DNA of 64,000 bases from Deltaproteobacteria bacterium Ga0077550 (GCA_001464385.1 LNFB01000383.1:1-64000), one strand, 5' to 3'; shown: positions 1 to 64,000, counted from the first letter of the stretch. Notes: generated by a model from the letters alone, not told the origin. A program made the numbers and translations.

Positions 1-196
1 GGAAATCGGTGACGGGACGCCATCAGATTTTCGTGGCTTGCGCGTGCCTGGGGGGTCGCGGCGCGGCATCCGAGGTCGCACCGCGTTCGGAGGCCAGGCC
101 TTCGAATCGGCGGCTCGAAGGCGTCGGAGCGCCAGTTCCCCTGCGCTCTCAACGTCCGAGGCCAAATCGGATCCGCACCCGCGGGCACCTTCAGGA

Positions 197-451
197 TTAG
201 ATGCACGAGTCGAAGACGTTGCGGATGAAGATCCGCAGCCGGCCTTCCCACCCATGCAGCCACAGGACGCGTTCGCCGACCCCGACGGCCCCGCCGCAGT
301 TTTCGTTCGTGAGTCCGCCGATCCACAACCGCACGCTGAGGATGTTGCTGACCCTTGGGTCGCGATACTCCCCCGCTGGAGCTCTGCCAGGCTGATCTCG
401 TGCTCTCGACGTCGCGGCTTCATCGATTCTCGCCTTCCACGCTCGCCTCAT
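197..451 (-). CDS. Hypothetical protein, doubtful
   Basis: An 84-codon frame that I do not recognise. The first 35 residues are Arg/Ala-rich and look like non-coding translation. The remainder has a more natural mix, with hydrophobic stretches such as SNILSVRLWIGGL and ERVLWLHGWEGRLRIFI, so the true start may lie well inside. It is on the same strand as the next gene upstream (635-1075) but separated by about 180 bases. No domain, signal peptide or membrane segment is evident. It may not be a gene. The rest of bases 1-634 holds nothing I can support. Confidence 0.25.
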   Translation of the reverse strand: MRRAWKARIDEAATSRARDQPGRAPAGEYRDPRVSNILSVRLWIGGLTNENCGGAVGVGERVLWLHGWEGRLRIFIRNVFDSCI

Positions 452-634
452 TGATCTTGGAGATTCGTGTTGGAGTCGCGGCGTGCATCCTCTCGCGCGA
501 GAGGTCGGCAGCGACTCTTCGCTTCAGCGAGTTCGTCACCGCGTCACCCGGAGCTTCGCCAGCACCTCGCGCGCGGTCGTCATCGGTACCTCTACAACCT
601 CGACGAGTGTCTTCATGACCGACCCGTTCCGCGG

Positions 635-1075
635 TCAACCCGAGCAACGCATGACGAGGTCTGCGCTGAACACCCCGTACACGAACCCCGAGGCGGTCGA
701 TCCGACGATCGTCATCCCGACACGGATCATGGGGTGCTGGACATCCGAGATGATGCTCGTGAGCTGCACCAGGCTCGGCGTTGCGGAGACGCCCGTGATC
801 GCTGCGACGCTCCCGAGAGACGCGGAGACGAAGTCCGCGCCATCCTCGTCCGAAGGGTTCACCCCGTATATGTGGAACTGGAAACTGCCGCCAGTCGCGA
901 TGTTCTTCTTGTGGACACGGAGAGAGAGCCCGATGCGCGCGAACGGTGCGACCGGGATCCGATCCGCCACGATGATCGTCTCGGTGGACGCTGTGAGCTG
1001 CGCGTAGTTGTACACGGTGTACCGGAGTACGGGAACGACGATGCCGTCTTGCATGGAGTCCAAGATGGAAGCCAT
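635..1075 (-). CDS. Hypothetical beta-rich protein
   Basis: A 146-residue protein of unknown function. Composition is balanced (many V, I, S, T, G and few Arg), unlike the Arg-rich translation of the opposite strand, so the frame is convincing. It looks like alternating short beta strands (for example TIIVADRIPVAPF and GSFQFHIYGV), with no signal peptide and no clear membrane helix. ATG at 1075 is preferred over an in-frame TTG at 1090 because the five extra residues add nothing. It lies 30 bases downstream of a LuxR-type regulator on the same strand, so the two may be cotranscribed. It could be a phage- or particle-like structural protein, but no motif proves that. Confidence 0.6.
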   Translation of the reverse strand: MASILDSMQDGIVVPVLRYTVYNYAQLTASTETIIVADRIPVAPFARIGLSLRVHKKNIATGGSFQFHIYGVNPSDEDGADFVSASLGSVAAITGVSATPSLVQLTSIISDVQHPMIRVGMTIVGSTASGFVYGVFSADLVMRCSG

Positions 1076-1105
1076 ACCTGCGAGCGGCAACCGGTTTCGA
1101 TCCCG

Positions 1106-1813
1106 TCATCTTCGCCCCGTCAGTTCCGCGGGGACACGCTCGACGACCGCGGCGATCCGGTTGGCGAGTTCACCTTCCCCGAGTACACGGGCCAGCAGTG
1201 GAGTCAGACCCCAGCCGAGCGCCGCGGCGAGATGACGCAGCACATCGTTGCGCGACCTCCACTGGAGCCGCTCCCGCGAGATCTCGGCATAGTCGCGTGC
1301 GGTTCGCGGCGACACACCGAGGACGTCGGACATCTCCTTGTCGCTCAGACCGAGCGCGCACATCGTCGTCACCACCCGCATCTGCCGGCTGAGCGATCGC
1401 TCGCCGGCTTCCAGAACCTCGACGAGCGCGGCGTCGAGCGGCGCGGGGGCGGCGTTCGCCGCAACGAGCGTGCACGATTCCCGGAGTGCCCCGAGCAACC
1501 GCGTCCCCGAGAAGGGTGGTGCGACACGCGTCACGGACGGGATCGCGTCGGCCTCGGCGTCGTTGCTCGCGACGACGATCTTCGCGTCAGCGGCCCACCC
1601 CCGAATGGTCGCGATGTCACGCTCGAGTTGCCGCTTCGAGTCCTGGAGCGCCTCGACGACGATGGCGCCCGCGCGTCGACTCGAGTTCCGCGCGTCGGCG
1701 ATGCGGTCGTACGCCACGTGGCCGACGAGCGCACCTCCATCCACCAGCGCCCAGCTCCATGACCGGAGAAGTTCTGCGTTGGTCCCCACGAGCAGCACGG
1801 TGATGTCTTCCAT
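1106..1813 (-). CDS. LuxR/NarL-type transcriptional regulator
   Basis: A 235-residue protein. The N-terminal 120 residues (beginning MEDITVLLVGTNAELL) resemble a receiver or pseudo-receiver fold. I cannot identify a convincing phospho-acceptor Asp in the usual place after strand 3, so phosphorylation is uncertain. The C-terminal part carries a LuxR-type helix-turn-helix (LSDKEMSDVLGVSPRTARDY, then an RLQWRSRNDVLRHL helix), which binds DNA in this family. ATG at 1813 is chosen because it opens directly into the first beta strand. An in-frame start at 1909 would add an Arg/Pro-rich leader translated through an 11-base homopolymer. The gene downstream (635-1075) may be its target or partner. Confidence 0.75.
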   Translation of the reverse strand: MEDITVLLVGTNAELLRSWSWALVDGGALVGHVAYDRIADARNSSRRAGAIVVEALQDSKRQLERDIATIRGWAADAKIVVASNDAEADAIPSVTRVAPPFSGTRLLGALRESCTLVAANAAPAPLDAALVEVLEAGERSLSRQMRVVTTMCALGLSDKEMSDVLGVSPRTARDYAEISRERLQWRSRNDVLRHLAAALGWGLTPLLARVLGEGELANRIAAVVERVPAELTGRR

Positions 1814-1847
1814 GACGCACCCCAGCATCCCTGGTACCACGAAAGTT

Positions 1848-1858
1848 GGGGGGGGGGG
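1848..1858. repeat. Homopolymer of 11 G
   Basis: Eleven consecutive G on the plus strand (C on the coding strand) lie 35 bases upstream of the chosen start of the LuxR-type regulator. Tracts of this kind can slip during replication and change promoter spacing. In a genome this GC-rich, one such run per window is close to chance expectation. Confidence 0.9.
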
Positions 1859-1979
1859 CAACCGGATCCTGATCTCCGGCGTGAGGCGCCGTCGTCCGGC
1901 CGTACACATCGATCACTGATGACAAGTCCGTCCCACTCGCGGCTCACAGCGCGTCGTCAGCACCCGTGACGCTGCCCCT

Positions 1980-2219
1980 TCAGTCGCCCGTTGCTCGGCG
2001 CGCGCGGATGATCGCCCACTCCACCCCGAGTCCACGCTCCGCGATCATCTGCTCCAGGGTCACCGAGTCGAGTCGATCGCCGAGGTGATCGAGCATGTGG
2101 CGGATGTCGTCGACGTGCTTGTGGCTCTGACCTTCGCGGAAGTACTCGAGCTTGCGAACGATCACATACTCGGGCATCGCCTCGAGCCGCGTCGTGAACA
2201 GGGAGAAGAGGTCATCCAT
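1980..2219 (-). pseudogene. Nucleotidyltransferase-like remnant, core deleted
   Basis: An open frame of 79 residues starting MDDLFSLFTTRLEAM and running directly into PEYVIVRKLEYFREG, HVDDIRHMLDHLGDRL and a C-terminal helix. In the family I recall (MNT-like nucleotidyltransferases of about 150-190 residues), the first helix is followed by about 80-100 residues with the G[SG]-x-A and D-x-D catalytic motifs before the EDVIVxKLEWYR-type helix. Here those motifs are absent and the two ends are joined in frame, so I infer an internal deletion. The start overlaps the end of the upstream small gene by 8 bases, as in intact operons of this type. It could still make a small stable protein. Confidence 0.5.
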
Positions 2220-2397
2220 GGCGGAACAGGAAGGCGTCACGCACGGCCCGCGCGAGCTCTTCATCGGACCATTCCGGATGTTCCGCGCGCAGGGCGGCCG
2301 CCTTGATGGCCCGCGCCGACCAGTAGATGCGCATGGCGGCGCGGAGCTTCTGCTCGGGCGTCATCCTCGCGATGCTCTGCGCCACCGGCGACGTCAC
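2212..2397 (-). CDS. Small helical protein, partner of nucleotidyltransferase-like gene
   Basis: A 61-residue all-helical protein with the recognisable pattern MTPEQKLRAAMRIYWSARAI, then AALRAEHPEWSDEELARAVR and a terminal FLF. Proteins of this shape are widespread in bacteria and are usually encoded immediately before a nucleotidyltransferase-like gene, as here, in an arrangement reminiscent of toxin-antitoxin pairs. Its end overlaps the start of the next gene. The biochemical role is not established. The partner here appears to have lost its catalytic core, so the pair may be a decaying remnant. There is no signal peptide or membrane segment. Confidence 0.65.
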   Translation of the reverse strand: MTSPVAQSIARMTPEQKLRAAMRIYWSARAIKAAALRAEHPEWSDEELARAVRDAFLFRHG

Positions 2398-2484
2398 GCC
2401 TCCGTTCTAGCACGACGGCGCCCGGCGGCTCGCGCCATCCGACATCGAGTGACGACTCGGCGGGCACGCGGCCATGTCTGCCGC

Positions 2485-3867
2485 ATGCCGCCGTGCACAC
2501 GCCCGCAGCCTTCCCCTCCCCACGCCTTCGGCGTCGCCCTCGTGCTCGGCGCGCTACCGTGCACACCCGGCTGCGCGCGGGGCCGCTGCGACGACGGGGC
2601 GTGCGCCGAGCTCGATGCGTCGGCCTCGAGCTCCGAGGGATCGTCCGGCGCCGTCGAGGGCGACACGTCGAGCGCAACCTCGTCGAGCGGCGGCGACTCG
2701 AGCGACGACGCGTGCACCGAGCAGCTCGCCGGCGGCATCTCCCTGCGCGACCTGTCGTTCTTCCAGGTGATCGGCGTCGACGTGCTCCGTGATGGATCGC
2801 CGCCCGACCCCGCGTACGACGTGCCGCTGGTCGAGGGCCGCGCCGCGATCCTGCGCGCGCGGGTCGAGCTCGCGCCGTCGTGGCAGACGCGCACCGTCGG
2901 CCTGCGGCTCGAGCTGCACACGTCGCAAGGCATCGCGACATTCGTCGACGCGCGGCGGATCGACGGCGTCGCGTCGCAGGACGACCCGGCGGCCGACTTC
3001 CTCCTCGAGGTGCCCGACGACGCGCTGCAGGTCGGCGCGCGCTACTCGGTCGCCCTCGTCGAATGCGGCGAGCCCGACATCGACGCCCCGACGACCGGCG
3101 CGCGACACCCCGCCGAAGGCACCGACGATCTGAACGTCGCGCGCACCGGGCCGATCGCGATCCACCTCGTGCCCTTCGAGGTCGGCGGGTTCGTCCCCGA
3201 CACCTCACCCGCGGTGCTCGACGGGCTGCGCGCCGCGGTCCATGCGGTGTATCCGACGACCGAGGTCGTGCTGACCGTCGGCGACGTCGTGCCCGACCAC
3301 AACGACGGCGAGCTCGACATGGGCCAGCTGCTGGTGGACCTCGGCGTGATCCAAGAGCAGGTCGACCAGGCACCCCCCGACGTCTACTACTACGGCATGG
3401 TGACGGGCGCGGCGACCCGCGAGGAGTTCTGCGCCGACTGCCCGACGGGCACCTCGGAGTCCGGCGGCGGCAACCGGGCGGCGTTCGCCATCGGCGCGGC
3501 GTTCGGGGATCAGCGCTCCGAGGACACGCTCATCCACGAGCTCGGGCACATGCACGGTCTGCTGCACGCGCCCTGCGGCGATCCGTCGGACCCCGATCCC
3601 GAGTTCCCCTACGCCGACGCGGCGATCACGGTCGAGGGCTACGATGATCGCACCGGCGAGTTCGTGCCCGCCGATCACAGGGACATGATGGCGTACTGCT
3701 ACCCGCGCTGGATCAGCGACTACAACTACGCCGAGCTGGTCGCGTGGGTCCAACGGGCCCAGACCTGGTCGACGGCCCGGAGGGCGCCGTCGCACCCGAG
3801 CACCCACGCCCGCTGCGACGATGCGCGCGCCGACGCGAGCACGGCGCAGCGGCGACCGCCGGCCTGA
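2485..3867 (+). CDS. Putative secreted M66-like zinc metalloprotease
   Basis: A 460-residue predicted exported protein. A short hydrophobic N-terminus (FGVALVLGALPC) is followed by Cys-rich residues and a long Ser/Asp/Gly linker to about residue 75, typical of a surface lipoprotein, although the lipobox is poor. A beta-rich middle region precedes the metzincin zinc motif HELGHMHGLLH at residues 351-361, where the three His bind zinc and the Glu is catalytic. A Met-turn (HRDMMAYC) and WISDYNYAEL follow about 45 residues later, the arrangement seen in peptidase M66. The substrate is unknown; extracellular glycoproteins are cleaved by known M66 enzymes. The last 35 residues are Arg/Ala-rich and may be extra sequence. 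ATG 2485 is chosen because it begins the hydrophobic segment. Confidence 0.75.
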   Translation: MPPCTRPQPSPPHAFGVALVLGALPCTPGCARGRCDDGACAELDASASSSEGSSGAVEGDTSSATSSSGGDSSDDACTEQLAGGISLRDLSFFQVIGVDVLRDGSPPDPAYDVPLVEGRAAILRARVELAPSWQTRTVGLRLELHTSQGIATFVDARRIDGVASQDDPAADFLLEVPDDALQVGARYSVALVECGEPDIDAPTTGARHPAEGTDDLNVARTGPIAIHLVPFEVGGFVPDTSPAVLDGLRAAVHAVYPTTEVVLTVGDVVPDHNDGELDMGQLLVDLGVIQEQVDQAPPDVYYYGMVTGAATREEFCADCPTGTSESGGGNRAAFAIGAAFGDQRSEDTLIHELGHMHGLLHAPCGDPSDPDPEFPYADAAITVEGYDDRTGEFVPADHRDMMAYCYPRWISDYNYAELVAWVQRAQTWSTARRAPSHPSTHARCDDARADASTAQRRPPA

Positions 3868-3967
3868 CCGGCGCGCCCGGCCCATCGACCGCACCACGGC
3901 CGCGCCCGGCCCCCGATCGCGGCCGGATTGCCCCGCCCGCGACCGCCGCGCTACCTTCGGCCCTGCG

Positions 3968-4249
3968 ATGCCCTACGTCGAGTACGCGTGCGAAGGTCGC
4001 CTGCTGTTCCGCACCGAGACCACCGAAGGCGCGCAATTCGTGCCCCGCGTCCACGAGATCGTGGTCATCGACGACGAGCCGTACATGGTCGTCGACGTCG
4101 AGTACTGGGCCCGGCGGCTCGGCGCCACCGACAAGCGCTTCGTCTGGCCGACGATCTACGTGATCCCCGTGCCCGCGGAACAGTGGCAAGAGCGACTCGA
4201 ACGCCGCAACGCGCGGGTGTCCCCCGGCAAGCCGCCGTTGCGGTATTAA
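3968..4249 (+). CDS. Conserved-looking hypothetical protein
   Basis: A 93-residue protein with a beta-rich core (VEYACEGRLLFRTETTEG, VHEIVVIDDEPYMVVDVEYW, FVWPTIYVIPV) and a short basic tail ending in PPLRY. No motif identifies a function and there is no signal peptide. The ATG at 3968 begins the natural-looking sequence; upstream codons in frame translate to Arg/Pro-rich noise. It lies 9 bases before the acyltransferase gene on the same strand, so the two are probably cotranscribed. Confidence 0.6.
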   Translation: MPYVEYACEGRLLFRTETTEGAQFVPRVHEIVVIDDEPYMVVDVEYWARRLGATDKRFVWPTIYVIPVPAEQWQERLERRNARVSPGKPPLRY

Positions 4250-4258
4250 CCGTCCCGC

Positions 4259-5128
4259 GTGTTGTTGTTCCCCCGACGCAAGGCCGAGCTGGTCAAGCCG
4301 CTGCTCCCACCCCACGAGTGGGACCGGGTGCAGACCTACGCCCTGTCGGACGCGGGCTTCGGCACCGATCCCTTCGGCACCGATCCCGACCTGCTCGGGT
4401 TCGGCTACGCGCTCGGCTACTGGCTGCACCGCCACTACTTCCGCGTGGTGTCGACGGGCCACGAGCACCTGCCGGGCCGCGGCGCGGCCGTCATCGCCGG
4501 CAACCACAGCGGCGTGCTGCCGTTCGACGCGATGATGCTCGCGACCGACGTGTTCCGCTACACCGACCCACCGCGGCTGATGCGGTTCATGGTCGACTAC
4601 TTCGTCTACCAAGTGCCGTTCCTCGGCGTGTTCTTCCGCAGCCTCGGGCAGATGCCGGGCACGCGCCGCAACTTCGACGGCCTCGTGCACGAGGGCCACA
4701 TCGTCGGCCTGTTCCCCGAGGGCGCCGAGGCGCTGGGCAAGCCCGCCGCCAAGCGCTACGAGCTGTACCCGTTCTCGCACGGCCACGTCGAGCTCGCGGC
4801 GCGCCACCGCGTGCCGGTGGTGCCGTTCGGCCTGGTCGGCGCCGAAGAGCAGATGACGATGATCGCCGATCTGCGCCCGCTCGCCCGCGCGCTGCGGCTG
4901 CCGTACTTCCCGGTGACGACGACGTTCCCGTGGTTCGGCCCGCTGGGTCTGCTGCCCAAGCCGGTGCGCTACTTCATCCACTACGGTGAGCCGATCCACA
5001 TCGATCCGCTGGCGCTCGACAGCGTCGAGGTCCGCACGCAGGAGGTCGAGCGCGTCCGCGAGTCGGTCGCCGATCTGATCCAGCGCGGGCTCGAGCAGCG
5101 CCGCGAGTACGCCGGCGGGAGCGTCTAG
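4259..5128 (+). CDS. PlsC-like lysophospholipid acyltransferase
   Basis: A 289-residue acyltransferase of the PlsC/LPLAT superfamily, expected to transfer an acyl chain to a lysophospholipid or related alcohol at the inner membrane. Motif I appears as NHSGVLPFD at residues 82-90, with catalytic His and Asp separated by six residues, the longer spacing of the NHxGxxPFD subgroup. Motif III is FPEG (about residue 150), and a motif IV-like VVPFG follows the strand after it. Start is GTG at 4259, giving a basic amphipathic N-terminus. It is followed 21 bases later by an SDR gene, suggesting a joint lipid-modifying unit. The precise acceptor cannot be read from sequence. Confidence 0.85.
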   Translation: MLLFPRRKAELVKPLLPPHEWDRVQTYALSDAGFGTDPFGTDPDLLGFGYALGYWLHRHYFRVVSTGHEHLPGRGAAVIAGNHSGVLPFDAMMLATDVFRYTDPPRLMRFMVDYFVYQVPFLGVFFRSLGQMPGTRRNFDGLVHEGHIVGLFPEGAEALGKPAAKRYELYPFSHGHVELAARHRVPVVPFGLVGAEEQMTMIADLRPLARALRLPYFPVTTTFPWFGPLGLLPKPVRYFIHYGEPIHIDPLALDSVEVRTQEVERVRESVADLIQRGLEQRREYAGGSV

Positions 5129-5149
5129 TCCCGGCGGGAGCGTCCAGTC

Positions 5150-6205
5150 ATGGCCGAGAGCAGCAAGATCCCCACCCTGAAGGCCGCCGCGCTGATCAAC
5201 CCGATGGAGGCGCCGACGCCCGGCACGCTGCGCGAAGGCCCGCGGCGGATCTTCGTCGCCGGCGCGCGCCGTCGGGTCGCGATCCACCTCATCGAGCGGC
5301 TGCTCGCCGCGCCCGAGGTCGATCTGGTGCTCGGGGTCGATCGCGGGGCGTGCCCACCGGCGCTGCTGGGCTGCGATCCCGAGCGCTTCGTCTTCGCCAC
5401 CGCGGATCTCAGCAAGCGTCGCCAGGTCGACAACCTGTTCCTGCTCGATCGCCTCCGCGAGCGCCCGCTCGACACCGTCATCCACCTCGCGTTCCAGGGC
5501 AACCCGCGCGGGTACGGCGTCGAGAGCCACGAGTTCAACGTCAACTCGGCGCGACACCTGCTCGACGCGAGCCTGCGCCACGGCATCGCCAAGTACATCT
5601 TCCTGTCCTCCGACGCGGTCTACAAGATCGGCCCGCGCACCGACTACAAGGTCCGCGAGGACGGCGAGCTCAACCTCGATCCCGACGTGCACCCGATCCT
5701 GCGCGACACGATCGACGCCGAGTTCATGTGCCGCGCCAAGATGGACCGCCCCGACTGCGAGGTCATGGTCCTGCGCCCCAGCGGGGTCTTCGGCGGCGGC
5801 GTGCTGTCCGGCGTGAACCTGCTGTTCGAGAGCACGCCCCCGGTGCTGCCCGTCGGCTTCGACCCGATGATCAACCCGACCAGCAAGGAACGCCTCGCGC
5901 GCGACCTGATGCTGGCGATCTTCCTCCACGGCAAGGGCGTCTACAACCTCGCCGGCCTCACCGTGGGTCCGCTGTCGAAGTTCCTCGAGGAGCGCGGCAT
6001 CCGGCCGATCCGCGTGCCCGGTCCGGCGCTCGGGCTGGTCAACCGCATGCAGCGGATGCTCGGCATGACGCGTTACCACGCGGGCTTCCACCCCAAGCGG
6101 CTGTTCTTCTCGCTGGTCCTCGACGACAGCCGCTTCGATCGGATCTTCCGCGGCAACGCCGACTCGGTGCTCGCGCTGGCGCGCTCGCCGGATCCGGGGC
6201 GCTAG
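5150..6205 (+). CDS. NAD-dependent epimerase/dehydratase family protein (SDR)
   Basis: A 351-residue extended short-chain dehydrogenase-like protein. The Rossmann start (RRIFVAGARRRVAIHLIERLL) has a degenerate glycine motif (GARRRVA instead of GxxGxxG), so cofactor binding may be altered. Downstream landmarks of the fold are present: DTVIHLAFQG, FNVNSARHLLDASLRHGIAK, a YIFLSSDAVYK strand, and VMVLRPSGVFG. The usual YxxxK catalytic pair is not obvious; the region after the serine strand reads IDAEFMCRAKMDRP. It follows the PlsC-like gene by 21 bases, so a lipid or sterol-like substrate is possible. Its end overlaps the convergent acyltransferase-3 gene by 4 bases. Confidence 0.75.
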   Translation: MAESSKIPTLKAAALINPMEAPTPGTLREGPRRIFVAGARRRVAIHLIERLLAAPEVDLVLGVDRGACPPALLGCDPERFVFATADLSKRRQVDNLFLLDRLRERPLDTVIHLAFQGNPRGYGVESHEFNVNSARHLLDASLRHGIAKYIFLSSDAVYKIGPRTDYKVREDGELNLDPDVHPILRDTIDAEFMCRAKMDRPDCEVMVLRPSGVFGGGVLSGVNLLFESTPPVLPVGFDPMINPTSKERLARDLMLAIFLHGKGVYNLAGLTVGPLSKFLEERGIRPIRVPGPALGLVNRMQRMLGMTRYHAGFHPKRLFFSLVLDDSRFDRIFRGNADSVLALARSPDPGR

Positions 6206-7302
6206 GCGCCGAAGCGTTCCTTGCGCTTCAAGAACCACGACTCGTAGTAGCGGAAGCTGATCTCCGCGACGATCCACACCCCGATCGAGCCCAGCACCAG
6301 CACGACGACCGGGTGGCCGAGGCCGACCTTGCCCGCCACCGCACGCGCGCCGCCGAGGCAGATCTGGTGGAACAGGTAGATGCCGTAGCTGAGCGCGCCG
6401 ATGCGCGCGAGCGGGCGCCACGTCAGCACGCCGTGCAGGCCGTGGTCCTCGCGCACGACGCAGGCCGCGAGCAAAAGCAGCATCAGCACGTGCACGCCCA
6501 GCCGCGGCAGGCCGCTGATCTCCGCCGGCAGCAGGTTGCTGTAGCCGACGAGCACCGCGAGCAGCAGCGGCGCGACCCAGCGCGCGCCGAGCAGGCGATC
6601 GATGACGACGAAGCTGCCGCGGCGATGCATCAGGTGGGCGAGCAGCACGCCCAGCGAGATCGGCGTGAACCCGGTCTCGCGCAGCATCGCCGGCTCGTTG
6701 GGCGCCCAGCCGAACGCGCGCTGCAGCAGCGGATCGACGACGCCGAGCTGGATCGCGACGCTCACCGCTATGATGACGAGCACGAGCGTGAGCGCCTGAC
6801 CGCGCAGCCACTTCTCGACCGGCGGCCAGATGAAATAGAACTGCTCCTCCGCGGCGAGCGACCACGTGACGTGGAGCAGTCCGTGCGCCGGGACCCAGTT
6901 GGTGAGGTAGAGCAGCAACCACGGCAGATCGTGGGCGTACGCCTGGCCCGCCTCGCTGCCGCGCTTCAAGCCCAGGTACAGCACCGCGAACGCGAGCAGC
7001 AACCCGTAGTAGACCGGCCAGATGCGCAGCGCCCGACGGATGTAGAAGTTCTTCAGCGAGATGTCGCCCCGACGCTCGCGCTCGCGCAGCAGCAGCGTGA
7101 CGATGAGGTAGCCGCTGATCGCGAAGAACAGATCGACGCCGAGGAAGCCGAACCGACCCGCCGGCCAGATCGCGGCCGCCAGCGGCGGCACGTCCGAGTG
7201 GTGCCAGACGACGACGCCGATGCACAGGGCGCGCAGGCCGTCGAGGGACGTGAACGTTCGACGCTGGCGGTACGCGTCGTACCGAGGATCGGGGCCCTGC
7301 AC
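6202..7302 (-). CDS. Acyltransferase-3 (OafA/YrhL-type) membrane protein
   Basis: A 366-residue integral membrane acyltransferase of the acyltransferase-3 family. These enzymes O-acylate surface sugars or other exported molecules using a cytoplasmic acyl donor. The family N-terminus is clear: FTSLDGLRALCIGVVVWHHS, with the conserved Arg and the HH dyad, followed by GFLGVDLFFAISGYLI, then about ten hydrophobic segments and a basic tail. Start is GTG at 7302; a farther in-frame start adds only Arg/Pro-rich residues. It is convergent with the SDR gene and divergent from the DDAH-like gene, about 95 bases from it. No glycan-synthesis genes are adjacent, so the substrate is unknown. Confidence 0.85.
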   Translation of the reverse strand: MQGPDPRYDAYRQRRTFTSLDGLRALCIGVVVWHHSDVPPLAAAIWPAGRFGFLGVDLFFAISGYLIVTLLLRERERRGDISLKNFYIRRALRIWPVYYGLLLAFAVLYLGLKRGSEAGQAYAHDLPWLLLYLTNWVPAHGLLHVTWSLAAEEQFYFIWPPVEKWLRGQALTLVLVIIAVSVAIQLGVVDPLLQRAFGWAPNEPAMLRETGFTPISLGVLLAHLMHRRGSFVVIDRLLGARWVAPLLLAVLVGYSNLLPAEISGLPRLGVHVLMLLLLAACVVREDHGLHGVLTWRPLARIGALSYGIYLFHQICLGGARAVAGKVGLGHPVVVLVLGSIGVWIVAEISFRYYESWFLKRKERFGA

Positions 7303-7397
7303 GGCGGCGAATCTATCACGCCGCCCGCAGCCGCCGTCCGCGGGGGCAGGGCGCGATCGTGCCCGGAATCGAGCCGCCGGCGTGCGAGCATGCCCGC

Positions 7398-8192
7398 ATG
7401 CCGCTGGTGACCCCGAGCCTCGCGATCGTTCGACCACCCGGGCCCGCCTACGCCGCGTGCCTGCGCGCGTTGCCGGTCGCGATCGACGTCGGGCTCGCGA
7501 TGCACGAGCACGCCGGCTACGTCGCGGCGCTCCGCGACGCCGGGATCCGCGTCGAGGTCCTGTCCGAGCTCCCCGGCGCGCCCGATGCGATGTTCGTCGA
7601 GGACACCGCGGTCGTGCTCGACACCTGCGCGCTGCTCACCCACCCCGGCGCGCCGAGTCGTCGCGTCGAGGTCGCCTCGATCGGCCGCGCGCTCGCGGGT
7701 CACCGCACGCTGCACACGATGCTGCCGCCGGCGACCCTCGACGGCGGCGACGTGCTGCGGATCGATCGACGCCTGTTCGTCGGCCTCTCGCAGCGGACCA
7801 ACCGCGCGGGCCTCGGCCACCTCGCCGCGGTCGCGGCCACCGACGGCCTCGAGGTCGTCCCGGTCACGATGGCCGGCGGGCTACACCTCAAGTCGGTCTG
7901 CTCGCTCGCGGGACCCGAGACGCTGCTCGTCCACGGCGCGGGGATCGATCGCACCGCGTTCGCGGGGCTGCCCCTCGAGGTGATCGATGTGCCCGAGGCC
8001 GCGGGCGCCAACGCGCTGGCCTTCGCCGATCGTGTGCTGGTGTCCACCGCGGCGCCGCAGACGGCGGCGCTGCTCGAGGCCCGCGGCCTGCGGACCGTGC
8101 CCCTGTCGCTCTCGCAGATCCACGCGGGCGACGGCGCGCTGTCGTGCCTGTCGCTGCGGCTCACCGCGACCGTCGCGTCGTGGGTGGTGTGA
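7398..8192 (+). CDS. Dimethylarginine dimethylaminohydrolase-like amidohydrolase
   Basis: A 264-residue enzyme of the guanidino-group modifying (pentein) superfamily, most like DDAH, which hydrolyses methylated arginines to citrulline and methylamines. Landmarks in order: FVEDTAVVL (substrate Glu/Asp), TLDGGDVLRI, GLHLKSVCS with catalytic His at residue 163, and GDGALSCLSLRL with the nucleophilic Cys at residue 250. Length matches bacterial DDAH. ATG 7398 is chosen because MPLVTPSLAIVRPPG starts the first propeller blade. No ligand-specific residue can prove dimethylarginine rather than arginine or another guanidino substrate. Confidence 0.85.
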   Translation: MPLVTPSLAIVRPPGPAYAACLRALPVAIDVGLAMHEHAGYVAALRDAGIRVEVLSELPGAPDAMFVEDTAVVLDTCALLTHPGAPSRRVEVASIGRALAGHRTLHTMLPPATLDGGDVLRIDRRLFVGLSQRTNRAGLGHLAAVAATDGLEVVPVTMAGGLHLKSVCSLAGPETLLVHGAGIDRTAFAGLPLEVIDVPEAAGANALAFADRVLVSTAAPQTAALLEARGLRTVPLSLSQIHAGDGALSCLSLRLTATVASWVV

Positions 8193-8208
8193 CGGCCGGG
8201 CGTTGCGT

Positions 8209-9096
8209 ATGCTGACGATCGTGGATGTGACGGCCGGAGCTCGGCGATGGGTGCAGCGCTCGGGCGCGCTGCTGCTGACGCTCGCGATCTCGACGCGCGT
8301 CCACGCCGCGCCGGTGGTCGAACCGGCCGCCGAGTCGAGCCCGAGCGCCCCCGCACCAGCTCCAGGCGACCCCGCACCCAAGACGTGGGACGACGTCATC
8401 GCCGAGACGCAGCCGCCCGCGCCGACCACCGTCGCGCCGACGCCCGTCCCTGCCCCGGTCCCCGTCGCGACGCCCGAGCCGGCGCCGCCCAAGCCGTTGC
8501 TCGCGCGACCGAGCGATGGCGTCCTCGAGGACACGCGCCGGGCCAGCAACGGGCTGTTCATCGCCGGCGGCGTGACCAGCCTCGTCGCGACGCTCCTCAA
8601 CGGCGTCCGCGTCTACCTCGTCACGGGCCCCTGCCAGACGGACACGCAGGACGGCTGCCGCATCGGCTGGTTCCTCGCGACGCCCTTCACCTTCGCGGCC
8701 AACGGCGCGAGCTTCGGGCTCGTCGGCGCGGGCGCTCGCGAGCGCGGCACGTACGACGGCTGGGTGCGGCCCGATCGCCACCGCCGGCGAGCGCCGGTGA
8801 TGCTGAGCCTCGGGATCCCGCTCATCGGCCTCGGCTTCGCCGCGAGCGTCGCCCTGCGCGGCGTCTGGCTCGGCGACTACAGCAGCCCGGAGAACGGCAC
8901 CGTCTTCGACTTCGCCAGGCCGGGCCACGCCATCGCGTACTACGGCGGGCAGCAGCTCTCCGCGATCGCCGTGGCCGCGGGCATCGGCATGGTCAGCTAT
9001 CAGATCGCGGGCTCGAAGGTCCGTCGGCACAGCGGGATCACGACCCCCTGGATCGGGCCCTCCATCGCGGGCGTGCAGTACCTCGCGCGGTTCTGA
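8209..9096 (+). CDS. Hypothetical exported membrane protein with Pro-rich linker
   Basis: A 295-residue protein of unknown function. A signal peptide (GALLLTLAISTRVHA then APVV, a good type I cleavage site) leads into about 75 residues of Pro/Ala/Val-rich linker, then about four hydrophobic segments (GLFIAGGVTSLVATLLNG, FTFAANGASFGLVGAG, MLSLGIPLIGLGFAASVAL, LSAIAVAAGIGMVSYQIAG). A Cys pair in GPCQTDTQDGCR between segments 1 and 2 could form a disulphide. GTG at 8221 is an alternative start. It begins 16 bases after the DDAH-like gene. I recognise no domain. Confidence 0.6.
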   Translation: MLTIVDVTAGARRWVQRSGALLLTLAISTRVHAAPVVEPAAESSPSAPAPAPGDPAPKTWDDVIAETQPPAPTTVAPTPVPAPVPVATPEPAPPKPLLARPSDGVLEDTRRASNGLFIAGGVTSLVATLLNGVRVYLVTGPCQTDTQDGCRIGWFLATPFTFAANGASFGLVGAGARERGTYDGWVRPDRHRRRAPVMLSLGIPLIGLGFAASVALRGVWLGDYSSPENGTVFDFARPGHAIAYYGGQQLSAIAVAAGIGMVSYQIAGSKVRRHSGITTPWIGPSIAGVQYLARF

Positions 9097-9182
9097 GCGG
9101 CTCTACCCGCGGTGGCGCGGATTGACCCGATTGGTCGACATGGGAGTTGTAGGGATTCCCGAACTCGGGCATCCCCGGCGCG

Positions 9183-10097
9183 ATGACCCCGTGGATCCAC
9201 CTGCTCTCGATCGCCCTCCTCGCCGCGGCCTGCGGTAGCACGGGGTCGTCGGCCGCCTCCGCGGAGGGCTCGACCGGCACACCGGCCACGGACGCCGAGG
9301 GCGGATCGGCCGGGGACAGCACGGGCGCGCCCGCCGACGGCACGGGCGGCGCCCTGTACCACCCGGTCGGGTTCTCGGGCGCGGCGATGCACGGCGGGGC
9401 GATGAAGATGCAGGCCGAGGACTGCCGCGGCTGCCACGGCGAGGACCTCATGGGCGGCTCGAGCGGCGTCGGCTGCGACAGCTGCCACACCCCCGACTGG
9501 CGGACCGACTGCGTGTTCTGCCACGGCGGCGAGAACGAGCCCTCGGGCGCCCCACCGCGCGACTTGGACGGCACCTCGGAGATGTCGATGCTGAGCTTCA
9601 TCGCCCACGGTCGCCACGTCACGCAGTACCAGCACGAGCCGTACGACTGCGTGCAGTGCCACGCCAAGCCCGTCGACGTGCTCAGCGTCGGCCACATCTT
9701 CGACGACACGCCCGCGGTGGCCGAGGTCGACTTCTCGGCGGGGCTCAGCCCTGCGGCGGTGTGGGACGGCGACGGCGGCTGCAGCTCGCTGTACTGCCAC
9801 GGCAACGGGCGCACCTCGGCCGGCACGTACCAGCACGACCAATCGACGCCGAGCTGCGGCGGTTGCCACCCGTACCCGTCGACCGAGAACACCGCGTACA
9901 ACACGATGTCGGGCCAGCACGCGCGGCACATCGGCGAGGGTATCAGCTGCGCCGACTGCCACGATCCGCTCGCGATCACCTCGCACGTCGACGGCAAGCC
10001 CGACGTCGCGATCGCGCCGACCGGCATCACCTACGACGCGGCGGCGGGCTCGTGCACCGGCCTCTGCCACCTGAAGCCGCACAACGAGCACTGGTGA
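9183..10097 (+). CDS. Multihaem c-type cytochrome lipoprotein (CxxCH/CX4CH type)
   Basis: A 304-residue predicted lipoprotein with signal peptide and lipobox LLAAAC (Cys 17), followed by a Ser/Gly/Thr-rich linker of about 40 residues and then eight haem-attachment-like motifs. Six are CxxCH (CRGCH, CDSCH, CVFCH, CVQCH, CGGCH, CADCH), one is CX4CH (CSSLYCH) and one is CX3CH (CTGLCH). Mixed CX4CH/CxxCH proteins are known from metal- and mineral-respiring deltaproteobacteria, where they move electrons at or near the cell surface. No partner oxidoreductase or porin gene lies nearby, and the following gene runs in the opposite direction. The electron donor and acceptor cannot be inferred. Confidence 0.85.
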   Translation: MTPWIHLLSIALLAAACGSTGSSAASAEGSTGTPATDAEGGSAGDSTGAPADGTGGALYHPVGFSGAAMHGGAMKMQAEDCRGCHGEDLMGGSSGVGCDSCHTPDWRTDCVFCHGGENEPSGAPPRDLDGTSEMSMLSFIAHGRHVTQYQHEPYDCVQCHAKPVDVLSVGHIFDDTPAVAEVDFSAGLSPAAVWDGDGGCSSLYCHGNGRTSAGTYQHDQSTPSCGGCHPYPSTENTAYNTMSGQHARHIGEGISCADCHDPLAITSHVDGKPDVAIAPTGITYDAAAGSCTGLCHLKPHNEHW

Positions 10098-10109
10098 GCC
10101 GCGCGCCGA

Positions 10110-11012
10110 TCAGCTCCGCAGCAGCGCGATCGTCCACATCACCATCGCGAGGTTGATCGCGAGCCCGTTGAGGAACACGAAGCGCGTGCACGCGGCGCGA
10201 TCGTGGGGATCGGCGCTGCGCCACTGCAGCGCGTTGATCCCGAGCACCACGAGCGACGGGACCTCGCACGCGGCCAGCCACGACTGCGACGCGGCGGGCA
10301 GCAGCAGCGGCGTCGTCAGCACGCCGAACGCGATCGCGAGCATGCTGTGCTTGCGCGCGTGCGGCAGGCCCACGCGTACGGCCCAGGTGCGCTTGTCGAC
10401 CTCGCGATCGGCCGGCGCGTCGGGCAGCGCGGTGTTGATGTTGCTGGCGGCGCCCAGGACCACGAGCGGGACCAGGGCCGCGAGATGGAGGCCGCCGAGA
10501 TCGCCGGCGTGCGCGACGTAGCCCACCGCGGGCAGCACCGCCCCGGTGCCGAGCGCCTGCGCGAACTCGCCGAAACCGCGGTACGACAGCCGCAGCGGCG
10601 CGAAGCTGTAGGCCAGGAGCAGCGCGATCGCGGCGCCGCAGCCGAGCAGCATCGGCGTGCGGTCGTAGGCGAACGCGAGCGTCGCCGAGACGACGACCAT
10701 GCCCAGCGCCATGGCCGACGCGGCGCGCACCAACGCCGCCGCCGCGAGCCGCCCCTCGGGCAGCACGCGCGAGCCGCCCGAGAACGCGGTGTGCGTCGTG
10801 CTCAGCCGATCGCCGGCCTCGTCGGCGACGTCGTTGGCGAACACGATGAACAGGTGATCGAACACGCCGAAGAGGTGGACGAGCACGCACGCGATCGGGT
10901 GGAACGCGGCGCCGCCGGCGATCGCCAGCGCCTGCCCGACGACGAGCGGCAGGGCGATGTTGACCTGGGCCAGCGGTCGGGCCGCCTGCCACCACGACCG
11001 CAACGCGCTCAT
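10110..11012 (-). CDS. UbiA-family prenyltransferase
   Basis: A 300-residue membrane enzyme with about eight hydrophobic segments, belonging to the UbiA superfamily, which attaches polyprenyl chains to aromatic or similar acceptors. Both Asp-rich metal/diphosphate-binding motifs are present: NDVADEAGD at about residues 60-68 and DAPADREVDKRTWAVRVG about 130 residues later. The start ATG at 11012 overlaps the stop of gloB by 4 bases and is preceded by a GGA-containing ribosome-binding site (GAAGGACAG), so the two genes are translationally coupled. It could be MenA-like or a different quinone/haem pathway enzyme; neighbouring genes give no further hint. Confidence 0.8.
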   Translation of the reverse strand: MSALRSWWQAARPLAQVNIALPLVVGQALAIAGGAAFHPIACVLVHLFGVFDHLFIVFANDVADEAGDRLSTTHTAFSGGSRVLPEGRLAAAALVRAASAMALGMVVVSATLAFAYDRTPMLLGCGAAIALLLAYSFAPLRLSYRGFGEFAQALGTGAVLPAVGYVAHAGDLGGLHLAALVPLVVLGAASNINTALPDAPADREVDKRTWAVRVGLPHARKHSMLAIAFGVLTTPLLLPAASQSWLAACEVPSLVVLGINALQWRSADPHDRAACTRFVFLNGLAINLAMVMWTIALLRS

Positions 11013-11761
11013 CGAAAGCTGTCCTTCGCCGCACGCCGCTCGCCGAGCACGTCGGCATCGCCGGCGCGGACGAAGGGATTGGTCGCGCGCTCGAGGCCCA
11101 CGGTGGTCGGGGTCGTGCACGGCGGCAGCGTGGCCGCGCGCGCGGCGATCGGCGCGTGATCGGGCTCGACCGCCGCGGCGAAGCGGAGGTTGGCCGCGGT
11201 GTACTCGTGGCCGAACCACAGCCGCGTGGTGTCCGGCAGGCTGCACAGCAGCTGCAGGCTGGCGTGCATCTGCGCCGGCGTGCCCTCGAAGAGGCGGCCG
11301 CAGCCGGCCGCGAACAGGGTGTCGCCGGTGAAGACGTCGGCGATCTCGTCACCGGGCGCCCGCAGGCACCACGCGATCGCGGCGCGGGTGTGGCCGGGGA
11401 TGTGCGCGGCGAGGACCTCGCAGCCAGCGATCTCGAGGCCCGTCGACGCGAACGCGGTGGAGGGGACGTCGGCGAAGATCGACTGCTGCGGCACGCGGCC
11501 GCGGTCGAGGGCGTGCGCTGCGACCGGCATCGGGCCGAAGCGCGCGATGAGCCCGTCGATGCCGCCGGTGTGATCGGGGTGGTGGTGCGTCGCGAGGATG
11601 CCGGCGGGGCGAAGGTGCAGCGCGTCGAGGGCCGCGATCACCGGCGCGGACTCGGAGGGATCGACGATCCACGCGTGCTCCGCCGCGTGGATCAGGTAGG
11701 CGTAGTTGTCGCGGAGGCAGGGGACCGCGGTGATCGTCGGGGGCACGGCCGGACGATACAC
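11009..11761 (-). CDS. gloB: Hydroxyacylglutathione hydrolase (glyoxalase II)
   Basis: A 250-residue metallo-beta-lactamase-fold enzyme that hydrolyses S-lactoylglutathione to lactate and glutathione in methylglyoxal detoxification. The signature THHHPDHTGG (His 59-64 and Asp) gives the dinuclear metal site. Later ligands are in HIPGHTRAAIAW, FTGDTLFAAGCGRLFEGT and FGHEYTAANLRFA. The order and the GRLFEGT element match glyoxalase II rather than a generic MBL hydrolase, and the length is typical. It is followed by the UbiA-family gene with a 4-base stop/start overlap. Confidence 0.9.
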   Translation of the reverse strand: MYRPAVPPTITAVPCLRDNYAYLIHAAEHAWIVDPSESAPVIAALDALHLRPAGILATHHHPDHTGGIDGLIARFGPMPVAAHALDRGRVPQQSIFADVPSTAFASTGLEIAGCEVLAAHIPGHTRAAIAWCLRAPGDEIADVFTGDTLFAAGCGRLFEGTPAQMHASLQLLCSLPDTTRLWFGHEYTAANLRFAAAVEPDHAPIAARAATLPPCTTPTTVGLERATNPFVRAGDADVLGERRAAKDSFR

Positions 11762-11763
11762 CG

Positions 11764-13341
11764 CTATCGGTGACGTCCGCCGCCACCGCGCGACGGGGAG
11801 CTGCTCCGCGACGGCGAGCTGCTCCGCGACGGCGAGCTGCTCCGCGACGGCGAGCTGTGCGACCGGCTCGGGCTCGAGCTCCGCGACGGCGAGCTGCTCC
11901 GCGACGGCGGCGAGTACGACCGGCTCGGGCTCGAGCTCCGCGACGGGGCGCTGCTCCGCGACGGCGGCGAGTACGATCGACTCGGGCTCGCGCTGCGCGA
12001 CGGCGAGTACGACCGGCTCGGGGTCGAGGTCGAGCCGCTGCCCGCCGAGCGCGACGGGGCGCTGCGCGACGGCGACGCACTGCCGCCGCTACGCGACGGA
12101 GAACCCGCGCCCACCGCATCCCAGCCCGACGGCGCCGCGCCGCGCGAGGGACTCGCGACCGGGGCGTCCCACCGCGGCCGCGACGGTCCGCTGAAGGGAT
12201 CGCGGGTGTTCGCCGCCGGCACCGAGCCGATGGTCCGGGCCGAGCGCGACGGGGCCACCGCGCGCACCGGCGCGTTCGCCCGCTGCTGCGGATCGATCAC
12301 CGTGACGCGCTGTCCGGACGAGGTGACGTACGTGCTGCGACCGGGCGCGCGCGTCGGCGGCACGCGACCGGGCGATGTGGCGGCGACCCGATCGGGCGCG
12401 CCGGCGGCCTCGGGGGTCCGCACCGGCACGGTACGCTCGCCGATCGCCCGCTTGCTGCCGCCGTCGGGCGTCGCGCGGGTCGGAGCCGCGTTCGCCACCC
12501 GCGACGGGCCGTCGTCCCGCGTCGGTCCGGCCGCGCGCTGCGGACCCGCGTCGGCCCGCGTCCGTCCATTGCCCGCGCCCGTCGCCTCGGCGCCGGGCTT
12601 GGTGCGACGCGGCCCATCGGAGGCGACGGCCGGCTTGGTGCGACGCGGGCCGTCTCCGGCCGGCCCACCGGGGCTCGACGGATGCGACGGAGCACCGGCC
12701 GACGGCTTGCCACCGTCGTTGCCGCCACCGGTGTCGCTCCAATGGTGGTGGTGGTGGTGGCTCTCGTTCACCACCGGCAGGCCGTACGCGTGGTAGCCGT
12801 AGTAGCCGACGCCGCCCCAGTACCAACCGGGCCCGTAGAACCCGACGCCCCACGAGTACGGCGCCCACGGGTAGTAGCCGTTCCAGCACGCGACCAGCGG
12901 CGACGGCGGACCCCAGTAGTACGTCCAGCCGCCGTAGGCGTCGCTGTAGAACACGAAGTCGCCGTTGATGTTGTAGTACCAGCGACCGCCCCAGTACACG
13001 CGCGGGAAGGTCTCGATCGGCTCGGGGTAGCTGTGCACGTAGGTGACGACCTCGACGCGCGAACCATCCGAGAGCGTGTCGTAGCCGACGACGGAGCCGT
13101 CGGTCGTGGTCGTCGTGGTCGTCGTGGTGGTGCGCTCGACGTAGGTCGAGTCGGCGACGTAGATGTCGTCGTAGGCCCCGGGCTCGGCGATCACGGTGCG
13201 CGGCGCGTTGCCGGGCACCGTGGTGTCACCGCGATCCCGCGCACAGCCCATCAACGACAAGCCACCGATCACGAGCGCCACGAGCGCCGCAGGTCGGAAT
13301 CGTGACGCCACGCGAGTCGAGCCGGTCTTCGTCATCACCAT
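11764..13341 (-). CDS. Low-complexity lipoprotein with His6 run and PSRS repeats
   Basis: A 525-residue predicted lipoprotein (LVIGGLSLMGC, lipid Cys about residue 33). In order: a run of ten Thr near residue 70; a Tyr/Trp/Gly-rich segment of about 100 residues (YWGGRWYYNINGDFVFY, GYYPWAPYSWGVGFYGPGWY), as in surface or wall-bound YxxW-type domains; a natural six-His run (ESHHHHHHWSD, about residue 195); a long Pro/Ala/Arg linker; and about 120 residues of PSRSxSPSRS repeats rich in Ser and Arg, ending in GGGGRHR. Function unknown. The repeats and homopolymers suggest an extended surface protein, perhaps metal- or polyanion-binding, but this is inference. Its stop lies 2 bases from gloB. Confidence 0.7.
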   Translation of the reverse strand: MVMTKTGSTRVASRFRPAALVALVIGGLSLMGCARDRGDTTVPGNAPRTVIAEPGAYDDIYVADSTYVERTTTTTTTTTTDGSVVGYDTLSDGSRVEVVTYVHSYPEPIETFPRVYWGGRWYYNINGDFVFYSDAYGGWTYYWGPPSPLVACWNGYYPWAPYSWGVGFYGPGWYWGGVGYYGYHAYGLPVVNESHHHHHHWSDTGGGNDGGKPSAGAPSHPSSPGGPAGDGPRRTKPAVASDGPRRTKPGAEATGAGNGRTRADAGPQRAAGPTRDDGPSRVANAAPTRATPDGGSKRAIGERTVPVRTPEAAGAPDRVAATSPGRVPPTRAPGRSTYVTSSGQRVTVIDPQQRANAPVRAVAPSRSARTIGSVPAANTRDPFSGPSRPRWDAPVASPSRGAAPSGWDAVGAGSPSRSGGSASPSRSAPSRSAGSGSTSTPSRSYSPSRSASPSRSYSPPSRSSAPSRSSSPSRSYSPPSRSSSPSRSSSPSRSHSSPSRSSSPSRSSSPSRSSSPSRGGGGRHR

Positions 13342-13585
13342 CTCCCGTCAGTCTTGTCCCCCGACGCAGGGGCCGCAACCGACATTCGCGGCCGGGCCCG
13401 GGAATTCCCGCGCGACGCCGGACCTCGGTGACCCAACCCACGCTTCGCGGTCCGTGAGGCCGTGGGATCGTGTCCGATCGCCGCAACAGCGTGCGGTGAA
13501 CGTGACAGCGGGCCCGTCGGTTGACGCCGCCGGGCCCGCCGGGCGACCCTGATCCCGTCCCCTCGCCGGGATGGCTCCATCGACC

Positions 13586-14512
13586 ATGGCCTCCGCATCC
13601 CCCGTCGTCGTGCTGCGCTTCGTCCGCGGCAAGTATCAAGGGCAGGAATTCGCGCTGGAGGCCGGCAAGGCGATCATCGCAGGCCGCAGCACCGAGGCCG
13701 ACCTCGTGCTCTCGGACGACGCGGTCAGTCGCAAGCACGCCCGCTTCCACGCCGCGCGCGGGCGGATCTGGGTCCGCGACCTCGGCTCGCGCAACGGCAC
13801 GCTGGTCAACGGCGCCGCCGTCACGCACCGCTGCCTGCGCCCCGGCGATCGCATCGCGATCGGCTCGAGCCTCGCGCGCATCGAGACCAAGGACGCCGCC
13901 GACGTCGCCCAGCGCAAGGCCGGCGAGCAGCGCCGCCGTCGCCCCAACGACGCCGCCGGCCGCTCGATGACCGGCAGCATCGAGGACATCCCGCTGATGG
14001 ACGTGCTGCAGTGGCTCGCCACCAGCCGCAAGACCGGGTGCCTCAAGGTCCGCGACGTCGATCGCGGCCGCGTCGGCGCGCTGCACCTTCGCGAGGGCCG
14101 GGTCTACTACGCGGAGATCGTCGGCAACCGCCTGCTCCACCCCGAGAAGGCGCTGCTGCGCATGCTGCTGTGGGACAAGGGCATGTTCGAGCTCGAGAAC
14201 ACCTCGATCGAGAACCCGCCCGTCGAGATCAACATGCCGCTCGAGCACATGCTCATGGAGGCGGCGCGGCAGCAGGACGAGGTCGCGAACCTGGCCAAGA
14301 AGGTGTCGCTGCCGGCCTACGGCCAGCCCGTGTCGATCGTGCGACCGAGCCCGACGCGGTGGAGCAAGCTCGCCGCGAACGAGCTCGACATCCTGCAGGA
14401 CATCATCGAGGCCGGCGGCTGGTGGGAAGTCATGGACGGCAGCACCACCGACGACGTGTCGATGATGAAGCTGCTCGTGGCGCTGCGGAACAAGGGCGTC
14501 GTCGCGTACTGA
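13586..14512 (+). CDS. FHA domain - DUF4388 (PATAN) signalling protein
   Basis: A 308-residue cytoplasmic protein. The N-terminal FHA domain (residues about 5-100) has the phosphothreonine-binding signature GRSTEADLVL, DDAVSRKHARF and GSRNGTLVNG. After a basic linker comes a DUF4388/PATAN domain (GSIEDIPLMDVLQWLATSRK, GALHLREGRVYYAEI), then a C-terminal helical region. FHA modules read Ser/Thr kinase output, so a kinase such as the one at 28770-30566 is a plausible partner. PATAN domains recur with MglA/MglB-type small GTPase systems, which are also in this window. ATG 13586 is chosen because five upstream codons add no fold. The 244 bases upstream hold no other gene. Confidence 0.85.
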   Translation: MASASPVVVLRFVRGKYQGQEFALEAGKAIIAGRSTEADLVLSDDAVSRKHARFHAARGRIWVRDLGSRNGTLVNGAAVTHRCLRPGDRIAIGSSLARIETKDAADVAQRKAGEQRRRRPNDAAGRSMTGSIEDIPLMDVLQWLATSRKTGCLKVRDVDRGRVGALHLREGRVYYAEIVGNRLLHPEKALLRMLLWDKGMFELENTSIENPPVEINMPLEHMLMEAARQQDEVANLAKKVSLPAYGQPVSIVRPSPTRWSKLAANELDILQDIIEAGGWWEVMDGSTTDDVSMMKLLVALRNKGVVAY

Positions 14513-14522
14513 CGCGCGCCGG

Positions 14523-15338
14523 CTACTCGGCGGCCGACTCGGCCGTCACCGGGCGGTCGCGGGCGACCGGCGCGTCGGCCTCGGGCTCGGGCTCGTCGAA
14601 GAAGTCGCGCAGCGCCTCGTAGAAGCCGTGCGTCACCACGAGCGACGAGTGGCCGCCGGGCAGCACCACGAAGTCGCGCTCGCGATCGACCCCGGGCAGC
14701 GGCGTCGGCAGCGGGCACAGGCCGTCGTGATCGCCGTGGATCTGCCGGACCCGCATCCCCGGCGGCAGCGGAGCGGCGTGCAGATCGGCGAGGAAGTCGC
14801 TCGTCGGCAGGCACTGCCACACGCTCGGCGACAACCAGCCGACCGTCGCGACGCCGAGCAGGCCGGCCCACGTGCCGTCGGTCGGCGTGCCGAGCAGCGC
14901 GAGCCGTCGCACCCAGCGATGCGCCTGCATGAACTTGATCGCGTGCAGGGCGATGAGTCCGCCCATGCTGAAGCCGACGACGTCGAACTGCGAGACGCCG
15001 AGCGAGCGCTCGAGCCGGGCGAAGTGCTCGACGAGCTCCTGCGCGCTGGCCCGCAGCGATCGCAGCTGGAACGTGCCGTGGTGGTACGTGAACGTCGCGC
15101 GGCCGTCGTCGCCGAAGCGCTGTGCCAACGGTTGCATCGTGCCGCGCGTGCCGAGGAAGCCATGGGCCAGCAGCACCGGCGGCGTGCCGGGCCGACTCCA
15201 CTTCAGATCGCTGGGCAGGTGGTTGCCGCGGACGAGGTGCCGGGCATACGCCGCCCCATGCGAGATCGTGCGCAGGACGACGCTGGACCGACGCTTGTCC
15301 GAGCTGGCCAAGGTCACGTCACGATAGCAGGGAAACAA
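14523..15338 (-). CDS. Alpha/beta hydrolase, lipase-like
   Basis: A 271-residue alpha/beta-hydrolase with a triacylglycerol-lipase look. Oxyanion-hole sequence LLAHGFLGTRGTM comes first, then the nucleophile elbow GFSMGG with Ser 124, then GDHDGLCPL with a probable catalytic Asp, and finally LPGGHSSLV with the catalytic His. The N-terminal 50 residues are basic with no clear signal peptide, so a cytoplasmic or non-classically exported location is possible. It is convergent with the FHA protein gene (10 bases apart). The substrate is not determinable from sequence; an acyl ester is most likely. Confidence 0.8.
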   Translation of the reverse strand: MFPCYRDVTLASSDKRRSSVVLRTISHGAAYARHLVRGNHLPSDLKWSRPGTPPVLLAHGFLGTRGTMQPLAQRFGDDGRATFTYHHGTFQLRSLRASAQELVEHFARLERSLGVSQFDVVGFSMGGLIALHAIKFMQAHRWVRRLALLGTPTDGTWAGLLGVATVGWLSPSVWQCLPTSDFLADLHAAPLPPGMRVRQIHGDHDGLCPLPTPLPGVDRERDFVVLPGGHSSLVVTHGFYEALRDFFDEPEPEADAPVARDRPVTAESAAE

Positions 15339-15395
15339 CGTTACGCCCCAGCGAATGGCATTTCACACCGCCGCGCCGCGCGCGTATGACGAGCC

Positions 15396-16448
15396 TCACG
15401 AGAGGTCGTCGTCGTCGTCGCGGGAGCCATCGCGTGGGCCATCGCGTCGCCCATCGCGTTGGGCATCGCGTCGCTTGGCTGCGGAGGTGGGTGGTTCGTC
15501 GGCGCCCGCCTCGGGCGGCGCAAACGTTTCGGCCTGCGGAGCGGTGAACTCAGCCTGCGGCGCGGTGAACTCGGCCTGCGGCGCTTCCGGCAACATCCGT
15601 CGGAACAGCCCCTCGGGTGTGCCGGGGCCGAGGGCGTGCAGCCGCGATCGCGCCTCGCTCGCGAGCCGCGTGCCGGGGAAGGCGTTCATCGCCGCCTCGT
15701 AGTGCTTGGCCGCGAGCTGGCGCTCGCCGATGTGCTCGTAGGCCTGGCCGAGGTGGAACAGGTACACGACCAACGCGGGGCTGTAGTCGAGCGAGCGGAT
15801 GCCGGCCTCGAGCAGGCCCACGCCCTCGCGCGCGTGGCCCATCCGCACCAGGCACAGGCCCTCGATCGCGTTCCAGGCCCGCTCGACGTCGCGGCGGTAG
15901 GCACCGGGCACGTGCTGGAGGCTCTCGTCGCGATCGCGGCGGATCGCGTCGAGCCGCGCGGCGTCCGGCGTCTCGGTGAGCACCGCGAGCTCGTGGCGGC
16001 CGAACGATGCGAGGGCCGCGAGGTGCACGCTCGCCGGCTCCTGCTCGCTGCCGTAGATCTCGCGGGCCTCGTCGAGCCGCCACTCCGCGACCAACAGCCC
16101 GCCGAGCTGCGCGCGCGCGAGCCACTGCCGCTCCGCGCTGACCGCCTCGCCCGCCGCCGCGAGCGCCAGCTGCTTGCGGAGGTTGTCCTCGATGCCGCGG
16201 TGGTTCCCCGACGCGATCGCCAGGCGCATCGTCTCGGCCTCGTAGAGGCTGCGGCGCATCTGCCCGCGCCCGAGGATCCACGCCGCCATGCTCATGCTGA
16301 AGGCCAGCGCGGCGAACACCGCCACCTCGCCGACGCAGCCGCCCATGCCCACGAGCGCCGCGAGCAACCACAGCCGCGCCGAGCGGCCGGGAGCCGAACG
16401 GGCGCGAGCCGAGCGATGCGGGTTCGAAGGTGGCACGGACGCGCGCAC
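15396..16448 (-). CDS. TPR-like membrane protein with acidic tail
   Basis: A protein of about 350 residues. It opens with a short basic N-terminus and a hydrophobic segment or hairpin (LWLLAALVGMGGCVGEVAVF, then FSMSMAAWILG), followed by about 200 residues of helical repeats of TPR type (for example LVVYLFHLGQAYEHIGERQL, AAKHYEAAMNAFPGT). After that come three copies of APQAEFT-like sequence and a charged tail of Arg/Asp ending in DDDDLS. Start is uncertain: GTG at 16448 or 16436. Either leaves a very short divergent gap to the radical SAM gene. TPR regions bind protein partners; which ones is unknown. Confidence 0.6.
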   Translation of the reverse strand: MRASVPPSNPHRSARARSAPGRSARLWLLAALVGMGGCVGEVAVFAALAFSMSMAAWILGRGQMRRSLYEAETMRLAIASGNHRGIEDNLRKQLALAAAGEAVSAERQWLARAQLGGLLVAEWRLDEAREIYGSEQEPASVHLAALASFGRHELAVLTETPDAARLDAIRRDRDESLQHVPGAYRRDVERAWNAIEGLCLVRMGHAREGVGLLEAGIRSLDYSPALVVYLFHLGQAYEHIGERQLAAKHYEAAMNAFPGTRLASEARSRLHALGPGTPEGLFRRMLPEAPQAEFTAPQAEFTAPQAETFAPPEAGADEPPTSAAKRRDAQRDGRRDGPRDGSRDDDDDLS

Positions 16449-16466
16449 GGCATAGCATAGCGGTGG

Positions 16467-17495
16467 TTGCCACGCCCCGTCGCCAACCCGCCCAACCCCT
16501 GGGAGTCGACGCACGTCGAGTACCTCGACGCGCCGCCCTCGGCGACGCTGTCGGTCTACGAGGAGGACGCGCGCAGCATCATCGCCAGCAACGACAGCCC
16601 CGACGTGCCGTTCCGCTACAGCGTGAACCCGTACCGCGGCTGCTTCCACGGCTGCGCCTACTGCTACGCCCGGCCCTCGCACGAGCTGCTCGGGTTCGGC
16701 GCCGGCACCGACTTCGAGCGCCGCATCGTCGTCAAGCGCAACGCCCCCGAGGTCCTGCACCGCCAGCTCTCGGCGCCGTCGTGGCAGGGCGAGATGCTCG
16801 CGTTCTCCGGCGTCACCGACTGCTACCAGCCGCTCGAGGCCAGCTACGGGATCACGCGCAAGCTCCTCGAGGTGTGCCTGCACTTCCGCAACCCGGTCGG
16901 CGTGATCACCAAGGGCGCGCTGGTCGAGCGCGACGTCGACGTGCTCGCGGAGCTCGCCCGCGTCGCGCGGTGCACCGTGTACCTCAGCATCCCGTTCGCG
17001 AACGAGACGCAGGCCCGCGCGATCGAGCCCTACGCCAGCAGCCTGGCGCGGCGGTTCGGCGCGCTGCGGCGGCTGTCCGAGGCCGGCATCCGCACCGGCG
17101 TCAGCATCTCGCCGGTGATCCCCGGGCTCAACGATCCGCAGATCCCCGAGATCCTCGAGCGCGCGCGCGAGGCCGGGGCCGAGCTCGCGTTCATGATCAT
17201 GCTGCGCCTGCCCGCCGCGGTGCGCCCGGTGTTCGTCGATCGCCTGCGCGAGGCCCTGCCGCTGCGCGCCGAGCACGTGCTGTCGAGCGTCCGCGACGTC
17301 CGCGACGGCGAGCTGTACCAGGCCGAGTTCGGCCAGCGCATGCGCGGTGCGGGCCCGAGGTGGCAGGCGATCGAGGCGCTGTTCGAGGCGCACCACCGCC
17401 GGCTCGGCTTCGTCGACGCGGCGCGCTTCGATCACGAGGGCACCACGTTCCGCCGGCCGCCGGCGAACGGGCAGCTCGGGCTGTTCGAGGAGTAG
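16467..17495 (+). CDS. PA0069-type radical SAM protein
   Basis: A 342-residue radical S-adenosylmethionine protein resembling the PA0069/Rv2578c group. The [4Fe-4S] motif is CFHGCAYC (Cys 59, 63 and 66), preceded by FRYSVNPYRG, which is characteristic of this group. Later elements include DCYQPLEASYGITRKLLEVC and FRNPVGVITKGALV, consistent with the partial TIM barrel. The chemical reaction of the family is not known to me with certainty; the fold is related to spore photoproduct lyase. The start appears to be TTG at 16467, about 18 bases from the divergent gene, so either start could be misassigned. The C-terminus ends LGLFEE. Confidence 0.85.
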   Translation: MPRPVANPPNPWESTHVEYLDAPPSATLSVYEEDARSIIASNDSPDVPFRYSVNPYRGCFHGCAYCYARPSHELLGFGAGTDFERRIVVKRNAPEVLHRQLSAPSWQGEMLAFSGVTDCYQPLEASYGITRKLLEVCLHFRNPVGVITKGALVERDVDVLAELARVARCTVYLSIPFANETQARAIEPYASSLARRFGALRRLSEAGIRTGVSISPVIPGLNDPQIPEILERAREAGAELAFMIMLRLPAAVRPVFVDRLREALPLRAEHVLSSVRDVRDGELYQAEFGQRMRGAGPRWQAIEALFEAHHRRLGFVDAARFDHEGTTFRRPPANGQLGLFEE

Positions 17496-17509
17496 CGGTT
17501 CCCTGGGGA

Positions 17510-19543
<2,034 letters not shown>

Positions 19544-19662
19544 GGCCGGCCGTAGCACGGGTGCGCCCGGAACCGGCGGCCGGCCGCGCCTCGCGGGGCG
19601 ATCGCGGCCCCCGCGACCCCCCTCGGGCGCGCCGGCCCTGGATTTTAGGGCCGTGATCCCCC

Positions 19663-19690
19663 TTGTCCCCCGCCCCGATCCTGCTATCGT
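19663..19690 (+). promoter_or_regulatory. Probable sigma-70 promoter for tRNA-Ser genes
   Basis: TTGTCC and TATCGT are separated by 16 bases, ending 18 bases before the first tRNA-Ser. The match to TTGACA/TATAAT is fair and the position is right for a stable-RNA promoter. It may drive both tRNAs and the SRP RNA. Confidence 0.45.
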
Positions 19691-19708
19691 CCGCGCCCTG
19701 TCGACCAC

Positions 19709-19793
19709 GGAGAGGTGTCCGAGTGGTTGAAGGTGCCAGACTCGAAATCTGGTGAGGGTAATACCTCCGGGGGTTCGAATCCCTCCCTCTCCG
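19709..19793 (+). tRNA. tRNA-Ser (CGA)
   Basis: A class II tRNA with a 7-bp acceptor stem (GGAGAGG with CCTCTCC), D-arm GTCCGAGTGGTTGAAGG, and anticodon stem CCAGA/TCTGG around loop CTCGAAA. Anticodon CGA at 19743-19745 reads UCG serine codons. A long variable arm (TGAGGGTAATACCTCC) and the T-loop GGTTCGAATCC follow. The 3' CCA is not encoded (GCCC follows). Confidence 0.95.
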
Positions 19794-19902
19794 CCCACGC
19801 GGTCCGGCCCTGCCGGCCGCATCCTTCCTCGAAGCCGCCCCTCGGAGGCCGAACCCGCATCCCAATCCCCAGCGTGGCAAGTCTCGCGTTCGCCGATCGT
19901 CT

Positions 19903-19994
<92 letters not shown>

Positions 19995-20037
19995 CGCGAA
20001 TTCCTGACTTTCCACTCCCATCCCCGCATGGGCCTCG

Positions 20038-20118
20038 TGCCCCGGGCGACGGTTCCCCCGCCAACTCCGCCAGGACCGGAAGGTAGCAACGGTAACGGGG
20101 GGCCGGGTGCCCGGGGCC
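20038..20118 (+). ncRNA. ffs: Signal recognition particle RNA (4.5S type)
   Basis: The conserved apical loop of SRP RNA domain IV is present at about 20070-20096, with CAGGACCGGAAGGTAGCAAC followed by GGTAAC; the GGAA tetraloop and the AGCA asymmetric loop bind Ffh. A basal helix closes it: GCCCCGGGC (20039-20047) pairs with GCCCGGGGC (20109-20117). Length of about 80-100 bases fits the short bacterial form. The ends are approximate. It lies 45 bases after the second tRNA-Ser, possibly in the same transcript. Confidence 0.9.
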
Positions 20119-20188
20119 TTCTCGCGTCTCGCGCAGGGCGACGCCCCCGTGGCTCCTGGTAATCTGGCCGGCAAGGAGACCCCTTCGC

Positions 20189-20581
20189 ATGCCGACCTGG
20201 TCTGAGCTGCAGGAATACGCGCGATCGAAGTACGTGCTCGAAGACGATGAGGAGAGCTTCTTCTCCCTCGTGTTTCGGATGGACAGCGGGCGCACGCAGA
20301 AGATCCGCGTCCGGAGCTTCCAGGCCTTCGACGAGGCATGGATCGAGTTCCGCAGCGTGGTCTGCAAGGGCGCCGAGATGCCCGCGAAGGTGGCCCTGCG
20401 CAAGAACAGCGAGTTCGCGATCGGGGCGCTGGCCCTCGACAGCGACGAGGACTACGTCCTGCTCCACAACGCGCCGCTGTCGACGATGGACCCCGCCGAG
20501 TTCGAGCGGCCGCTGCACGTGATCGCGGGCACCGCCGACTCCCTCGAGAAGGACTACTCCGAGGGCAACGACGACTGGTAG
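20189..20581 (+). CDS. Hypothetical acidic protein
   Basis: A 130-residue acidic protein starting [20 protein letters not shown]. It appears to be a mixed alpha/beta fold with an amphipathic N-terminal helix, beta strands ([19 protein letters not shown]) and an acidic tail ([11 protein letters not shown]). The outline recalls small chaperone-like folds (CesT/YbjN type), but no diagnostic motif is visible. A GGAG ribosome-binding site (GGCAAGGAGACCCC) precedes the ATG. It has no signal peptide and follows the SRP RNA by 70 bases. Confidence 0.65.
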
Positions 20582-20636
20582 GCGACCTCGGTCGCGCGCC
20601 CGAGAACCGCCCGCGGTCTCGGGCGTCTACTGCTGC

Positions 20637-21209
20637 ATGAGCGTCCAGGCCGCCCAGGTCGAGATCCAGCGCCCCTGCCCCGTCGAGCTCCCGGAGGACT
20701 TCCGCGGCGGCGCCCGCCACCGCCACTGCGGCCACTGCGACAAGACGGTGCACCTGCTGTCGAGCCTCACCGAGGCGGAGGCCACGGCCTTCCTCGAGCA
20801 GAGCGCCGGCCGCGATGTCTGCGTCACCTACCTCGTCGACGGGGGCGGCAACATCCTCTTCCGGCCGGAGCCGACGCTCGTGCCGATGTCGGCGCTGCGC
20901 CGGCCGAGGCTCGGCGTCGCCGCGGCGGTCGGGCTCGGCCTCGCGCTGGCCGCCTGTGCGCCGCACGACAACCCGCGCGTCGAGTCGCAGGTGATCCAGC
21001 CCGCCGACGACGCGCCGTGCGAGTCGAAGCCACCGGTCGTGCCGACCGAGCCCCACACCATGATGGCCGGCGGCCTCGGCGAGGTGGCGCCGCCGCCCGT
21101 GGTCGAGGAGGTCCCCAAGCTCGAGCCGCCCGAGCAAACGCTCCCGCGGATGCACGCGGGCGCGCCGAAGATCCGTCCGCCGCAGCAGGTCCGCGGCGGA
21201 CGGGGCTGA
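20637..21209 (+). CDS. Hypothetical membrane-anchored protein with N-terminal Cys motif
   Basis: A 190-residue protein. The N-terminal cytoplasmic-looking part has a Cys/His cluster (RPCPVELPEDF, then HRHCGHCDKTVHLLSSLTEA) that could bind a metal, a pattern I associate with small proteins common in myxobacteria. A membrane segment (LGVAAAVGLGLALAAC) follows at about residues 92-107, and then a Pro/Glu-rich region of about 80 residues ending in basic PPQQVRGGRG. Function unknown. It is on the same strand as the preceding gene, 55 bases away, and convergent with the caspase-like gene. Confidence 0.6.
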   Translation: MSVQAAQVEIQRPCPVELPEDFRGGARHRHCGHCDKTVHLLSSLTEAEATAFLEQSAGRDVCVTYLVDGGGNILFRPEPTLVPMSALRRPRLGVAAAVGLGLALAACAPHDNPRVESQVIQPADDAPCESKPPVVPTEPHTMMAGGLGEVAPPPVVEEVPKLEPPEQTLPRMHAGAPKIRPPQQVRGGRG

Positions 21210-21217
21210 CGTCGAGA

Positions 21218-22618
21218 TCAGTAGTTCCGATCGGAACCGAAGATCTTGAACTCGAGCGAGTCGGCCGCGCGCGCGACCTGGTAGGCGAGCGCAGCGACGT
21301 CGACGTCGGTCGCGTTGGCGTGCACGAGGAAGCCCTGCACCACGATGTCGGGCATGTCGTTCTTCCCCTTCACCAGCGTGACGCGGGCGAAGCCCGGCAC
21401 GTCGGTCGCCGACAGCAGCACCTCGGGCTCGACGAGGCGCGACAGCTCACCGACCTCGGCCTCGATGCCGACGAGCGGTCGACCCTCGAGGTACTCGTTG
21501 GTGCCGAGCACGACGAACAGCCGCACGACGTGTCGACGTCCGCCCTCGAGCTGGACCATCATCTCGAAGGACGTGTCCTGCTCGCGCCACGCGGCGCCGA
21601 GCAGCTCGGAGATCGGCGCCACGCGGGCGGCGAGCTCGTCCTTGCGACCCTTCGTCGACGCCGCCGGCTGCTGACCCTGCTCGGGCAGCGGCGGGATCGG
21701 GGTGTCGGCGAGGATGTACCGCGTGACGAGGTCGTCGAAGTCGGTGTCGGTCTCGGCGCTGGACTTGAGGAACTCGACCGCGCGATCGATCGTGACCGGG
21801 CGACCCCAGCCGACGACCAGCGGGTGGCCACCCAGCGCGCCGCGCCACGTGCGGGCGAACGAGCCGGTGTAGCAGGCGCCGAACACCATCAGACGCAGGC
21901 CGGGCGAGACCTTCGCTGTCTCGACGTCGGTGTGCGCGACGAGGGATCCGTCGCAACACTCGATGCGCCCGTCGTCGTGACCGTGCGCGCTCCAGTAGAT
22001 GCCCGCGGGGATGAGCCCCTCGACGCCCTCGCCCTGGCCATACAGCGCGTCGAGGAAATCCTTGCGACCGCCCTGCGGATCGACGACGACGGTGAACCCG
22101 GCGGCGCGCAGCACCTCGACGTCGTCCTGGATCTGCTCGGTCTCGCGGGCGACCATCATCTGATCGGTGTCGCGCGCGACCTTGAGGCCGAAGATGAAGA
22201 GGAACGCCTTGCCGTCGCCGACGCCGCTCGCCGTCGGCGGATGCACGACGCGCACCGACGGATCGTCGCCGCGTCCGGGCGCGCCCCAGCTCTTCGGGCC
22301 GCGATCGAGCCAGCTGCCGCCGCCTTCGCTCGGCCCCGGCACCTCGGCTGTGGCCTCGGCCGGCGGCGCCTCGGCCGATGCGGCCGGCGGCACGATCGTC
22401 AGCGGTGGCGTCGACACTGCCGCGGCCTCGCCCGATGCGGCGTCGGCCGGTGCGGCGTCCGGCGGCGCGGCGGCTGCCGCTGCGGCGGCGGCCTTCAGAC
22501 GGGCCTCCTCCTTGAGCGCGCGTCGTCGCTGGTTGTACTCGTACGTGGTGATCTTCGCGGCGCGATGCTCCTCCCAGAGAGCATCGAGCGCAGCCTTCAG
22601 CGCGTCGTCATCGGCCAT
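21218..22618 (-). CDS. Caspase-fold (clan CD) protein with coiled-coil N-terminus
   Basis: A 466-residue protein. Residues 1-50 form a charged helix and Ala-rich coiled coil; 50-120 is a Pro/Ala linker. From about 138 there is a caspase-like alpha/beta domain: KAFLFIFGLKVARD (strand 1), a QIQDDVEVLRAAGFTVVVD helix-strand, then IYWSAHGHDDG with candidate catalytic His 212 and LMVFGACYTGSF with candidate nucleophile Cys 249. The AHG and GACYTG context is the His-Cys dyad of metacaspase/CHAT-like peptidases. The remaining 200 residues are a C-terminal domain I do not recognise. It lies 11 bases downstream of an outer-membrane-protein gene on the same strand. Protease activity is inferred only. 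Confidence 0.6.
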   Translation of the reverse strand: MADDDALKAALDALWEEHRAAKITTYEYNQRRRALKEEARLKAAAAAAAAAPPDAAPADAASGEAAAVSTPPLTIVPPAASAEAPPAEATAEVPGPSEGGGSWLDRGPKSWGAPGRGDDPSVRVVHPPTASGVGDGKAFLFIFGLKVARDTDQMMVARETEQIQDDVEVLRAAGFTVVVDPQGGRKDFLDALYGQGEGVEGLIPAGIYWSAHGHDDGRIECCDGSLVAHTDVETAKVSPGLRLMVFGACYTGSFARTWRGALGGHPLVVGWGRPVTIDRAVEFLKSSAETDTDFDDLVTRYILADTPIPPLPEQGQQPAASTKGRKDELAARVAPISELLGAAWREQDTSFEMMVQLEGGRRHVVRLFVVLGTNEYLEGRPLVGIEAEVGELSRLVEPEVLLSATDVPGFARVTLVKGKNDMPDIVVQGFLVHANATDVDVAALAYQVARAADSLEFKIFGSDRNY

Positions 22619-22629
22619 CGCCGGCGATT

Positions 22630-23796
22630 CTACTTGGACGGCGCCGGCCCGGTCGAGCGGTCCGTCTGGAACTGGCGCCCGAAGAAGTAATTGAGGCTGC
22701 CGCCGAAGTAGAACCCGGTGTTCCAGCCGCCCGTGAGGGTGATTCCGAACACGTCCTTGATGATCACGCGGGCCGACAGCGCCAGGTTGACGATCGGGAT
22801 CACCGGGGGGACGTCACTGTTCTTCTTGCGGTAGCCGAACCGATCGAGATCCGCGGTGTTGCACTCGCCCTTGCTGCAGCGGGCGAAGCCCTGGGGGTTG
22901 GGCTCCGAGAGATCGTTGAAGTCGAAGTTGGGATCGGCCCCGGACTCGGTGCCGTCGTACTTGGGCGTGCAGCGGGTGAAGTCCGCGAGATCCGCGGTGG
23001 TCTGGCAGCTGTCCGGCGTCACCATGCCGTTGCTGAAGCCCGCCGGCGCGTCGCCGAGCGGCGTCTGCCACACGCCGCCGAACACGATGCCGAGCCCGAG
23101 TCCACCGCCGCCGCCGATGCCGAACTCGACGTCGTCACGTACCACGATCGGGGCGCGCGCGATGAAGTCGGCCTCGATGGTCATGATGTCCATCTTGATC
23201 TCGGTGTAGTCGGCGCCGCCGAGACCGTTCACCGCCGACTGGCCCTTGTCGAGCCACAGCGCGTCGGGCGTGTGCAGGCGCTGGTAGCCGAGCACGCCGA
23301 CGATGTCGAGGATCCGCGACTGGCGGTAGACGTACTCGAACGCCGTGTAGAAGTTGCAGCCCTGGGTCTTCAGCAGGCCGCGGTCGGCCGCGAAGCCGCC
23401 GACCTTGTCGCCGCGACACAGGGCGTTGGCGTGGGTCTCGAGGTAGCGCGCGAGGATCCACGTCGGCACCACCGTGATGCCGCCGCGCACGCCGACGCCG
23501 TGGCGGTTGAAGGTCTTGCTGCGGGCGCGGCCCCGCTCGCCCTCGAGGGTCGCGTCCGACGCCGGCTCGGGCTCGGCCTCGGGCTCGGCCTCGGTCGGAT
23601 CGCTCGCGGGCGGCTCGGCGACCGTCGGCGTGCTGTTCGAGTCGGGCGCCTTGGACGAGGTCGCCTCGAAGGGCGGCGGCTCCTCCGAGGTGGGATCCGC
23701 CGGCGGCTCGGCGCGCGCGAGCACCATGGGGTGCGCCGCGACGATCTGCGGCATGACGACGACGGCGACCAAGCTCAAGCCAGGGACGATCCGCAT
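22630..23796 (-). CDS. Outer-membrane-like protein of unknown function
   Basis: A 388-residue exported protein. A signal peptide (LSLVAVVVMPQIVAA) is followed by about 70 residues of Pro/Glu/Ser-rich linker. Amphipathic, Tyr/Gly-rich strands then appear (HGVGVRGGITVVPTWI, DVEFGIGGGGGLGLGIVFGG), ending in FYFGGSLNYFFGRQFQTD, consistent with an outer-membrane beta-barrel. Six Cys residues in the central loop region (CQTT, RCTPKY, ARCSKGEC) may form disulphides. It is probably cotranscribed with the downstream caspase-like gene (11 bases apart). No porin or transporter subfamily is identifiable. Confidence 0.65.
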   Translation of the reverse strand: MRIVPGLSLVAVVVMPQIVAAHPMVLARAEPPADPTSEEPPPFEATSSKAPDSNSTPTVAEPPASDPTEAEPEAEPEPASDATLEGERGRARSKTFNRHGVGVRGGITVVPTWILARYLETHANALCRGDKVGGFAADRGLLKTQGCNFYTAFEYVYRQSRILDIVGVLGYQRLHTPDALWLDKGQSAVNGLGGADYTEIKMDIMTIEADFIARAPIVVRDDVEFGIGGGGGLGLGIVFGGVWQTPLGDAPAGFSNGMVTPDSCQTTADLADFTRCTPKYDGTESGADPNFDFNDLSEPNPQGFARCSKGECNTADLDRFGYRKKNSDVPPVIPIVNLALSARVIIKDVFGITLTGGWNTGFYFGGSLNYFFGRQFQTDRSTGPAPSK

Positions 23797-23877
23797 GCTC
23801 GGATCATAGGCATGGATGGGCGCGGCCAGGCAACTGCGCGGCGCGAACGCGACAACCGGTCGCCGCGCGAGACCGAC

Positions 23878-25236
23878 CTACAGCCGGATCGCGCGCCAGC
23901 TCTTGCCGTAGAACTTGATGCCCATCGAGAGGCCGAGCAGGTTGGTGTAGACCGCCGCGGCGATCCAGACCCCCTCGAGCCCCCAACCGAGGTGCGGCCC
24001 CAAGAACCAGGTGAGCGGGACCAAGCAGCCGAAGTGCAGGCCGAACTCCATCGCGGCGACGAAGTTGTTCGCGCCGGCGCCGTACAGCGCCTGGGCGAGG
24101 ACGAGCCCGGTGACCATCATCGGCAGACCGGCCACCACGATGCGCAAAGACGGCGCCGCCGCGATGCGGACCGCCGGGTCGTTCGGCGCGAGCAGGCCGA
24201 TGATCTGCTCGGGAATGGCCAGGAACAGCGCGCCGATCACGAGCATCGCGTAGATGCCGACCCGCACCGACTCCCAGCCGTAGCGCGCCGCGAGGTTGGG
24301 CTTGCCGGCGCCGAGGCTCTGGCTCACCGCGGTCGCCGTCGCCGTGCCGAAGGCGATCGCCGGCATGAAGCACAGCGAGCAGGTGTCCATGATCGCCTTC
24401 GTCGCGGCGGTCAGCGTGTTCGTGCCGTCGTTGCGCGCCGCATCGATATCGCCGACGAACTTCATGAACAACGCGAAGCCGGCCATCAGGATCACCGTCG
24501 CGGAGCCGGACGGGATCAGCAGCTTCGCGATGCGCTTGAGGATGTCGGCGTTCAGCCTCGCGGAGTAGATGCGGTACGAGGTGCGCATCTCCTTCTTGAA
24601 GGTGATGGCGAGCATGATCGCCAGGCCCATGTACGTGCTCGCGGCCGACGCGATCGCAGCGCCGGCGACCTCCATGCGCGGGATGCCGAGCGCGTCGTTG
24701 CCGAAGATCAGCAACCAGTTCATGAGGATGTTGGCGAAGTTCATCACCAACGCGGCGTACAGGTGGACCCACGTGCGCCCGAGGCCATCGAAGAACGCCT
24801 TGAGCGCGAACGTGATGACCATGCCGGGCACGCCCATCATGCGGATCTGCGTGTACGTGACGCCGAGCTGTTCTTGCTCGGGCCCCGCGCTCGCGAGAAA
24901 GTCGATGCCGGCCGGTGTGATGAGGTAGCCGAACAGACCGCCGGCGAAACCGAGCACGATCGACAGCAAGAGCGCGTTGAAGAGCGCCTCGCCGGCCTTC
25001 GGCAGATCGCCCTCGGCGTACCGGCGCGCGACCATGGCCTGCGCACCGACACCGATCGCTGCGAAGAAACCACCGACCGCCCAGAAGAGCGGCATGCCGA
25101 CGCCGATCGCCGCCTGCGATGCGGTCGCCACCGGCCCCTCGAGATACCCGACCATCAACGTGTCGAAGTAGTTCACGAAGAACTGGGTGATCATCGCCAG
25201 CATCACCCACGTGCCGACATGGAGCACCCGCTTCAC
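23878..25236 (-). CDS. MATE-family efflux transporter
   Basis: A 452-residue polytopic protein with about twelve hydrophobic segments in two repeated halves, of the multidrug and toxic compound extrusion (MATE) family, which export organic cations in exchange for Na+ or H+. The first-helix region QFFVNYFDTLMVGYL and loop GVGAQAMVARRYAEGDL are typical. The equivalent second-half loop is GTATATAVSQSLGAGKPNLA. Start is a GTG at 25236, directly before helix 1; the frame extends upstream without a better start, so the N-terminus may be longer. The substrate cannot be inferred. Bases 25237-25467 hold no recognisable gene. Confidence 0.9.
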   Translation of the reverse strand: MKRVLHVGTWVMLAMITQFFVNYFDTLMVGYLEGPVATASQAAIGVGMPLFWAVGGFFAAIGVGAQAMVARRYAEGDLPKAGEALFNALLLSIVLGFAGGLFGYLITPAGIDFLASAGPEQEQLGVTYTQIRMMGVPGMVITFALKAFFDGLGRTWVHLYAALVMNFANILMNWLLIFGNDALGIPRMEVAGAAIASAASTYMGLAIMLAITFKKEMRTSYRIYSARLNADILKRIAKLLIPSGSATVILMAGFALFMKFVGDIDAARNDGTNTLTAATKAIMDTCSLCFMPAIAFGTATATAVSQSLGAGKPNLAARYGWESVRVGIYAMLVIGALFLAIPEQIIGLLAPNDPAVRIAAAPSLRIVVAGLPMMVTGLVLAQALYGAGANNFVAAMEFGLHFGCLVPLTWFLGPHLGWGLEGVWIAAAVYTNLLGLSMGIKFYGKSWRAIRL

Positions 25237-25467
25237 CAGCGGCGCCTCGAAGGTCAGCTTGAAGACCCGTGGGGGCGCATCATCGAGGTCGGTCAGTAGC
25301 TGCGCCAGGGCGATATCCTCGTGCGGCCATGGCTGTACCCCACCGCGGTGCGGCCGACAAGCGAGCGGGCTCGGGACGGTCCGCCCGCTGGCCGTGGCGA
25401 AGCGGCGCGGGCGCGCGTCGGGTGGGACGTGCGGGCCGCAGATCGCGGTGCCGCCGCCCGCGGCCCG

Positions 25468-26286
25468 CTACTTGGCGGCGCGCGCCTCGAGCTGCTTGCG
25501 CAGGTCGGCCTCGAGCTTGCCCATGCACTCGGGCCGGTAGCCCCGGTACGACGCCCGGATCACGCCCCGCTCGTCGACCACGAACGTGAACGGGAACTTC
25601 GGGCTCCCGTACTGCCCGGCGTAGTCCTCGGCCCCGATGAGCACCTTCGCCGCCAGCTTGCGCTTGTCGATGTACTCCTTGACCGGGCCCGGGTCCTCGT
25701 CGGTCGCGATCGCGACGAGGGTCATGCCGTGCTTGCGGTAGCGCCGGTAGAGCTGATCGAACTCGGGCAGCTCCTTGAGGCAGGGCTTGCACCACGTGCC
25801 CCAGAAGTTCACCAGCATCACGCGGCCAGCGTAGGTCTTGTTGGTGCTCGACTTGCCGTCGACCGAGCGGAGGTCGAAGGGCTTGAGCTTGGTGCCGACG
25901 CCCTCGTCCTTGCCGCAAGAGGCGTCGATCTTCGAGTAGACCGGCTTGGGCAACGCGTCGGCCGCGGGCGCGGGCTCGGTGGGTGCGGCCGCCGGGTCGG
26001 CCGCCGGGTCGGCGTCGCCCTCCGGGTCGACCGGCGGATCGGCCGGCGCCGCGCCCGAGTCATCCGCGGGCCCGGGATCCGCGGGCGGCACCGAGCCCGC
26101 CGTGTTCGCGAAGTCGCTGCCCTCGTCCGCGGCGGGATCATGGGCCGCCAACACGCCGTCCGGCGAACCTCCGCCGTCCCACGTCGGCACCGTGCCGGCG
26201 GTCTTGGGACAGCCCATCAGCAGCGCGACGACGGACGCCGCAACGATCGACGCATGGACACCAGGCTTCGACGCCGCGGACTTCAT
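25468..26286 (-). CDS. TlpA-like thiol-disulphide oxidoreductase lipoprotein
   Basis: A 272-residue predicted lipoprotein: signal peptide with lipobox LLMGC, then about 90 residues of Asp/Pro/Ala linker, then a thioredoxin-fold domain of the TlpA/ResA type. The redox motif is WGTWCKPC in the context RVMLVNFWGTWCKPCLKELPEF. FPFTFVVDERGVI carries the cis-Pro loop. Such proteins reduce periplasmic disulphides, for example in cytochrome c maturation or metal-site assembly. The gene is 50 bases downstream of the aminotransferase on the same strand; no obvious functional link exists. Start ATG 26286 begins the basic n-region MKSAASK. Confidence 0.85.
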   Translation of the reverse strand: MKSAASKPGVHASIVAASVVALLMGCPKTAGTVPTWDGGGSPDGVLAAHDPAADEGSDFANTAGSVPPADPGPADDSGAAPADPPVDPEGDADPAADPAAAPTEPAPAADALPKPVYSKIDASCGKDEGVGTKLKPFDLRSVDGKSSTNKTYAGRVMLVNFWGTWCKPCLKELPEFDQLYRRYRKHGMTLVAIATDEDPGPVKEYIDKRKLAAKVLIGAEDYAGQYGSPKFPFTFVVDERGVIRASYRGYRPECMGKLEADLRKQLEARAAK

Positions 26287-26338
26287 CGCCGGGCAAGAGT
26301 AGCAGGCAGCAGCGGCGCCGAACATCGGCGCGGGCGCG

Positions 26339-27580
26339 TCAGCCGGCGAGGACCTGCCGCAGCGTGGTCCAGATCTGGCGCAACTCGGCGGCGCCCGCGT
26401 GATAGGGCAGCAGCACCCGGACGGTGTGCCCGCTGCAGATCGTGACCAGCACGCCCTTGGCCTGCATCGCGTCGCCCAGCGCGGCGGCGGGCTGCGCATC
26501 GGAGGCCGAGGTCGCGGCGATCTCGATCCCGATCATCGCGCCCGAGCCCCGGATCTCCTTCACGCGCGGCTCGGGGTCCTCGGCGGCGATCGCCTGCAGG
26601 GTCGGGAGCTGGGCCTTGGCGGAGGCGTAGAGGCCCTCGTCCTGCATCACGCGCAGCGTCGCGACCGCGGCCGCGCACGCCAGGGGGTTGCCGCCGAACG
26701 TCGAGCCGTGGCTGCCCTTGATCATGTGCGCGGCGAGATCGGTCCGCGCGCTGCACGACGCGATCGGGAACCCGCCACCGATCGCCTTGGCCAGCCACAC
26801 GATGTCGGGCGCGAGCGCCGGGTCGTCGCCGACGAGCGTGGTCCAGGCGAGGAAGTTGCCGGTGCGGCCGCTGCCGGCCTGGATCTCGTCGTCGCCGAGC
26901 AGCGCGCCGTGCCGCGTGCACAGCTCGCGTAGGCCGACGAGGAACTCGCGGCTGGCGGGGAAGATGCCGGCCTCGCCCTGGATCGGCTCGATCGCCACCA
27001 TCGCGATGCGGGACGGGTAGCGCACGAACAGCGCCTCGACGGCGTCGAGATCACCCCACGGGGCGCGCACGACGTTCATGTGCGCGAAGGCAGGGCGGTC
27101 CTCGCCGAGGCACGCGACGTAGGGCTCGCGATACGCGGCGTTCGCCGTCATCGCGATCGCGCCGAGCGTGCGTCCATGGAACGCGCGCTCGAACGCGACG
27201 ACGACGTCGCGCCCGGTCGCCCGCAGCGCGAGCTTGATCGACGCCTCGGTGACCTCGGTGCCGGTGTTGCCGAGGAACGTGCGCGTGTCGGACCACGGCA
27301 TGTGCTTGGCGAGCATCGCGACGAGCTCCTGCTGCGGCTCGGTCCAGAACGTGCCCGCGGCGGCGACGAGCTTGCGCATCTGGGCCTCGACGGCGGCGAC
27401 CCACCGCGGGTGCGCGTGGCCGAGCGGCAGGCAGCCGATCCCGCCGACCGCGTCGAGGTAGACCTTGCCGTCGCGATCCTTCACACGCACCGATCCGCGA
27501 CCCGACTCGACGTCGTCGAACACCGCACCGTCGAGCACGAGGTTGCGGTTGGCGTAGGTCGGCCAGCGGAGGTCCTGCAT
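26339..27580 (-). CDS. Class III pyridoxal-phosphate aminotransferase
   Basis: A 413-residue fold-type I aminotransferase of class III (ornithine/acetylornithine/GABA group). Landmarks: GIGCLPLGHAHPRWVAA, FLGNTGTEVTEASIKLALR (phosphate-binding region), FHGRTLGAIAMTA, IEPIQGEAG, then LLGDDEIQAGSGRTG with the Asp that contacts the PLP ring, and IVWLAKAIGGGFPIAS with the Schiff-base Lys. The usual DEVQ reads DEIQ, a conservative change. Specificity cannot be fixed from sequence, and no arginine, lysine or biotin pathway genes flank it. ATG at 27580 starts MQDLRWPTYANRNLV. Confidence 0.9.
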   Translation of the reverse strand: MQDLRWPTYANRNLVLDGAVFDDVESGRGSVRVKDRDGKVYLDAVGGIGCLPLGHAHPRWVAAVEAQMRKLVAAAGTFWTEPQQELVAMLAKHMPWSDTRTFLGNTGTEVTEASIKLALRATGRDVVVAFERAFHGRTLGAIAMTANAAYREPYVACLGEDRPAFAHMNVVRAPWGDLDAVEALFVRYPSRIAMVAIEPIQGEAGIFPASREFLVGLRELCTRHGALLGDDEIQAGSGRTGNFLAWTTLVGDDPALAPDIVWLAKAIGGGFPIASCSARTDLAAHMIKGSHGSTFGGNPLACAAAVATLRVMQDEGLYASAKAQLPTLQAIAAEDPEPRVKEIRGSGAMIGIEIAATSASDAQPAAALGDAMQAKGVLVTICSGHTVRVLLPYHAGAAELRQIWTTLRQVLAG

Positions 27581-27626
27581 GCCCCAAGCTATGGCAGCGG
27601 CCCGCGGTGGAATCAAGCGCGCAACC

Positions 27627-28763
27627 TCAATAGCGGACGATGAGTCCCGAGCCGTGGAAGAGCCACTGCGCGCGCGTGCTGGCGCGCGATGTGCCGGAGT
27701 TGCGCGGCCGCGTGAACGCGACGGCGCCGACGACGAGGGTGAGCATCGCGAGGCCGGCGGAGACACCGATCATCACGTTGGTCGCCTTCTGCATCTCTTC
27801 GAACCGCGCCTCTTCGTCGTGCGGGTAGAGGTCGACCTCGGGCTCACCAGGGCGCGGGTCGGGCGGCGGGTTCTCCTTGAAGTTCTCCACCTCGCGCCGG
27901 TAGTCCTTGCCCGCCGCGAGCGTCAGCCCGCCGAGCACGCCCACCGCCACGAGCGAGGCCGAGGTCGTCGCGACGCCGGTCCAGAACGCCGGGCGCAACC
28001 ACTTGCCGCGGGCCCGCGGCGTCCCGCTCGGCGGCGGCTCGCGATCGCGGGGCACGGTCGGCGCGTCGAAGCGCTCGACGACGATCGTCTGCGTCTCGCC
28101 GGCGCGCACCTCGATCACCCGCTGGCGGCGCTGACCCGGGACCGCTCCCTCGAGCTCGACGTCCACGCGGCCCGGCGCGACGAGCACGGGGAAGTCGTCG
28201 CGCGGCGTCACGCGCCCGTTGATCCGGACCTCGCGCAGCTGCACGCCCACGACGACCTCGAGCCGGAGCTCGACCACCCGCGGCATCACCCGATCGAGCA
28301 ACGCGACGAGCTCGTCGCGATGGGACCCGCACAGCGCCTTGTCGACGTCGTCGACCGCGCAGGCCGGCAGCCCGAGGTAGCGGCGCGCGGCGATCGCCGC
28401 CGCGACGTCGTCCCCGGCACGCTCGTGGCTGAGCGCCACGTTCTTCAGCGCGGCCTCGGCGGGGAACGCCGCGAACGCCTGCTCGAACTCGATGGCCGCG
28501 AGCGCATAGGCGCCGCGGAAGTAGTGCACCCGCCCCTGCTGGAAGTGCTCGGCGAACGCCTTCACCATGCTGTCGTGGATGGTGTCGGTGGCCGACGCCG
28601 CGCCGTCCGGCGCGACCTCCTCGGCGGGCGTCTCCTCGGCCGGCGTCTCCTCGGCCGGCGCGTCGATCGGCTCGGGCTCGGCGCGCGCCTCGACGCGCAG
28701 GGGCGCGGCTGCGCAGGGAATCGCGACGCACGCGGCGGTCAGACAGCGAAGGAGGAACACCAT
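27627..28763 (-). CDS. TPR/PEGA-type membrane protein
   Basis: A 378-residue exported protein. A signal peptide (LRCLTAACVAIPCAAAP) and three repeats of PAEET precede a TPR-like helical region (FQQGRVHYFRGAYALAAIEF, EQAFAAFPAEAALKNVALS). A PEGA-like beta domain follows (VVVGVQLREVRINGRVTP, VLVAPGRVDVELEGAVP), then two membrane helices (TSASLVAVGVLGGLTLAAG and IGVSAGLAMLTLVVGAVAF). It begins 6 bases after the Ser/Thr kinase gene, so it is almost certainly in the same operon and may be its membrane partner or substrate. This TPR-PEGA-TM layout beside a kinase is common in myxobacteria. Confidence 0.7.
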   Translation of the reverse strand: MVFLLRCLTAACVAIPCAAAPLRVEARAEPEPIDAPAEETPAEETPAEEVAPDGAASATDTIHDSMVKAFAEHFQQGRVHYFRGAYALAAIEFEQAFAAFPAEAALKNVALSHERAGDDVAAAIAARRYLGLPACAVDDVDKALCGSHRDELVALLDRVMPRVVELRLEVVVGVQLREVRINGRVTPRDDFPVLVAPGRVDVELEGAVPGQRRQRVIEVRAGETQTIVVERFDAPTVPRDREPPPSGTPRARGKWLRPAFWTGVATTSASLVAVGVLGGLTLAAGKDYRREVENFKENPPPDPRPGEPEVDLYPHDEEARFEEMQKATNVMIGVSAGLAMLTLVVGAVAFTRPRNSGTSRASTRAQWLFHGSGLIVRY

Positions 28764-28769
28764 GGAGGA

Positions 28770-30566
<1,797 letters not shown>

Positions 30567-31057
30567 GGGCGCGAGTGCACGGCGCCGACGATGCGGACGA
30601 ACGAGCCCTCCGATCGTTGACGATACGCGAAACCCCCCGGGGGATCACGGGCTGGACACGTGTCTGGGGCGCGCCCGAGGCGGTTTGCTGCATCGCCGCA
30701 TCAGGGGCGCACGGGCCGTCGGCGGCGGCTTTCGGAGGTATGCCAGCTACGGCCGAATGGCCGCCTGCGCGGCCGGGCAGGGGGAGCAGATCTCGGAGAT
30801 CGCTCTTGCACGCGCTGAATTGTTTGATGGGCCATCTCTGCGCCACGTGGATCGACCATCTTCGGCGTGCCGAGAATTCACCCCCAAACCGCTGCGATTC
30901 TGATCGCTTAGGCAGAGCCATCCACATTATCTTGTGTGTGCGTCCAACGCGCTCCACAACATCTTGTGGAATGACCCTTGCGTGGGTCGATCGGTTGGAT
31001 TACTTCACGGAGGAGATCTCGTCTCGACCCAGCTCGGGTGAAACGGGGGGTTTGGTC
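30567..31057. other. Intergenic region between divergent kinase and RHH genes
   Basis: A gene-free stretch of 491 bases, less GC-rich than its surroundings, especially after 30800. It must hold divergent promoters for the kinase operon and the small RHH-like gene. I see one clear inverted repeat (30953-30970) and no convincing -10/-35 pair. Confidence 0.7.
30953..30970. promoter_or_regulatory. Inverted repeat, possible operator
   Basis: TCCACAA and TTGTGGA are perfect 7-base arms around a CATC spacer, 88 bases upstream of a small gene with ribbon-helix-helix character. Such regulators commonly bind short palindromes in their own promoter. A related imperfect half pattern (CACATTATCTTGTGTG) lies about 30 bases upstream. 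Confidence 0.4.
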
Positions 31058-31285
31058 ATGGCAAAGCGACAAACGCGCCGCAGTATCTCTGTCAAGGGCA
31101 TCACCTACCAGCGGCTCAAGAACTTCTGCGAAGAGCAGAGCTTGAGCGTCAGCGGCTACCTCGAGGACATCATCGCGGCCAAGCTCGACGCCGCGAACGT
31201 CCCGGTGCCCGAGAAGGTCGAGCCGCGGGCGACGCCGAAGACGGGCGAGCCCGAAGAGATCATCTCGCAGCACTTCACCTTCTGA
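31058..31285 (+). CDS. Small ribbon-helix-helix-like DNA-binding protein
   Basis: A 75-residue basic protein. The N-terminal 45 residues (RRSISVKGITYQRLKNFCEE, then LSVSGYLEDIIAAKLD) follow the beta-strand/helix/helix outline of ribbon-helix-helix proteins, which dimerise to insert an antiparallel sheet in the major groove. The C-terminal 30 residues are a Pro/Glu-rich tail ending in QHFTF. No toxin gene follows, so it is more likely a stand-alone regulator than an antitoxin. A purine-rich stretch (AAACGGGGGG) precedes the ATG. A palindrome upstream may be its autoregulatory site. Confidence 0.65.
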   Translation: MAKRQTRRSISVKGITYQRLKNFCEEQSLSVSGYLEDIIAAKLDAANVPVPEKVEPRATPKTGEPEEIISQHFTF

Positions 31286-31476
31286 AGCGCCGCTTTTGCG
31301 CGGGCCGGTCACGCCGGCCCCGCGAGTCGCGTCGAACGCCGCGCGCGGACCGCAGACTCGCCCGAACAACCGAACCATTTGCCGTCCGCGATTCCGCCTG
31401 CGTGCTCGATGGACGCGCAGGCGTCACGCAGGCTCGCCTGGCTTCGCGTTACTCTCCCCGACGAGGGCAGGCGGAG

Positions 31477-33081
31477 ATGCGGAAGAAGGACCTCGAGTCG
31501 TTCCATCGGTTGTTGTCGCGGCGCCGCGCCATGCAAGGCATGGGTGCGGTCATCGCTGGCGCGTCGGGCTGCGGCAACGACGATGCGACCGTGGCGGGCA
31601 CGGACGGCTCGAGCTCCGGCTCGTCGTCGGATGCCTCGACGACGGCAGCGATGACGTCGTCGAACCCGTCGACGAGCTCGACCTCGGCCGACGGCACCGG
31701 CACCACCGAGGTGGATCCGGATTCGTCCGGCAGCGCCGACTCGACCGACGGCTCCACGGGCGAGCCCGTCGAGGAGTGCTCCGGCGACGCGGGGCTCACC
31801 GCGGCCGAGCTGCTCGCAGAGATCGACACGATCGTCGTCGTGGTGATGGAGAACCGATCGTTCGATCACTACTTCGGCTCGGCGACGTTCCTCGAGGACT
31901 GGCAGGTCGACGGCCTCACCGGTGACGAGAGCAACCTCGACCTCGGCGGCAACGCGATCACCGTGTACGCGATGGACAACCTCGAGGTCGCCGACCCGCC
32001 GCACGAGTGGGACCCCGTCCACCTGCAGTGGAACCAGGGGAAGCTCGACGGCTTCGTCATCCAGCACGAGCTGCTGCACCCCGACAGCCACACCGAGGTG
32101 ATGGGCTACTACGTCCGCTCGCAGCTGCCGATCACGTACGCGCTGGCCGAGAGCTACACGCTGTGCGACCGCTGGCACGCGGCGCTGCTGGGCCCGACGT
32201 GGCCCAACCGCTTCTACATCCACTGCGCCAGCGCCGACGGCCAGCAGGACAACTTCCCGGTCGTCGGCCTCGAGACCATCTGGGAGGTGCTCGCGGCCCA
32301 GAACCCGCCGATCAGCGCGCGCAACTACTACAGCGATGTGCCGTGGGTGTGGGGCGCCTTCGCCAACCCGTTCGCCAGCTACACCGACGGCATCGACGAG
32401 TTCTTCGGCGCGGCCGAGGCCGGCACGCTGCCGCAGTTCGTGGTCATCGATCCGAACTTCGGCCTGCTCGGCGGCGGCGAGGGGCAGAACGACGACCACC
32501 CCGACGCCAACGTCACGATGGGTCAGATCCTCCTGGCGTCGGTGCACGAAGCGCTCGCCCAGAGCCCGCAGTGGAGCCGTTGCCTGCTCGTCATCACGTA
32601 CGACGAGCACGGCGGGTTCTACGACCACGTCAACCCGCCCGAGACCGTCGACGTCGAGCCGGCGTTCGCCCGCCTCGGCTTCCGCGTGCCGTCGATCGTG
32701 ATCGGACCCCACGTCCGTCGCGGCTGCATCAACAACACGTTGCTCGAGCACGTGTCGATCATCTCGACGCTGACGGCGCGGCACGGCCTCGCGCCGATGA
32801 ACGACCGGGTGAGCGCGACCGCCGACCTGTCGAGCTGCATCAACCCCAACTACCTCGACGATCCGCAGCCGCCGGCGCAGCTGCCGAAGATCGCCGCGCG
32901 ACTCGGCGACCTGCTCGCGACCCAGGGCCCCAAGAAGGGTCACCCCGAGATGCGCGAGCTCATCGCCAAGGGCGACATCCCGATCCCGGCGCACCGCCGT
33001 CACCCCGGGGCCAGCCGCGACGTCGCCTTGGAACTCATCACCCAGGCCCAGCGGCTCGGGGTCCTGACGCTGGTCGACTGA
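31477..33081 (+). CDS. Phosphoesterase/phospholipase C-like lipoprotein, probable Tat substrate
   Basis: A 534-residue exported phosphoesterase of the acid phosphatase/phospholipase C family (Pfam phosphoesterase, PF04185). The N-terminus has a twin Arg (LLSRRRAMQGMG) before a weak hydrophobic stretch and Cys (AGASGC), suggesting a Tat-exported lipoprotein, then a Ser/Thr/Asp linker of about 80 residues. Family signatures follow: VVVVMENRSFDHYFGS (metal-binding Glu/Asn and Asp), and VITYDEHGGFYDHVNPP with the second metal site. VPSIVIGPHVRRG and a C-terminal NTLLEHVSIISTL are also typical. The likely role is release of phosphate or head groups from phospholipids outside the cytoplasm. dnaX follows 11 bases later. 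Confidence 0.85.
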   Translation: MRKKDLESFHRLLSRRRAMQGMGAVIAGASGCGNDDATVAGTDGSSSGSSSDASTTAAMTSSNPSTSSTSADGTGTTEVDPDSSGSADSTDGSTGEPVEECSGDAGLTAAELLAEIDTIVVVVMENRSFDHYFGSATFLEDWQVDGLTGDESNLDLGGNAITVYAMDNLEVADPPHEWDPVHLQWNQGKLDGFVIQHELLHPDSHTEVMGYYVRSQLPITYALAESYTLCDRWHAALLGPTWPNRFYIHCASADGQQDNFPVVGLETIWEVLAAQNPPISARNYYSDVPWVWGAFANPFASYTDGIDEFFGAAEAGTLPQFVVIDPNFGLLGGGEGQNDDHPDANVTMGQILLASVHEALAQSPQWSRCLLVITYDEHGGFYDHVNPPETVDVEPAFARLGFRVPSIVIGPHVRRGCINNTLLEHVSIISTLTARHGLAPMNDRVSATADLSSCINPNYLDDPQPPAQLPKIAARLGDLLATQGPKKGHPEMRELIAKGDIPIPAHRRHPGASRDVALELITQAQRLGVLTLVD

Positions 33082-33092
33082 GTGAGGCCGCT

Positions 33093-35345
33093 TTGAGCTA
33101 CGTCGTCCTCGCGCGCAAGTACCGGCCGCTCCGCTTCGCCGACATGGTCGGGCAGGAGCACATCGGCCGGACCCTCGGCAACGCCATCACCCAGGATCGT
33201 GTCCACCACGCGTACCTCTTCGCGGGGGCGCGCGGCCTGGGCAAGACCACGACCGCGCGCATCTTCGCCAAGGCGCTGGTGTGCGAGCGCGGGCCGTCAC
33301 CCGAGCCGTGCAACGCGTGCGAGCAGTGCATCTCGGTGACCGAGGGCCGCTCGGTCGATGTCATCGAGATCGACGGCGCGAGCAACAACTCGGTCGAGAA
33401 CATCCGCAGCCTCCGCGAGCAGGTCAACTACCTGCCGCAGACCGCTCGACGAAAGGTCTACATCATCGACGAGGTCCACATGCTGACCACGTCGGCCTTC
33501 AACGCGCTGCTGAAGACGTTGGAGGAGCCGCCGGCCCACGTGAACTTCGTGTTCGCGACGACCGAGCCACACAAGGTGCTGGCGACCATCCTCTCGCGGG
33601 TGTCGCGGCTGGACTTCCGCCGCGTGTCGATCGCGGAGACGGTCGCCCACCTCGAGGACATCCTGCGCCGCGAGGAGCTCGGCGTCGACGCGGCCGGCCT
33701 GCGCATGGTCGCGCGCGCCGCCGGCGGCTCGGTCCGCGACGCGATGACACTGCTGGATCAGGTGCTCGCGTTCGCGGCCGATCCGAAGCACGTCACCGAG
33801 ACCGAGGCCCGCGCCGTGCTCGGCCAGGCCGAGCGCACGGCGGTCAGCGGGCTGGTCGACGCGGTCCTTGCCCGCGATCCGGATCTCGTGCTCGAGCGCT
33901 TCGATGCGCTCGCGGCCGCCGGCCATGATCTCACCGTGCTGTCGCTGCAGATGCTCGAGGATCTCCGCGATCTGACGGTGGCCCGCGCGTGCCGCAACCG
34001 CGAGATGTTCGTCGACGCCACCGCCGACGAGCTCGAGGAGCTCACGCGTCGCGCCGCGGCGGTCGACGTGGCCACGCTGGCGCAGACCTTCGATCGCCTG
34101 TGGCGCGTCATCGATCGGCTGCCGATGGCGCGCTCGCAACGCCTCGTGCTCGAGATGGGACTGCTCGGCCTCGCGCAGCGCGAGCCGCTCGTGCCGCTGG
34201 GCGATCTGATCGAGCGCCTCGGCGCGCTCGGCGAGGGCGGAGCCGGGGGCGGTGGTGGCTCTGGTCGCGCGCCGGCACGGGGCACGGAGCGCGCGGCACC
34301 ACGGCCCGCGGCGCCCGCCCGTCGCGCCGCGCCCGAGGCGGGTGAGGCGGCGAGCTTCGAGCCCACGATGCCGACGTTCGAGCCCACGACGCCGACGTTC
34401 GCGCCCGCGACACCGACGTTCGAGCCCACGACACCGACGTTCGAGCCCACGACGCCGACGTTCGAGCCCACACCGCGGAGCTCCGAGCCCGCGCCGTTCG
34501 AGCCCGCCCTCGCGCCGTTCGAGTCGCACCCGACGCCGACGCCGATCGCCGTCGCACCCGAGCCGCCGCCGCGCGAGCCCGAGCCGCCGCGCGCCTCCGA
34601 GCCGCCGCGCGCGGTGCCGAGCCCCGCGACCGTCGACACTCCGTTCGCGCGCGGGCTGTGGGAGCTCGCGCAGCGCAACGGTGTCATCGGTTCCAACCAC
34701 GGCCGCGATGCAGCGCCTGGCCGCGACGACGACGTGCCGCACGCCGCGACGCTCGACGACACCGCCATGCCGGCGAGCCGACCCGCGACGAACGGGGCGT
34801 CGGCGCCCCGCACCAACGGGCACGCGGCCGCGAGTCCGTCGGCCTCGGGCGCTGCGACGACGACGACGCTCGCCAGTGGCGGCACGCCGATCACACCTCC
34901 GCCGCCCGTCGACGACACGCACGACGACGACGACGTCGCGGACGCCGAGTCGTTCGCGGCGTGGAGCCTCCTGGTCGCGAGCGTGAACGAGCGGGACCAA
35001 CGCTCGGCGCTGCTCAGCGACCTCGGCTTGGTGCAGTACGCCAACGGTGTGCTGCGCGTCGCGGCGACGCGGGGCAGCTTCGCCCACGCGGGGCTGGTGG
35101 CGGGCGACCTACGATCGCTGGTCGAGCAGGTCGCCCGCGAGCTCAACGACGGACCGGTCTCGCTCGAGCTCGTGGACGACGAGCCGCGCCTCCCGGATCG
35201 GCCGAGCCTCGGCCTCGTGCATCGGCGTCGCCGCGCCCGGCTCGAGGCGCGGGTCGCCGCGGAGGCGCGCGAGCACCCGACGATCACCGCGCTGCTGCGG
35301 GATTTCGACGCAAAGATCGCCTCCACGCGACCGATGCGCGAGTGA
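33093..35345 (+). CDS. dnaX: DNA polymerase III subunit gamma/tau
   Basis: A 750-residue clamp-loader ATPase. The core (residues 1-370) begins SYVVLARKYRPLRFADMVGQ, with Walker A GARGLGKT (45-52), a four-Cys zinc module (Cys 64, 73, 76, 79), Walker B YIIDEVHML and sensor LSRVSRLDF. A long disordered Pro/Ala/Thr/Glu linker with 7-residue repeats follows, and a C-terminal domain (about residues 620-730) that in tau proteins contacts the polymerase. The start is TTG at 33093, the only start that opens directly into the conserved N-terminus. The order dnaX-ybaB-recR is the widespread recombination/replication cluster. Confidence 0.95.
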   Translation: MSYVVLARKYRPLRFADMVGQEHIGRTLGNAITQDRVHHAYLFAGARGLGKTTTARIFAKALVCERGPSPEPCNACEQCISVTEGRSVDVIEIDGASNNSVENIRSLREQVNYLPQTARRKVYIIDEVHMLTTSAFNALLKTLEEPPAHVNFVFATTEPHKVLATILSRVSRLDFRRVSIAETVAHLEDILRREELGVDAAGLRMVARAAGGSVRDAMTLLDQVLAFAADPKHVTETEARAVLGQAERTAVSGLVDAVLARDPDLVLERFDALAAAGHDLTVLSLQMLEDLRDLTVARACRNREMFVDATADELEELTRRAAAVDVATLAQTFDRLWRVIDRLPMARSQRLVLEMGLLGLAQREPLVPLGDLIERLGALGEGGAGGGGGSGRAPARGTERAAPRPAAPARRAAPEAGEAASFEPTMPTFEPTTPTFAPATPTFEPTTPTFEPTTPTFEPTPRSSEPAPFEPALAPFESHPTPTPIAVAPEPPPREPEPPRASEPPRAVPSPATVDTPFARGLWELAQRNGVIGSNHGRDAAPGRDDDVPHAATLDDTAMPASRPATNGASAPRTNGHAAASPSASGAATTTTLASGGTPITPPPPVDDTHDDDDVADAESFAAWSLLVASVNERDQRSALLSDLGLVQYANGVLRVAATRGSFAHAGLVAGDLRSLVEQVARELNDGPVSLELVDDEPRLPDRPSLGLVHRRRRARLEARVAAEAREHPTITALLRDFDAKIASTRPMRE
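34356..34472 (+). repeat. 21-bp tandem repeats in dnaX linker
   Basis: Five full copies and one partial copy of a 21-base unit encode FEP/APTxPT heptads (FEPTMPT, FEPTTPT, FAPATPT, FEPTTPT, FEPTTPT, FEPT). The units are nearly identical in DNA, suggesting recent slippage expansion in the flexible linker between the ATPase core and the tau tail. Confidence 0.9.
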
Positions 35346-35368
35346 GCCGGCCGGCCGGGTGACTTAAT

Positions 35369-35391
35369 CCGGAGCGCGCCCTAAGCTCCGG
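35369..35391. promoter_or_regulatory. Inverted repeat before ybaB
   Basis: CCGGAGC (35369-35375) and GCTCCGG (35385-35391) are perfect 7-base arms with a 9-base loop. They lie between dnaX and ybaB, ending 4 bases before the ybaB ATG. In RNA this hairpin could act as a weak terminator after dnaX or occlude the ybaB ribosome-binding site. Confidence 0.4.
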
Positions 35392-35395
35392 CGTC

Positions 35396-35722
35396 ATGCC
35401 CGAACTCGATCTCGGCGAGCTCATGCGCCAGGCCCAGCAGATGCAGGAGACGATGGCGCACCTGCAGCGCTCCCTCGAAACGGTCGTCGTCGAGGGCTCC
35501 TCGGGCGCCGGCATGGTGAAGGCCAAGGCCACCGGTGGCCAACGGATCGTCTCGATCGAGATCGATCCGACCGCGCTCTCCGAGGACCGCGACATGGTCC
35601 AGGATCTGATCGTCGCCGCGGTCAACAACGCCCTCGATCGCGCGCGCGAGCTCGCCCAGGAGCGCATGTCGTCCATGATCCCCCCTGGCATGCTCCCACC
35701 GGGGACGATTCCGGGCCTGTGA
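35396..35722 (+). CDS. ybaB: YbaB/EbfC nucleoid-associated protein
   Basis: A 108-residue protein of the YbaB/EbfC family, small dimeric nucleoid-associated DNA-binding proteins. It has the family pattern LGELMRQAQQMQETMAHLQR, then VEGSSGAGMVKAKATGGQRI and SIEIDPTALSEDRDMVQDLI with VAAVNNALDRARELA. It sits between dnaX and recR, its conserved place. Its stop overlaps the recR GTG start, indicating translational coupling. Confidence 0.92.
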   Translation: MPELDLGELMRQAQQMQETMAHLQRSLETVVVEGSSGAGMVKAKATGGQRIVSIEIDPTALSEDRDMVQDLIVAAVNNALDRARELAQERMSSMIPPGMLPPGTIPGL

Positions 35723-36348
35723 GTGCCGCGACGGCCGACCCGCTGCAGCGGCTCGCCGCGCTGCTCTCGCGTCTGCCCGGCATCGGCGAGAAGTCGGCGA
35801 TGCGGCTCGCGCTCGCGCTGGTCCGCGCCGACCCGGAGTACATCCGCACACTGGCAGACGCGGTGGGCTCGGTGCACGAGACCCTGAAGCTGTGCCGGAC
35901 CTGCTGCGATCTCACCCCCTCCGAGATCTGCGCGCGCTGCAGCGACGCACGCCGCGATCGCACCACGATCTGCGTCGTGGCCCAGCCCCAGGATCGCATG
36001 GCCATCGATCGGGCCGGGATCTACCGCGGCCTCTACCACGTGCTGCACGGGGTGCTCGATCCGCTCGCCGGCGTGGGCCCGGCGGATCTGCACGTGGACG
36101 CGCTGCTGCGCCGGCTCGGGGCCAACGACGAGGACGCGGCGACCGGCCACGCGACCGTCCAGGAGATCATCGTCGCGACCAGCCCCAACGTCGAGGGGGA
36201 CGCGACGGCGCTGTACCTGTCGCGGTTGATCGCACCGCTGGGCGTCCGCGTCTCGCGGATTGCCTCGGGCGTCGCCGTGGGCGGCGAACTCGAGTACGCC
36301 GACGTCACCACGCTGCATCGCGCGCTGCAGGAGCGTCGCGTCCTGTGA
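35719..36348 (+). CDS. recR: Recombination mediator protein RecR
   Basis: A 209-residue RecR. The N-terminal helix-hairpin-helix (LLSRLPGIGEKSAMRLALAL) is followed by the four-Cys zinc finger (CRTCCDLTPSEICARC) and a Toprim domain (ICVVAQPQDRMAIDRAGIYR, LHGVLDPLAGVGP). The Walker B-like C-terminus ends in ELEYADVTTLHRALQERR. With RecF and RecO it loads RecA on gapped DNA. The GTG start at 35719 overlaps the ybaB stop by 4 bases. The length is standard. Confidence 0.95.
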   Translation: MSAATADPLQRLAALLSRLPGIGEKSAMRLALALVRADPEYIRTLADAVGSVHETLKLCRTCCDLTPSEICARCSDARRDRTTICVVAQPQDRMAIDRAGIYRGLYHVLHGVLDPLAGVGPADLHVDALLRRLGANDEDAATGHATVQEIIVATSPNVEGDATALYLSRLIAPLGVRVSRIASGVAVGGELEYADVTTLHRALQERRVL

Positions 36349-36505
36349 CGCGCGCTCGGACCGACGCCGCCCCCCCACACGCACGCCGGTCTTCGGCCCC
36401 AATTCGCGCAGGAAACCCCCGGGAGAGCCGGTGGACTTGCCCAGACGAGTTTGCTAGGTTCGCCGGGCTCCCGGAGCCTTCAACCCCCGAGGAGACCGCT
36501 TCGCA

Positions 36506-36985
36506 ATGCTCACGCCCCAACTCGTGATGTACGAGGACGAGGTTCGGCGGATCCAGTCCGTCGCCGATCGTCTGCAGCAAGACTCACGCTCGCGGGCGAT
36601 CCTCGTCGTGGACAAGAACGGCCAGCTGATCGCCGCCTCCGGCTCCGCGGCCGAGCTCGACACGACCTCGCTCAGCTCGCTGGTCGCCGGCAACGTCGCG
36701 GCCACGGGCGGCATCGCGAAGCTGATCGAAGAGGATGAGTTCACGGCGCAGTTCCACGAGGGCAAGGACGCCAGCGTGCACATGAGCCTCATCGGCCGAC
36801 GCATGATCCTCCTCGCGCTGTTCGACAAGAACACCACACTGGGGCTGGTGAAGTTGCGCGTGAAGAAGGCGAGCGTCGAGCTCGAGGCCATCCTCGAGGA
36901 CGTCGCGAAGAAGGCTCAGTCGCCGCAGCAGAGCGTCTTCGCCGAGATCACCGACGCCGACATCGACAACCTCTTCAACGACTGA
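36506..36985 (+). CDS. mglB: MglB, Roadblock/LC7 GTPase-activating protein
   Basis: A 159-residue Roadblock/LC7 protein starting [20 protein letters not shown]. In Myxococcus, MglB is the GAP for the small GTPase MglA and sets front-rear polarity during gliding; it has the same length there. Visible family elements are [34 protein letters not shown] and [17 protein letters not shown]. The C-terminal helix with [14 protein letters not shown] is also retained. A GAGGAG ribosome-binding site lies upstream, preceded by a GGCTCC/GGAGCC palindrome. It is followed by mglA after 29 bases. Confidence 0.92.
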
Positions 36986-37014
36986 AGGTCGTTCCCGCTC
37001 CCGACACGGCGCCA

Positions 37015-37602
37015 ATGTCCTTCATCAACTACAGCTCGCGCGAGATCAACTGCAAGCTCGTCTATTACGGTCCTGGTCTCTGCGGCAAGACCACCAACCT
37101 GCAGTACATCTACAACAAGACCAAGCCCGACGCGAAGGGCAAGATGATCTCGCTCGCGACGGAGACCGAGCGCACGCTGTTCTTCGACTTCCTGCCGCTG
37201 TCGCTGGGTGAGATCCGAGGGTTCCGCACCCGCTTCCATCTCTACACCGTGCCCGGCCAGGTGTTCTACGACGCGAGCCGCAAGCTCATCCTCAAGGGTG
37301 TCGATGGCGTGTGCTTCGTGGCGGACTCGCAGATGGAGCGCATGGAGGCCAACATCGAGAGCCTCGAGAACCTGCGCGACAACCTGACCGAGCAGGGCTA
37401 CGACCTCGACAAGCTGCCGTACGTGGTCCAGTACAACAAGCGCGACCTGCCGTCGGTCGTGCCGCTCGAGGAGCTCGCCGAGGTGTTGAACCCGACGAAG
37501 GTGCCCGAGTTCGAGGCGGTCGCGACGACCGGCATCGGCGTGTTCGATACGCTGAAGGCGCTGGCGAAGCAGGTGCTGACCGAGCTGCGCAAGGGCGGCT
37601 GA
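37015..37602 (+). CDS. mglA: MglA, polarity-determining small GTPase
   Basis: A 195-residue Ras-like GTPase starting [21 protein letters not shown]-loop GPGLCGKT spans residues 19-26. The switch region [20 protein letters not shown] has TVPGQ instead of the Ras-type DTAGQ, a hallmark of MglA. NKRD provides base specificity. Length and sequence outline match Myxococcus MglA, which with MglB governs gliding motility, pilus polarity and reversals. The adjacent mglB and this gene form an operon. Confidence 0.95.
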
Positions 37603-37617
37603 GGGGCCGCCCCGCGA

Positions 37618-39315
37618 TCAGCCCTTCTTGGGCTCGACGGCCACCGGCGGCGGCACGTCGCCGAGCAGATCGTCCCAGCCGCTGGCATCGATCGCCGGAG
37701 CCGCGGAGTTCGACGCGGCGACCGGAGGCGCGGCGATCGTCGGGGGTGCGGCGATCGTCGGGGGTGCGGCGATCGTCGGAGGCGCCGCGATCGTCGGAGG
37801 CGCCGCGATCGTCGGAGGCGCCGCGACGGGCGTCCCCGACGGCGGCGGCATCGGTGGCGGCATGAACGTCGGCGTGGGACCGGCAGCGGCCTCGATACGC
37901 GCGCGCGCAGCCTCCTCCTCGGCACGACGGCGGGCTGCGGCGGCCGCCTCGTCGGTGCGACGCGCCGCAGCGGCCGCCTCCGCTTCGGCACGGCGCCGCG
38001 CGGCCGCTTCGTCCTCCGCGGCCCGCCGCTGCGCCGCGGCGTCCTCCTCGGCACGGCGTCGCACCTCGGCGTCCGCGCGCTGCTTCGCCTCCGCCTCCGC
38101 GCGCTGCTTCGCCTCCGCCTCCGCGCGCTGCTTCGCCTCCGCCTCCGCGCGCTGCTTCGACTCCGCCTCCGCGCGCTGCTTCGCCTCCGCCTCCGCGCGC
38201 TGCTTCGCCTCCGCCTCCGCGCGCTGCTTCGCTTCCGCCTCCGCGCGCTGCTTCGACTCCGCCTCCGCGCGCTGCTTCGACTCCGCCTCCGCGCGCTGCT
38301 TCGCCTCCGCCTCCGCGCGCTGCTTCGACTCCGCCTCCGCGCTCGGCTTGTCGTCGCGTCGCTTCTCGCGACGCTCCTTGCGGCGGTCTCGCTTCTTCTC
38401 GCTGCGCTTGTCGCTGCGCGCCTCCGCGGCGGGGGCCGTGCGCGCGGCGGTGGTGCGCGCCGCCTGCTCGGCCGCGGCGCGGGCCTTGCGTTCGCGCTTC
38501 TCCGCCGCCTCGATCGCGGGGCGCAGGGTCTTGCGCGCGCGCTTGATGAGCTCGGCCGCGAGCTCGTCGCGCTCCGCCTCCTCGCCGGCCTGCGCCGCCT
38601 CGAGGATCGGCAACGCCTCCGCCGGCGCATCCGACCGCGCGATCGCGAGGGCGAGACCCGCGAGCACGCGCGGGTGACCGCCGAGCTGCTCGCGCGCCGC
38701 CTCGAGTTGAGCACGCGCCGCGGTCGAGCGACCCGCCTCCTCGAGCAGCGCGACGCCGAGGTCGAGTCGATCGCGCGGCGAGAGCACGCCCTTGCCGTCG
38801 AGCGTGGCGAGCAGCGCCCGCGCGTCCTTGCGATCGCCCGCGAGGAGCAGACCGTGCGCCTGGCCACTCACCAACGCCGGCAGCTCGGTCTGGCCGCTGA
38901 TCCGCGCGCAGTCGGCGAAGGCCTTCGCCGCCGCCCGGCCGTTGCCGAGCACGAGGTGCAACCGCCCGCGCTGCAGGGCGACCCACGCGTGGGGCGCGAA
39001 CAACGTCACGATCCGCTGCTTGTCGAGCGCCCCGAGCCACTTCGACGCGCCCGCTCGGTTCGACGCGGCGATGGTGACGCCCATCGCCTCGAGTCGCCGA
39101 TCCATCAGCGGTTGCAGGCCCAGGAGGACCGCGACGCCCGAGACGATGAACACGATGCGCGTCACCGGCTCGGCGATCGCCAGGCCGAGCATCAGGAACA
39201 CGGCCGCGAAGCCGAACCGCAGCAGCGTCCCGCCGAGCGGTCGTCCGCCGCGGGTCCATACCGAGCGCTCGACATCGACGTCGAGCAGGTCACCACGGCG
39301 CGAGAGGGCCGACAC
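37618..39315 (-). CDS. Membrane protein with TPR-like region and long charged coiled coil
   Basis: A 565-residue protein with four parts. Two membrane helices near residues 30-70 (FGFAAVFLMLGLAIAE, IVFIVSGVAVLLGLQP) come first. A helical repeat region to about 235 (HAWVALQRGRLHLVLGNGRA, AAKAFADCARISG) resembles TPRs. A Lys/Arg/Glu-rich coiled coil includes eleven 8-residue AEAExKQR repeats. The C-terminus has PPTIAA repeats and ends WDDLLGDVPPP. It is convergent with mglA (16 bases apart). It recalls TolA-like or cytoskeletal bridging proteins, but I find no defining domain. Confidence 0.65.
   Translation of the reverse strand: MSALSRRGDLLDVDVERSVWTRGGRPLGGTLLRFGFAAVFLMLGLAIAEPVTRIVFIVSGVAVLLGLQPLMDRRLEAMGVTIAASNRAGASKWLGALDKQRIVTLFAPHAWVALQRGRLHLVLGNGRAAAKAFADCARISGQTELPALVSGQAHGLLLAGDRKDARALLATLDGKGVLSPRDRLDLGVALLEEAGRSTAARAQLEAAREQLGGHPRVLAGLALAIARSDAPAEALPILEAAQAGEEAERDELAAELIKRARKTLRPAIEAAEKRERKARAAAEQAARTTAARTAPAAEARSDKRSEKKRDRRKERREKRRDDKPSAEAESKQRAEAEAKQRAEAESKQRAEAESKQRAEAEAKQRAEAEAKQRAEAEAKQRAEAESKQRAEAEAKQRAEAEAKQRAEAEAKQRADAEVRRRAEEDAAAQRRAAEDEAAARRRAEAEAAAAARRTDEAAAAARRRAEEEAARARIEAAAGPTPTFMPPPMPPPSGTPVAAPPTIAAPPTIAAPPTIAAPPTIAAPPTIAAPPVAASNSAAPAIDASGWDDLLGDVPPPVAVEPKKG
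37726..37832 (-). repeat. 18-bp tandem repeats encoding PPTIAA
   Basis: About five to six copies of an 18-base unit (core GCGATCGTCGG[AG]GG) encode PPTIAA in the C-terminal part of the coiled-coil protein. Approximate ends. Confidence 0.85.
38077..38340 (-). repeat. 24-bp tandem repeats, 11 units, encoding AEAExKQR
   Basis: Eleven head-to-tail 24-base units vary mainly at one codon position (TCG[C/A]CTC, giving Ala or Ser). They encode an 8-residue charged helical repeat within a coiled coil. The DNA identity is higher than protein selection alone would need, so copy number may vary among strains. Confidence 0.95.
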
Positions 39316-39491
39316 GGCGCGGGGATACCGGGTTTGGCGCCCCGCCGCAACCGCCGGAGGGGCCGTGGCGGGCCCGATGCGGGGATTCCACGCGGTTCGC
39401 GGCGGGCCTGAGCCGCCCGAGGGCGCGATCGGACGCGATCGGGCGCGGCATTCGGTCAGGCCGATGCTCGACGCCTGCTACACTCCCGTCC

Positions 39492-40508
39492 GTGGTCCAC
39501 GTCGCGAGCGACGTCGCTGCGTTCCTTCACCGGCGCGAGGTCTCGGCGTACGAACAACGCCTGGCCCGCTCTGCCTACGCGTACGGGGTCGATCTGCGGC
39601 GATCGGCGTGGCTCGACGGGTCGCGCTTCGGCGACCCGATCATGCGCTCGATCGACCGCAACTGGAACGCGACGGTCGCCGACCTGACCGGCTCGATCCT
39701 CCAGGATGCCTCACGCTCCGCGCCGCTCGGGTTGATGGAGGACATCGCTCGGATCGCGCGGCTGCTCCGCGCACCGATGCCCGCGCTGCGGTTGTTGGTC
39801 CGCGGACTCGCGCCGACGCGGTGGCCGTTGGTCACCCCGCTGGGCACCACCAAGGGCGCCGTGCACTGGCTCGTCGTCGATGCCGAGCAGCTCGCCGCGC
39901 TGCCCGCCCACGAGCGCACGTTCCTGCTCGGCGCGGCGCTTGCCGACCTGCAGTGTGATCACGGTCCGATCTACGCCGCGCACCTGATGAGCGATCGATC
40001 GGAGCGCGGACTCGGCATGGTCCGGCTGTTGCTGCGACCGTGGTCGAACGTCGGCGTGTTCTCGGCGGATCGCGGCGGCCTCATCGCCTGCGGTGATCTC
40101 GACGCGGCTCGCTCGGCGATGCGCGCCCACGACGAGGTGGTCGCGCCCTGGCTCCCGCCGCGCCCCGCCCTCGCGCAACGCGAGCGCGCGCTCGCGGACT
40201 TCGATCGCTCGGCGACGATGGCTCGCCTGCGGCTGATGCTCGAGCGCCACCGTCAGGCCGATCGCGAGCCGACGCTCGTGCCGCCCGCCGCGCCGATGCC
40301 CGATCTCGAGGGTGCGGCGCCTTCGGACGACGCCGCGACGCCGCCTCCCGCCGAGGACGCGCCGCGTGATCCTTATCGTCGCGCGGCCGCGACGCCCGAG
40401 CCGAAGAAGCCCCCCGAGCGCGATGAAGAGATGGAGCGCGCCCTCGCCGGCGCGTGGTCGCTCGCGCGCTGCGATGCCCGCCTCACCCGGAGACTCGGAC
40501 TGCTGTGA
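39492..40508 (+). CDS. Inactive M48-like peptidase-fold protein, dynamin operon
   Basis: A 338-residue cytoplasmic-looking protein. Its middle resembles the M48 metallopeptidases found in myxobacteria: RSAYAYGVDL near the start, AVHWLVVDAEQLAALPAHE, then RTFLLGAALADLQCDHGPIY where active enzymes have LGHExxHIQxGHV, and VFSADRGGLIACGDLDAA where they have ExxADRAGLL. The HExxH equivalent is A148-A-L-A-D152, and the third ligand Glu is Val 189, so zinc catalysis should be lost. The C-terminus is Pro-rich then basic (ARCDARLTRRLGLL). GTG start at 39492. Its stop overlaps the start of the first dynamin-like GTPase, implying coupled translation and perhaps a complex. Confidence 0.6.
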   Translation: MVHVASDVAAFLHRREVSAYEQRLARSAYAYGVDLRRSAWLDGSRFGDPIMRSIDRNWNATVADLTGSILQDASRSAPLGLMEDIARIARLLRAPMPALRLLVRGLAPTRWPLVTPLGTTKGAVHWLVVDAEQLAALPAHERTFLLGAALADLQCDHGPIYAAHLMSDRSERGLGMVRLLLRPWSNVGVFSADRGGLIACGDLDAARSAMRAHDEVVAPWLPPRPALAQRERALADFDRSATMARLRLMLERHRQADREPTLVPPAAPMPDLEGAAPSDDAATPPPAEDAPRDPYRRAAATPEPKKPPERDEEMERALAGAWSLARCDARLTRRLGLL

Positions 40509-42403
40509 GCGCCGCCGATCCCAACTCTGTCGCGCCAGGGTCGGTCCCCGGCGCTGCCTCCGGGCCCACGGCCGCCGCGAACGACGGCTTCCTCGACGTC
40601 GGCACGCTCGCGCCGGTCGCCGCGCGACTCGCCGAGATCGCCGGCGAGCTCGGCCTGTCGGCGCTCGCCTCGATGATCGTCGACGACACCGCGCGGCGAC
40701 TCGAGCACGGCGTCGTGCGCGTGCTCGTGCTCGGCGAGATCAAGCAGGGCAAGAGCTCGCTGGTCAATGCGCTGCTCGGCCGCGAGGCCCTGCCCGTCGG
40801 CGTCACGCCGACGACGGGCGCCACCGTGATCGTCCGCGCCTCCGAAACGCCGGGCATGTGGTCGGTCGCCGAGGACGACACGCGTGAGCCGCTCGACGCC
40901 GCGAGCTTCGCGACGCGGGCCAAGGGCGCGCCGCGGGGCGAGGCGCCGCCGACCGGTCGACTCGAGCTGCACGTCGGGGCTGAGGTGATCCCCGTCGGCC
41001 TCGAGCTCGTCGACACGCCCGGCATCAATGACATCGCCAACTGGCGTGCGACGATCAGCCGCGGCGAGCTGCCGAGCGCCGACGTGCTGATCCTCGTGCT
41101 CGACGCGACGCAGCTCCTCAACCGCACCGAGATGGCGTTCCTGCGCGACGCCCTCGCGGCGGTCGGCGGCCTCGGCCGCTCCGGCGCGCGACTGGTGCTC
41201 GCCGTCAACCGCGTCGATCTCGTCGCGCCCAGCGATCGGCCGCTGCTCCGCGAGTACCTGACCAAGGAGCTCCACGCCCTCGTCGGCGACGCGATCGCGT
41301 CGAGCGACATCTTCGAGACCGAGGCCCGCGGCGCACTGCGCGAGCCGACCGCCGATCGCCACGGCATCGCCGAGGTCGCGCGCCTGCGGGCGCTGCTGTT
41401 CGAGCTCGCCGCCGGCCGACGCGACGTGCTGCCGACGCGCGCGCGGGCCAGCCTCGTCGGCCACGCCCGGTTGCTCGCCCACAACGCCGCGGTCGCAGCC
41501 CACGCCCTCGCCCTCGAGCAGGACGCGCTTCGCCGCGAGATCCGAACGCTCGAGCGCGAGTGGGAGGGCCATGAGCTCGACATGACCGCGGTGCGCGAGG
41601 CGATGACCAGCGCGCGCGCGCGGATCGTCTCCGCCAGCGGCGAGCGCATCGAGGCCTTCCGCAGCCAGTTGCAGGCGAGCGCCGCGTCGGCGATCAACAT
41701 CGCCAGCCAGCGCGTGCTCGCCAGCCACCTGCCCGGCGCGCTGCACGACGCGATGCTCGCGTTCGCGGCCGAGGAGAGCACGCGGCTGCACGGCGAGCTC
41801 GACGATCTCACGCAGCAGGCGATCCACACCCACTCCGAGCACGTGCGGCGCTTGCTGGCCTTCGCGACGCTGCGCCTCGGCTTCCGCGGGCCGACGATCT
41901 ACCTCGACCCACCGTCGGTGGGCCTCGAGGTCGGGATGATCGCGATCGGCCTGGTCGGCACCGCGGTGATGTACTTCGGCAACCTCGTCGCCGGCATGGT
42001 CATGACCGTCGCCGGGCCGCTGGCCACCGTCGTCCTGCGCGAGCGATCGCTGCGCGACGCCCGGGCCCGCGCCCGCGAGGAGCTCCCGCTGGCCCTCGAT
42101 CGCGCGAGCTCGGCGCTGTCCGAGGCCATCGCGCGCACCGTCGATCAACACGTCGGCGCGCTCGACGAGCACCTCGTCCTCGCCAACCGTGCGATCGCCG
42201 AGCAGCTCGCCGCCGTGCTGCGCCGCGCCCAGGCCTCGCTCACCGTCGACGACGCGCCCAGCACCACCGAGGTGGTCGCGTCGCGGCGCACGCGAGCGCA
42301 GCTGCGACTGCACGGGCTCGAGGTCGAGCTGTCGCAGATCTCCGCGGCCCTGGTCGCCGACGATGCGCCCGACGACGACGACGACGCTGCCGTCGCGCAG
42401 TGA
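40505..42403 (+). CDS. Dynamin-like GTPase (bacterial DLP), first of pair
   Basis: A 632-residue large GTPase of the dynamin-like family. G1 is GEIKQGKSS (77-85), G2 TPTTGAT (101-107), G3 VDTPGINDI, and G4 VNRVDL. Long helical regions follow (residues 300-480), as in the stalk. A hydrophobic hairpin (VGMIAIGLVGTAVMYFGNLV, AGMVMTVAGPLATVVL) lies near residues 480-520 and should insert in membrane, as the paddle of bacterial DLPs does. An acidic tail ends it. GTG start at 40505 overlaps the preceding stop. Bacterial DLPs often occur as unequal pairs that act together on membranes; a second DLP follows 26 bases on. Confidence 0.85.
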   Translation: MSAADPNSVAPGSVPGAASGPTAAANDGFLDVGTLAPVAARLAEIAGELGLSALASMIVDDTARRLEHGVVRVLVLGEIKQGKSSLVNALLGREALPVGVTPTTGATVIVRASETPGMWSVAEDDTREPLDAASFATRAKGAPRGEAPPTGRLELHVGAEVIPVGLELVDTPGINDIANWRATISRGELPSADVLILVLDATQLLNRTEMAFLRDALAAVGGLGRSGARLVLAVNRVDLVAPSDRPLLREYLTKELHALVGDAIASSDIFETEARGALREPTADRHGIAEVARLRALLFELAAGRRDVLPTRARASLVGHARLLAHNAAVAAHALALEQDALRREIRTLEREWEGHELDMTAVREAMTSARARIVSASGERIEAFRSQLQASAASAINIASQRVLASHLPGALHDAMLAFAAEESTRLHGELDDLTQQAIHTHSEHVRRLLAFATLRLGFRGPTIYLDPPSVGLEVGMIAIGLVGTAVMYFGNLVAGMVMTVAGPLATVVLRERSLRDARARAREELPLALDRASSALSEAIARTVDQHVGALDEHLVLANRAIAEQLAAVLRRAQASLTVDDAPSTTEVVASRRTRAQLRLHGLEVELSQISAALVADDAPDDDDDAAVAQ

Positions 42404-42429
42404 CGCGGTGCTCGGGTAGACTCACCGCG

Positions 42430-45400
42430 ATGAGTCAGGATCCGCCCGGTCGCAAGCGCACGGTTGGCGACGCACTCGGGGGCTTCGCCCGGCGCGTCGG
42501 AGAGTTGATCGGCGAGGTCTCGGGCGCCGTCACGACGCCCGACGGTCTGCGCGAGCCCCTCGATCGCGCCCGCGCGCTGCGGTTGGGCGCTGCACCCGAC
42601 GCGGCGCTGGGAATCCTGCGCAGCGTCCCCGAGGCGCTGCTCACCCATCCGATGACGCGATTCTCCGTCGGGCTCTGCCACGTGCACGACGGCCTGCTCG
42701 GCGGCCGACCGATCCGCGCGCTGACCGAGGTGATCGACGAGCTCGGCGAGCAGCTCGGGCCGGGACCACTGCAGCTGCTCCGCGCCGCGCATGCCGAGTT
42801 CGAGGGTCGCCACGAGGCCGCGCTCGACGATCTGCGACGCGCCGCCCGCGATCTCGGTCGGCTCGCCGACGCGGAGCTCGGCGAGGCGCGGTTCCTCATC
42901 CATCTGCTCGCCGCCCTCGCACACTTCGCGCTCGGAGCCGAGGACCGCACGCTCCGCGAACTCCGCAAGGCGAAGACGCGGCTGCCGCCCGAGGCCGGCG
43001 TCGCGCTGCGTCACATGGTGCTCGTGCGCGGCGTCGAGCACCTGCTCGCCGCCGACGTGCTCGACGACGCGCTGGCGTGGGTGCGCGAGGCATTGGCGCT
43101 GGATCCCCACGATCGCGACGCCGGCGAGCTGCTCGTGCGCGTGCTCGCCAGCAAGGGCGATCGTGCCGCGGCGCTCGCCGAGCTCGCGCGCTTCGATCAG
43201 GACGATCCGGAGCTCGATCGCACGCGACTCTGGGTCGAGCTCACCGTCGGTGCCCCCGGCGTCGACGCGCGCGCGCTGTCGCTGCGGGTGCTGCAGCGCT
43301 CGCCCGAGGACCACGCGTTGCGTCGCCTGTGGGCGCTGGCCGAGCTGCGCCGCGCTGCCGCCCACGCCGAAGAGACCATCGATCCGGTGATCCGACGCGA
43401 GCTCGTCGAGGCGCTCGCGCGGGCCTGCGACGACGCGCCGAAGGCCGCCCGCGATCGACACCTGCACGAGCTCGCCCACGCCGCGCTCCGCCTGGAGTGG
43501 TTCCCCGATTCGGTGCGCACGCTGGTGCTCGCGCGGCTGCGCGCCGACGAGGGCACCGCGCCCGAGGAGCTCCGGTTGCTGCGGGCGCGCATGCGGCTCT
43601 CCGCGAAGGACCCCGCCGACGCGGCCGGCGACTTCGTGCCGGGTGATCCGCCGCGCTTCCGCGCCGACGCGGATCTCGGCGGCGGCTTCGGGCCCGATCC
43701 GATGAGCCCGGTTCGCAGCGACGACACCCGCATCGCGCTGCTCTGTGCGCAGCGCGACCTCGCAGCCGCCGAGCTGTGCCTGCTGCGCGGCGACAGCAAC
43801 GCGGCCCAGGATCTCCTCGTCAGCGCGCTGGTCGAGTGGCCGGGCCTGCCGCGCGCGCGCGAGCTGCTGGCGTCGCTGGTCCACACGCCGTCGCAGTCGC
43901 GACTCGAGGATCTGCTCGCCAGCGCGACCGCTCTACTCGCCGCGATCCCGAACCGGGTGATGGGGCTGCCGATGGATGGCGTCGGCGAGGCCCTGTCGCA
44001 GGTGATCGCGGCCCGCGAACGCATGGTCCGTCCGCTGACGATCGCGATCATGGGCGAGTTCTCCGCGGGCAAGAGCACCTTCGTCAACGCGCTGCTCGCC
44101 GAGGCGGTCGCGCCGATGGGCGTGCTGCCGACGACGACGACGATCAACGTCTTCCGCCGCGGGCCCTCGAGTGGCGCTCGTGTCCACTACCGCGACGGCC
44201 ACATCGAGACGCTCGGCGCCGACGAGGTGCAGAAGTTCCTGCACGGACTCGACAGCACGGCTGCGGCGACGATCCGCCACGTCGAGATCGAGCGGGTCGG
44301 CGCGCGGATGGGCGATGCCGCGGTCGTCGACACGCCCGGGCTCAACGCGCTCGACGCGTTCCACGAGCAGGTCGCCCGCGGCTTCATCGACGAGGCCGAC
44401 GCCGTGGTGTGGCTGTTCTCGGCGACGCGCAGCGGCGCGGCCTCCGAGGTCGGGATGCTCGCGAGCCTCCGCGCCGGTGGTCGTCGTGTGCTCGGCGTGC
44501 TCAACAAGGTCGATACCCTCGACGCCGCGGAGCAGCAGGAGCTCGCGAGCTACCTGCGCGAGCAACTCGGCGAGGTGCTGGTCGAGGTGGTGCCGCTGCG
44601 TGCCCGCGCCGCGCTCGAGTTCCGCACCGACACTTCACGCTCGGCGGCGCATGGGGCGACCGGCGACGATCCGTTCCTCGCGGTCGAGACGGCGCTCGAG
44701 CGCCACTTTCTCACGCGCGCCCGCGAGCTCAAGCGCGAGCTGACGCTACGACGACTCGGCGAGGCGCTGGTCACCGCGCGCAGCACCGTGCTCGCCACGA
44801 TCGACGCGCTGTCGGCCCGGGCCCACGCCGCCGCCGGCGACGACGACCGCGGGCGCGCGAGCGTACCCACGGTGCTCGGCCGCTTCGCCGATGCCCTCGT
44901 CGCGGGGCTGCTCGACATCGATGACATCCTCGTGCGCGAGGGCCTGTCGCTCGGCGTGCTCCGGGGTAGCAAGGCGACGCCCAAGGTCGCCCTCGATCCG
45001 CAGGACGCGGAGTACCTCGCGGCCTGCTTCCGCGACAGCGCACTCGCGGTGCTGCAGCGCGCGCTGGTCGAGCTCGTGCGTGACGACGCCGCGGCGAGCG
45101 AGGTGCTGGATCGCGAGTTCGTCTCGTGGGCCTCGGGGCACCTCGAGGGCCTGGTCGCCGCCGGATTCCTGCAGCGCGCCGTCGCGGCCGGCAGCGCGGC
45201 GATCTCCCAGGGCGAGGCGGGCGCACGCGAGGCGTTCCGCGACGCGCTCGCGCCGTTGTCCGCGGCATGGGCCGCGCGCGCGCGCAGCCTGGTGCGAGCG
45301 ATCGAACGCACGCGGGCCCGCGCGGGTCGTCACGCCCGCAGCGCGCCCGAGGCCGAGGCGCTGCGCCTGCGCGCCACCGTGCTCGCGTCGATCGACGCCC

Positions 45401-45432
45401 TCGCGCACGCCGTGGGGGAGCTGCCCCCGTGA
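42430..45432 (+). CDS. Large dynamin-like GTPase with N-terminal TPR-type region, second of pair
   Basis: A 1000-residue protein. The first 500 residues are helical repeats of TPR type (LGAAPDAALGILRSVPEALL, DALAWVREALALDPHDRDAG). The GTPase domain follows: G1 GEFSAGKST (residues 542-550), GVLPTTTTINVF as G2, VVDTPGLNAL as G3, and LNKVDTLD as G4. About 250 residues of helical stalk-like sequence close the protein, ending in an Arg-rich segment. No obvious membrane hairpin is present, in contrast to its partner, so this may be the soluble subunit of a hetero-oligomeric DLP. Start ATG 42430. Its stop overlaps the rnhB start by 4 bases. Confidence 0.8.
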   Translation: MSQDPPGRKRTVGDALGGFARRVGELIGEVSGAVTTPDGLREPLDRARALRLGAAPDAALGILRSVPEALLTHPMTRFSVGLCHVHDGLLGGRPIRALTEVIDELGEQLGPGPLQLLRAAHAEFEGRHEAALDDLRRAARDLGRLADAELGEARFLIHLLAALAHFALGAEDRTLRELRKAKTRLPPEAGVALRHMVLVRGVEHLLAADVLDDALAWVREALALDPHDRDAGELLVRVLASKGDRAAALAELARFDQDDPELDRTRLWVELTVGAPGVDARALSLRVLQRSPEDHALRRLWALAELRRAAAHAEETIDPVIRRELVEALARACDDAPKAARDRHLHELAHAALRLEWFPDSVRTLVLARLRADEGTAPEELRLLRARMRLSAKDPADAAGDFVPGDPPRFRADADLGGGFGPDPMSPVRSDDTRIALLCAQRDLAAAELCLLRGDSNAAQDLLVSALVEWPGLPRARELLASLVHTPSQSRLEDLLASATALLAAIPNRVMGLPMDGVGEALSQVIAARERMVRPLTIAIMGEFSAGKSTFVNALLAEAVAPMGVLPTTTTINVFRRGPSSGARVHYRDGHIETLGADEVQKFLHGLDSTAAATIRHVEIERVGARMGDAAVVDTPGLNALDAFHEQVARGFIDEADAVVWLFSATRSGAASEVGMLASLRAGGRRVLGVLNKVDTLDAAEQQELASYLREQLGEVLVEVVPLRARAALEFRTDTSRSAAHGATGDDPFLAVETALERHFLTRARELKRELTLRRLGEALVTARSTVLATIDALSARAHAAAGDDDRGRASVPTVLGRFADALVAGLLDIDDILVREGLSLGVLRGSKATPKVALDPQDAEYLAACFRDSALAVLQRALVELVRDDAAASEVLDREFVSWASGHLEGLVAAGFLQRAVAAGSAAISQGEAGAREAFRDALAPLSAAWAARARSLVRAIERTRARAGRHARSAPEAEALRLRATVLASIDALAHAVGELPP

Positions 45433-46085
45433 CGACCGCGATGCTCCGGGTGTTCGGCGTCGACGAGGCCGGCCGCGGCCCGATCCTCGGGCCGATGGCG
45501 ATCGGCGTGGTCGCCCTCGATCGTCGCTGCGCGTCCGCACTGAAGCGCGCCGGCGTCGTCGACAGCAAGGACTTCGGCGCGGGACCCGACGCGTGGTCGC
45601 TCCGCGCCGAGCTCGCGGCGCTGATCGAGCGCAAGGCCGCCGCCTTCGCGGTGCGCCTCGTCGACGTCGACGAGATCGATCACTACACCTACCGCGGCCA
45701 GCTCAACGCGCTCGAGCGGCGCGTCGCCTGCGAGCTGCTACGCGAGCTCGGTGTCGGCGATCGCGAACGCATCGTGTGCGACGGACGAACGCTCTTCTCT
45801 CCGTTGCGCGCGCTGTTCCCCGCGCTCGAGGCGGTCGATCGCGGCGAGTCGGTGCACACCGCGGTGGCGGCCGCGTCGATCCTCGCCAAGCACGCACGTG
45901 ACACCGCGTTCGCGTCGATCGCCGCGCGCTACGAGCCCGAGTTCGGCCCGATCTCCGGCGGCGGTTACATCAACCCGGCGACCCGCCGCTTCCTCGACGC
46001 GTACGAGGCCAAGCACGGCGGCCTGCCGCCCGAGGCGCGCAAGAGCTGGGGCAGCAAGGGCGACGCGAACCTGTCGCTGCTCTGA
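45429..46085 (+). CDS. rnhB: Ribonuclease HII
   Basis: A 218-residue RNase HII, which cleaves RNA in RNA-DNA hybrids and removes misincorporated ribonucleotides. The signature VDEAGRGPILGP has catalytic Asp 12 and Glu 13. VDSKDFG, RIVCDGRTLF and HTAVAAASILAKHARD supply the other conserved segments, with the Asp of VCDG as a third metal ligand. GGYINPATRRFL is a C-terminal family element (usually GYPT). GTG start at 45429 overlaps the stop of the large dynamin-like gene by 4 bases, making it the last gene of that operon. Confidence 0.92.
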   Translation: MTTAMLRVFGVDEAGRGPILGPMAIGVVALDRRCASALKRAGVVDSKDFGAGPDAWSLRAELAALIERKAAAFAVRLVDVDEIDHYTYRGQLNALERRVACELLRELGVGDRERIVCDGRTLFSPLRALFPALEAVDRGESVHTAVAAASILAKHARDTAFASIAARYEPEFGPISGGGYINPATRRFLDAYEAKHGGLPPEARKSWGSKGDANLSLL

Positions 46086-46099
46086 GGCGAGCCGCACGA

Positions 46100-47149
46100 T
46101 CACTTGCCGAACGGATCGAGCTGGTCCACCTGTTGCTGCGGCGGCGGTTCGGCCTTCGCCTTCGACGCGGCCTTCGGCTTGGACTTCGCGCGCGAGGTGC
46201 CGGCGCCGCGCGAACGTTCGTCCTGGATGAAGCTCGCGATCTCGCCGTCGAGGTCGCGCGCTGCTTTGTAGGCCGCGTCCGCGCTGGTGCGATCGCCTCC
46301 CGCCGCGTCGCACAGCCCCAGACCCGCGTGGGCCCGCGCCCGCACGCGCGCATCGACATCGTCGAGGGCGAGCGCGTACTCGTTGCGCGCCGCACCGCAG
46401 TCGCCGCGGTGGCGGTGCCGATCGCCGCGCGCGATGGTGTCCCAGCGGGCCATCTCGGCGTCGGCGAACTTGCGCTCGCTCTGCTCCGCCTCTTCGACGG
46501 CGGGCGCGTCCTTCTCGGTGCCGATGCCCTTGGCGTTGCCGTCGCCGATCTCCGCGGGGGCGGCGGGCGTCTCTTCGAACTCCAGTGAGCCCGAGCGGCC
46601 GGGCGCGGCCGGGGGCGCCGCGGCCGGGAGCGCCGCGGCGGGCTCCGCTGCGACGGCATCGGCAGGCGCCGCGGTCTGGGCCGCGAACGGCGACGGCGCC
46701 TCGGCCTTCGCGTCCGCACGCGCGCGCGACTCGGGGGCCGGAGCGGACGCAGCGGTCGGCTCGGACCGCGCGGCCGCGAGCTCCTCCGGCTTGCGCTCGA
46801 CCATCAGCATCACGATCGCGGCGGTGCCCGCGAGCGCGACGCCCGGGAGGAGTCCGAACCGACGCATGCGCGACCAGAAGCCGGGCCGCGGGGGCGGCAG
46901 CGCGGCGACCGGCGTCAGCGTGGGCGCCTCGGCGGCGACCCGGGCCTGCGCGAGCACGTCGTCGAGCAGACCGCGGGGCACCTCGACCATCGGCATCGCG
47001 GCGCGGCTGAGCGCGAGGATGTTGCGGTACTCGTCGAGCCGATGTCGCACGTGCGGTGCGCCCTCGCGTGCCGGCGCGAACTCGAGGCCCTCGAGCGCAT
47101 CCTCGAGGTGGTCGAGCTCGGCGGAGGAGAACTCGGCGTGCTCAGCCAT
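46100..47149 (-). CDS. Probable membrane anti-sigma factor
   Basis: A 349-residue single-pass membrane protein. The N-terminal 90 residues (AEFSSAELDHLEDALEGLEF, RLDEYRNILALS) are acidic and helical, on the cytoplasmic side. One membrane helix (LLPGVALAGTAAIVMLMV) is followed by a Pro/Ala linker and a TPR-like C-terminal part (RGDCGAARNEYALALDDV, RARAHAGLGLCDAAGG), then a Lys-rich tail. It overlaps the sigma-factor gene by 8 bases, the usual arrangement for sigma/anti-sigma pairs. No Cys/His zinc (ZAS) motif is seen, so assignment rests on topology and context. Confidence 0.65.
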   Translation of the reverse strand: MAEHAEFSSAELDHLEDALEGLEFAPAREGAPHVRHRLDEYRNILALSRAAMPMVEVPRGLLDDVLAQARVAAEAPTLTPVAALPPPRPGFWSRMRRFGLLPGVALAGTAAIVMLMVERKPEELAAARSEPTAASAPAPESRARADAKAEAPSPFAAQTAAPADAVAAEPAAALPAAAPPAAPGRSGSLEFEETPAAPAEIGDGNAKGIGTEKDAPAVEEAEQSERKFADAEMARWDTIARGDRHRHRGDCGAARNEYALALDDVDARVRARAHAGLGLCDAAGGDRTSADAAYKAARDLDGEIASFIQDERSRGAGTSRAKSKPKAASKAKAEPPPQQQVDQLDPFGK

Positions 47150-47801
47150 GGACCAAGCCGCCCTTCCCCATCGCGAGCGCGTCGACGGCCTCGGGCACGT
47201 AGTCCTGCTCGAGATCTGCGAGGTCGTTGCGGAGCTTCTCGAGCGCGTAGCGCATCCGCGACTTGACGGTGTTCTCCGGCGCGCCCACGGCCTCGCCGAT
47301 CTCGCGGAAGGACAGACCCGCGACCTGGCGCATGAGGAACACCTCGCGCTGATCGTCGGGCAGCTCGTCGATCGCCCGCGACAACCGATCGCGCAGCCGC
47401 GGGGCGTCGGCGCCCTCGTCCGTCGGGACCTGGTCGGCGGGCATCGCCGCGAGCATCGTGCGTCCCTCGTCCTGCGGTCGACCACGTCGCGGGGCGTCGA
47501 GCGACTCGTGATCGCGGAAGCGCGCCCGTCGACTCTCGTCGACCGAGATGTTGCGCGCGATCGTGTACACCCAGGTCGTGAACTTCGCCGAACGCTGGTA
47601 GCGATCCTTCGAGCGGATGACCCGCACGAGGACCTCTTGCAGCAGCTCCTCGGCCCGCGCCTGGTTGTGCACACTGCGGAGCAGGTAGTTGAAGATGCCG
47701 CGGCTGTGCCGAGCGACGAGGAGCTCGAACGCCGGCGCGTCCCCCTGACGGAACGCGTCCATCAGCACTTCGTCGGTGCGCGTGTCTTGGTCCGAGCCCA
47801 T
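47142..47801 (-). CDS. ECF-type RNA polymerase sigma factor
   Basis: A 219-residue sigma-70 family extracytoplasmic-function factor. Region 2 includes FELLVARHSRGIFNYLLRSV and EELLQEVLVRVIRSKDRYQ, with FTTWVYTIARNISVDESRR binding the -10 element. Region 4 has LPDDQREVFLMRQVAGLSFR, EIGEAVGAPENTVKSRMRYA and EKLRNDL. An ATG at 47801 fits; upstream codons look non-coding. The C-terminal 25 residues overlap the start of the probable anti-sigma gene. No target promoters can be named, though autoregulation is usual. Confidence 0.9.
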   Translation of the reverse strand: MGSDQDTRTDEVLMDAFRQGDAPAFELLVARHSRGIFNYLLRSVHNQARAEELLQEVLVRVIRSKDRYQRSAKFTTWVYTIARNISVDESRRARFRDHESLDAPRRGRPQDEGRTMLAAMPADQVPTDEGADAPRLRDRLSRAIDELPDDQREVFLMRQVAGLSFREIGEAVGAPENTVKSRMRYALEKLRNDLADLEQDYVPEAVDALAMGKGGLVHG

Positions 47802-48360
47802 CACATTCGTCCACGCACGACCCTGGCCTGCGGCCGCGGTCGTTTGGAGGCCACCGCGAGTGTGCGCCGCGGCCCGCGCCCACGGCAACCTCGTCGGGAG
47901 GCCAGGCCCCGGAGTTCCGAGGTCCCGAAGGGGCAGTGCGGCGGGCGAAGGCAAGGGACGGCGTCTCGCCGTGCCAACGCAGGACGTCGTCGCTTCGATC
48001 TGGGCATGCGCGGATCTCGCCCCGCGGGCGAGGCCGGTCGGGCCGCGCTCGGAGGAGGACTCGACCGCTCGGGGGTCGTGCCTGACACGTCCTTGGGGAC
48101 CGTCAGGTTCCCGGCGACAGTCCCCTGGCGATCGGCGCCAGACCCATGATGGGACGCTGACGGTCCGTCAGCCGCATGACGGTTCGTCGTCGCGCTCGAC
48201 AGATCCACTTTGAGTCTCGCGGCGCCCTTGCCTGGCACGTCGACTGCAACTAATGGGCTCGCTCCCCACGGGAGCCCAGCAACGGAAACGAAACGACAGA
48301 CGAGAGTCCGTCGCGAGCGATGTCTCCCCCGGCCGCGCCCGCACCCCAGACGGAACCTCG
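47802..48360. other. Intergenic region upstream of ECF operon
   Basis: A gene-free stretch between the sigma-factor start and the mutM terminator. It contains a perfect palindrome TGACGG-T-CCGTCA at 48158-48170, an imperfect hairpin around 48254-48280 (GGGCTC/GAGCCC arms), and a GGAACTC sequence on the minus strand near 47911 that could be an ECF -35 element, although no convincing -10 follows. Nothing else is recognisable. Confidence 0.6.
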
Positions 48361-48397
48361 ACGAAGGCCGAGTCCCCACAAGGGACCCGGCCTTCGT
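48361..48397 (-). terminator. Strong hairpin terminator after mutM
   Basis: Arms ACGAAGGCCG and CGGCCTTCGT pair perfectly over 10 bases. An inner GTCCC/GGGAC stem with a CACAA loop makes a near-continuous hairpin. It lies 12 bases beyond the mutM stop. The U-tract is weak in both directions, so it may act with Rho or simply protect the 3' end. Confidence 0.7.
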
Positions 48398-48408
48398 CAT
48401 TTGGGCCA

Positions 48409-49269
48409 TCACCGAACGTGACCCCGCGGACGGGGCTGGTCGCGCGGGCAGAACACCCCGGAGCGACCGGCGTTCACGAAGCCGACCAACGTCTCGCCGC
48501 AGCGTGGGCACGGCTGCGCGGCGCGGCCGTAGACGGCGAGCTCGTCCTGATTGCGGCCGGCGTGGCCCGAGACGTCGCGGAAGTCGCGGAGCGTGGTGCC
48601 GCCGTTGTCGATGGCGTGCACCATCACGTCGCGCAGCGCCGCCGCGAGCCGCGACCACGCGCTCGGTTGCAGGCGATGCGCGGCGACCAGCGGGTGGATG
48701 CCGGCGCGGTGGCACGCCTCGACTGCATAGATGTTGCCGACGCCGGCGACGACGTGCTGGTCGAGCAGGAGCTCGCGCAGCGCTCGCTTGCTGCGGTGCG
48801 CCCGCTGGGCGAGGCGCTCGCCGTCGAAGTCGGGATCGAGCGGCTCGGGCCCGAGCTCGCCGATCGGCGCGGCGGTGCGGATCTCCTCGAGCGACGCGAC
48901 GCGCAGCGCACCGAAGCGGCGCGGGTCGACGAACCGCACCTCGCGATCGTCATCGAACGCGAGCACGAGGTGCGTGTGCGCGGCGCGGGGGAGCTCCGGC
49001 GTCGCGAGGCCGAAGCGTCCGCTCATGCCGAGGTGCACGAGCAGGCCCAGCGTCTCACCGGTCGGCGGCGCGAAGTGCCAGACGAGGTACTTGCCGCGGC
49101 GATCGACGGGCCCCGGCCGCGCGCCCACCAGCCGATCGAGGTGTTCGCCGCCGCGCGTCGTCCCGATGCGGAGCTTCGCCCGGCTGCGCCACACGTCGGT
49201 GACGGTGCCCCGCAATCCCGCGGCCTCGAGTCCGCGGCGCACCGATTCGACCTCGGGCAGCTCCGGCAT
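48409..49269 (-). CDS. mutM: Formamidopyrimidine-DNA glycosylase with altered zinc finger
   Basis: A 286-residue Fpg/MutM that excises 8-oxoguanine and ring-opened purines and nicks the strand. The N-terminus MPELPEVESVRRGL supplies the catalytic Pro 2 and Glu 3. GKYLVWHF has the conserved Lys. The helix-two-turn-helix is around VVAGVGNIYAVEACHRAGIH. The zinc finger reads CPRC (254-257), GRSGVFCPRDQ: the first three ligands are Cys, but the fourth position is Asp 277 instead of Cys. It is followed by a strong hairpin. rsmA, tsaD and the receiver-PATAN gene lie upstream on the same strand with little or no spacing. Confidence 0.92.
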   Translation of the reverse strand: MPELPEVESVRRGLEAAGLRGTVTDVWRSRAKLRIGTTRGGEHLDRLVGARPGPVDRRGKYLVWHFAPPTGETLGLLVHLGMSGRFGLATPELPRAAHTHLVLAFDDDREVRFVDPRRFGALRVASLEEIRTAAPIGELGPEPLDPDFDGERLAQRAHRSKRALRELLLDQHVVAGVGNIYAVEACHRAGIHPLVAAHRLQPSAWSRLAAALRDVMVHAIDNGGTTLRDFRDVSGHAGRNQDELAVYGRAAQPCPRCGETLVGFVNAGRSGVFCPRDQPRPRGHVR

Positions 49270-49275
49270 CGCGAC

Positions 49276-50166
49276 TCACCCCTCCACGGAGTCGTCCTCG
49301 GGTGCGACGGCGACGTCGATCGGCGCGCCGCCGTGCTCTGCCTCGCGCTCGCGGGCGAGCGCGGCGAACTGCTCGCACGACAGCGTCTCGGGGCGCACGC
49401 GCGGATCGATGCCGCACGCCGCACACCACCGCGCCGCCGCCTCGCGGCCCTCGACCGCCGACAGTGCGTTGAGCAGGGTCTTGCGCCGCTGCTGGAAGGT
49501 GGTGCGCACGAGGGCGCGGAAGGCTCGCTCGTCGCCGACCTCGCCCCGCGGGGTCGCGCGCGGTCGCAGGCGGATCACCGCGGAGTCGACCTTGGGTGCG
49601 GGCGTGAACGCACCCGGAGATACCTGCATGATCCACTGCAGCTCGCGCACGCGCCCGAGCACCACCGACATGCCGCCGTACGTGCGGTTGCCCGGCGGCG
49701 CGACGATGCGCTGCGCGACCTCCTTCTGGACCATCACGACCCAGTCGCCGGTGATCGCGTGGCGATCGAGCAGCGTGAACAGCAGCGGGCCGGTGATCTG
49801 ATACGGCAGGTTCCCGACGATCACCGGCCGCGGATGGGCTTCGTCGCACGCGCTCGCATAGTCGAAGCGGACCGCGTCGGCCTCGTGCAACACGAGGCGC
49901 GGCTGGTCGGCGAACTCGGCGCGGAGCACCGCGCACAGATCGCGGTCGCGCTCGATCGCCCAGACCTCCGCGCCGCGGGCGAGCAGTCGCGCCGTGAGCG
50001 AGCCGACGCCCGCGCCGATCTCGACCACGCGCACGCCCGGCGCCGCGCCGCTCGCCGCGGCGATGGCCTCGTGCACATCGGGCGCGTGGAGGAAGTTCTG
50101 CCCCCAGCTCTTGCGCGCCCACAGACCATGGCGGCGAAGTACGGCGCTCGGTGACTCGAAGCTCAT
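49276..50166 (-). CDS. rsmA: 16S rRNA dimethyladenosine transferase (KsgA)
   Basis: A 296-residue methyltransferase that dimethylates two adjacent adenosines near the 3' end of 16S rRNA. The N-terminus SWGQNFLHAPDVHEAI is the family signature. VVEIGAGVGSLTARLLARGA binds S-adenosylmethionine, and VGNLPYQITGPLL contains the NLPY catalytic motif. FTPAPKVDSAVIRL and FQQRRKTLLNAL complete it. The start overlaps the tsaD stop by 4 bases. The last 25 residues are Asp/Glu/Ala-rich and variable. Confidence 0.95.
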   Translation of the reverse strand: MSFESPSAVLRRHGLWARKSWGQNFLHAPDVHEAIAAASGAAPGVRVVEIGAGVGSLTARLLARGAEVWAIERDRDLCAVLRAEFADQPRLVLHEADAVRFDYASACDEAHPRPVIVGNLPYQITGPLLFTLLDRHAITGDWVVMVQKEVAQRIVAPPGNRTYGGMSVVLGRVRELQWIMQVSPGAFTPAPKVDSAVIRLRPRATPRGEVGDERAFRALVRTTFQQRRKTLLNALSAVEGREAAARWCAACGIDPRVRPETLSCEQFAALAREREAEHGGAPIDVAVAPEDDSVEG

Positions 50167-51185
50167 GGGATCCGTTGCCGCTCCTCGTCGATCGCCTGCG
50201 ACGTGTGGACCTCGACCGACGGCGTGCAGCCGGCGTGCAGCCGCGCCGCCGCGGCCGCGGCGATCATCGCCGCGTTGTCGCCGGTGTAGCGCATCGCCGG
50301 CACGATCGTGGTGAAACCATCGGCGACGCCGGCCTCGATCGCGGCCTCGCGCAGGCCGCGATTCGCGGCGACACCACCGACGACGTGCAGGCGATCGAGG
50401 CCGCACGCCCGCACCGCGCGACGGGCCTTGTGCACCAGCACGTCGACGATCGCCGCCTGGAACGACGCGCAGACGTCGGCGAGCTCCGCGTGCGTCATCG
50501 GCTGCCCGCGCTGTTGCACGTGGACGAGCAGCGCGGTCTTGAGGCCCGAGAACGAGAACTCGAAGCCCTCGCGATCGATCATGCTGCGGGGGAACGCGTG
50601 GGCCTTCGGGTTGCCCTGCGCGGCGAGTCGGTCGATCACGGGACCGCCGGGGTAGCCGAGGCCCAGGAGCTTCGCGCCCTTGTCGAAGGCCTCGCCCGCC
50701 GCGTCGTCCCGCGTCGCGCCGAGCAGGCGATAGCGACCGAGGCCGCGCACCTCGACGAGCTCGGTGTGGCCGCCCGAGACCAACAGCGCGACGTGGGGCG
50801 GCAGCGAGGCGCTCGCGCCGTCGAGCACCGCGGAGAAGAGGTGGCCCTCGAGGTGGTGCACGCCGAACAGCGGCAGGCCGGTGGCGAGCGCGAGGCCGCG
50901 GGCCGCCTGCACGCCGACGAGCAGCGCGCCGACGAGGCCCGGACCTTCGGTCACCGCAAGCGCGTCGAGCTCGCGCAGGGTCAGGCCGGCGTCCTGCAGC
51001 GCGGCGCGGATCACCGGCGTGATGGCGCCGAGGTGGTGACGACTCGCGAGCTCCGGCACCACGCCGCCGAAGCGCGCGTGGATGTCGATCTGCGAGCGCA
51101 CCACGCTGCTGAGCACGCGCGCGTCGTCGACGATGGCGCACGCCGTCTCGTCGCACGAGCTCTCGATGGCCAGGACCTTCGTCAC
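50163..51185 (-). CDS. tsaD: tRNA N6-threonylcarbamoyladenosine transferase TsaD
   Basis: A 340-residue ASKHA-fold enzyme that transfers the threonylcarbamoyl group to A37 of ANN-reading tRNAs. The N-terminus VLAIESSCDETACAIVDD binds ATP. LFGVHHLEGHLFS carries the iron-binding His pair of the family. LLVSGGHTELVEV, KLLGLGYPGGPVIDRL and FSGLKTALL are the other conserved segments. VVGGVAANRGLRE lies near the C-terminus. GTG start at 51185. The stop overlaps the rsmA start by 4 bases, and the following gene upstream ends 4 bases before the start. Confidence 0.95.
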   Translation of the reverse strand: MTKVLAIESSCDETACAIVDDARVLSSVVRSQIDIHARFGGVVPELASRHHLGAITPVIRAALQDAGLTLRELDALAVTEGPGLVGALLVGVQAARGLALATGLPLFGVHHLEGHLFSAVLDGASASLPPHVALLVSGGHTELVEVRGLGRYRLLGATRDDAAGEAFDKGAKLLGLGYPGGPVIDRLAAQGNPKAHAFPRSMIDREGFEFSFSGLKTALLVHVQQRGQPMTHAELADVCASFQAAIVDVLVHKARRAVRACGLDRLHVVGGVAANRGLREAAIEAGVADGFTTIVPAMRYTGDNAAMIAAAAAARLHAGCTPSVEVHTSQAIDEERQRIP

Positions 51186-51189
51186 CGGC

Positions 51190-53583
51190 TCACTGCGGGG
51201 CGGGGCCCGGGGGCAGCTTGGCGTCGATGCGCTGCAGTTGGCGGCGCACGGTCTCGGCGTACAGTCCGGCCGGCGCGAGCTCGAGGTAGCGACGGTACGC
51301 CAGCGCGGCCTCGGGCAGCGCCTCGCGCTCCTGCTCGATGACGCCGATCGCGAGGTGGGCCTCGGCGAATTGCGGCGCGACCTCGGCCGCGGACTTCGCA
51401 TCGGCGAGCGCCTCGTCGAGGCGCTTGTCCTCGATGTGGAGGTTGGCGCGCAGCACCAGCGCGCGGGCCTGCTTCGGATCGTGGCCGAGGATGTCGTCGA
51501 TCCGCGACCGGGCCTCGCGGACGCGCCCGAGTCGATAGAGGCGCTCGGCGTCGTCGACCCACGCCGCGATGTCGATCGGCGTCGCGGGCTTCGGCTCGGC
51601 TGGGGTGGCGCGCACCGGAGGCGTGTGCTCGGCGGGCGGGACGACGGCGCCCGCCGACTTCGTCGACGGATCGGCGGCGCTGGCCTTCGCGACCACGGGC
51701 TCGTCGCGCGGACGCGTGAGACCGACGGCGAAGCCGGCCGCGGCGAACATGAGGATCGCGGCGGCGGCGAGTCCGTACGGCGAGCGATCGTCGGCGGGCT
51801 CGCGTCGGATCCGTCGCTCGTCGACGCGGCCCTCGACCAGCGATTCCTCGGCGGGTCGGGTCATGCGCACGCCGACGTCGTCGCGCTCCTCGCCGAGGAC
51901 ACCCGCCGCGGCGCTCGGGCCCCGCGGCTCGTCGCCGTCGATCGGCTCGTCCTGGGTGTCGAGCGCGGCGACCGGCATCGCGTCGGCGGCCGTGTCGAGC
52001 TCGAGCGTCTGTGGCTCCTCGACGACCGCGGCGACCAGGCCGAGCTCGGCGTCGATGCGCCCCTCGAGTCCGACGTCGCCGGCGTAACGCGGCGGCGCCT
52101 TGGGCTCGGGGTCGGGCTCGTCGCTCATGTCGAACACGCCGCTGGCGGCGGCGCGTGGAACACCGACGGGCGGACTCACCTGACCAGGGGCCGGGGCGAT
52201 GCGGGCGTGGACCGGCTCGGGGCCGCCGCGCACGAGCACGGGCACCGCGACGACCTCGTCGCTCGGATCGTGGGCGCGGGCGTCGAGCGGCTCGTCGTCG
52301 TCGTCGAACACGTCGGGGGCGCCGTGCTCGATCGCGGAGAGCTTCTCCTCGAGGGCGTGGATCACCGCGTCGCCGGGGCGCGTCGCGGGGCGCGTCGGCA
52401 GCGGGCCGGGCTCGGGCGTGCCGTCGGGGATCCCGACGATCGCGTCCTCGAGCTCCTCGTCGAACCCGACGAGCGCGGGGAACGGCGCGGGGTAGTTCGG
52501 CGGCGGTGGGACGTCGGTCGGCTGCGGCGTCGCGCCCTTCTCGACCCGCGTGCTGGCCTCGACCTTCGGCATCCCACTGCGGGAGTCCCAGGCCTCGAGC
52601 GCGATCGATCCGGTCTCTTCGACCGGCGTCCGCTCGAGGGGGCTGTGCGAGAGGGTCAGCAGGCCCTCGAAGTACGCGGTCGAGATCGAGGTCAACACCT
52701 CGAGATCGTCCTGGCCGCTGTCGTCGACGACGTCGAGGATCGATCGCCGGCCGTCGAAGCGTCGCAGCGTCGCGAGCTGCTCCGGCGACAGCTCTGCGCG
52801 CCGCTCCTCGAGGCCGGTGGTGTTCACCGCGAGCACGGAGCCGAGCGGCGGCAGCTGCTCCATCAGGCGGCCCCACTCGTCGACGCGACGCATGCCCTCC
52901 ATGAGGAGCATCTGCGTGCTCGCCTCGATCGCGGGGCTGCGGTTGATGGTCTTGAACTCGACCTCGAAGTCGCCGTCGCCGAGACCGAGCAGGCGGTAGA
53001 CCGCGGCCTCGCCCTGGAGACGGCCGAGCTCGGCGTCGATCACCGCGCCGTCGCGGAACCACACCGTCGCGGCGCCGAACTCGGTGCCGAAGTGGATGAC
53101 GCCGCTCTTGCGGCTGATCTCGATCGTCTGCAGCAGATCGACGACCGCCATGTCGGCGAGGCGGCCCGTGAACTTCGTGCGCGCGTCCTTGCGTTCGAGG
53201 CGCTCGTGCTGCTTGCGCTGCAGCAGCATCGATACGCGCGTCGTGATCTCTTTGACGTAGATCGGCTTGGTCAGGTAGTCGTCGACCCCGAGCTCGAGAC
53301 CCCGCACCTTCTGCTCGATCGACTTGTCGTTCGTGAGGAAGATGAACGGGATCAGGCGCCAGCGCGAGTTGGCCTTCAGCTGGGTGCACAGGGCGAAGCC
53401 GTCACTGCCCGGCAGCTCCGTGTCCGAGAGGATCAGGTCGGGCTCGGCGTGCGCGACGAATTCCAGCGCCTCCTCGGCGGTCTCGGCGGCGGTGATGCTG
53501 AAGCCCGCCTTGCGCAGGCTGACCTCGAGGACCCGCCGGTTTCGGACGTCGCTGTCGACGATCAGGAGGTTCTGGCGGGCCAT
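51190..53583 (-). CDS. Response regulator with DUF4388 (PATAN) and TPR domains
   Basis: A 797-residue multidomain protein. The receiver domain (1-125) has phospho-acceptor Asp 54 ([14 protein letters not shown]), FIFLTND and LTKPI with the conserved Lys. A DUF4388/PATAN domain follows at about 135-260 ([33 protein letters not shown]). Then come a helical segment, a long acidic disordered linker, one membrane helix ([20 protein letters not shown], about residue 635), and C-terminal TPRs ([35 protein letters not shown]). It resembles the gliding-related PATAN response regulators. No sensor kinase is adjacent. It lies upstream of tsaD with a 4-base gap, so it may be cotranscribed with tsaD-rsmA-mutM. 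Confidence 0.8.
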
Positions 53584-53768
53584 CGGATCTCCGGGGCGCG
53601 CTGCGGCGCAGGGCTCCCGTACTCACTCGAACGTTCGGAGCGCCGCAGGGGGTGCGGGGCTCGGAAACGAAGCGGGACGATAGCAACCGGCGACCTACCG
53701 CAGCAAGCACGGACGGGCGGTTGGCCCGCGGCGGCGACGTTGGTCATCGGATCGACTATCGTGGCCGC

Positions 53769-54899
53769 GTGAACACCGGTGTCGAGGGCGAGTCGCGTGC
53801 ATGGCAGAGCCGGGCGCGTGCCGCCTGGTTCACCGCGGGGCTCACGGTCGTGTGCGTGCTGGCGTTCGCGACGACCGTCGGCGCCTGTGCGTGGTCGACC
53901 GGCCAGCCCGGCCGCGTCGCGCTGGAATCGCTGTATGGGCTCGGCAGCTGTCGGACCACGATGGAGAACGTCGGCGCCCTCGCCTTGGCGCGGGTGTGGG
54001 TCGACGGCGAGTGGTGGCGCGTCGTGACGACGGGCTTGCTGCACGGGAGCTGGATCCACCTGGCACTGAACATTTGGAGCCTATGGTCTGTGGGCGAGTG
54101 GGCCGAGCGCACGTGGGGTGCTGGGCGGACGGCGGCGCTGTTCTTCGCGACGAGCATCGCCGGCGGGATCGGCTCGCTCGTCTGGGCCGAGGCGCCGGTG
54201 GTCGTCGGCGCGTCGGCGGGGATCCTCGGCCTCGCGGGGGCGCTGCTGGTCGGTCGACTGCTCGGCGATTCCGTCACCCGCGAGAAGCTCGCGGCCGTCT
54301 CCCCGATCGGCCTCGGGGTGACGCTCGTCGTGCTGTTCGTCGTCGGGGCGATCGTCCCGGTGATTGCCCAGGCCGGGCACGTCGGGGGCTTCACCCTCGG
54401 TTGCCTCGCGTGCTGGGCAGGTCTGCAGCGCGGCTGGCTGCGCCTCGGGGTCGTGCTCGTGCTGACCGTGGCGGCGAACGAGGTCGTGCAGATCGCCGCG
54501 CAGCCGGATGCCCGTCCGCAGTACCACGAGTTCGTCGGCTTCCGGCTCCTGGAGCTCGACCGGGCGGACGAGGCCCTCGTTGCGATGGAGCGCGCCCTCG
54601 AGCTCGCCCCCGGCGACGCCCAGATCAGCAACGCGGTCGCCTATGGGCTGGCGCTGGCAGGCCGGGACCTCGCGCGGGCGGACGAGCTGGTCGACGTCGC
54701 GCTGCGGGACGACCCCGAGAACGGGAACTACGTCGACACCAAGGGGTGGATCGCCTGTCGCCGCGGGGACGTTGAGGCCGGGCGTGTCCTCTTGGAGCAG
54801 GCGGAGGCGCTCTCCGACGTCCCGGTGGAGGAGATCGAGGGGCACCTCCGGGACTGCGCCTCGGTCGGTGTTCCACGTGAAACAACCTCGCCTCCCTGA
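53769..54899 (+). CDS. Rhomboid-family intramembrane serine protease with TPR tail
   Basis: A 376-residue membrane protein with about six or seven helices. Rhomboid landmarks are HGSWIHLALNIWSLWSVGEW (loop 1/helix 2 His and Asn), VVVGASAGILGLAGALL with nucleophile Ser in GxSxG, and AQAGHVGGFTLGC with the catalytic His. After the membrane part are TPRs (YHEFVGFRLLELDRADEALV, AMERALELAPGDAQISNAVA). GTG start at 53769. The last codons before the stop overlap a perfect parS site (54869-54884), which encodes VPRET. Rhomboids cleave membrane proteins within helices; the substrate is unknown. Confidence 0.85.
   Translation: MNTGVEGESRAWQSRARAAWFTAGLTVVCVLAFATTVGACAWSTGQPGRVALESLYGLGSCRTTMENVGALALARVWVDGEWWRVVTTGLLHGSWIHLALNIWSLWSVGEWAERTWGAGRTAALFFATSIAGGIGSLVWAEAPVVVGASAGILGLAGALLVGRLLGDSVTREKLAAVSPIGLGVTLVVLFVVGAIVPVIAQAGHVGGFTLGCLACWAGLQRGWLRLGVVLVLTVAANEVVQIAAQPDARPQYHEFVGFRLLELDRADEALVAMERALELAPGDAQISNAVAYGLALAGRDLARADELVDVALRDDPENGNYVDTKGWIACRRGDVEAGRVLLEQAEALSDVPVEEIEGHLRDCASVGVPRETTSPP
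54869..54884. other. parS site 1
   Basis: TGTTCCACGTGAAACA, 16 bases, matches the bacterial parS consensus TGTTNCACGTGAAACA at every defined position. It lies inside the end of the rhomboid gene. ParB nucleates here during chromosome segregation. Confidence 0.9.
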
Positions 54900-55019
54900 G
54901 GGAGAGGCTGGGGCGCCGTCGGCGGGGTTGGACGGTCTCAACCTCCGGACCTGCGTCCTTAGGGCGGGCGGATGAGCCGGCGTTCCACCGCGCTCCGACG
55001 GAGGCAGCGCCCGACCCCG

Positions 55020-55035
55020 TGTTCCACGTGAAACA
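55020..55035. other. parS site 2
   Basis: TGTTCCACGTGAAACA, a perfect match to the consensus parS, in the repeat array. Confidence 0.92.
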
Positions 55036-55178
55036 ACGGGGTCCCGCTCCCTGAGGGAGAGGCCGGCGCGTCCGGTCGCCTGGGTTAGACGGGCTGAGCT
55101 TCCGGACCTGGGTCGTCGGTGGTGGATGAGCCAGGGTTCCACCGCGCTCCCCATACATAGAGGTGGCGCTCGAGCCCG

Positions 55179-55194
55179 TGTTCCACGTGAAACA
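55179..55194. other. parS site 3
   Basis: TGTTCCACGTGAAACA, a perfect match to the consensus parS, in the repeat array. Confidence 0.92.
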
Positions 55195-55322
55195 ACGGCC
55201 CGCGCCCTGAGGGAGAGGCCGGCGCGTCCGGTCGCCTGGGTTAGACGGGCTGAGCCTCCGGACCTGCGTCCTTCGGGCTGGTGGGTGAGCCGGCGCTCCA
55301 CCGCGGCGGCGCCCTGACCCCG

Positions 55323-55338
55323 TGTTCCACGTGAAACA
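55323..55338. other. parS site 4
   Basis: TGTTCCACGTGAAACA, a perfect match to the consensus parS, last unit of the repeat array. Confidence 0.92.
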
Positions 55339-55863
55339 ACGGGCCCGCCCGCCCCGCCAGAGCACGCCGACGGGAGGACGGACGCCGCGGCCGGCCAAGC
55401 CTCTCGCGTCCGACCAGCTATGGCCGGGTCGGAGGGGACGAGTCGACGCGTCGCCCCTCCGATCTGGCCCGGGCCGGACGCCAGCGCGGGGACAACCGGG
55501 CCAGAGGTTCGTCCCGCGGTAGCCTGCCGAGACCCCCAAGCTGCAGAACCGTCTGCAGGAGCCGGCGCAGCCCGGGCAGGGCGTCCGCGGGCAACCCCCG
55601 ACAGGGGCAGGCCGAGGACGCAAGGGCCCTCCCGCGCCGGAACTCGAATCCACACGGCCACCCCGCAGCCCGACGCGGCCGCTGGAGCCGACCCTCTGCT
55701 CCCTCGGAACCCCCTTGGTCGAGCCTGCTGGCGGCGCTCTGGGAACGACGTGGCGCGGGAGTTCCCGGAGCACGGCTCGCCGAGTCCCCCGAGACCCCTC
55801 GCAGAGGCCTCCGCCGACCTCAGCGCGCGCGTCGATCCGCCTCTTCGTGTTTTTCAGGGCGCC

Positions 55864-55879
55864 TGTTTCACGTGGAACA
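55864..55879. other. parS site 5, overlapping rsmG stop
   Basis: TGTTTCACGTGGAACA, the reverse complement form (TGTTCCACGTGAAACA). It covers the stop codon and last codons of rsmG, so the protein ends in CST because of the site. Confidence 0.92.
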
Positions 55880-56530
55880 ACCGGCCTCGCGAGCGCGAAA
55901 TCCCGCAATTCGGGAGGTCCCCCACTCGACGACGGCCTCCGGCGACCGGCCGTCGACCTCGAGCTGCCCTGGACGGAGGTGCGCGATCACCACTCCACGC
56001 TCCATCACCAAGTTGTCCCCAATCCCGAGCCATCGATCCGGGGCGAAAACTGCCCGCGAAGACGTGATCGAGAACGGCCGACCTCCCGCCCGTATCTCCT
56101 GTTCGGCGCGGTATCTACGCCACGTGTCATCGTCGAGTCGAGCCCGGATCACCCGGGACTTGTTCCCAATCGAGGCGAGGGCAAACTCCAGGAAGGCGGC
56201 CCGGCGTTGCCGCGGCTCGACCAGCACGAGCGTCGCGGGCGTGATCGCCGCGACGATCAGCGCGGGGAATCCGCCCCCCGAGCCCACGTCGAGCCAATGC
56301 AGCGTCGGGCTGAGCTCCGCGAGGCGGGCTGCGCACGCGACCGTCGCGATCCCGTCGCCGAGGTGCGCGAGCAGCTCGCCGTCGGTGCTCGCGCCGGTCA
56401 GGTTGATCGCGCGCCCCTGCCCGAGCCACAGCGCGCGGAGCTTCGACAACCGATCGAGCTCGACCGAGCCGAGCGGCCAGCCGAGCTCCTCCCCGATGCG
56501 TTCCAGTTGCTCGCGCACGTTCGGCATCAT
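55868..56530 (-). CDS. rsmG: 16S rRNA (guanine-527-N7) methyltransferase
   Basis: A 220-residue RsmG (GidB) that adds a methyl group to G527 of 16S rRNA. Family elements are NLTGASTDGELLAHLGDGIA, HWLDVGSGGGFPALIVAAI (cofactor loop), LVEPRQRRAAFLEFA and VITSRAV-like text near VFAPDRWL. ATG at 56530 is preferred; an upstream ATG at 56569 would overlap the bioF start. It lies near mnmE and jag, its usual origin-proximal location, but parA-parB, which usually follow, are absent. Its stop is embedded in a parS site. Confidence 0.9.
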   Translation of the reverse strand: MMPNVREQLERIGEELGWPLGSVELDRLSKLRALWLGQGRAINLTGASTDGELLAHLGDGIATVACAARLAELSPTLHWLDVGSGGGFPALIVAAITPATLVLVEPRQRRAAFLEFALASIGNKSRVIRARLDDDTWRRYRAEQEIRAGGRPFSITSSRAVFAPDRWLGIGDNLVMERGVVIAHLRPGQLEVDGRSPEAVVEWGTSRIAGFRAREAGCST

Positions 56531-56547
56531 GCCACGCACCGCCGAGC

Positions 56548-57738
56548 GTGCAGTACTCTTCGGCGGCATTGACGGTCCTCGAGCGTCGCATCTCCGCCGG
56601 GCTCGCTCGCCTCGCGAGCGCAGGCTTGACGCGACGCTGTCCAGCGATCACCGAGCGCGACGGCGTCCGCTATCGCGTCGACGGCCGGGCCGTGATCGGC
56701 CTGTGCAGCAACGACTACCTCGGACTCGCCGACGAGCTCCGCCCGCCTCCCGCCGCGGCAGGTGCCGGTGGCTCGCGCCTGATCTGTGGCGATCTCGCGG
56801 GACACCGAGACGTCGAACGCATGCTCGCCGCGCTCATCGGCTCCGAAGACGCGGTGCTCTTCCCCAGCGGCTATCAACTCAACCTCGGCGTGCTGCCGGC
56901 TGCGATCACACGCGACGACGTTGTGTGCAGTGATGCCCTGAACCACGCCTCGCTGATCGATGGCCTCCGACTCGCGCGCGCCGAGCTCCGCATCCTGCCG
57001 CACCTCGTCGCACCCGACACGATCGCGATCCCCGAGGGCGACGCGGCGTTGTGGTGGGTGACCGAGTCCGCGTTCTCGATGGACGGCGACATCGTCGACA
57101 TCGTCGCGCTGCGTCGACACCTCGATCGCGGCGGCCTCGCCTACGTCGACGAAGCCCACGCGCTCGGGCTCTACGCCGGCGGGCGCGGGCTCCTCGGCGA
57201 ACGCGACGTCGTGCCCTCGATCCTCGTCGGCATGCTCGGCAAGTCCTTCGGCGTCGCCGGGGCCTTCGTGGCCGCGAGCGGACCCGTGTGCGCGTGGATC
57301 CGATCCCGCGCGCGGAGCTTCGTCTTCTCGACAGGGCCGAGCCCATTGTTGGTCGCCGCGATCGCGACGGCGATCGAACGCGTGCGCAGTGCCGACGGTG
57401 ATCGCCGTCGCGAGCGGCTGTGGCACGCCGTCGCGCACCTCGCCACGCGACTCGGCGTCGACCATGCCCCGTCGCCGATCTTCCCGATCGTCATCGGCGA
57501 CAATCAGACCACGCTCGAGATCGCCGCCGCGATGCTCGAGCGCAGCTGGCACGTGCAACCGATCCGACCGCCCACCGTTCCGCCCGGCACTGCACGCCTG
57601 CGCGTCACGGTGACCGCAGGACACGACGTCGCCATGCTCGACGCATTCGTCGACGATCTGCAGCAGCTGCTCCACGACGCGCGCCTGCCCTTGGTCGTAT
57701 CCCGCGGTCTCGGCGATCCCGGAGCGATCGCCCCATGA
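56548..57738 (+). CDS. bioF: 8-amino-7-oxononanoate synthase
   Basis: A 396-residue PLP enzyme that condenses pimeloyl thioester with alanine in biotin synthesis. Landmarks are LCSNDYLGLADE, GAGGSRLICGDLAGHRDVER, DALNHASLIDGLRLARAEL, VDEAHALGLYAGGRGLL and GMLGKSFGVAGAF with the PLP Lys. GSRLICGD is usually G[ST]R[LM]xxG. GTG start at 56548; an inner TTG is possible. It is divergent from rsmG by 17 bases and overlaps bioD by 4, forming a bioFD operon. No bioA or bioB is seen in the window. Because KAPA synthase resembles other alpha-oxoamine synthases, the adjacent bioD decides the call. Confidence 0.9.
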   Translation: MQYSSAALTVLERRISAGLARLASAGLTRRCPAITERDGVRYRVDGRAVIGLCSNDYLGLADELRPPPAAAGAGGSRLICGDLAGHRDVERMLAALIGSEDAVLFPSGYQLNLGVLPAAITRDDVVCSDALNHASLIDGLRLARAELRILPHLVAPDTIAIPEGDAALWWVTESAFSMDGDIVDIVALRRHLDRGGLAYVDEAHALGLYAGGRGLLGERDVVPSILVGMLGKSFGVAGAFVAASGPVCAWIRSRARSFVFSTGPSPLLVAAIATAIERVRSADGDRRRERLWHAVAHLATRLGVDHAPSPIFPIVIGDNQTTLEIAAAMLERSWHVQPIRPPTVPPGTARLRVTVTAGHDVAMLDAFVDDLQQLLHDARLPLVVSRGLGDPGAIAP

Positions 57739-58415
57739 CAAAGCGAGTGTTCGTCGTCGGCACGGACACCGACGTCGGCAAGACCACGCTGGTGTGCGCG
57801 CTGCTCGAACGCGCGTACGCGATCGGCAAGCGCGTGATGCCCTACAAGCCGGCGCAGAGCGGCTGCGTGGGCGCGAGCGATGCCCAACGACTGCACGCCG
57901 CGGCACGACTCGGCGACCTCGCGCTCGAGCAGATCGTCGCCTTCGACTTCCCGCTCCCGCTCGCGCCCGGCATCGCCGAGTGCTCGCCGCACAGCTTCGG
58001 CGAGCGCCCCGAAGATGACACCGCGCTCGCGTACTGCCGTGACCACCTCGAGCGCGGCATCGAGACCGTTCGTCCCGAGCTCGTCCTCGTCGAGGGCGCG
58101 GGCGGCCTGTGGGTCCCGATGCCCGGCGGCACGTGGCAGCCGCGATGGATCGCTGCGCTCGCCTCCCACGTCGTGGTGGTCGGCCGCGCCGGGCTCGGCA
58201 CGATCAACCACACGCTCTGCACGATCGACGCGCTGCGGCGACTCGACCTCGAGCCCATCGGCTTCTACCTCGTCGAGACCACGGCACCCGACGCCTCGTC
58301 GCCGAGCAACGCCGCGGTCATCTCGTCGGCGCGCGACGTGCCGCACCTCGGCACGCTGCCCCACGCCGCCGCGTCGCCGCGATGCCTGCTGACGCCGCTG
58401 CTCGATCGCCTGTAG
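57735..58415 (+). CDS. bioD: Dethiobiotin synthetase
   Basis: A 226-residue ATP-dependent carboxylase that closes the ureido ring in biotin synthesis. The P-loop is GTDTDVGKTT at the N-terminus, KPAQSGC contains the catalytic Lys, and VEGAGGLWVPM is the family motif. VGRAGLGTINHTLCTIDAL completes the substrate-binding side. ATG overlaps the bioF stop by 4 bases. The gene is convergent with mnmE, 3 bases apart. Confidence 0.93.
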   Translation: MTKRVFVVGTDTDVGKTTLVCALLERAYAIGKRVMPYKPAQSGCVGASDAQRLHAAARLGDLALEQIVAFDFPLPLAPGIAECSPHSFGERPEDDTALAYCRDHLERGIETVRPELVLVEGAGGLWVPMPGGTWQPRWIAALASHVVVVGRAGLGTINHTLCTIDALRRLDLEPIGFYLVETTAPDASSPSNAAVISSARDVPHLGTLPHAAASPRCLLTPLLDRL

Positions 58416-58418
58416 TCG

Positions 58419-59714
58419 TCACTTGCCGATGCAGAAGCGCTCGAACACGCGGCGCATCACCGCGTCGCCGACGGGCCCGAGCCCGGTGCGCCCACGGATC
58501 TCGCCGAGCCGAGTCCGCGCCACCTCGACGTGGAACGCCGCGAGCTCCAGCGTGTCGAGGCTGCGCACCGCCGCCTCGAGCTCCTCGACCGCGCGCTCGC
58601 AGCTCTCGCGGTGACGTGCGAGACCGATCCACCCGGAGCTCGCGTCCCGCAGGCGCGACGCCTGCAGCCACGCCCGCAGCGCGGCGACCGAGCCTTCCTC
58701 CGCACACGACACGCCTCGCCAACTCGGCCGCCGCGTGCCGAGGTCACGCTTGGTCTCGATGCACTCGATCGCGATCGCGCCGAGCGTCGGTCGCTCGATC
58801 TCCTCGGCATCGGAGGCCTCCATCCAGAGCACGATGTCGGCGCCCTCGATCTGCTCCTGCGATCGTTCGATGCCGGCGCGCTCGATCGCATCGCCGACCT
58901 CGCGGATCCCCGCGGTGTCCACCAACACGCACGACGAGCCACCGACATCGAGCTCGGCCTCCACGTAGTCGCGCGTCGTGCCCGGGATCGCCGTGACGAT
59001 CGCGCGCGCGTAGCCGAGCAGCGCGTTGAACAGCGAGCTCTTGCCCGCGTTCGGCGGACCGGCCAGCACCACGCGCGGTCGCACCCGCGCCCGTGCGCCG
59101 GCGTCGTAGCGCGACAACCATCCGCGCAGCGTGACCTCGACGTCCTCGATCTCTTCCCGCCACCGCGCCACATCGCCGTCGTCGACGTCCTCGGGGAAAT
59201 CCAGGCGCGCCTCGAGCTCGGCCCGTATGTCGAGCAACCGCTCGAGCAGTGCGTCGACCTCTCGACCGAGCTCACCCGCGATCAGTCGACGCGCCTGCTC
59301 GAGCCCCGCCTCCGTCTGGGCCCCGACGAGCGCCGCGATCCCCTCGGCCTGCTCGAGGGACAGCAGCCCGTGCTCGAACGCCCGCCGCGTGAACGCACCC
59401 GCCTGCGCCGGCTCGCACCCCACGGCCACGCATGCAGCGAGCACCGCCTCGACGTTGCGCGCGCCCGCGTGCACGTGGAACTCGACGACGTCCTCGCCGG
59501 TGTACGACGCCGGCCCGGGCATCGACACGGCCAGCGCATCCTCGATCCCACCCGCAATCTTCAACCCACAGCGCACCAACCGGCGGGGCGCCGCGACCGA
59601 CACCCCGAGGATCCGCGCGACCTCCTGCGCCCGCGGACCCGACACCCGCACGATCGCGACCCCGCCGTCGGGGGTCCCGGTCGCGACGCCCACGATCGTC
59701 GATCGCTCCGGCAT
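58419..59714 (-). CDS. mnmE: tRNA modification GTPase MnmE
   Basis: A 431-residue GTPase that with MnmG installs cmnm5U at the wobble base of some tRNAs. The N-terminal domain starts ATGTPDGGVAIVRVSGPRAQ; a helical region follows; the G domain has P-loop AGPPNAGKSSLFNALLG, TTRDYVEAELDV, VDTAGIRE and ETKRDLG in the place of the NKxD base. The C-terminus ends with the invariant FCIGK, whose Cys is catalytic. NKxD reading as TKRD is a common variant. mnmG is not beside it. It reads in the same direction as jag, with 17 bases between. Confidence 0.93.
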   Translation of the reverse strand: MPERSTIVGVATGTPDGGVAIVRVSGPRAQEVARILGVSVAAPRRLVRCGLKIAGGIEDALAVSMPGPASYTGEDVVEFHVHAGARNVEAVLAACVAVGCEPAQAGAFTRRAFEHGLLSLEQAEGIAALVGAQTEAGLEQARRLIAGELGREVDALLERLLDIRAELEARLDFPEDVDDGDVARWREEIEDVEVTLRGWLSRYDAGARARVRPRVVLAGPPNAGKSSLFNALLGYARAIVTAIPGTTRDYVEAELDVGGSSCVLVDTAGIREVGDAIERAGIERSQEQIEGADIVLWMEASDAEEIERPTLGAIAIECIETKRDLGTRRPSWRGVSCAEEGSVAALRAWLQASRLRDASSGWIGLARHRESCERAVEELEAAVRSLDTLELAAFHVEVARTRLGEIRGRTGLGPVGDAVMRRVFERFCIGK

Positions 59715-59731
59715 CGCGACCTCGATCGAAA

Positions 59732-60283
59732 CTATGCGCGGGCGTTCTTCTCGCGGAACACCACGACGTGTCGGCGGCGACCCTCGCCCTCGGACTCGGT
59801 CGCGAGGCCCTCGATGCCGAGCACGGTCATGTGCACCACCCGGCGCTCCATCGCGCTCATCGGCTCGAAGTGATAGGCCTCGCCGGTGTCGAGCACCTTG
59901 GCGGCGGCGTTCTGCGCGAGCTGCCGCAGCGTCTTCTCGCGGCGGGTGCGGTAGCCGGCGACGTCGAGCGTGATCCGCATGCGCTCGATGCCCTCGGCCT
60001 GCAACACGCGCAGCGTCAGGTACTGCAGCGCGTCGAGGGTCGCGCCGTGCCGACCGATGAGGAGCCCGCCGTCATCCGCCGAGGTGTTGAGGTCGCAGTG
60101 CAGACCGTCCTCCTCGATGTCGATGTCGACCTCGACGTCGACGCCGAGCAGGCCGAGCACGCTCTCGAGGAACGAGCGGACGATCGGAACCGCCTCCGCG
60201 AACCCTTCACGGTCCGCCGCCGTCGTCGGCCGGTCGCCGTCGTTGGGTGTGCTCTTGGTGCTCGGAGATGGTGTTTCCGTCAT
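59732..60283 (-). CDS. jag: KhpB/Jag-like RNA-binding protein
   Basis: A 183-residue protein with a disordered N-terminus followed by a KH domain (FLESVLGLLGVDVEVDI, LIGRHGATLDALQYLTLRVL) and an R3H domain (ITLDVAGYRTRREKTLRQLA, FEPMSAMERRVVHMTV with the Arg/His pair). The N-terminal Jag-N domain of firmicute KhpB proteins is absent. It sits between yidC and mnmE in the conserved origin-proximal cluster. It binds RNA; targets are unknown. ATG 60283. Confidence 0.9.
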   Translation of the reverse strand: MTETPSPSTKSTPNDGDRPTTAADREGFAEAVPIVRSFLESVLGLLGVDVEVDIDIEEDGLHCDLNTSADDGGLLIGRHGATLDALQYLTLRVLQAEGIERMRITLDVAGYRTRREKTLRQLAQNAAAKVLDTGEAYHFEPMSAMERRVVHMTVLGIEGLATESEGEGRRRHVVVFREKNARA

Positions 60284-60368
60284 GCTCGCCTCCCGCCGCC
60301 TGTGGCGGCCCGCGTGGCGCCGAGGCCCCCGGCCCCGCTCGCGCCCCGCAAGAAATCGACTCGTGGGA

Positions 60369-61994
60369 TCACGCCGGCTTCCCCGCCGCGTTCTTGCCGA
60401 CGCCGACCTGGATCAGCGTCTGGGTGATCGACAGCACGATGTTCGCGAAGATATAGACCGCCAGGCCCGATGGCAAAAACAACATGAACAGCGTGAACAT
60501 GATGGGCATCAGCCAGCGCATCATCTTGGCCTGCGCCTCGTCCATCGTGTTCGGCATCATGCGGTTCTGAACGACCATGAGCGCGCCGAGCGACAGCGGC
60601 AGCAGGAAGTAGGGGTCCTGCTGGGTGAGGTCGGGGAGCCAGAGGAACGTCTGGTGCACCAGCTCGACCGCGGCCGACAGCATCGAGTACAGCGCGAACC
60701 AGATCGGCAGCTGCACCAGCGTGGGCAGGCAGCCGGCGAGCGGGTTGACGCCCGAGCGCTGGAAGAGCGCCTGCATCTCCTGGCCCTGCTTGACGCGATC
60801 GTCGCCGTACTTGGCCTTGATCTTCGCCATCTCGGGCTGGATCTCGCGCATGCGCTTCATCGAGCTCATCTGCTTGAGCGTGAGCGGCAGCGTCGCGAGC
60901 TTGACGACCAGCGTCAGCAGCACGATCGAGATGCCCCAGCTGTGCGTGAGCGCGAAGAACCACCGCAGCATCCCGAGCAGCAGGCGACCGAGCCACTCCG
61001 ACAGCCCACCGAAGAAGCCCCAGTTGATCGAGGACTCGAGGCGGAGCTCCGAGACCGGGACCGCGCTGAACGACTTGAGCTTGTCGAGCTCCTTGGCGCC
61101 GATGAACAGCCCGTACTCGTAGGTCTGGCTCTCGCCCGCCTGCAGCGTGACGACGCCGGCCGACAAGCGGTTGACCACGAAGTTGCCCTCGCCCAGCCGG
61201 ATTTCGCAGTCGGCCGCGGGCTGCGTGGGGATCATGAACAGACCGAAGTACTTGTTGTCCGCGCCGGCCCACGTCACCGGGCCCGCGTAGTGGATCGGGC
61301 CGTCCTCGACGTCGCCCGCGTCCTCTTCCTCGAGGTCCTCGGCCGTGTTGCACAGGCCGCGGCTGATATCGTACTGGCTGTCCGTGACGCCGACCCGCGT
61401 CGACAGGTGCAGGCGGTGATCCTGCGCCGCGGTGCTTCGGTTGGTCACCGTGACGACGAGCTTCGCCTGATAGCCATCGAGCAGCTCGAAGCGCTCGCTG
61501 ATGTCGACGTCGCTGCCGCGGTACCCGAACTCCACGTGCGACGCGCCCTCCGAGCGCAGGTCGAACGAGGTGTTCTTCGGCACCTTCACGTCGCTCGCCT
61601 CGTCGGCGAAGCTGATCTCGAGCGTCGGGGCGCCGCCGAGGCGGAGGCTGTCGGTCGCCGTGACCTGGTTGCGGAACTGCGGCGAGAGCAGCTCGATCCC
61701 CGAGAGGATGCCGCCGCGCGCCGGCGACCGGTTGCTGAGGCGCACCGCGATCAGCTCGTTGCGGAGCTCGCGATCGACGGCCGCGACGTTGCCGACCGGC
61801 GCCTCGGCCTCCTCGGCCTCCACCGGTGCCGCGTCGGTCTTGGCGTCCGCGGCCTTGGTGTCGTCCTTCGTGTCCGCGGTCGCGACCGCTTCGCCCTCGG
61901 GCGTCGGCGCGGGCTTGGGCCCGAGCCAGTCGAACAGGACGAAGATGAGGGCGCACAGCGCCAGGGCGATCACGGTTCGGGATTGGAAGCTCAT
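60369..61994 (-). CDS. yidC: Membrane protein insertase YidC
   Basis: A 541-residue YidC that inserts and folds inner-membrane proteins, with or without SecYEG. It has the Gram-negative form: N-terminal membrane helix ([19 protein letters not shown]), a long acidic linker, and a large periplasmic beta domain (residues 70-340), then five core helices including [20 protein letters not shown], with a conserved Arg/Lys-rich cytoplasmic loop ([18 protein letters not shown]). [20 protein letters not shown] lies near the end. ATG at 61994 overlaps the yidD stop by 4 bases. Confidence 0.95.
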
Positions 61995-62287
61995 GGACAG
62001 CTCCGAGTGGGCGCCGCGGCATCGATCGATCGATGCCCCGTCGCCGGGGGGACCGGGTCGAAGCCGCCGGCGCTGAAGGGGTGACAGCGGCCGATCCGAC
62101 GCAGCGCGAGCCACCAACCGCGGAGGAAGCCGTGCTGTTGCAGCGCCTCACAGGCGTAGTGCGAACAGCTCGGGTAGAAGCGGCAACGGGGGCCGAGCCA
62201 GGGCGAGACGATCAACTGATAGCCGCGGATGAGCCCGATCGCGGCGGCTCGGAGCCCGCGCTGCACGACGCCGACGAGCCGCGTCAT
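61991..62287 (-). CDS. yidD: Membrane protein insertion efficiency factor YidD
   Basis: A 98-residue YidD. The signature [20 protein letters not shown], then [20 protein letters not shown] and [17 protein letters not shown]. It is thought to aid YidC-dependent insertion. The start ATG at 62287 overlaps the rnpA stop by 4 bases, and its stop overlaps yidC, so rnpA-yidD-yidC are coupled. Confidence 0.95.
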
Positions 62288-62664
62288 GGTTGAGGACCTC
62301 GACGCAACTCGGAGCGACTGCACACGCGCTGCATGTCCGCAGACACCTCGGCGAAGACGGCCTCGGCGGCGGTGCGCTTGGCGACCCAAACCATCTCGAG
62401 GCCGGCACGCAAACCGGCGCGCTGCCGACGGAAGGCCTCGCGGACCCAGCGCTTGATTCGATTGCGAGTCACCGCGTTGCCGACCTTGCGCGTGACGGTG
62501 ACACCCAGTCGCGGTGGCGGCAACTCTGCCGTGGTGGGGTTGCGCACGACGAACACCAAGAAGTGTCGCACGTGGAGCTTGCCGCCCTGACCCTGGACCC
62601 GCAGGAAGTCCGCTCGACGCCGCAGCCGAAATGCGCGGCCGAAACGGTGCGCGCCGGGAATCAC
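62284..62664 (-). CDS. rnpA: Ribonuclease P protein component
   Basis: A 126-residue basic protein that assists the RNase P RNA in processing tRNA 5' ends. [40 protein letters not shown] (the RNR motif) and [10 protein letters not shown] are diagnostic. GTG at 62664 lies 5 bases after the rpmH stop and no better start fits, because the rpmH sequence intervenes. The 4-base overlap with yidD is usual. Confidence 0.93.
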
Positions 62665-62669
62665 CGCAA

Positions 62670-62819
62670 TTATTTGCTGCCGATGTCCACGGTCAGCCGC
62701 TTGCGGCCCCGGCGTCGACGGGCAGAGAGGACCTTGCGGCCATTCTTCGTGGCCATGCGCGCGCGAAAGCCATGGGTGCGCTTGCGACGAACGTTGTGGG
62801 GCTGGTAGGTGCGCTTCAT
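62670..62819 (-). CDS. rpmH: 50S ribosomal protein L34
   Basis: A 49-residue ribosomal protein: [20 protein letters not shown], then [20 protein letters not shown] and RLTVDIGSK. The sequence outline is the L34 consensus, with a few extra C-terminal residues. ATG at 62819. The first gene of the rpmH-rnpA-yidD-yidC operon, reading away from the origin. Confidence 0.97.
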
Positions 62820-63369
62820 GGCGGGGCGGATCGATAGCAGCGCGACCGCGGGGTGTCAAACCGATCCCCGGCGGGCCCGCATCGGTCGCCGACGCCGAGA
62901 CGTGCGTTGGCGCGGACGCGCCTTGGCACGCCGGGACGTCCGGGTGATGCGCTGCTTTCAGCCATCGCCGCAGACCCGCTCGCAAAGCCGACTTCCGAGC
63001 CTGCGGCGCCGCAAGTCCGCTCACGGCCTGGGGAGTACGCGACCCCGGGACCTGGCCGCGACAATTCGGGTGTGATCCTCGATGGATCGCCTGGCCGCCC
63101 GGCCACCCGTTCGGGTCGGGGCCTGCGACGACGGCCCAGACGCCGATCGAACCCCAATGATCTCCGGGCCTTGTGACAGCCCCGAAACGACACGGTTGCC
63201 GGACGCAAACGAGGTTGAGTAGAAGGCACGCCCCTCGCCCCGACGGCCCCGTGGGAATCGATTCGCGAGAATCGCGCCCATGTGCCCCTCCCCTCCCGGC
63301 CCCTGGCGGCCCCGGTGGTGAACGGGACCCTCGACCCCCAACGCGCCCGGAACCTCGGGCTGCCAACGT

Positions 63370-63378
63370 TGTGGACAT
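63370..63378 (-). promoter_or_regulatory. DnaA-box-like 9-mer
   Basis: TGTGGACAT, reverse complement ATGTCCACA, matches TTATCCACA at 7 of 9 positions. Confidence 0.5.
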
Positions 63379-63427
63379 CCCCCTCCTTTTCTCAGGAAAT
63401 TCCATCTGATTCCCGCGACTTCACGTG

Positions 63428-63436
63428 AAATCCACA
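63428..63436 (+). promoter_or_regulatory. DnaA-box-like 9-mer
   Basis: AAATCCACA matches TTATCCACA at 7 of 9 positions, with the core ATCCACA intact. Confidence 0.55.
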
Positions 63437-63449
63437 GCGACCTGACGCC

Positions 63450-63458
63450 TGTGGATCG
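63450..63458 (-). promoter_or_regulatory. DnaA-box-like 9-mer overlapping dnaA leader
   Basis: TGTGGATCG, reverse complement CGATCCACA, matches 7 of 9 with an intact core. It lies 7 bases before the dnaA ATG, next to the GGAGG ribosome-binding site, so DnaA could repress its own gene here. Confidence 0.5.
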
Positions 63459-63465
63459 GAGGCCC

Positions 63466-64000
63466 ATGACGGACATCTGGACGGATGCCCTTGCCGGTCT
63501 GCGCCCGCGCTTGGGCACCGAGACCTACGAACTGTGGCTGCGACCGATGGTGATGGTCGACGCCATGCCCGGGTTGCTGCGGCTGCGCGCGCCCAGCCTC
63601 TTCATGAAGGAGTGGTTCGAGAACCACTACCGCGAGGCGGTGCTGCAGGAGATCCTCTCCCGCACCCACGAGCGCTACACGATCGAGGTCGACGTCGCGG
63701 AGGACGCGGCGCCCATCGTCGAGTTCGTGGCCCCCTCCGCCCCGGCGCCGATCCCGGCCTCCACCCGCCGTGCGTCGGCGCCCATCGGCCTGTCGGAGCG
63801 CTACCGCTTCGGCACCTTCATCAAGGGCGCGAGCAACGAGCTCGCGGCCTCCGCGGCGCACGCAGTCGCCGAGGAGCCGGGCAAGCGCTTCAACCCACTC
63901 TTCATCTATGGCGGCGTCGGGCTGGGCAAGACCCACCTGCTGCACGCGGTCGGCCACGCGCTGCACCACGCGCGCCCCGAGCTGCGCATCGTCTATCTGT
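63466..64000 (+). CDS. dnaA: Chromosomal replication initiator DnaA, partial (5' part)
   Basis: The first 178 codons are in the window; the gene continues beyond base 64000. Domain I begins MTDIWTDALAGLRPRLGTET and YELWLRPMVMVDAMPGLLRL. Domain II is a short linker rich in Pro and Ala. Domain III opens with RYRFGTFIKGASNELAASAA, then NPLFIYGGVGLGKTHLLHAV with Walker A. ATG 63466 has a strong GGAGG site 5 bases upstream. It reads away from rpmH, marking the origin. Confidence 0.97.
   Translation, partial: MTDIWTDALAGLRPRLGTETYELWLRPMVMVDAMPGLLRLRAPSLFMKEWFENHYREAVLQEILSRTHERYTIEVDVAEDAAPIVEFVAPSAPAPIPASTRRASAPIGLSERYRFGTFIKGASNELAASAAHAVAEEPGKRFNPLFIYGGVGLGKTHLLHAVGHALHHARPELRIVYL

Follow-up and report, generated by a model that had tools for sequence, protein, structure and literature searches.

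An M48 peptidase homologue that has lost its catalytic site is encoded beside a pair of dynamin-like GTPases in a myxobacterial genome

The function and control of bacterial dynamins are poorly known. Their genes are usually paired in operons, and the proteins are thought to act as hetero-oligomers (PMC6104087). Cj-DLP1/2, IniA/IniC, and DynA/B from Streptomyces are pairs of this kind, in which two unequal dynamin-like genes are adjacent. Dynamin GTPases are also encoded in operons in the LeoABC system (as represented in PADLOC), for which we know of no M48 gene. In mitochondria, the dynamin OPA1 is a cleavage substrate of the M48 protease OMA1 (PMC8027119). Other M48 metallopeptidases (PF01435) include HtpX, Ste24, and BepA, and the site of this family combines an HExxH motif with a Glu as the third zinc ligand.

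Here we describe a locus from a large myxobacterial genome (10.2 Mb in 400 contigs, ~70% G+C), that of Deltaproteobacteria bacterium Ga0077550. We analyzed a stretch of 64,000 nucleotides from this genome, which we will call the window. Four genes lie head to tail on its + strand, at positions 39492-46085. These genes and their main features are:

39492..40508, + strand: gene 1, M48 peptidase homologue of 338 aa, predicted to be inactive (profiles of orthologues from the order and class; AlphaFold2 pLDDT 89.6)
39933..39947, + strand: degenerate HExxH of gene 1, A148 A149 L150 A151 D152 (AALAD; from alignment, where class orthologues have GHExGHIQNxH)
40056..40058, + strand: lost third zinc ligand of gene 1, V189 (from alignment, where orthologues have the Glu in RRAEITCDRAG)
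40452..40505, + strand: C-terminal tail of gene 1, AWSLARCDARLTRRLGLL (RLTxRL), with W322, D328, R330-T332, and R334-L335 invariant in 21/21 order members
40505..42403, + strand: gene 2, dynamin-like GTPase of 632 aa with a putative membrane hairpin, GTG start (PF00350, 3.7e-19; best PDB relative IniA, 8.6e-14)
41915..42037, + strand: hydrophobic hairpin of gene 2, residues ~471-511 (two adjacent segments by hydropathy; GTAVMYFGN...MTVAGPLATV conserved in the order)
42430..45432, + strand: gene 3, dynamin-like GTPase of 1000 aa with a long TPR-type front end, ATG start (PF00350, 3.7e-21; model pLDDT 87.2)
42541..43944, + strand: helical-repeat (TPR-type) front half of gene 3 (confident model and Foldseek; weak TPR_19 match)
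44041..44511, + strand: GTPase domain of gene 3 (P-loop GEFSAGKST, PTTTT, DTPG, and NKVD all present)
45429..46085, + strand: gene 4, RNase HII of 218 aa (PF01351, 5.5e-23)

An earlier note, made from this DNA sequence alone, had described the genes as overlapping by 4 bases or lying 26 bases apart, and these are the junctions that we found. Genes 1 and 2 overlap at a GTGA, as do genes 3 and 4 (at 45429). Genes 2 and 3 are separated by 26 bases if gene 3 starts with the ATG at 42430. If it starts with an alternative GTG at 42400, then the protein would have 1010 aa and the two genes would overlap at a GTGA as well (42400-42403). Since genes 1 and 2 are side by side in every relative from the host's order that we checked, the four-gene arrangement is not due to chance. 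Synteny and conservation also rule out that genes 1-4 are chance open reading frames.

By itself, the gene 1 protein had no match in Pfam, NCBIfam, or PADLOC, and a scan of genome contigs with it found one near relative only. In the host's order (a sample of 29 genomes, all from one family), gene 1 was found in 27 genomes, including 19 of the 19 good ones, and the window's protein is 34-75% identical to the other order members. To judge from its genome sizes and from the mglB-mglA pair close to the locus, the order may be Nannocystales, in class Polyangia. We built a profile from an alignment of 21 order members and compared it to 241 genomes from the class. The profile matched orthologues from the class at 2.5e-19 and weaker, and the best matches outside the order were mostly in the same gene context. 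We compared 56 members of the gene 1 family to PF01435; 36 had a match, of which the strongest was at 1.9e-31. With the family profile, matches were obtained to the structures of HtpX (3cqb, 5.2e-10) and Ste24p (4il3, 4e-05). Many of the class orthologues have the complete M48 site, which reads GHExGHIQNxH and then RRAEITCDRAGLLC in a joint alignment. Because the close relatives of gene 1 grade continuously into intact M48 peptidases, it is derived from M48, as the earlier note had claimed. This assignment comes from sequence profiles and not from a fold search. The AlphaFold2 model is confident, with a sheet and then the motif helix, and Foldseek gave only weak matches to the PDB, with none below E = 0.001; these included the metallopeptidases BlaR1 (probability 0.57) and BepA (probability 0.44).

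In the same alignment columns, the window's protein reads GAALADLQCDH and NVGVFSADRGG. Whereas many class orthologues share the full HExxH plus Glu site with M48 metallopeptidases, gene 1 of the window lacks both His and both Glu. This bears out the earlier reading of HExxH as AALAD (residues 148-152) and of the third ligand as Val (V189). We expect that zinc-dependent proteolysis is absent. An error in sequencing or assembly is ruled out as the explanation, as the site is dead in 21 of 21 order members. The two motifs also lie closer together in the window's protein than in its intact relatives, with a less hydrophobic segment between them.

Like OMA1 (PMC8027119), the product of gene 1 is an M48-type protein that is tied to what is predicted to be a membrane-bound dynamin. 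But OMA1 is active and lies on the intermembrane side, while the M48-type protein of the window is predicted to be inactive and has no strongly hydrophobic segment by hydropathy. With its catalytic site absent, it does not correspond to an active M48 protease that cleaves a dynamin. We mean this likeness as a parallel only and not as a claim of orthology, and the cleavage of the dynamin by intact relatives of gene 1 is hypothetical.

Genes 2 and 3 both match the dynamin GTPase domain (PF00350) above its cut-off, and both keep the G1-G4 motifs (the P-loop, the Thr, DTPG, and N(K/R)xD). The nearest solved structure to gene 2 is IniA. Gene 2 had been described as a dynamin-like protein with a membrane hairpin, and at the level of sequence this stands: besides the match to PF00350, it has two adjacent hydrophobic segments, which form a candidate membrane paddle. 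Gene 3 had been described as a dynamin-like protein of 1000 residues that has a TPR-type front end but lacks a hairpin, with which PF00350, the structural model, Foldseek, and hydropathy all agree. No hydrophobic hairpin was found in gene 3, and no 19-residue sliding window exceeds 1.6 on the Kyte-Doolittle scale. By Foldseek, its model resembles IniA, BDLP, mitofusin, and Cj-DLP1/2, as well as TPR superhelices.

The window thus has two dynamin genes adjacent in one operon, as in a heterotypic pair. The two are unequal, as in Cj-DLP1/2, IniA/IniC, and DynA/B, and IniA and Cj-DLP are their best solved relatives. Unlike in these systems, one of the partners has a front end of ~470 TPR-type residues, and the pair carries a third gene that is derived from M48.

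Genes 2 and 3 also match PADLOC's LeoBC model (5.8e-11 and 5.7e-16, respectively), and DynA from B. subtilis is reported to confer phage resistance at the population level (PMC8844932). The operon could then be a Leo-like or DynA-like system for envelope defence or against phage, with a sensor that is derived from a protease. We consider this quite improbable. Like LeoABC, the locus is an operon with dynamin GTPases, but the matches to the Leo profiles are weak and partial, instead of full-length matches together with the Leo gene set, and for gene 3 the match is to the shared GTPase domain. Furthermore, the module is near-universal in its order: it is present in every good genome, at one syntenic locus that is often near mglBA-recR. 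Defence systems, in contrast, are patchy and mobile.

In the window, recR, a roadblock/MglB-like gene, and mglA lie upstream of the dynamin operon (35719-37602, + strand), and this position is kept in many genomes from the order.

We surveyed the linkage of these genes in the host's order, its class, other families of the phylum, and a few plasmids; many of the genomes are drafts. Gene 1 precedes gene 2 in all 20 of the other order loci that we examined. Among the 19 loci where this could be assessed, gene 3 comes next in 17. In the class, gene 2 was found in 190 of 290 genomes. We fetched 78 class loci from outside the order, and gene 1 adjoins gene 2 in 76 of them. Gene 3 is linked in 25 of these loci (about one third), and RNase HII in fewer. 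At the two exceptions, L109 and L126, gene 2 is present without an adjoining gene 1, and the genome with L109 has gene 1 elsewhere (L079). Also, 16 of the 20 class genomes that are listed as lacking a match to gene 1 are listed as lacking a match to gene 2 as well. Outside the class, in families f39, f47, f58, and f67, gene 1 is upstream of the ortholog of gene 2 in most loci. Genes 1 and 2 keep together while their other neighbors change.

The core unit is the M48-type gene and the hairpin dynamin, and the TPR dynamin is linked in some lineages only. The earlier note had proposed that three genes are linked. For genes 1 and 2, the linkage is kept in relatives, but for gene 3 the proposal holds only in some lineages. 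The note had also placed RNase HII in the operon. Gene 4 is indeed present and overlaps gene 3, but it is a common and inconstant neighbor whose position varies among relatives. Because it is frequently but not constantly nearby, RNase HII probably does not belong to the machine.

At a locus from f51, a distant family of the phylum (L208:3742-11218), the gene order is dynamin, intact M48, dynamin, dynamin. This suggests that the association of M48 proteins with dynamins is older than the class. Outside Myxococcota, we found no such neighbor at four plasmid-borne relatives of M48 or at one plasmid-borne dynamin locus. The latter locus, on the Lysinibacillus plasmid pFN9B (L213), has three consecutive genes from the dynamin family and no M48 gene.

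The divergent neighbor of gene 1 (37618-39315, - strand) encodes a protein with what look like membrane segments near its N-terminus. The protein also has a repeat region rich in Ala and Glu, which is encoded by a 24-bp tandem repeat (38064-38349, 11.9 copies, 95% match) and an 18-bp repeat (37723-37826). This gene adjoins gene 1 in nearly all of the order loci but did not appear in class loci L079-L098. It may be part of the module in the host's order.

Linkage by itself cannot distinguish co-regulation from binding. The M48-type protein might be a separate protein for the envelope or for quality control, which is co-regulated with the dynamins by co-transcription and never contacts them. After all, RNase HII is a housekeeping gene and is also often co-linked. 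We think that this is unlikely: gene 1 is tied to its place beside gene 2 far more strongly than to RNase HII or gene 3, and the pair persists outside the class. Also, positions beyond the catalytic site are conserved after catalysis was lost, which fits an interaction surface.

To describe the loss of the protease site, we scored the two His and the two Glu positions in 111 homologues of gene 1. The site is intact in 68, and at least one position is lost in 43. Thus, the full catalytic site is kept in most of the Myxococcota loci that we sampled. Dead sites are found in all 21 order members, in all sampled members of families f3, f16, and f67, in the only sampled member each of f2, f9, and f58, and in some members of f4, f12, and f20. 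We counted changes on a tree that was built from gene 2 and is free of the scored columns. There are at least 12 changes in the site (10 if three-of-four and truncated cases are set aside), or 14 losses if loss is irreversible; these counts are approximate, as this is a quick tree with some long branches. Many independent losses of the protease site are hard to avoid.

A relationship between protease loss and linkage to gene 3 is a lead. In a clade without linked gene 3, gene 1 is intact in 41 of 41 loci, and many of the loci with linked gene 3 are dead. The simple rule that protease loss follows linkage to the TPR dynamin is unsupported, as the site is dead in families f58 and f67, where gene 3 is not linked. 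The relationship is also weakened by genomes that carry gene 3 unlinked, and independent pairs gave it no support in an underpowered sign test (median p = 1).

Residue 192, in the TCDR/TADR motif, is the Cys of TCDRAG in 65 of 68 intact homologues and Ala in most of the inactive ones. This change from Cys to Ala accompanies the loss of the catalytic site.

In the order, purifying selection still acts on the dead gene 1: its pairwise dN/dS is 0.04-0.40, which is in the range of gene 2 (by the Nei-Gojobori method, which is approximate at this G+C). Many residues of the M48 scaffold are kept in the order (Y29, D34, L92, P97, H157, D193, R194, R230, F237, and D328), and there are new invariant residues that are specific to the order (C155, W40, P222, W322, R330-T332, and R334). 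Given the purifying selection, the kept scaffold, and the new invariants, gene 1 appears to be a retained pseudoenzyme and not a decaying gene, and it probably has a binding role. Its C-terminal tail is a candidate docking motif.

At residue 155 (39954-39956), all 21 order members have Cys, and all 68 intact relatives have Asn. This newly invariant Cys is near H157, which is itself invariant in the order, and position 152 is His in most of the order members. Hence, gene 1 might still encode an enzyme or a metal protein, whose site was rebuilt around C155 and H157. But the window's protein has Asp at the position of the second His and lacks the Glu base, and C155 may be structural. Also, we know of no M48 chemistry with a rebuilt set of residues of this type. 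We think that a rebuilt site is very improbable.

The best account, in our view, is that a protease turned into a non-catalytic adaptor, which binds and regulates the dynamins as part of a membrane-remodelling module. We give this a probability of roughly 0.55. The gene pair was kept in much of the phylum while the protease site was lost repeatedly, which suggests that gene 1 matters as a binding partner and not as an enzyme. On the other side, the fold matches of gene 1 are weak, and L109 and L126 do not have gene 1 adjoining gene 2. The M48 protein BepA has chaperone-like activity through its substrate-binding edge strand, but in the protease-dead E137Q variant the chaperone function is only partial (PMC8423444). 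Thus, an inactive M48 protein need not be a good chaperone.

If gene 1 does encode an adaptor, the products of genes 1-3 would form one membrane-remodelling module. The product of gene 2 would be the dynamin that inserts into the membrane, and the product of gene 3 would be its soluble partner, whose TPR front end would recruit another protein. Probably, the ancestral M48 protein was active, and its role was to bind, process, or remove the dynamin. In the host's order, catalysis would have been lost and gene 1 kept as a non-catalytic subunit, presumably for binding only. It may bind one or both dynamins directly, through the old substrate groove and the new conserved C-terminal tail, and it could control the assembly or stability of the dynamins. 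The complex would be cytoplasmic, with the M48-derived subunit attached to the dynamin machine on the membrane's inner side. The earlier note had raised the possibility of a complex for membrane remodelling or stress, and we likewise infer a protein complex with one of these roles.

In the open-access literature (most subscription papers are missing from it), we found no description of an M48 gene paired with a bacterial dynamin, which is weak evidence of novelty. M48 is also unmentioned in a review of inactive metallopeptidase homologues.

More broadly, the locus might represent a bacterial counterpart of OMA1-OPA1, in which an M48 protease acts throughout Myxococcota as the regulator of a dynamin pair and turned into a regulatory subunit without catalysis about ten or more times independently. 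This proposal is tentative, and we put it at somewhat under even odds. If it is true, then the same partner could be compared as an enzyme and as a pseudoenzyme. The M48-dynamin gene pair provides a named candidate for a regulator of bacterial dynamins, and the natural series of active and inactive forms would allow the roles of proteolysis and binding to be tested against each other.
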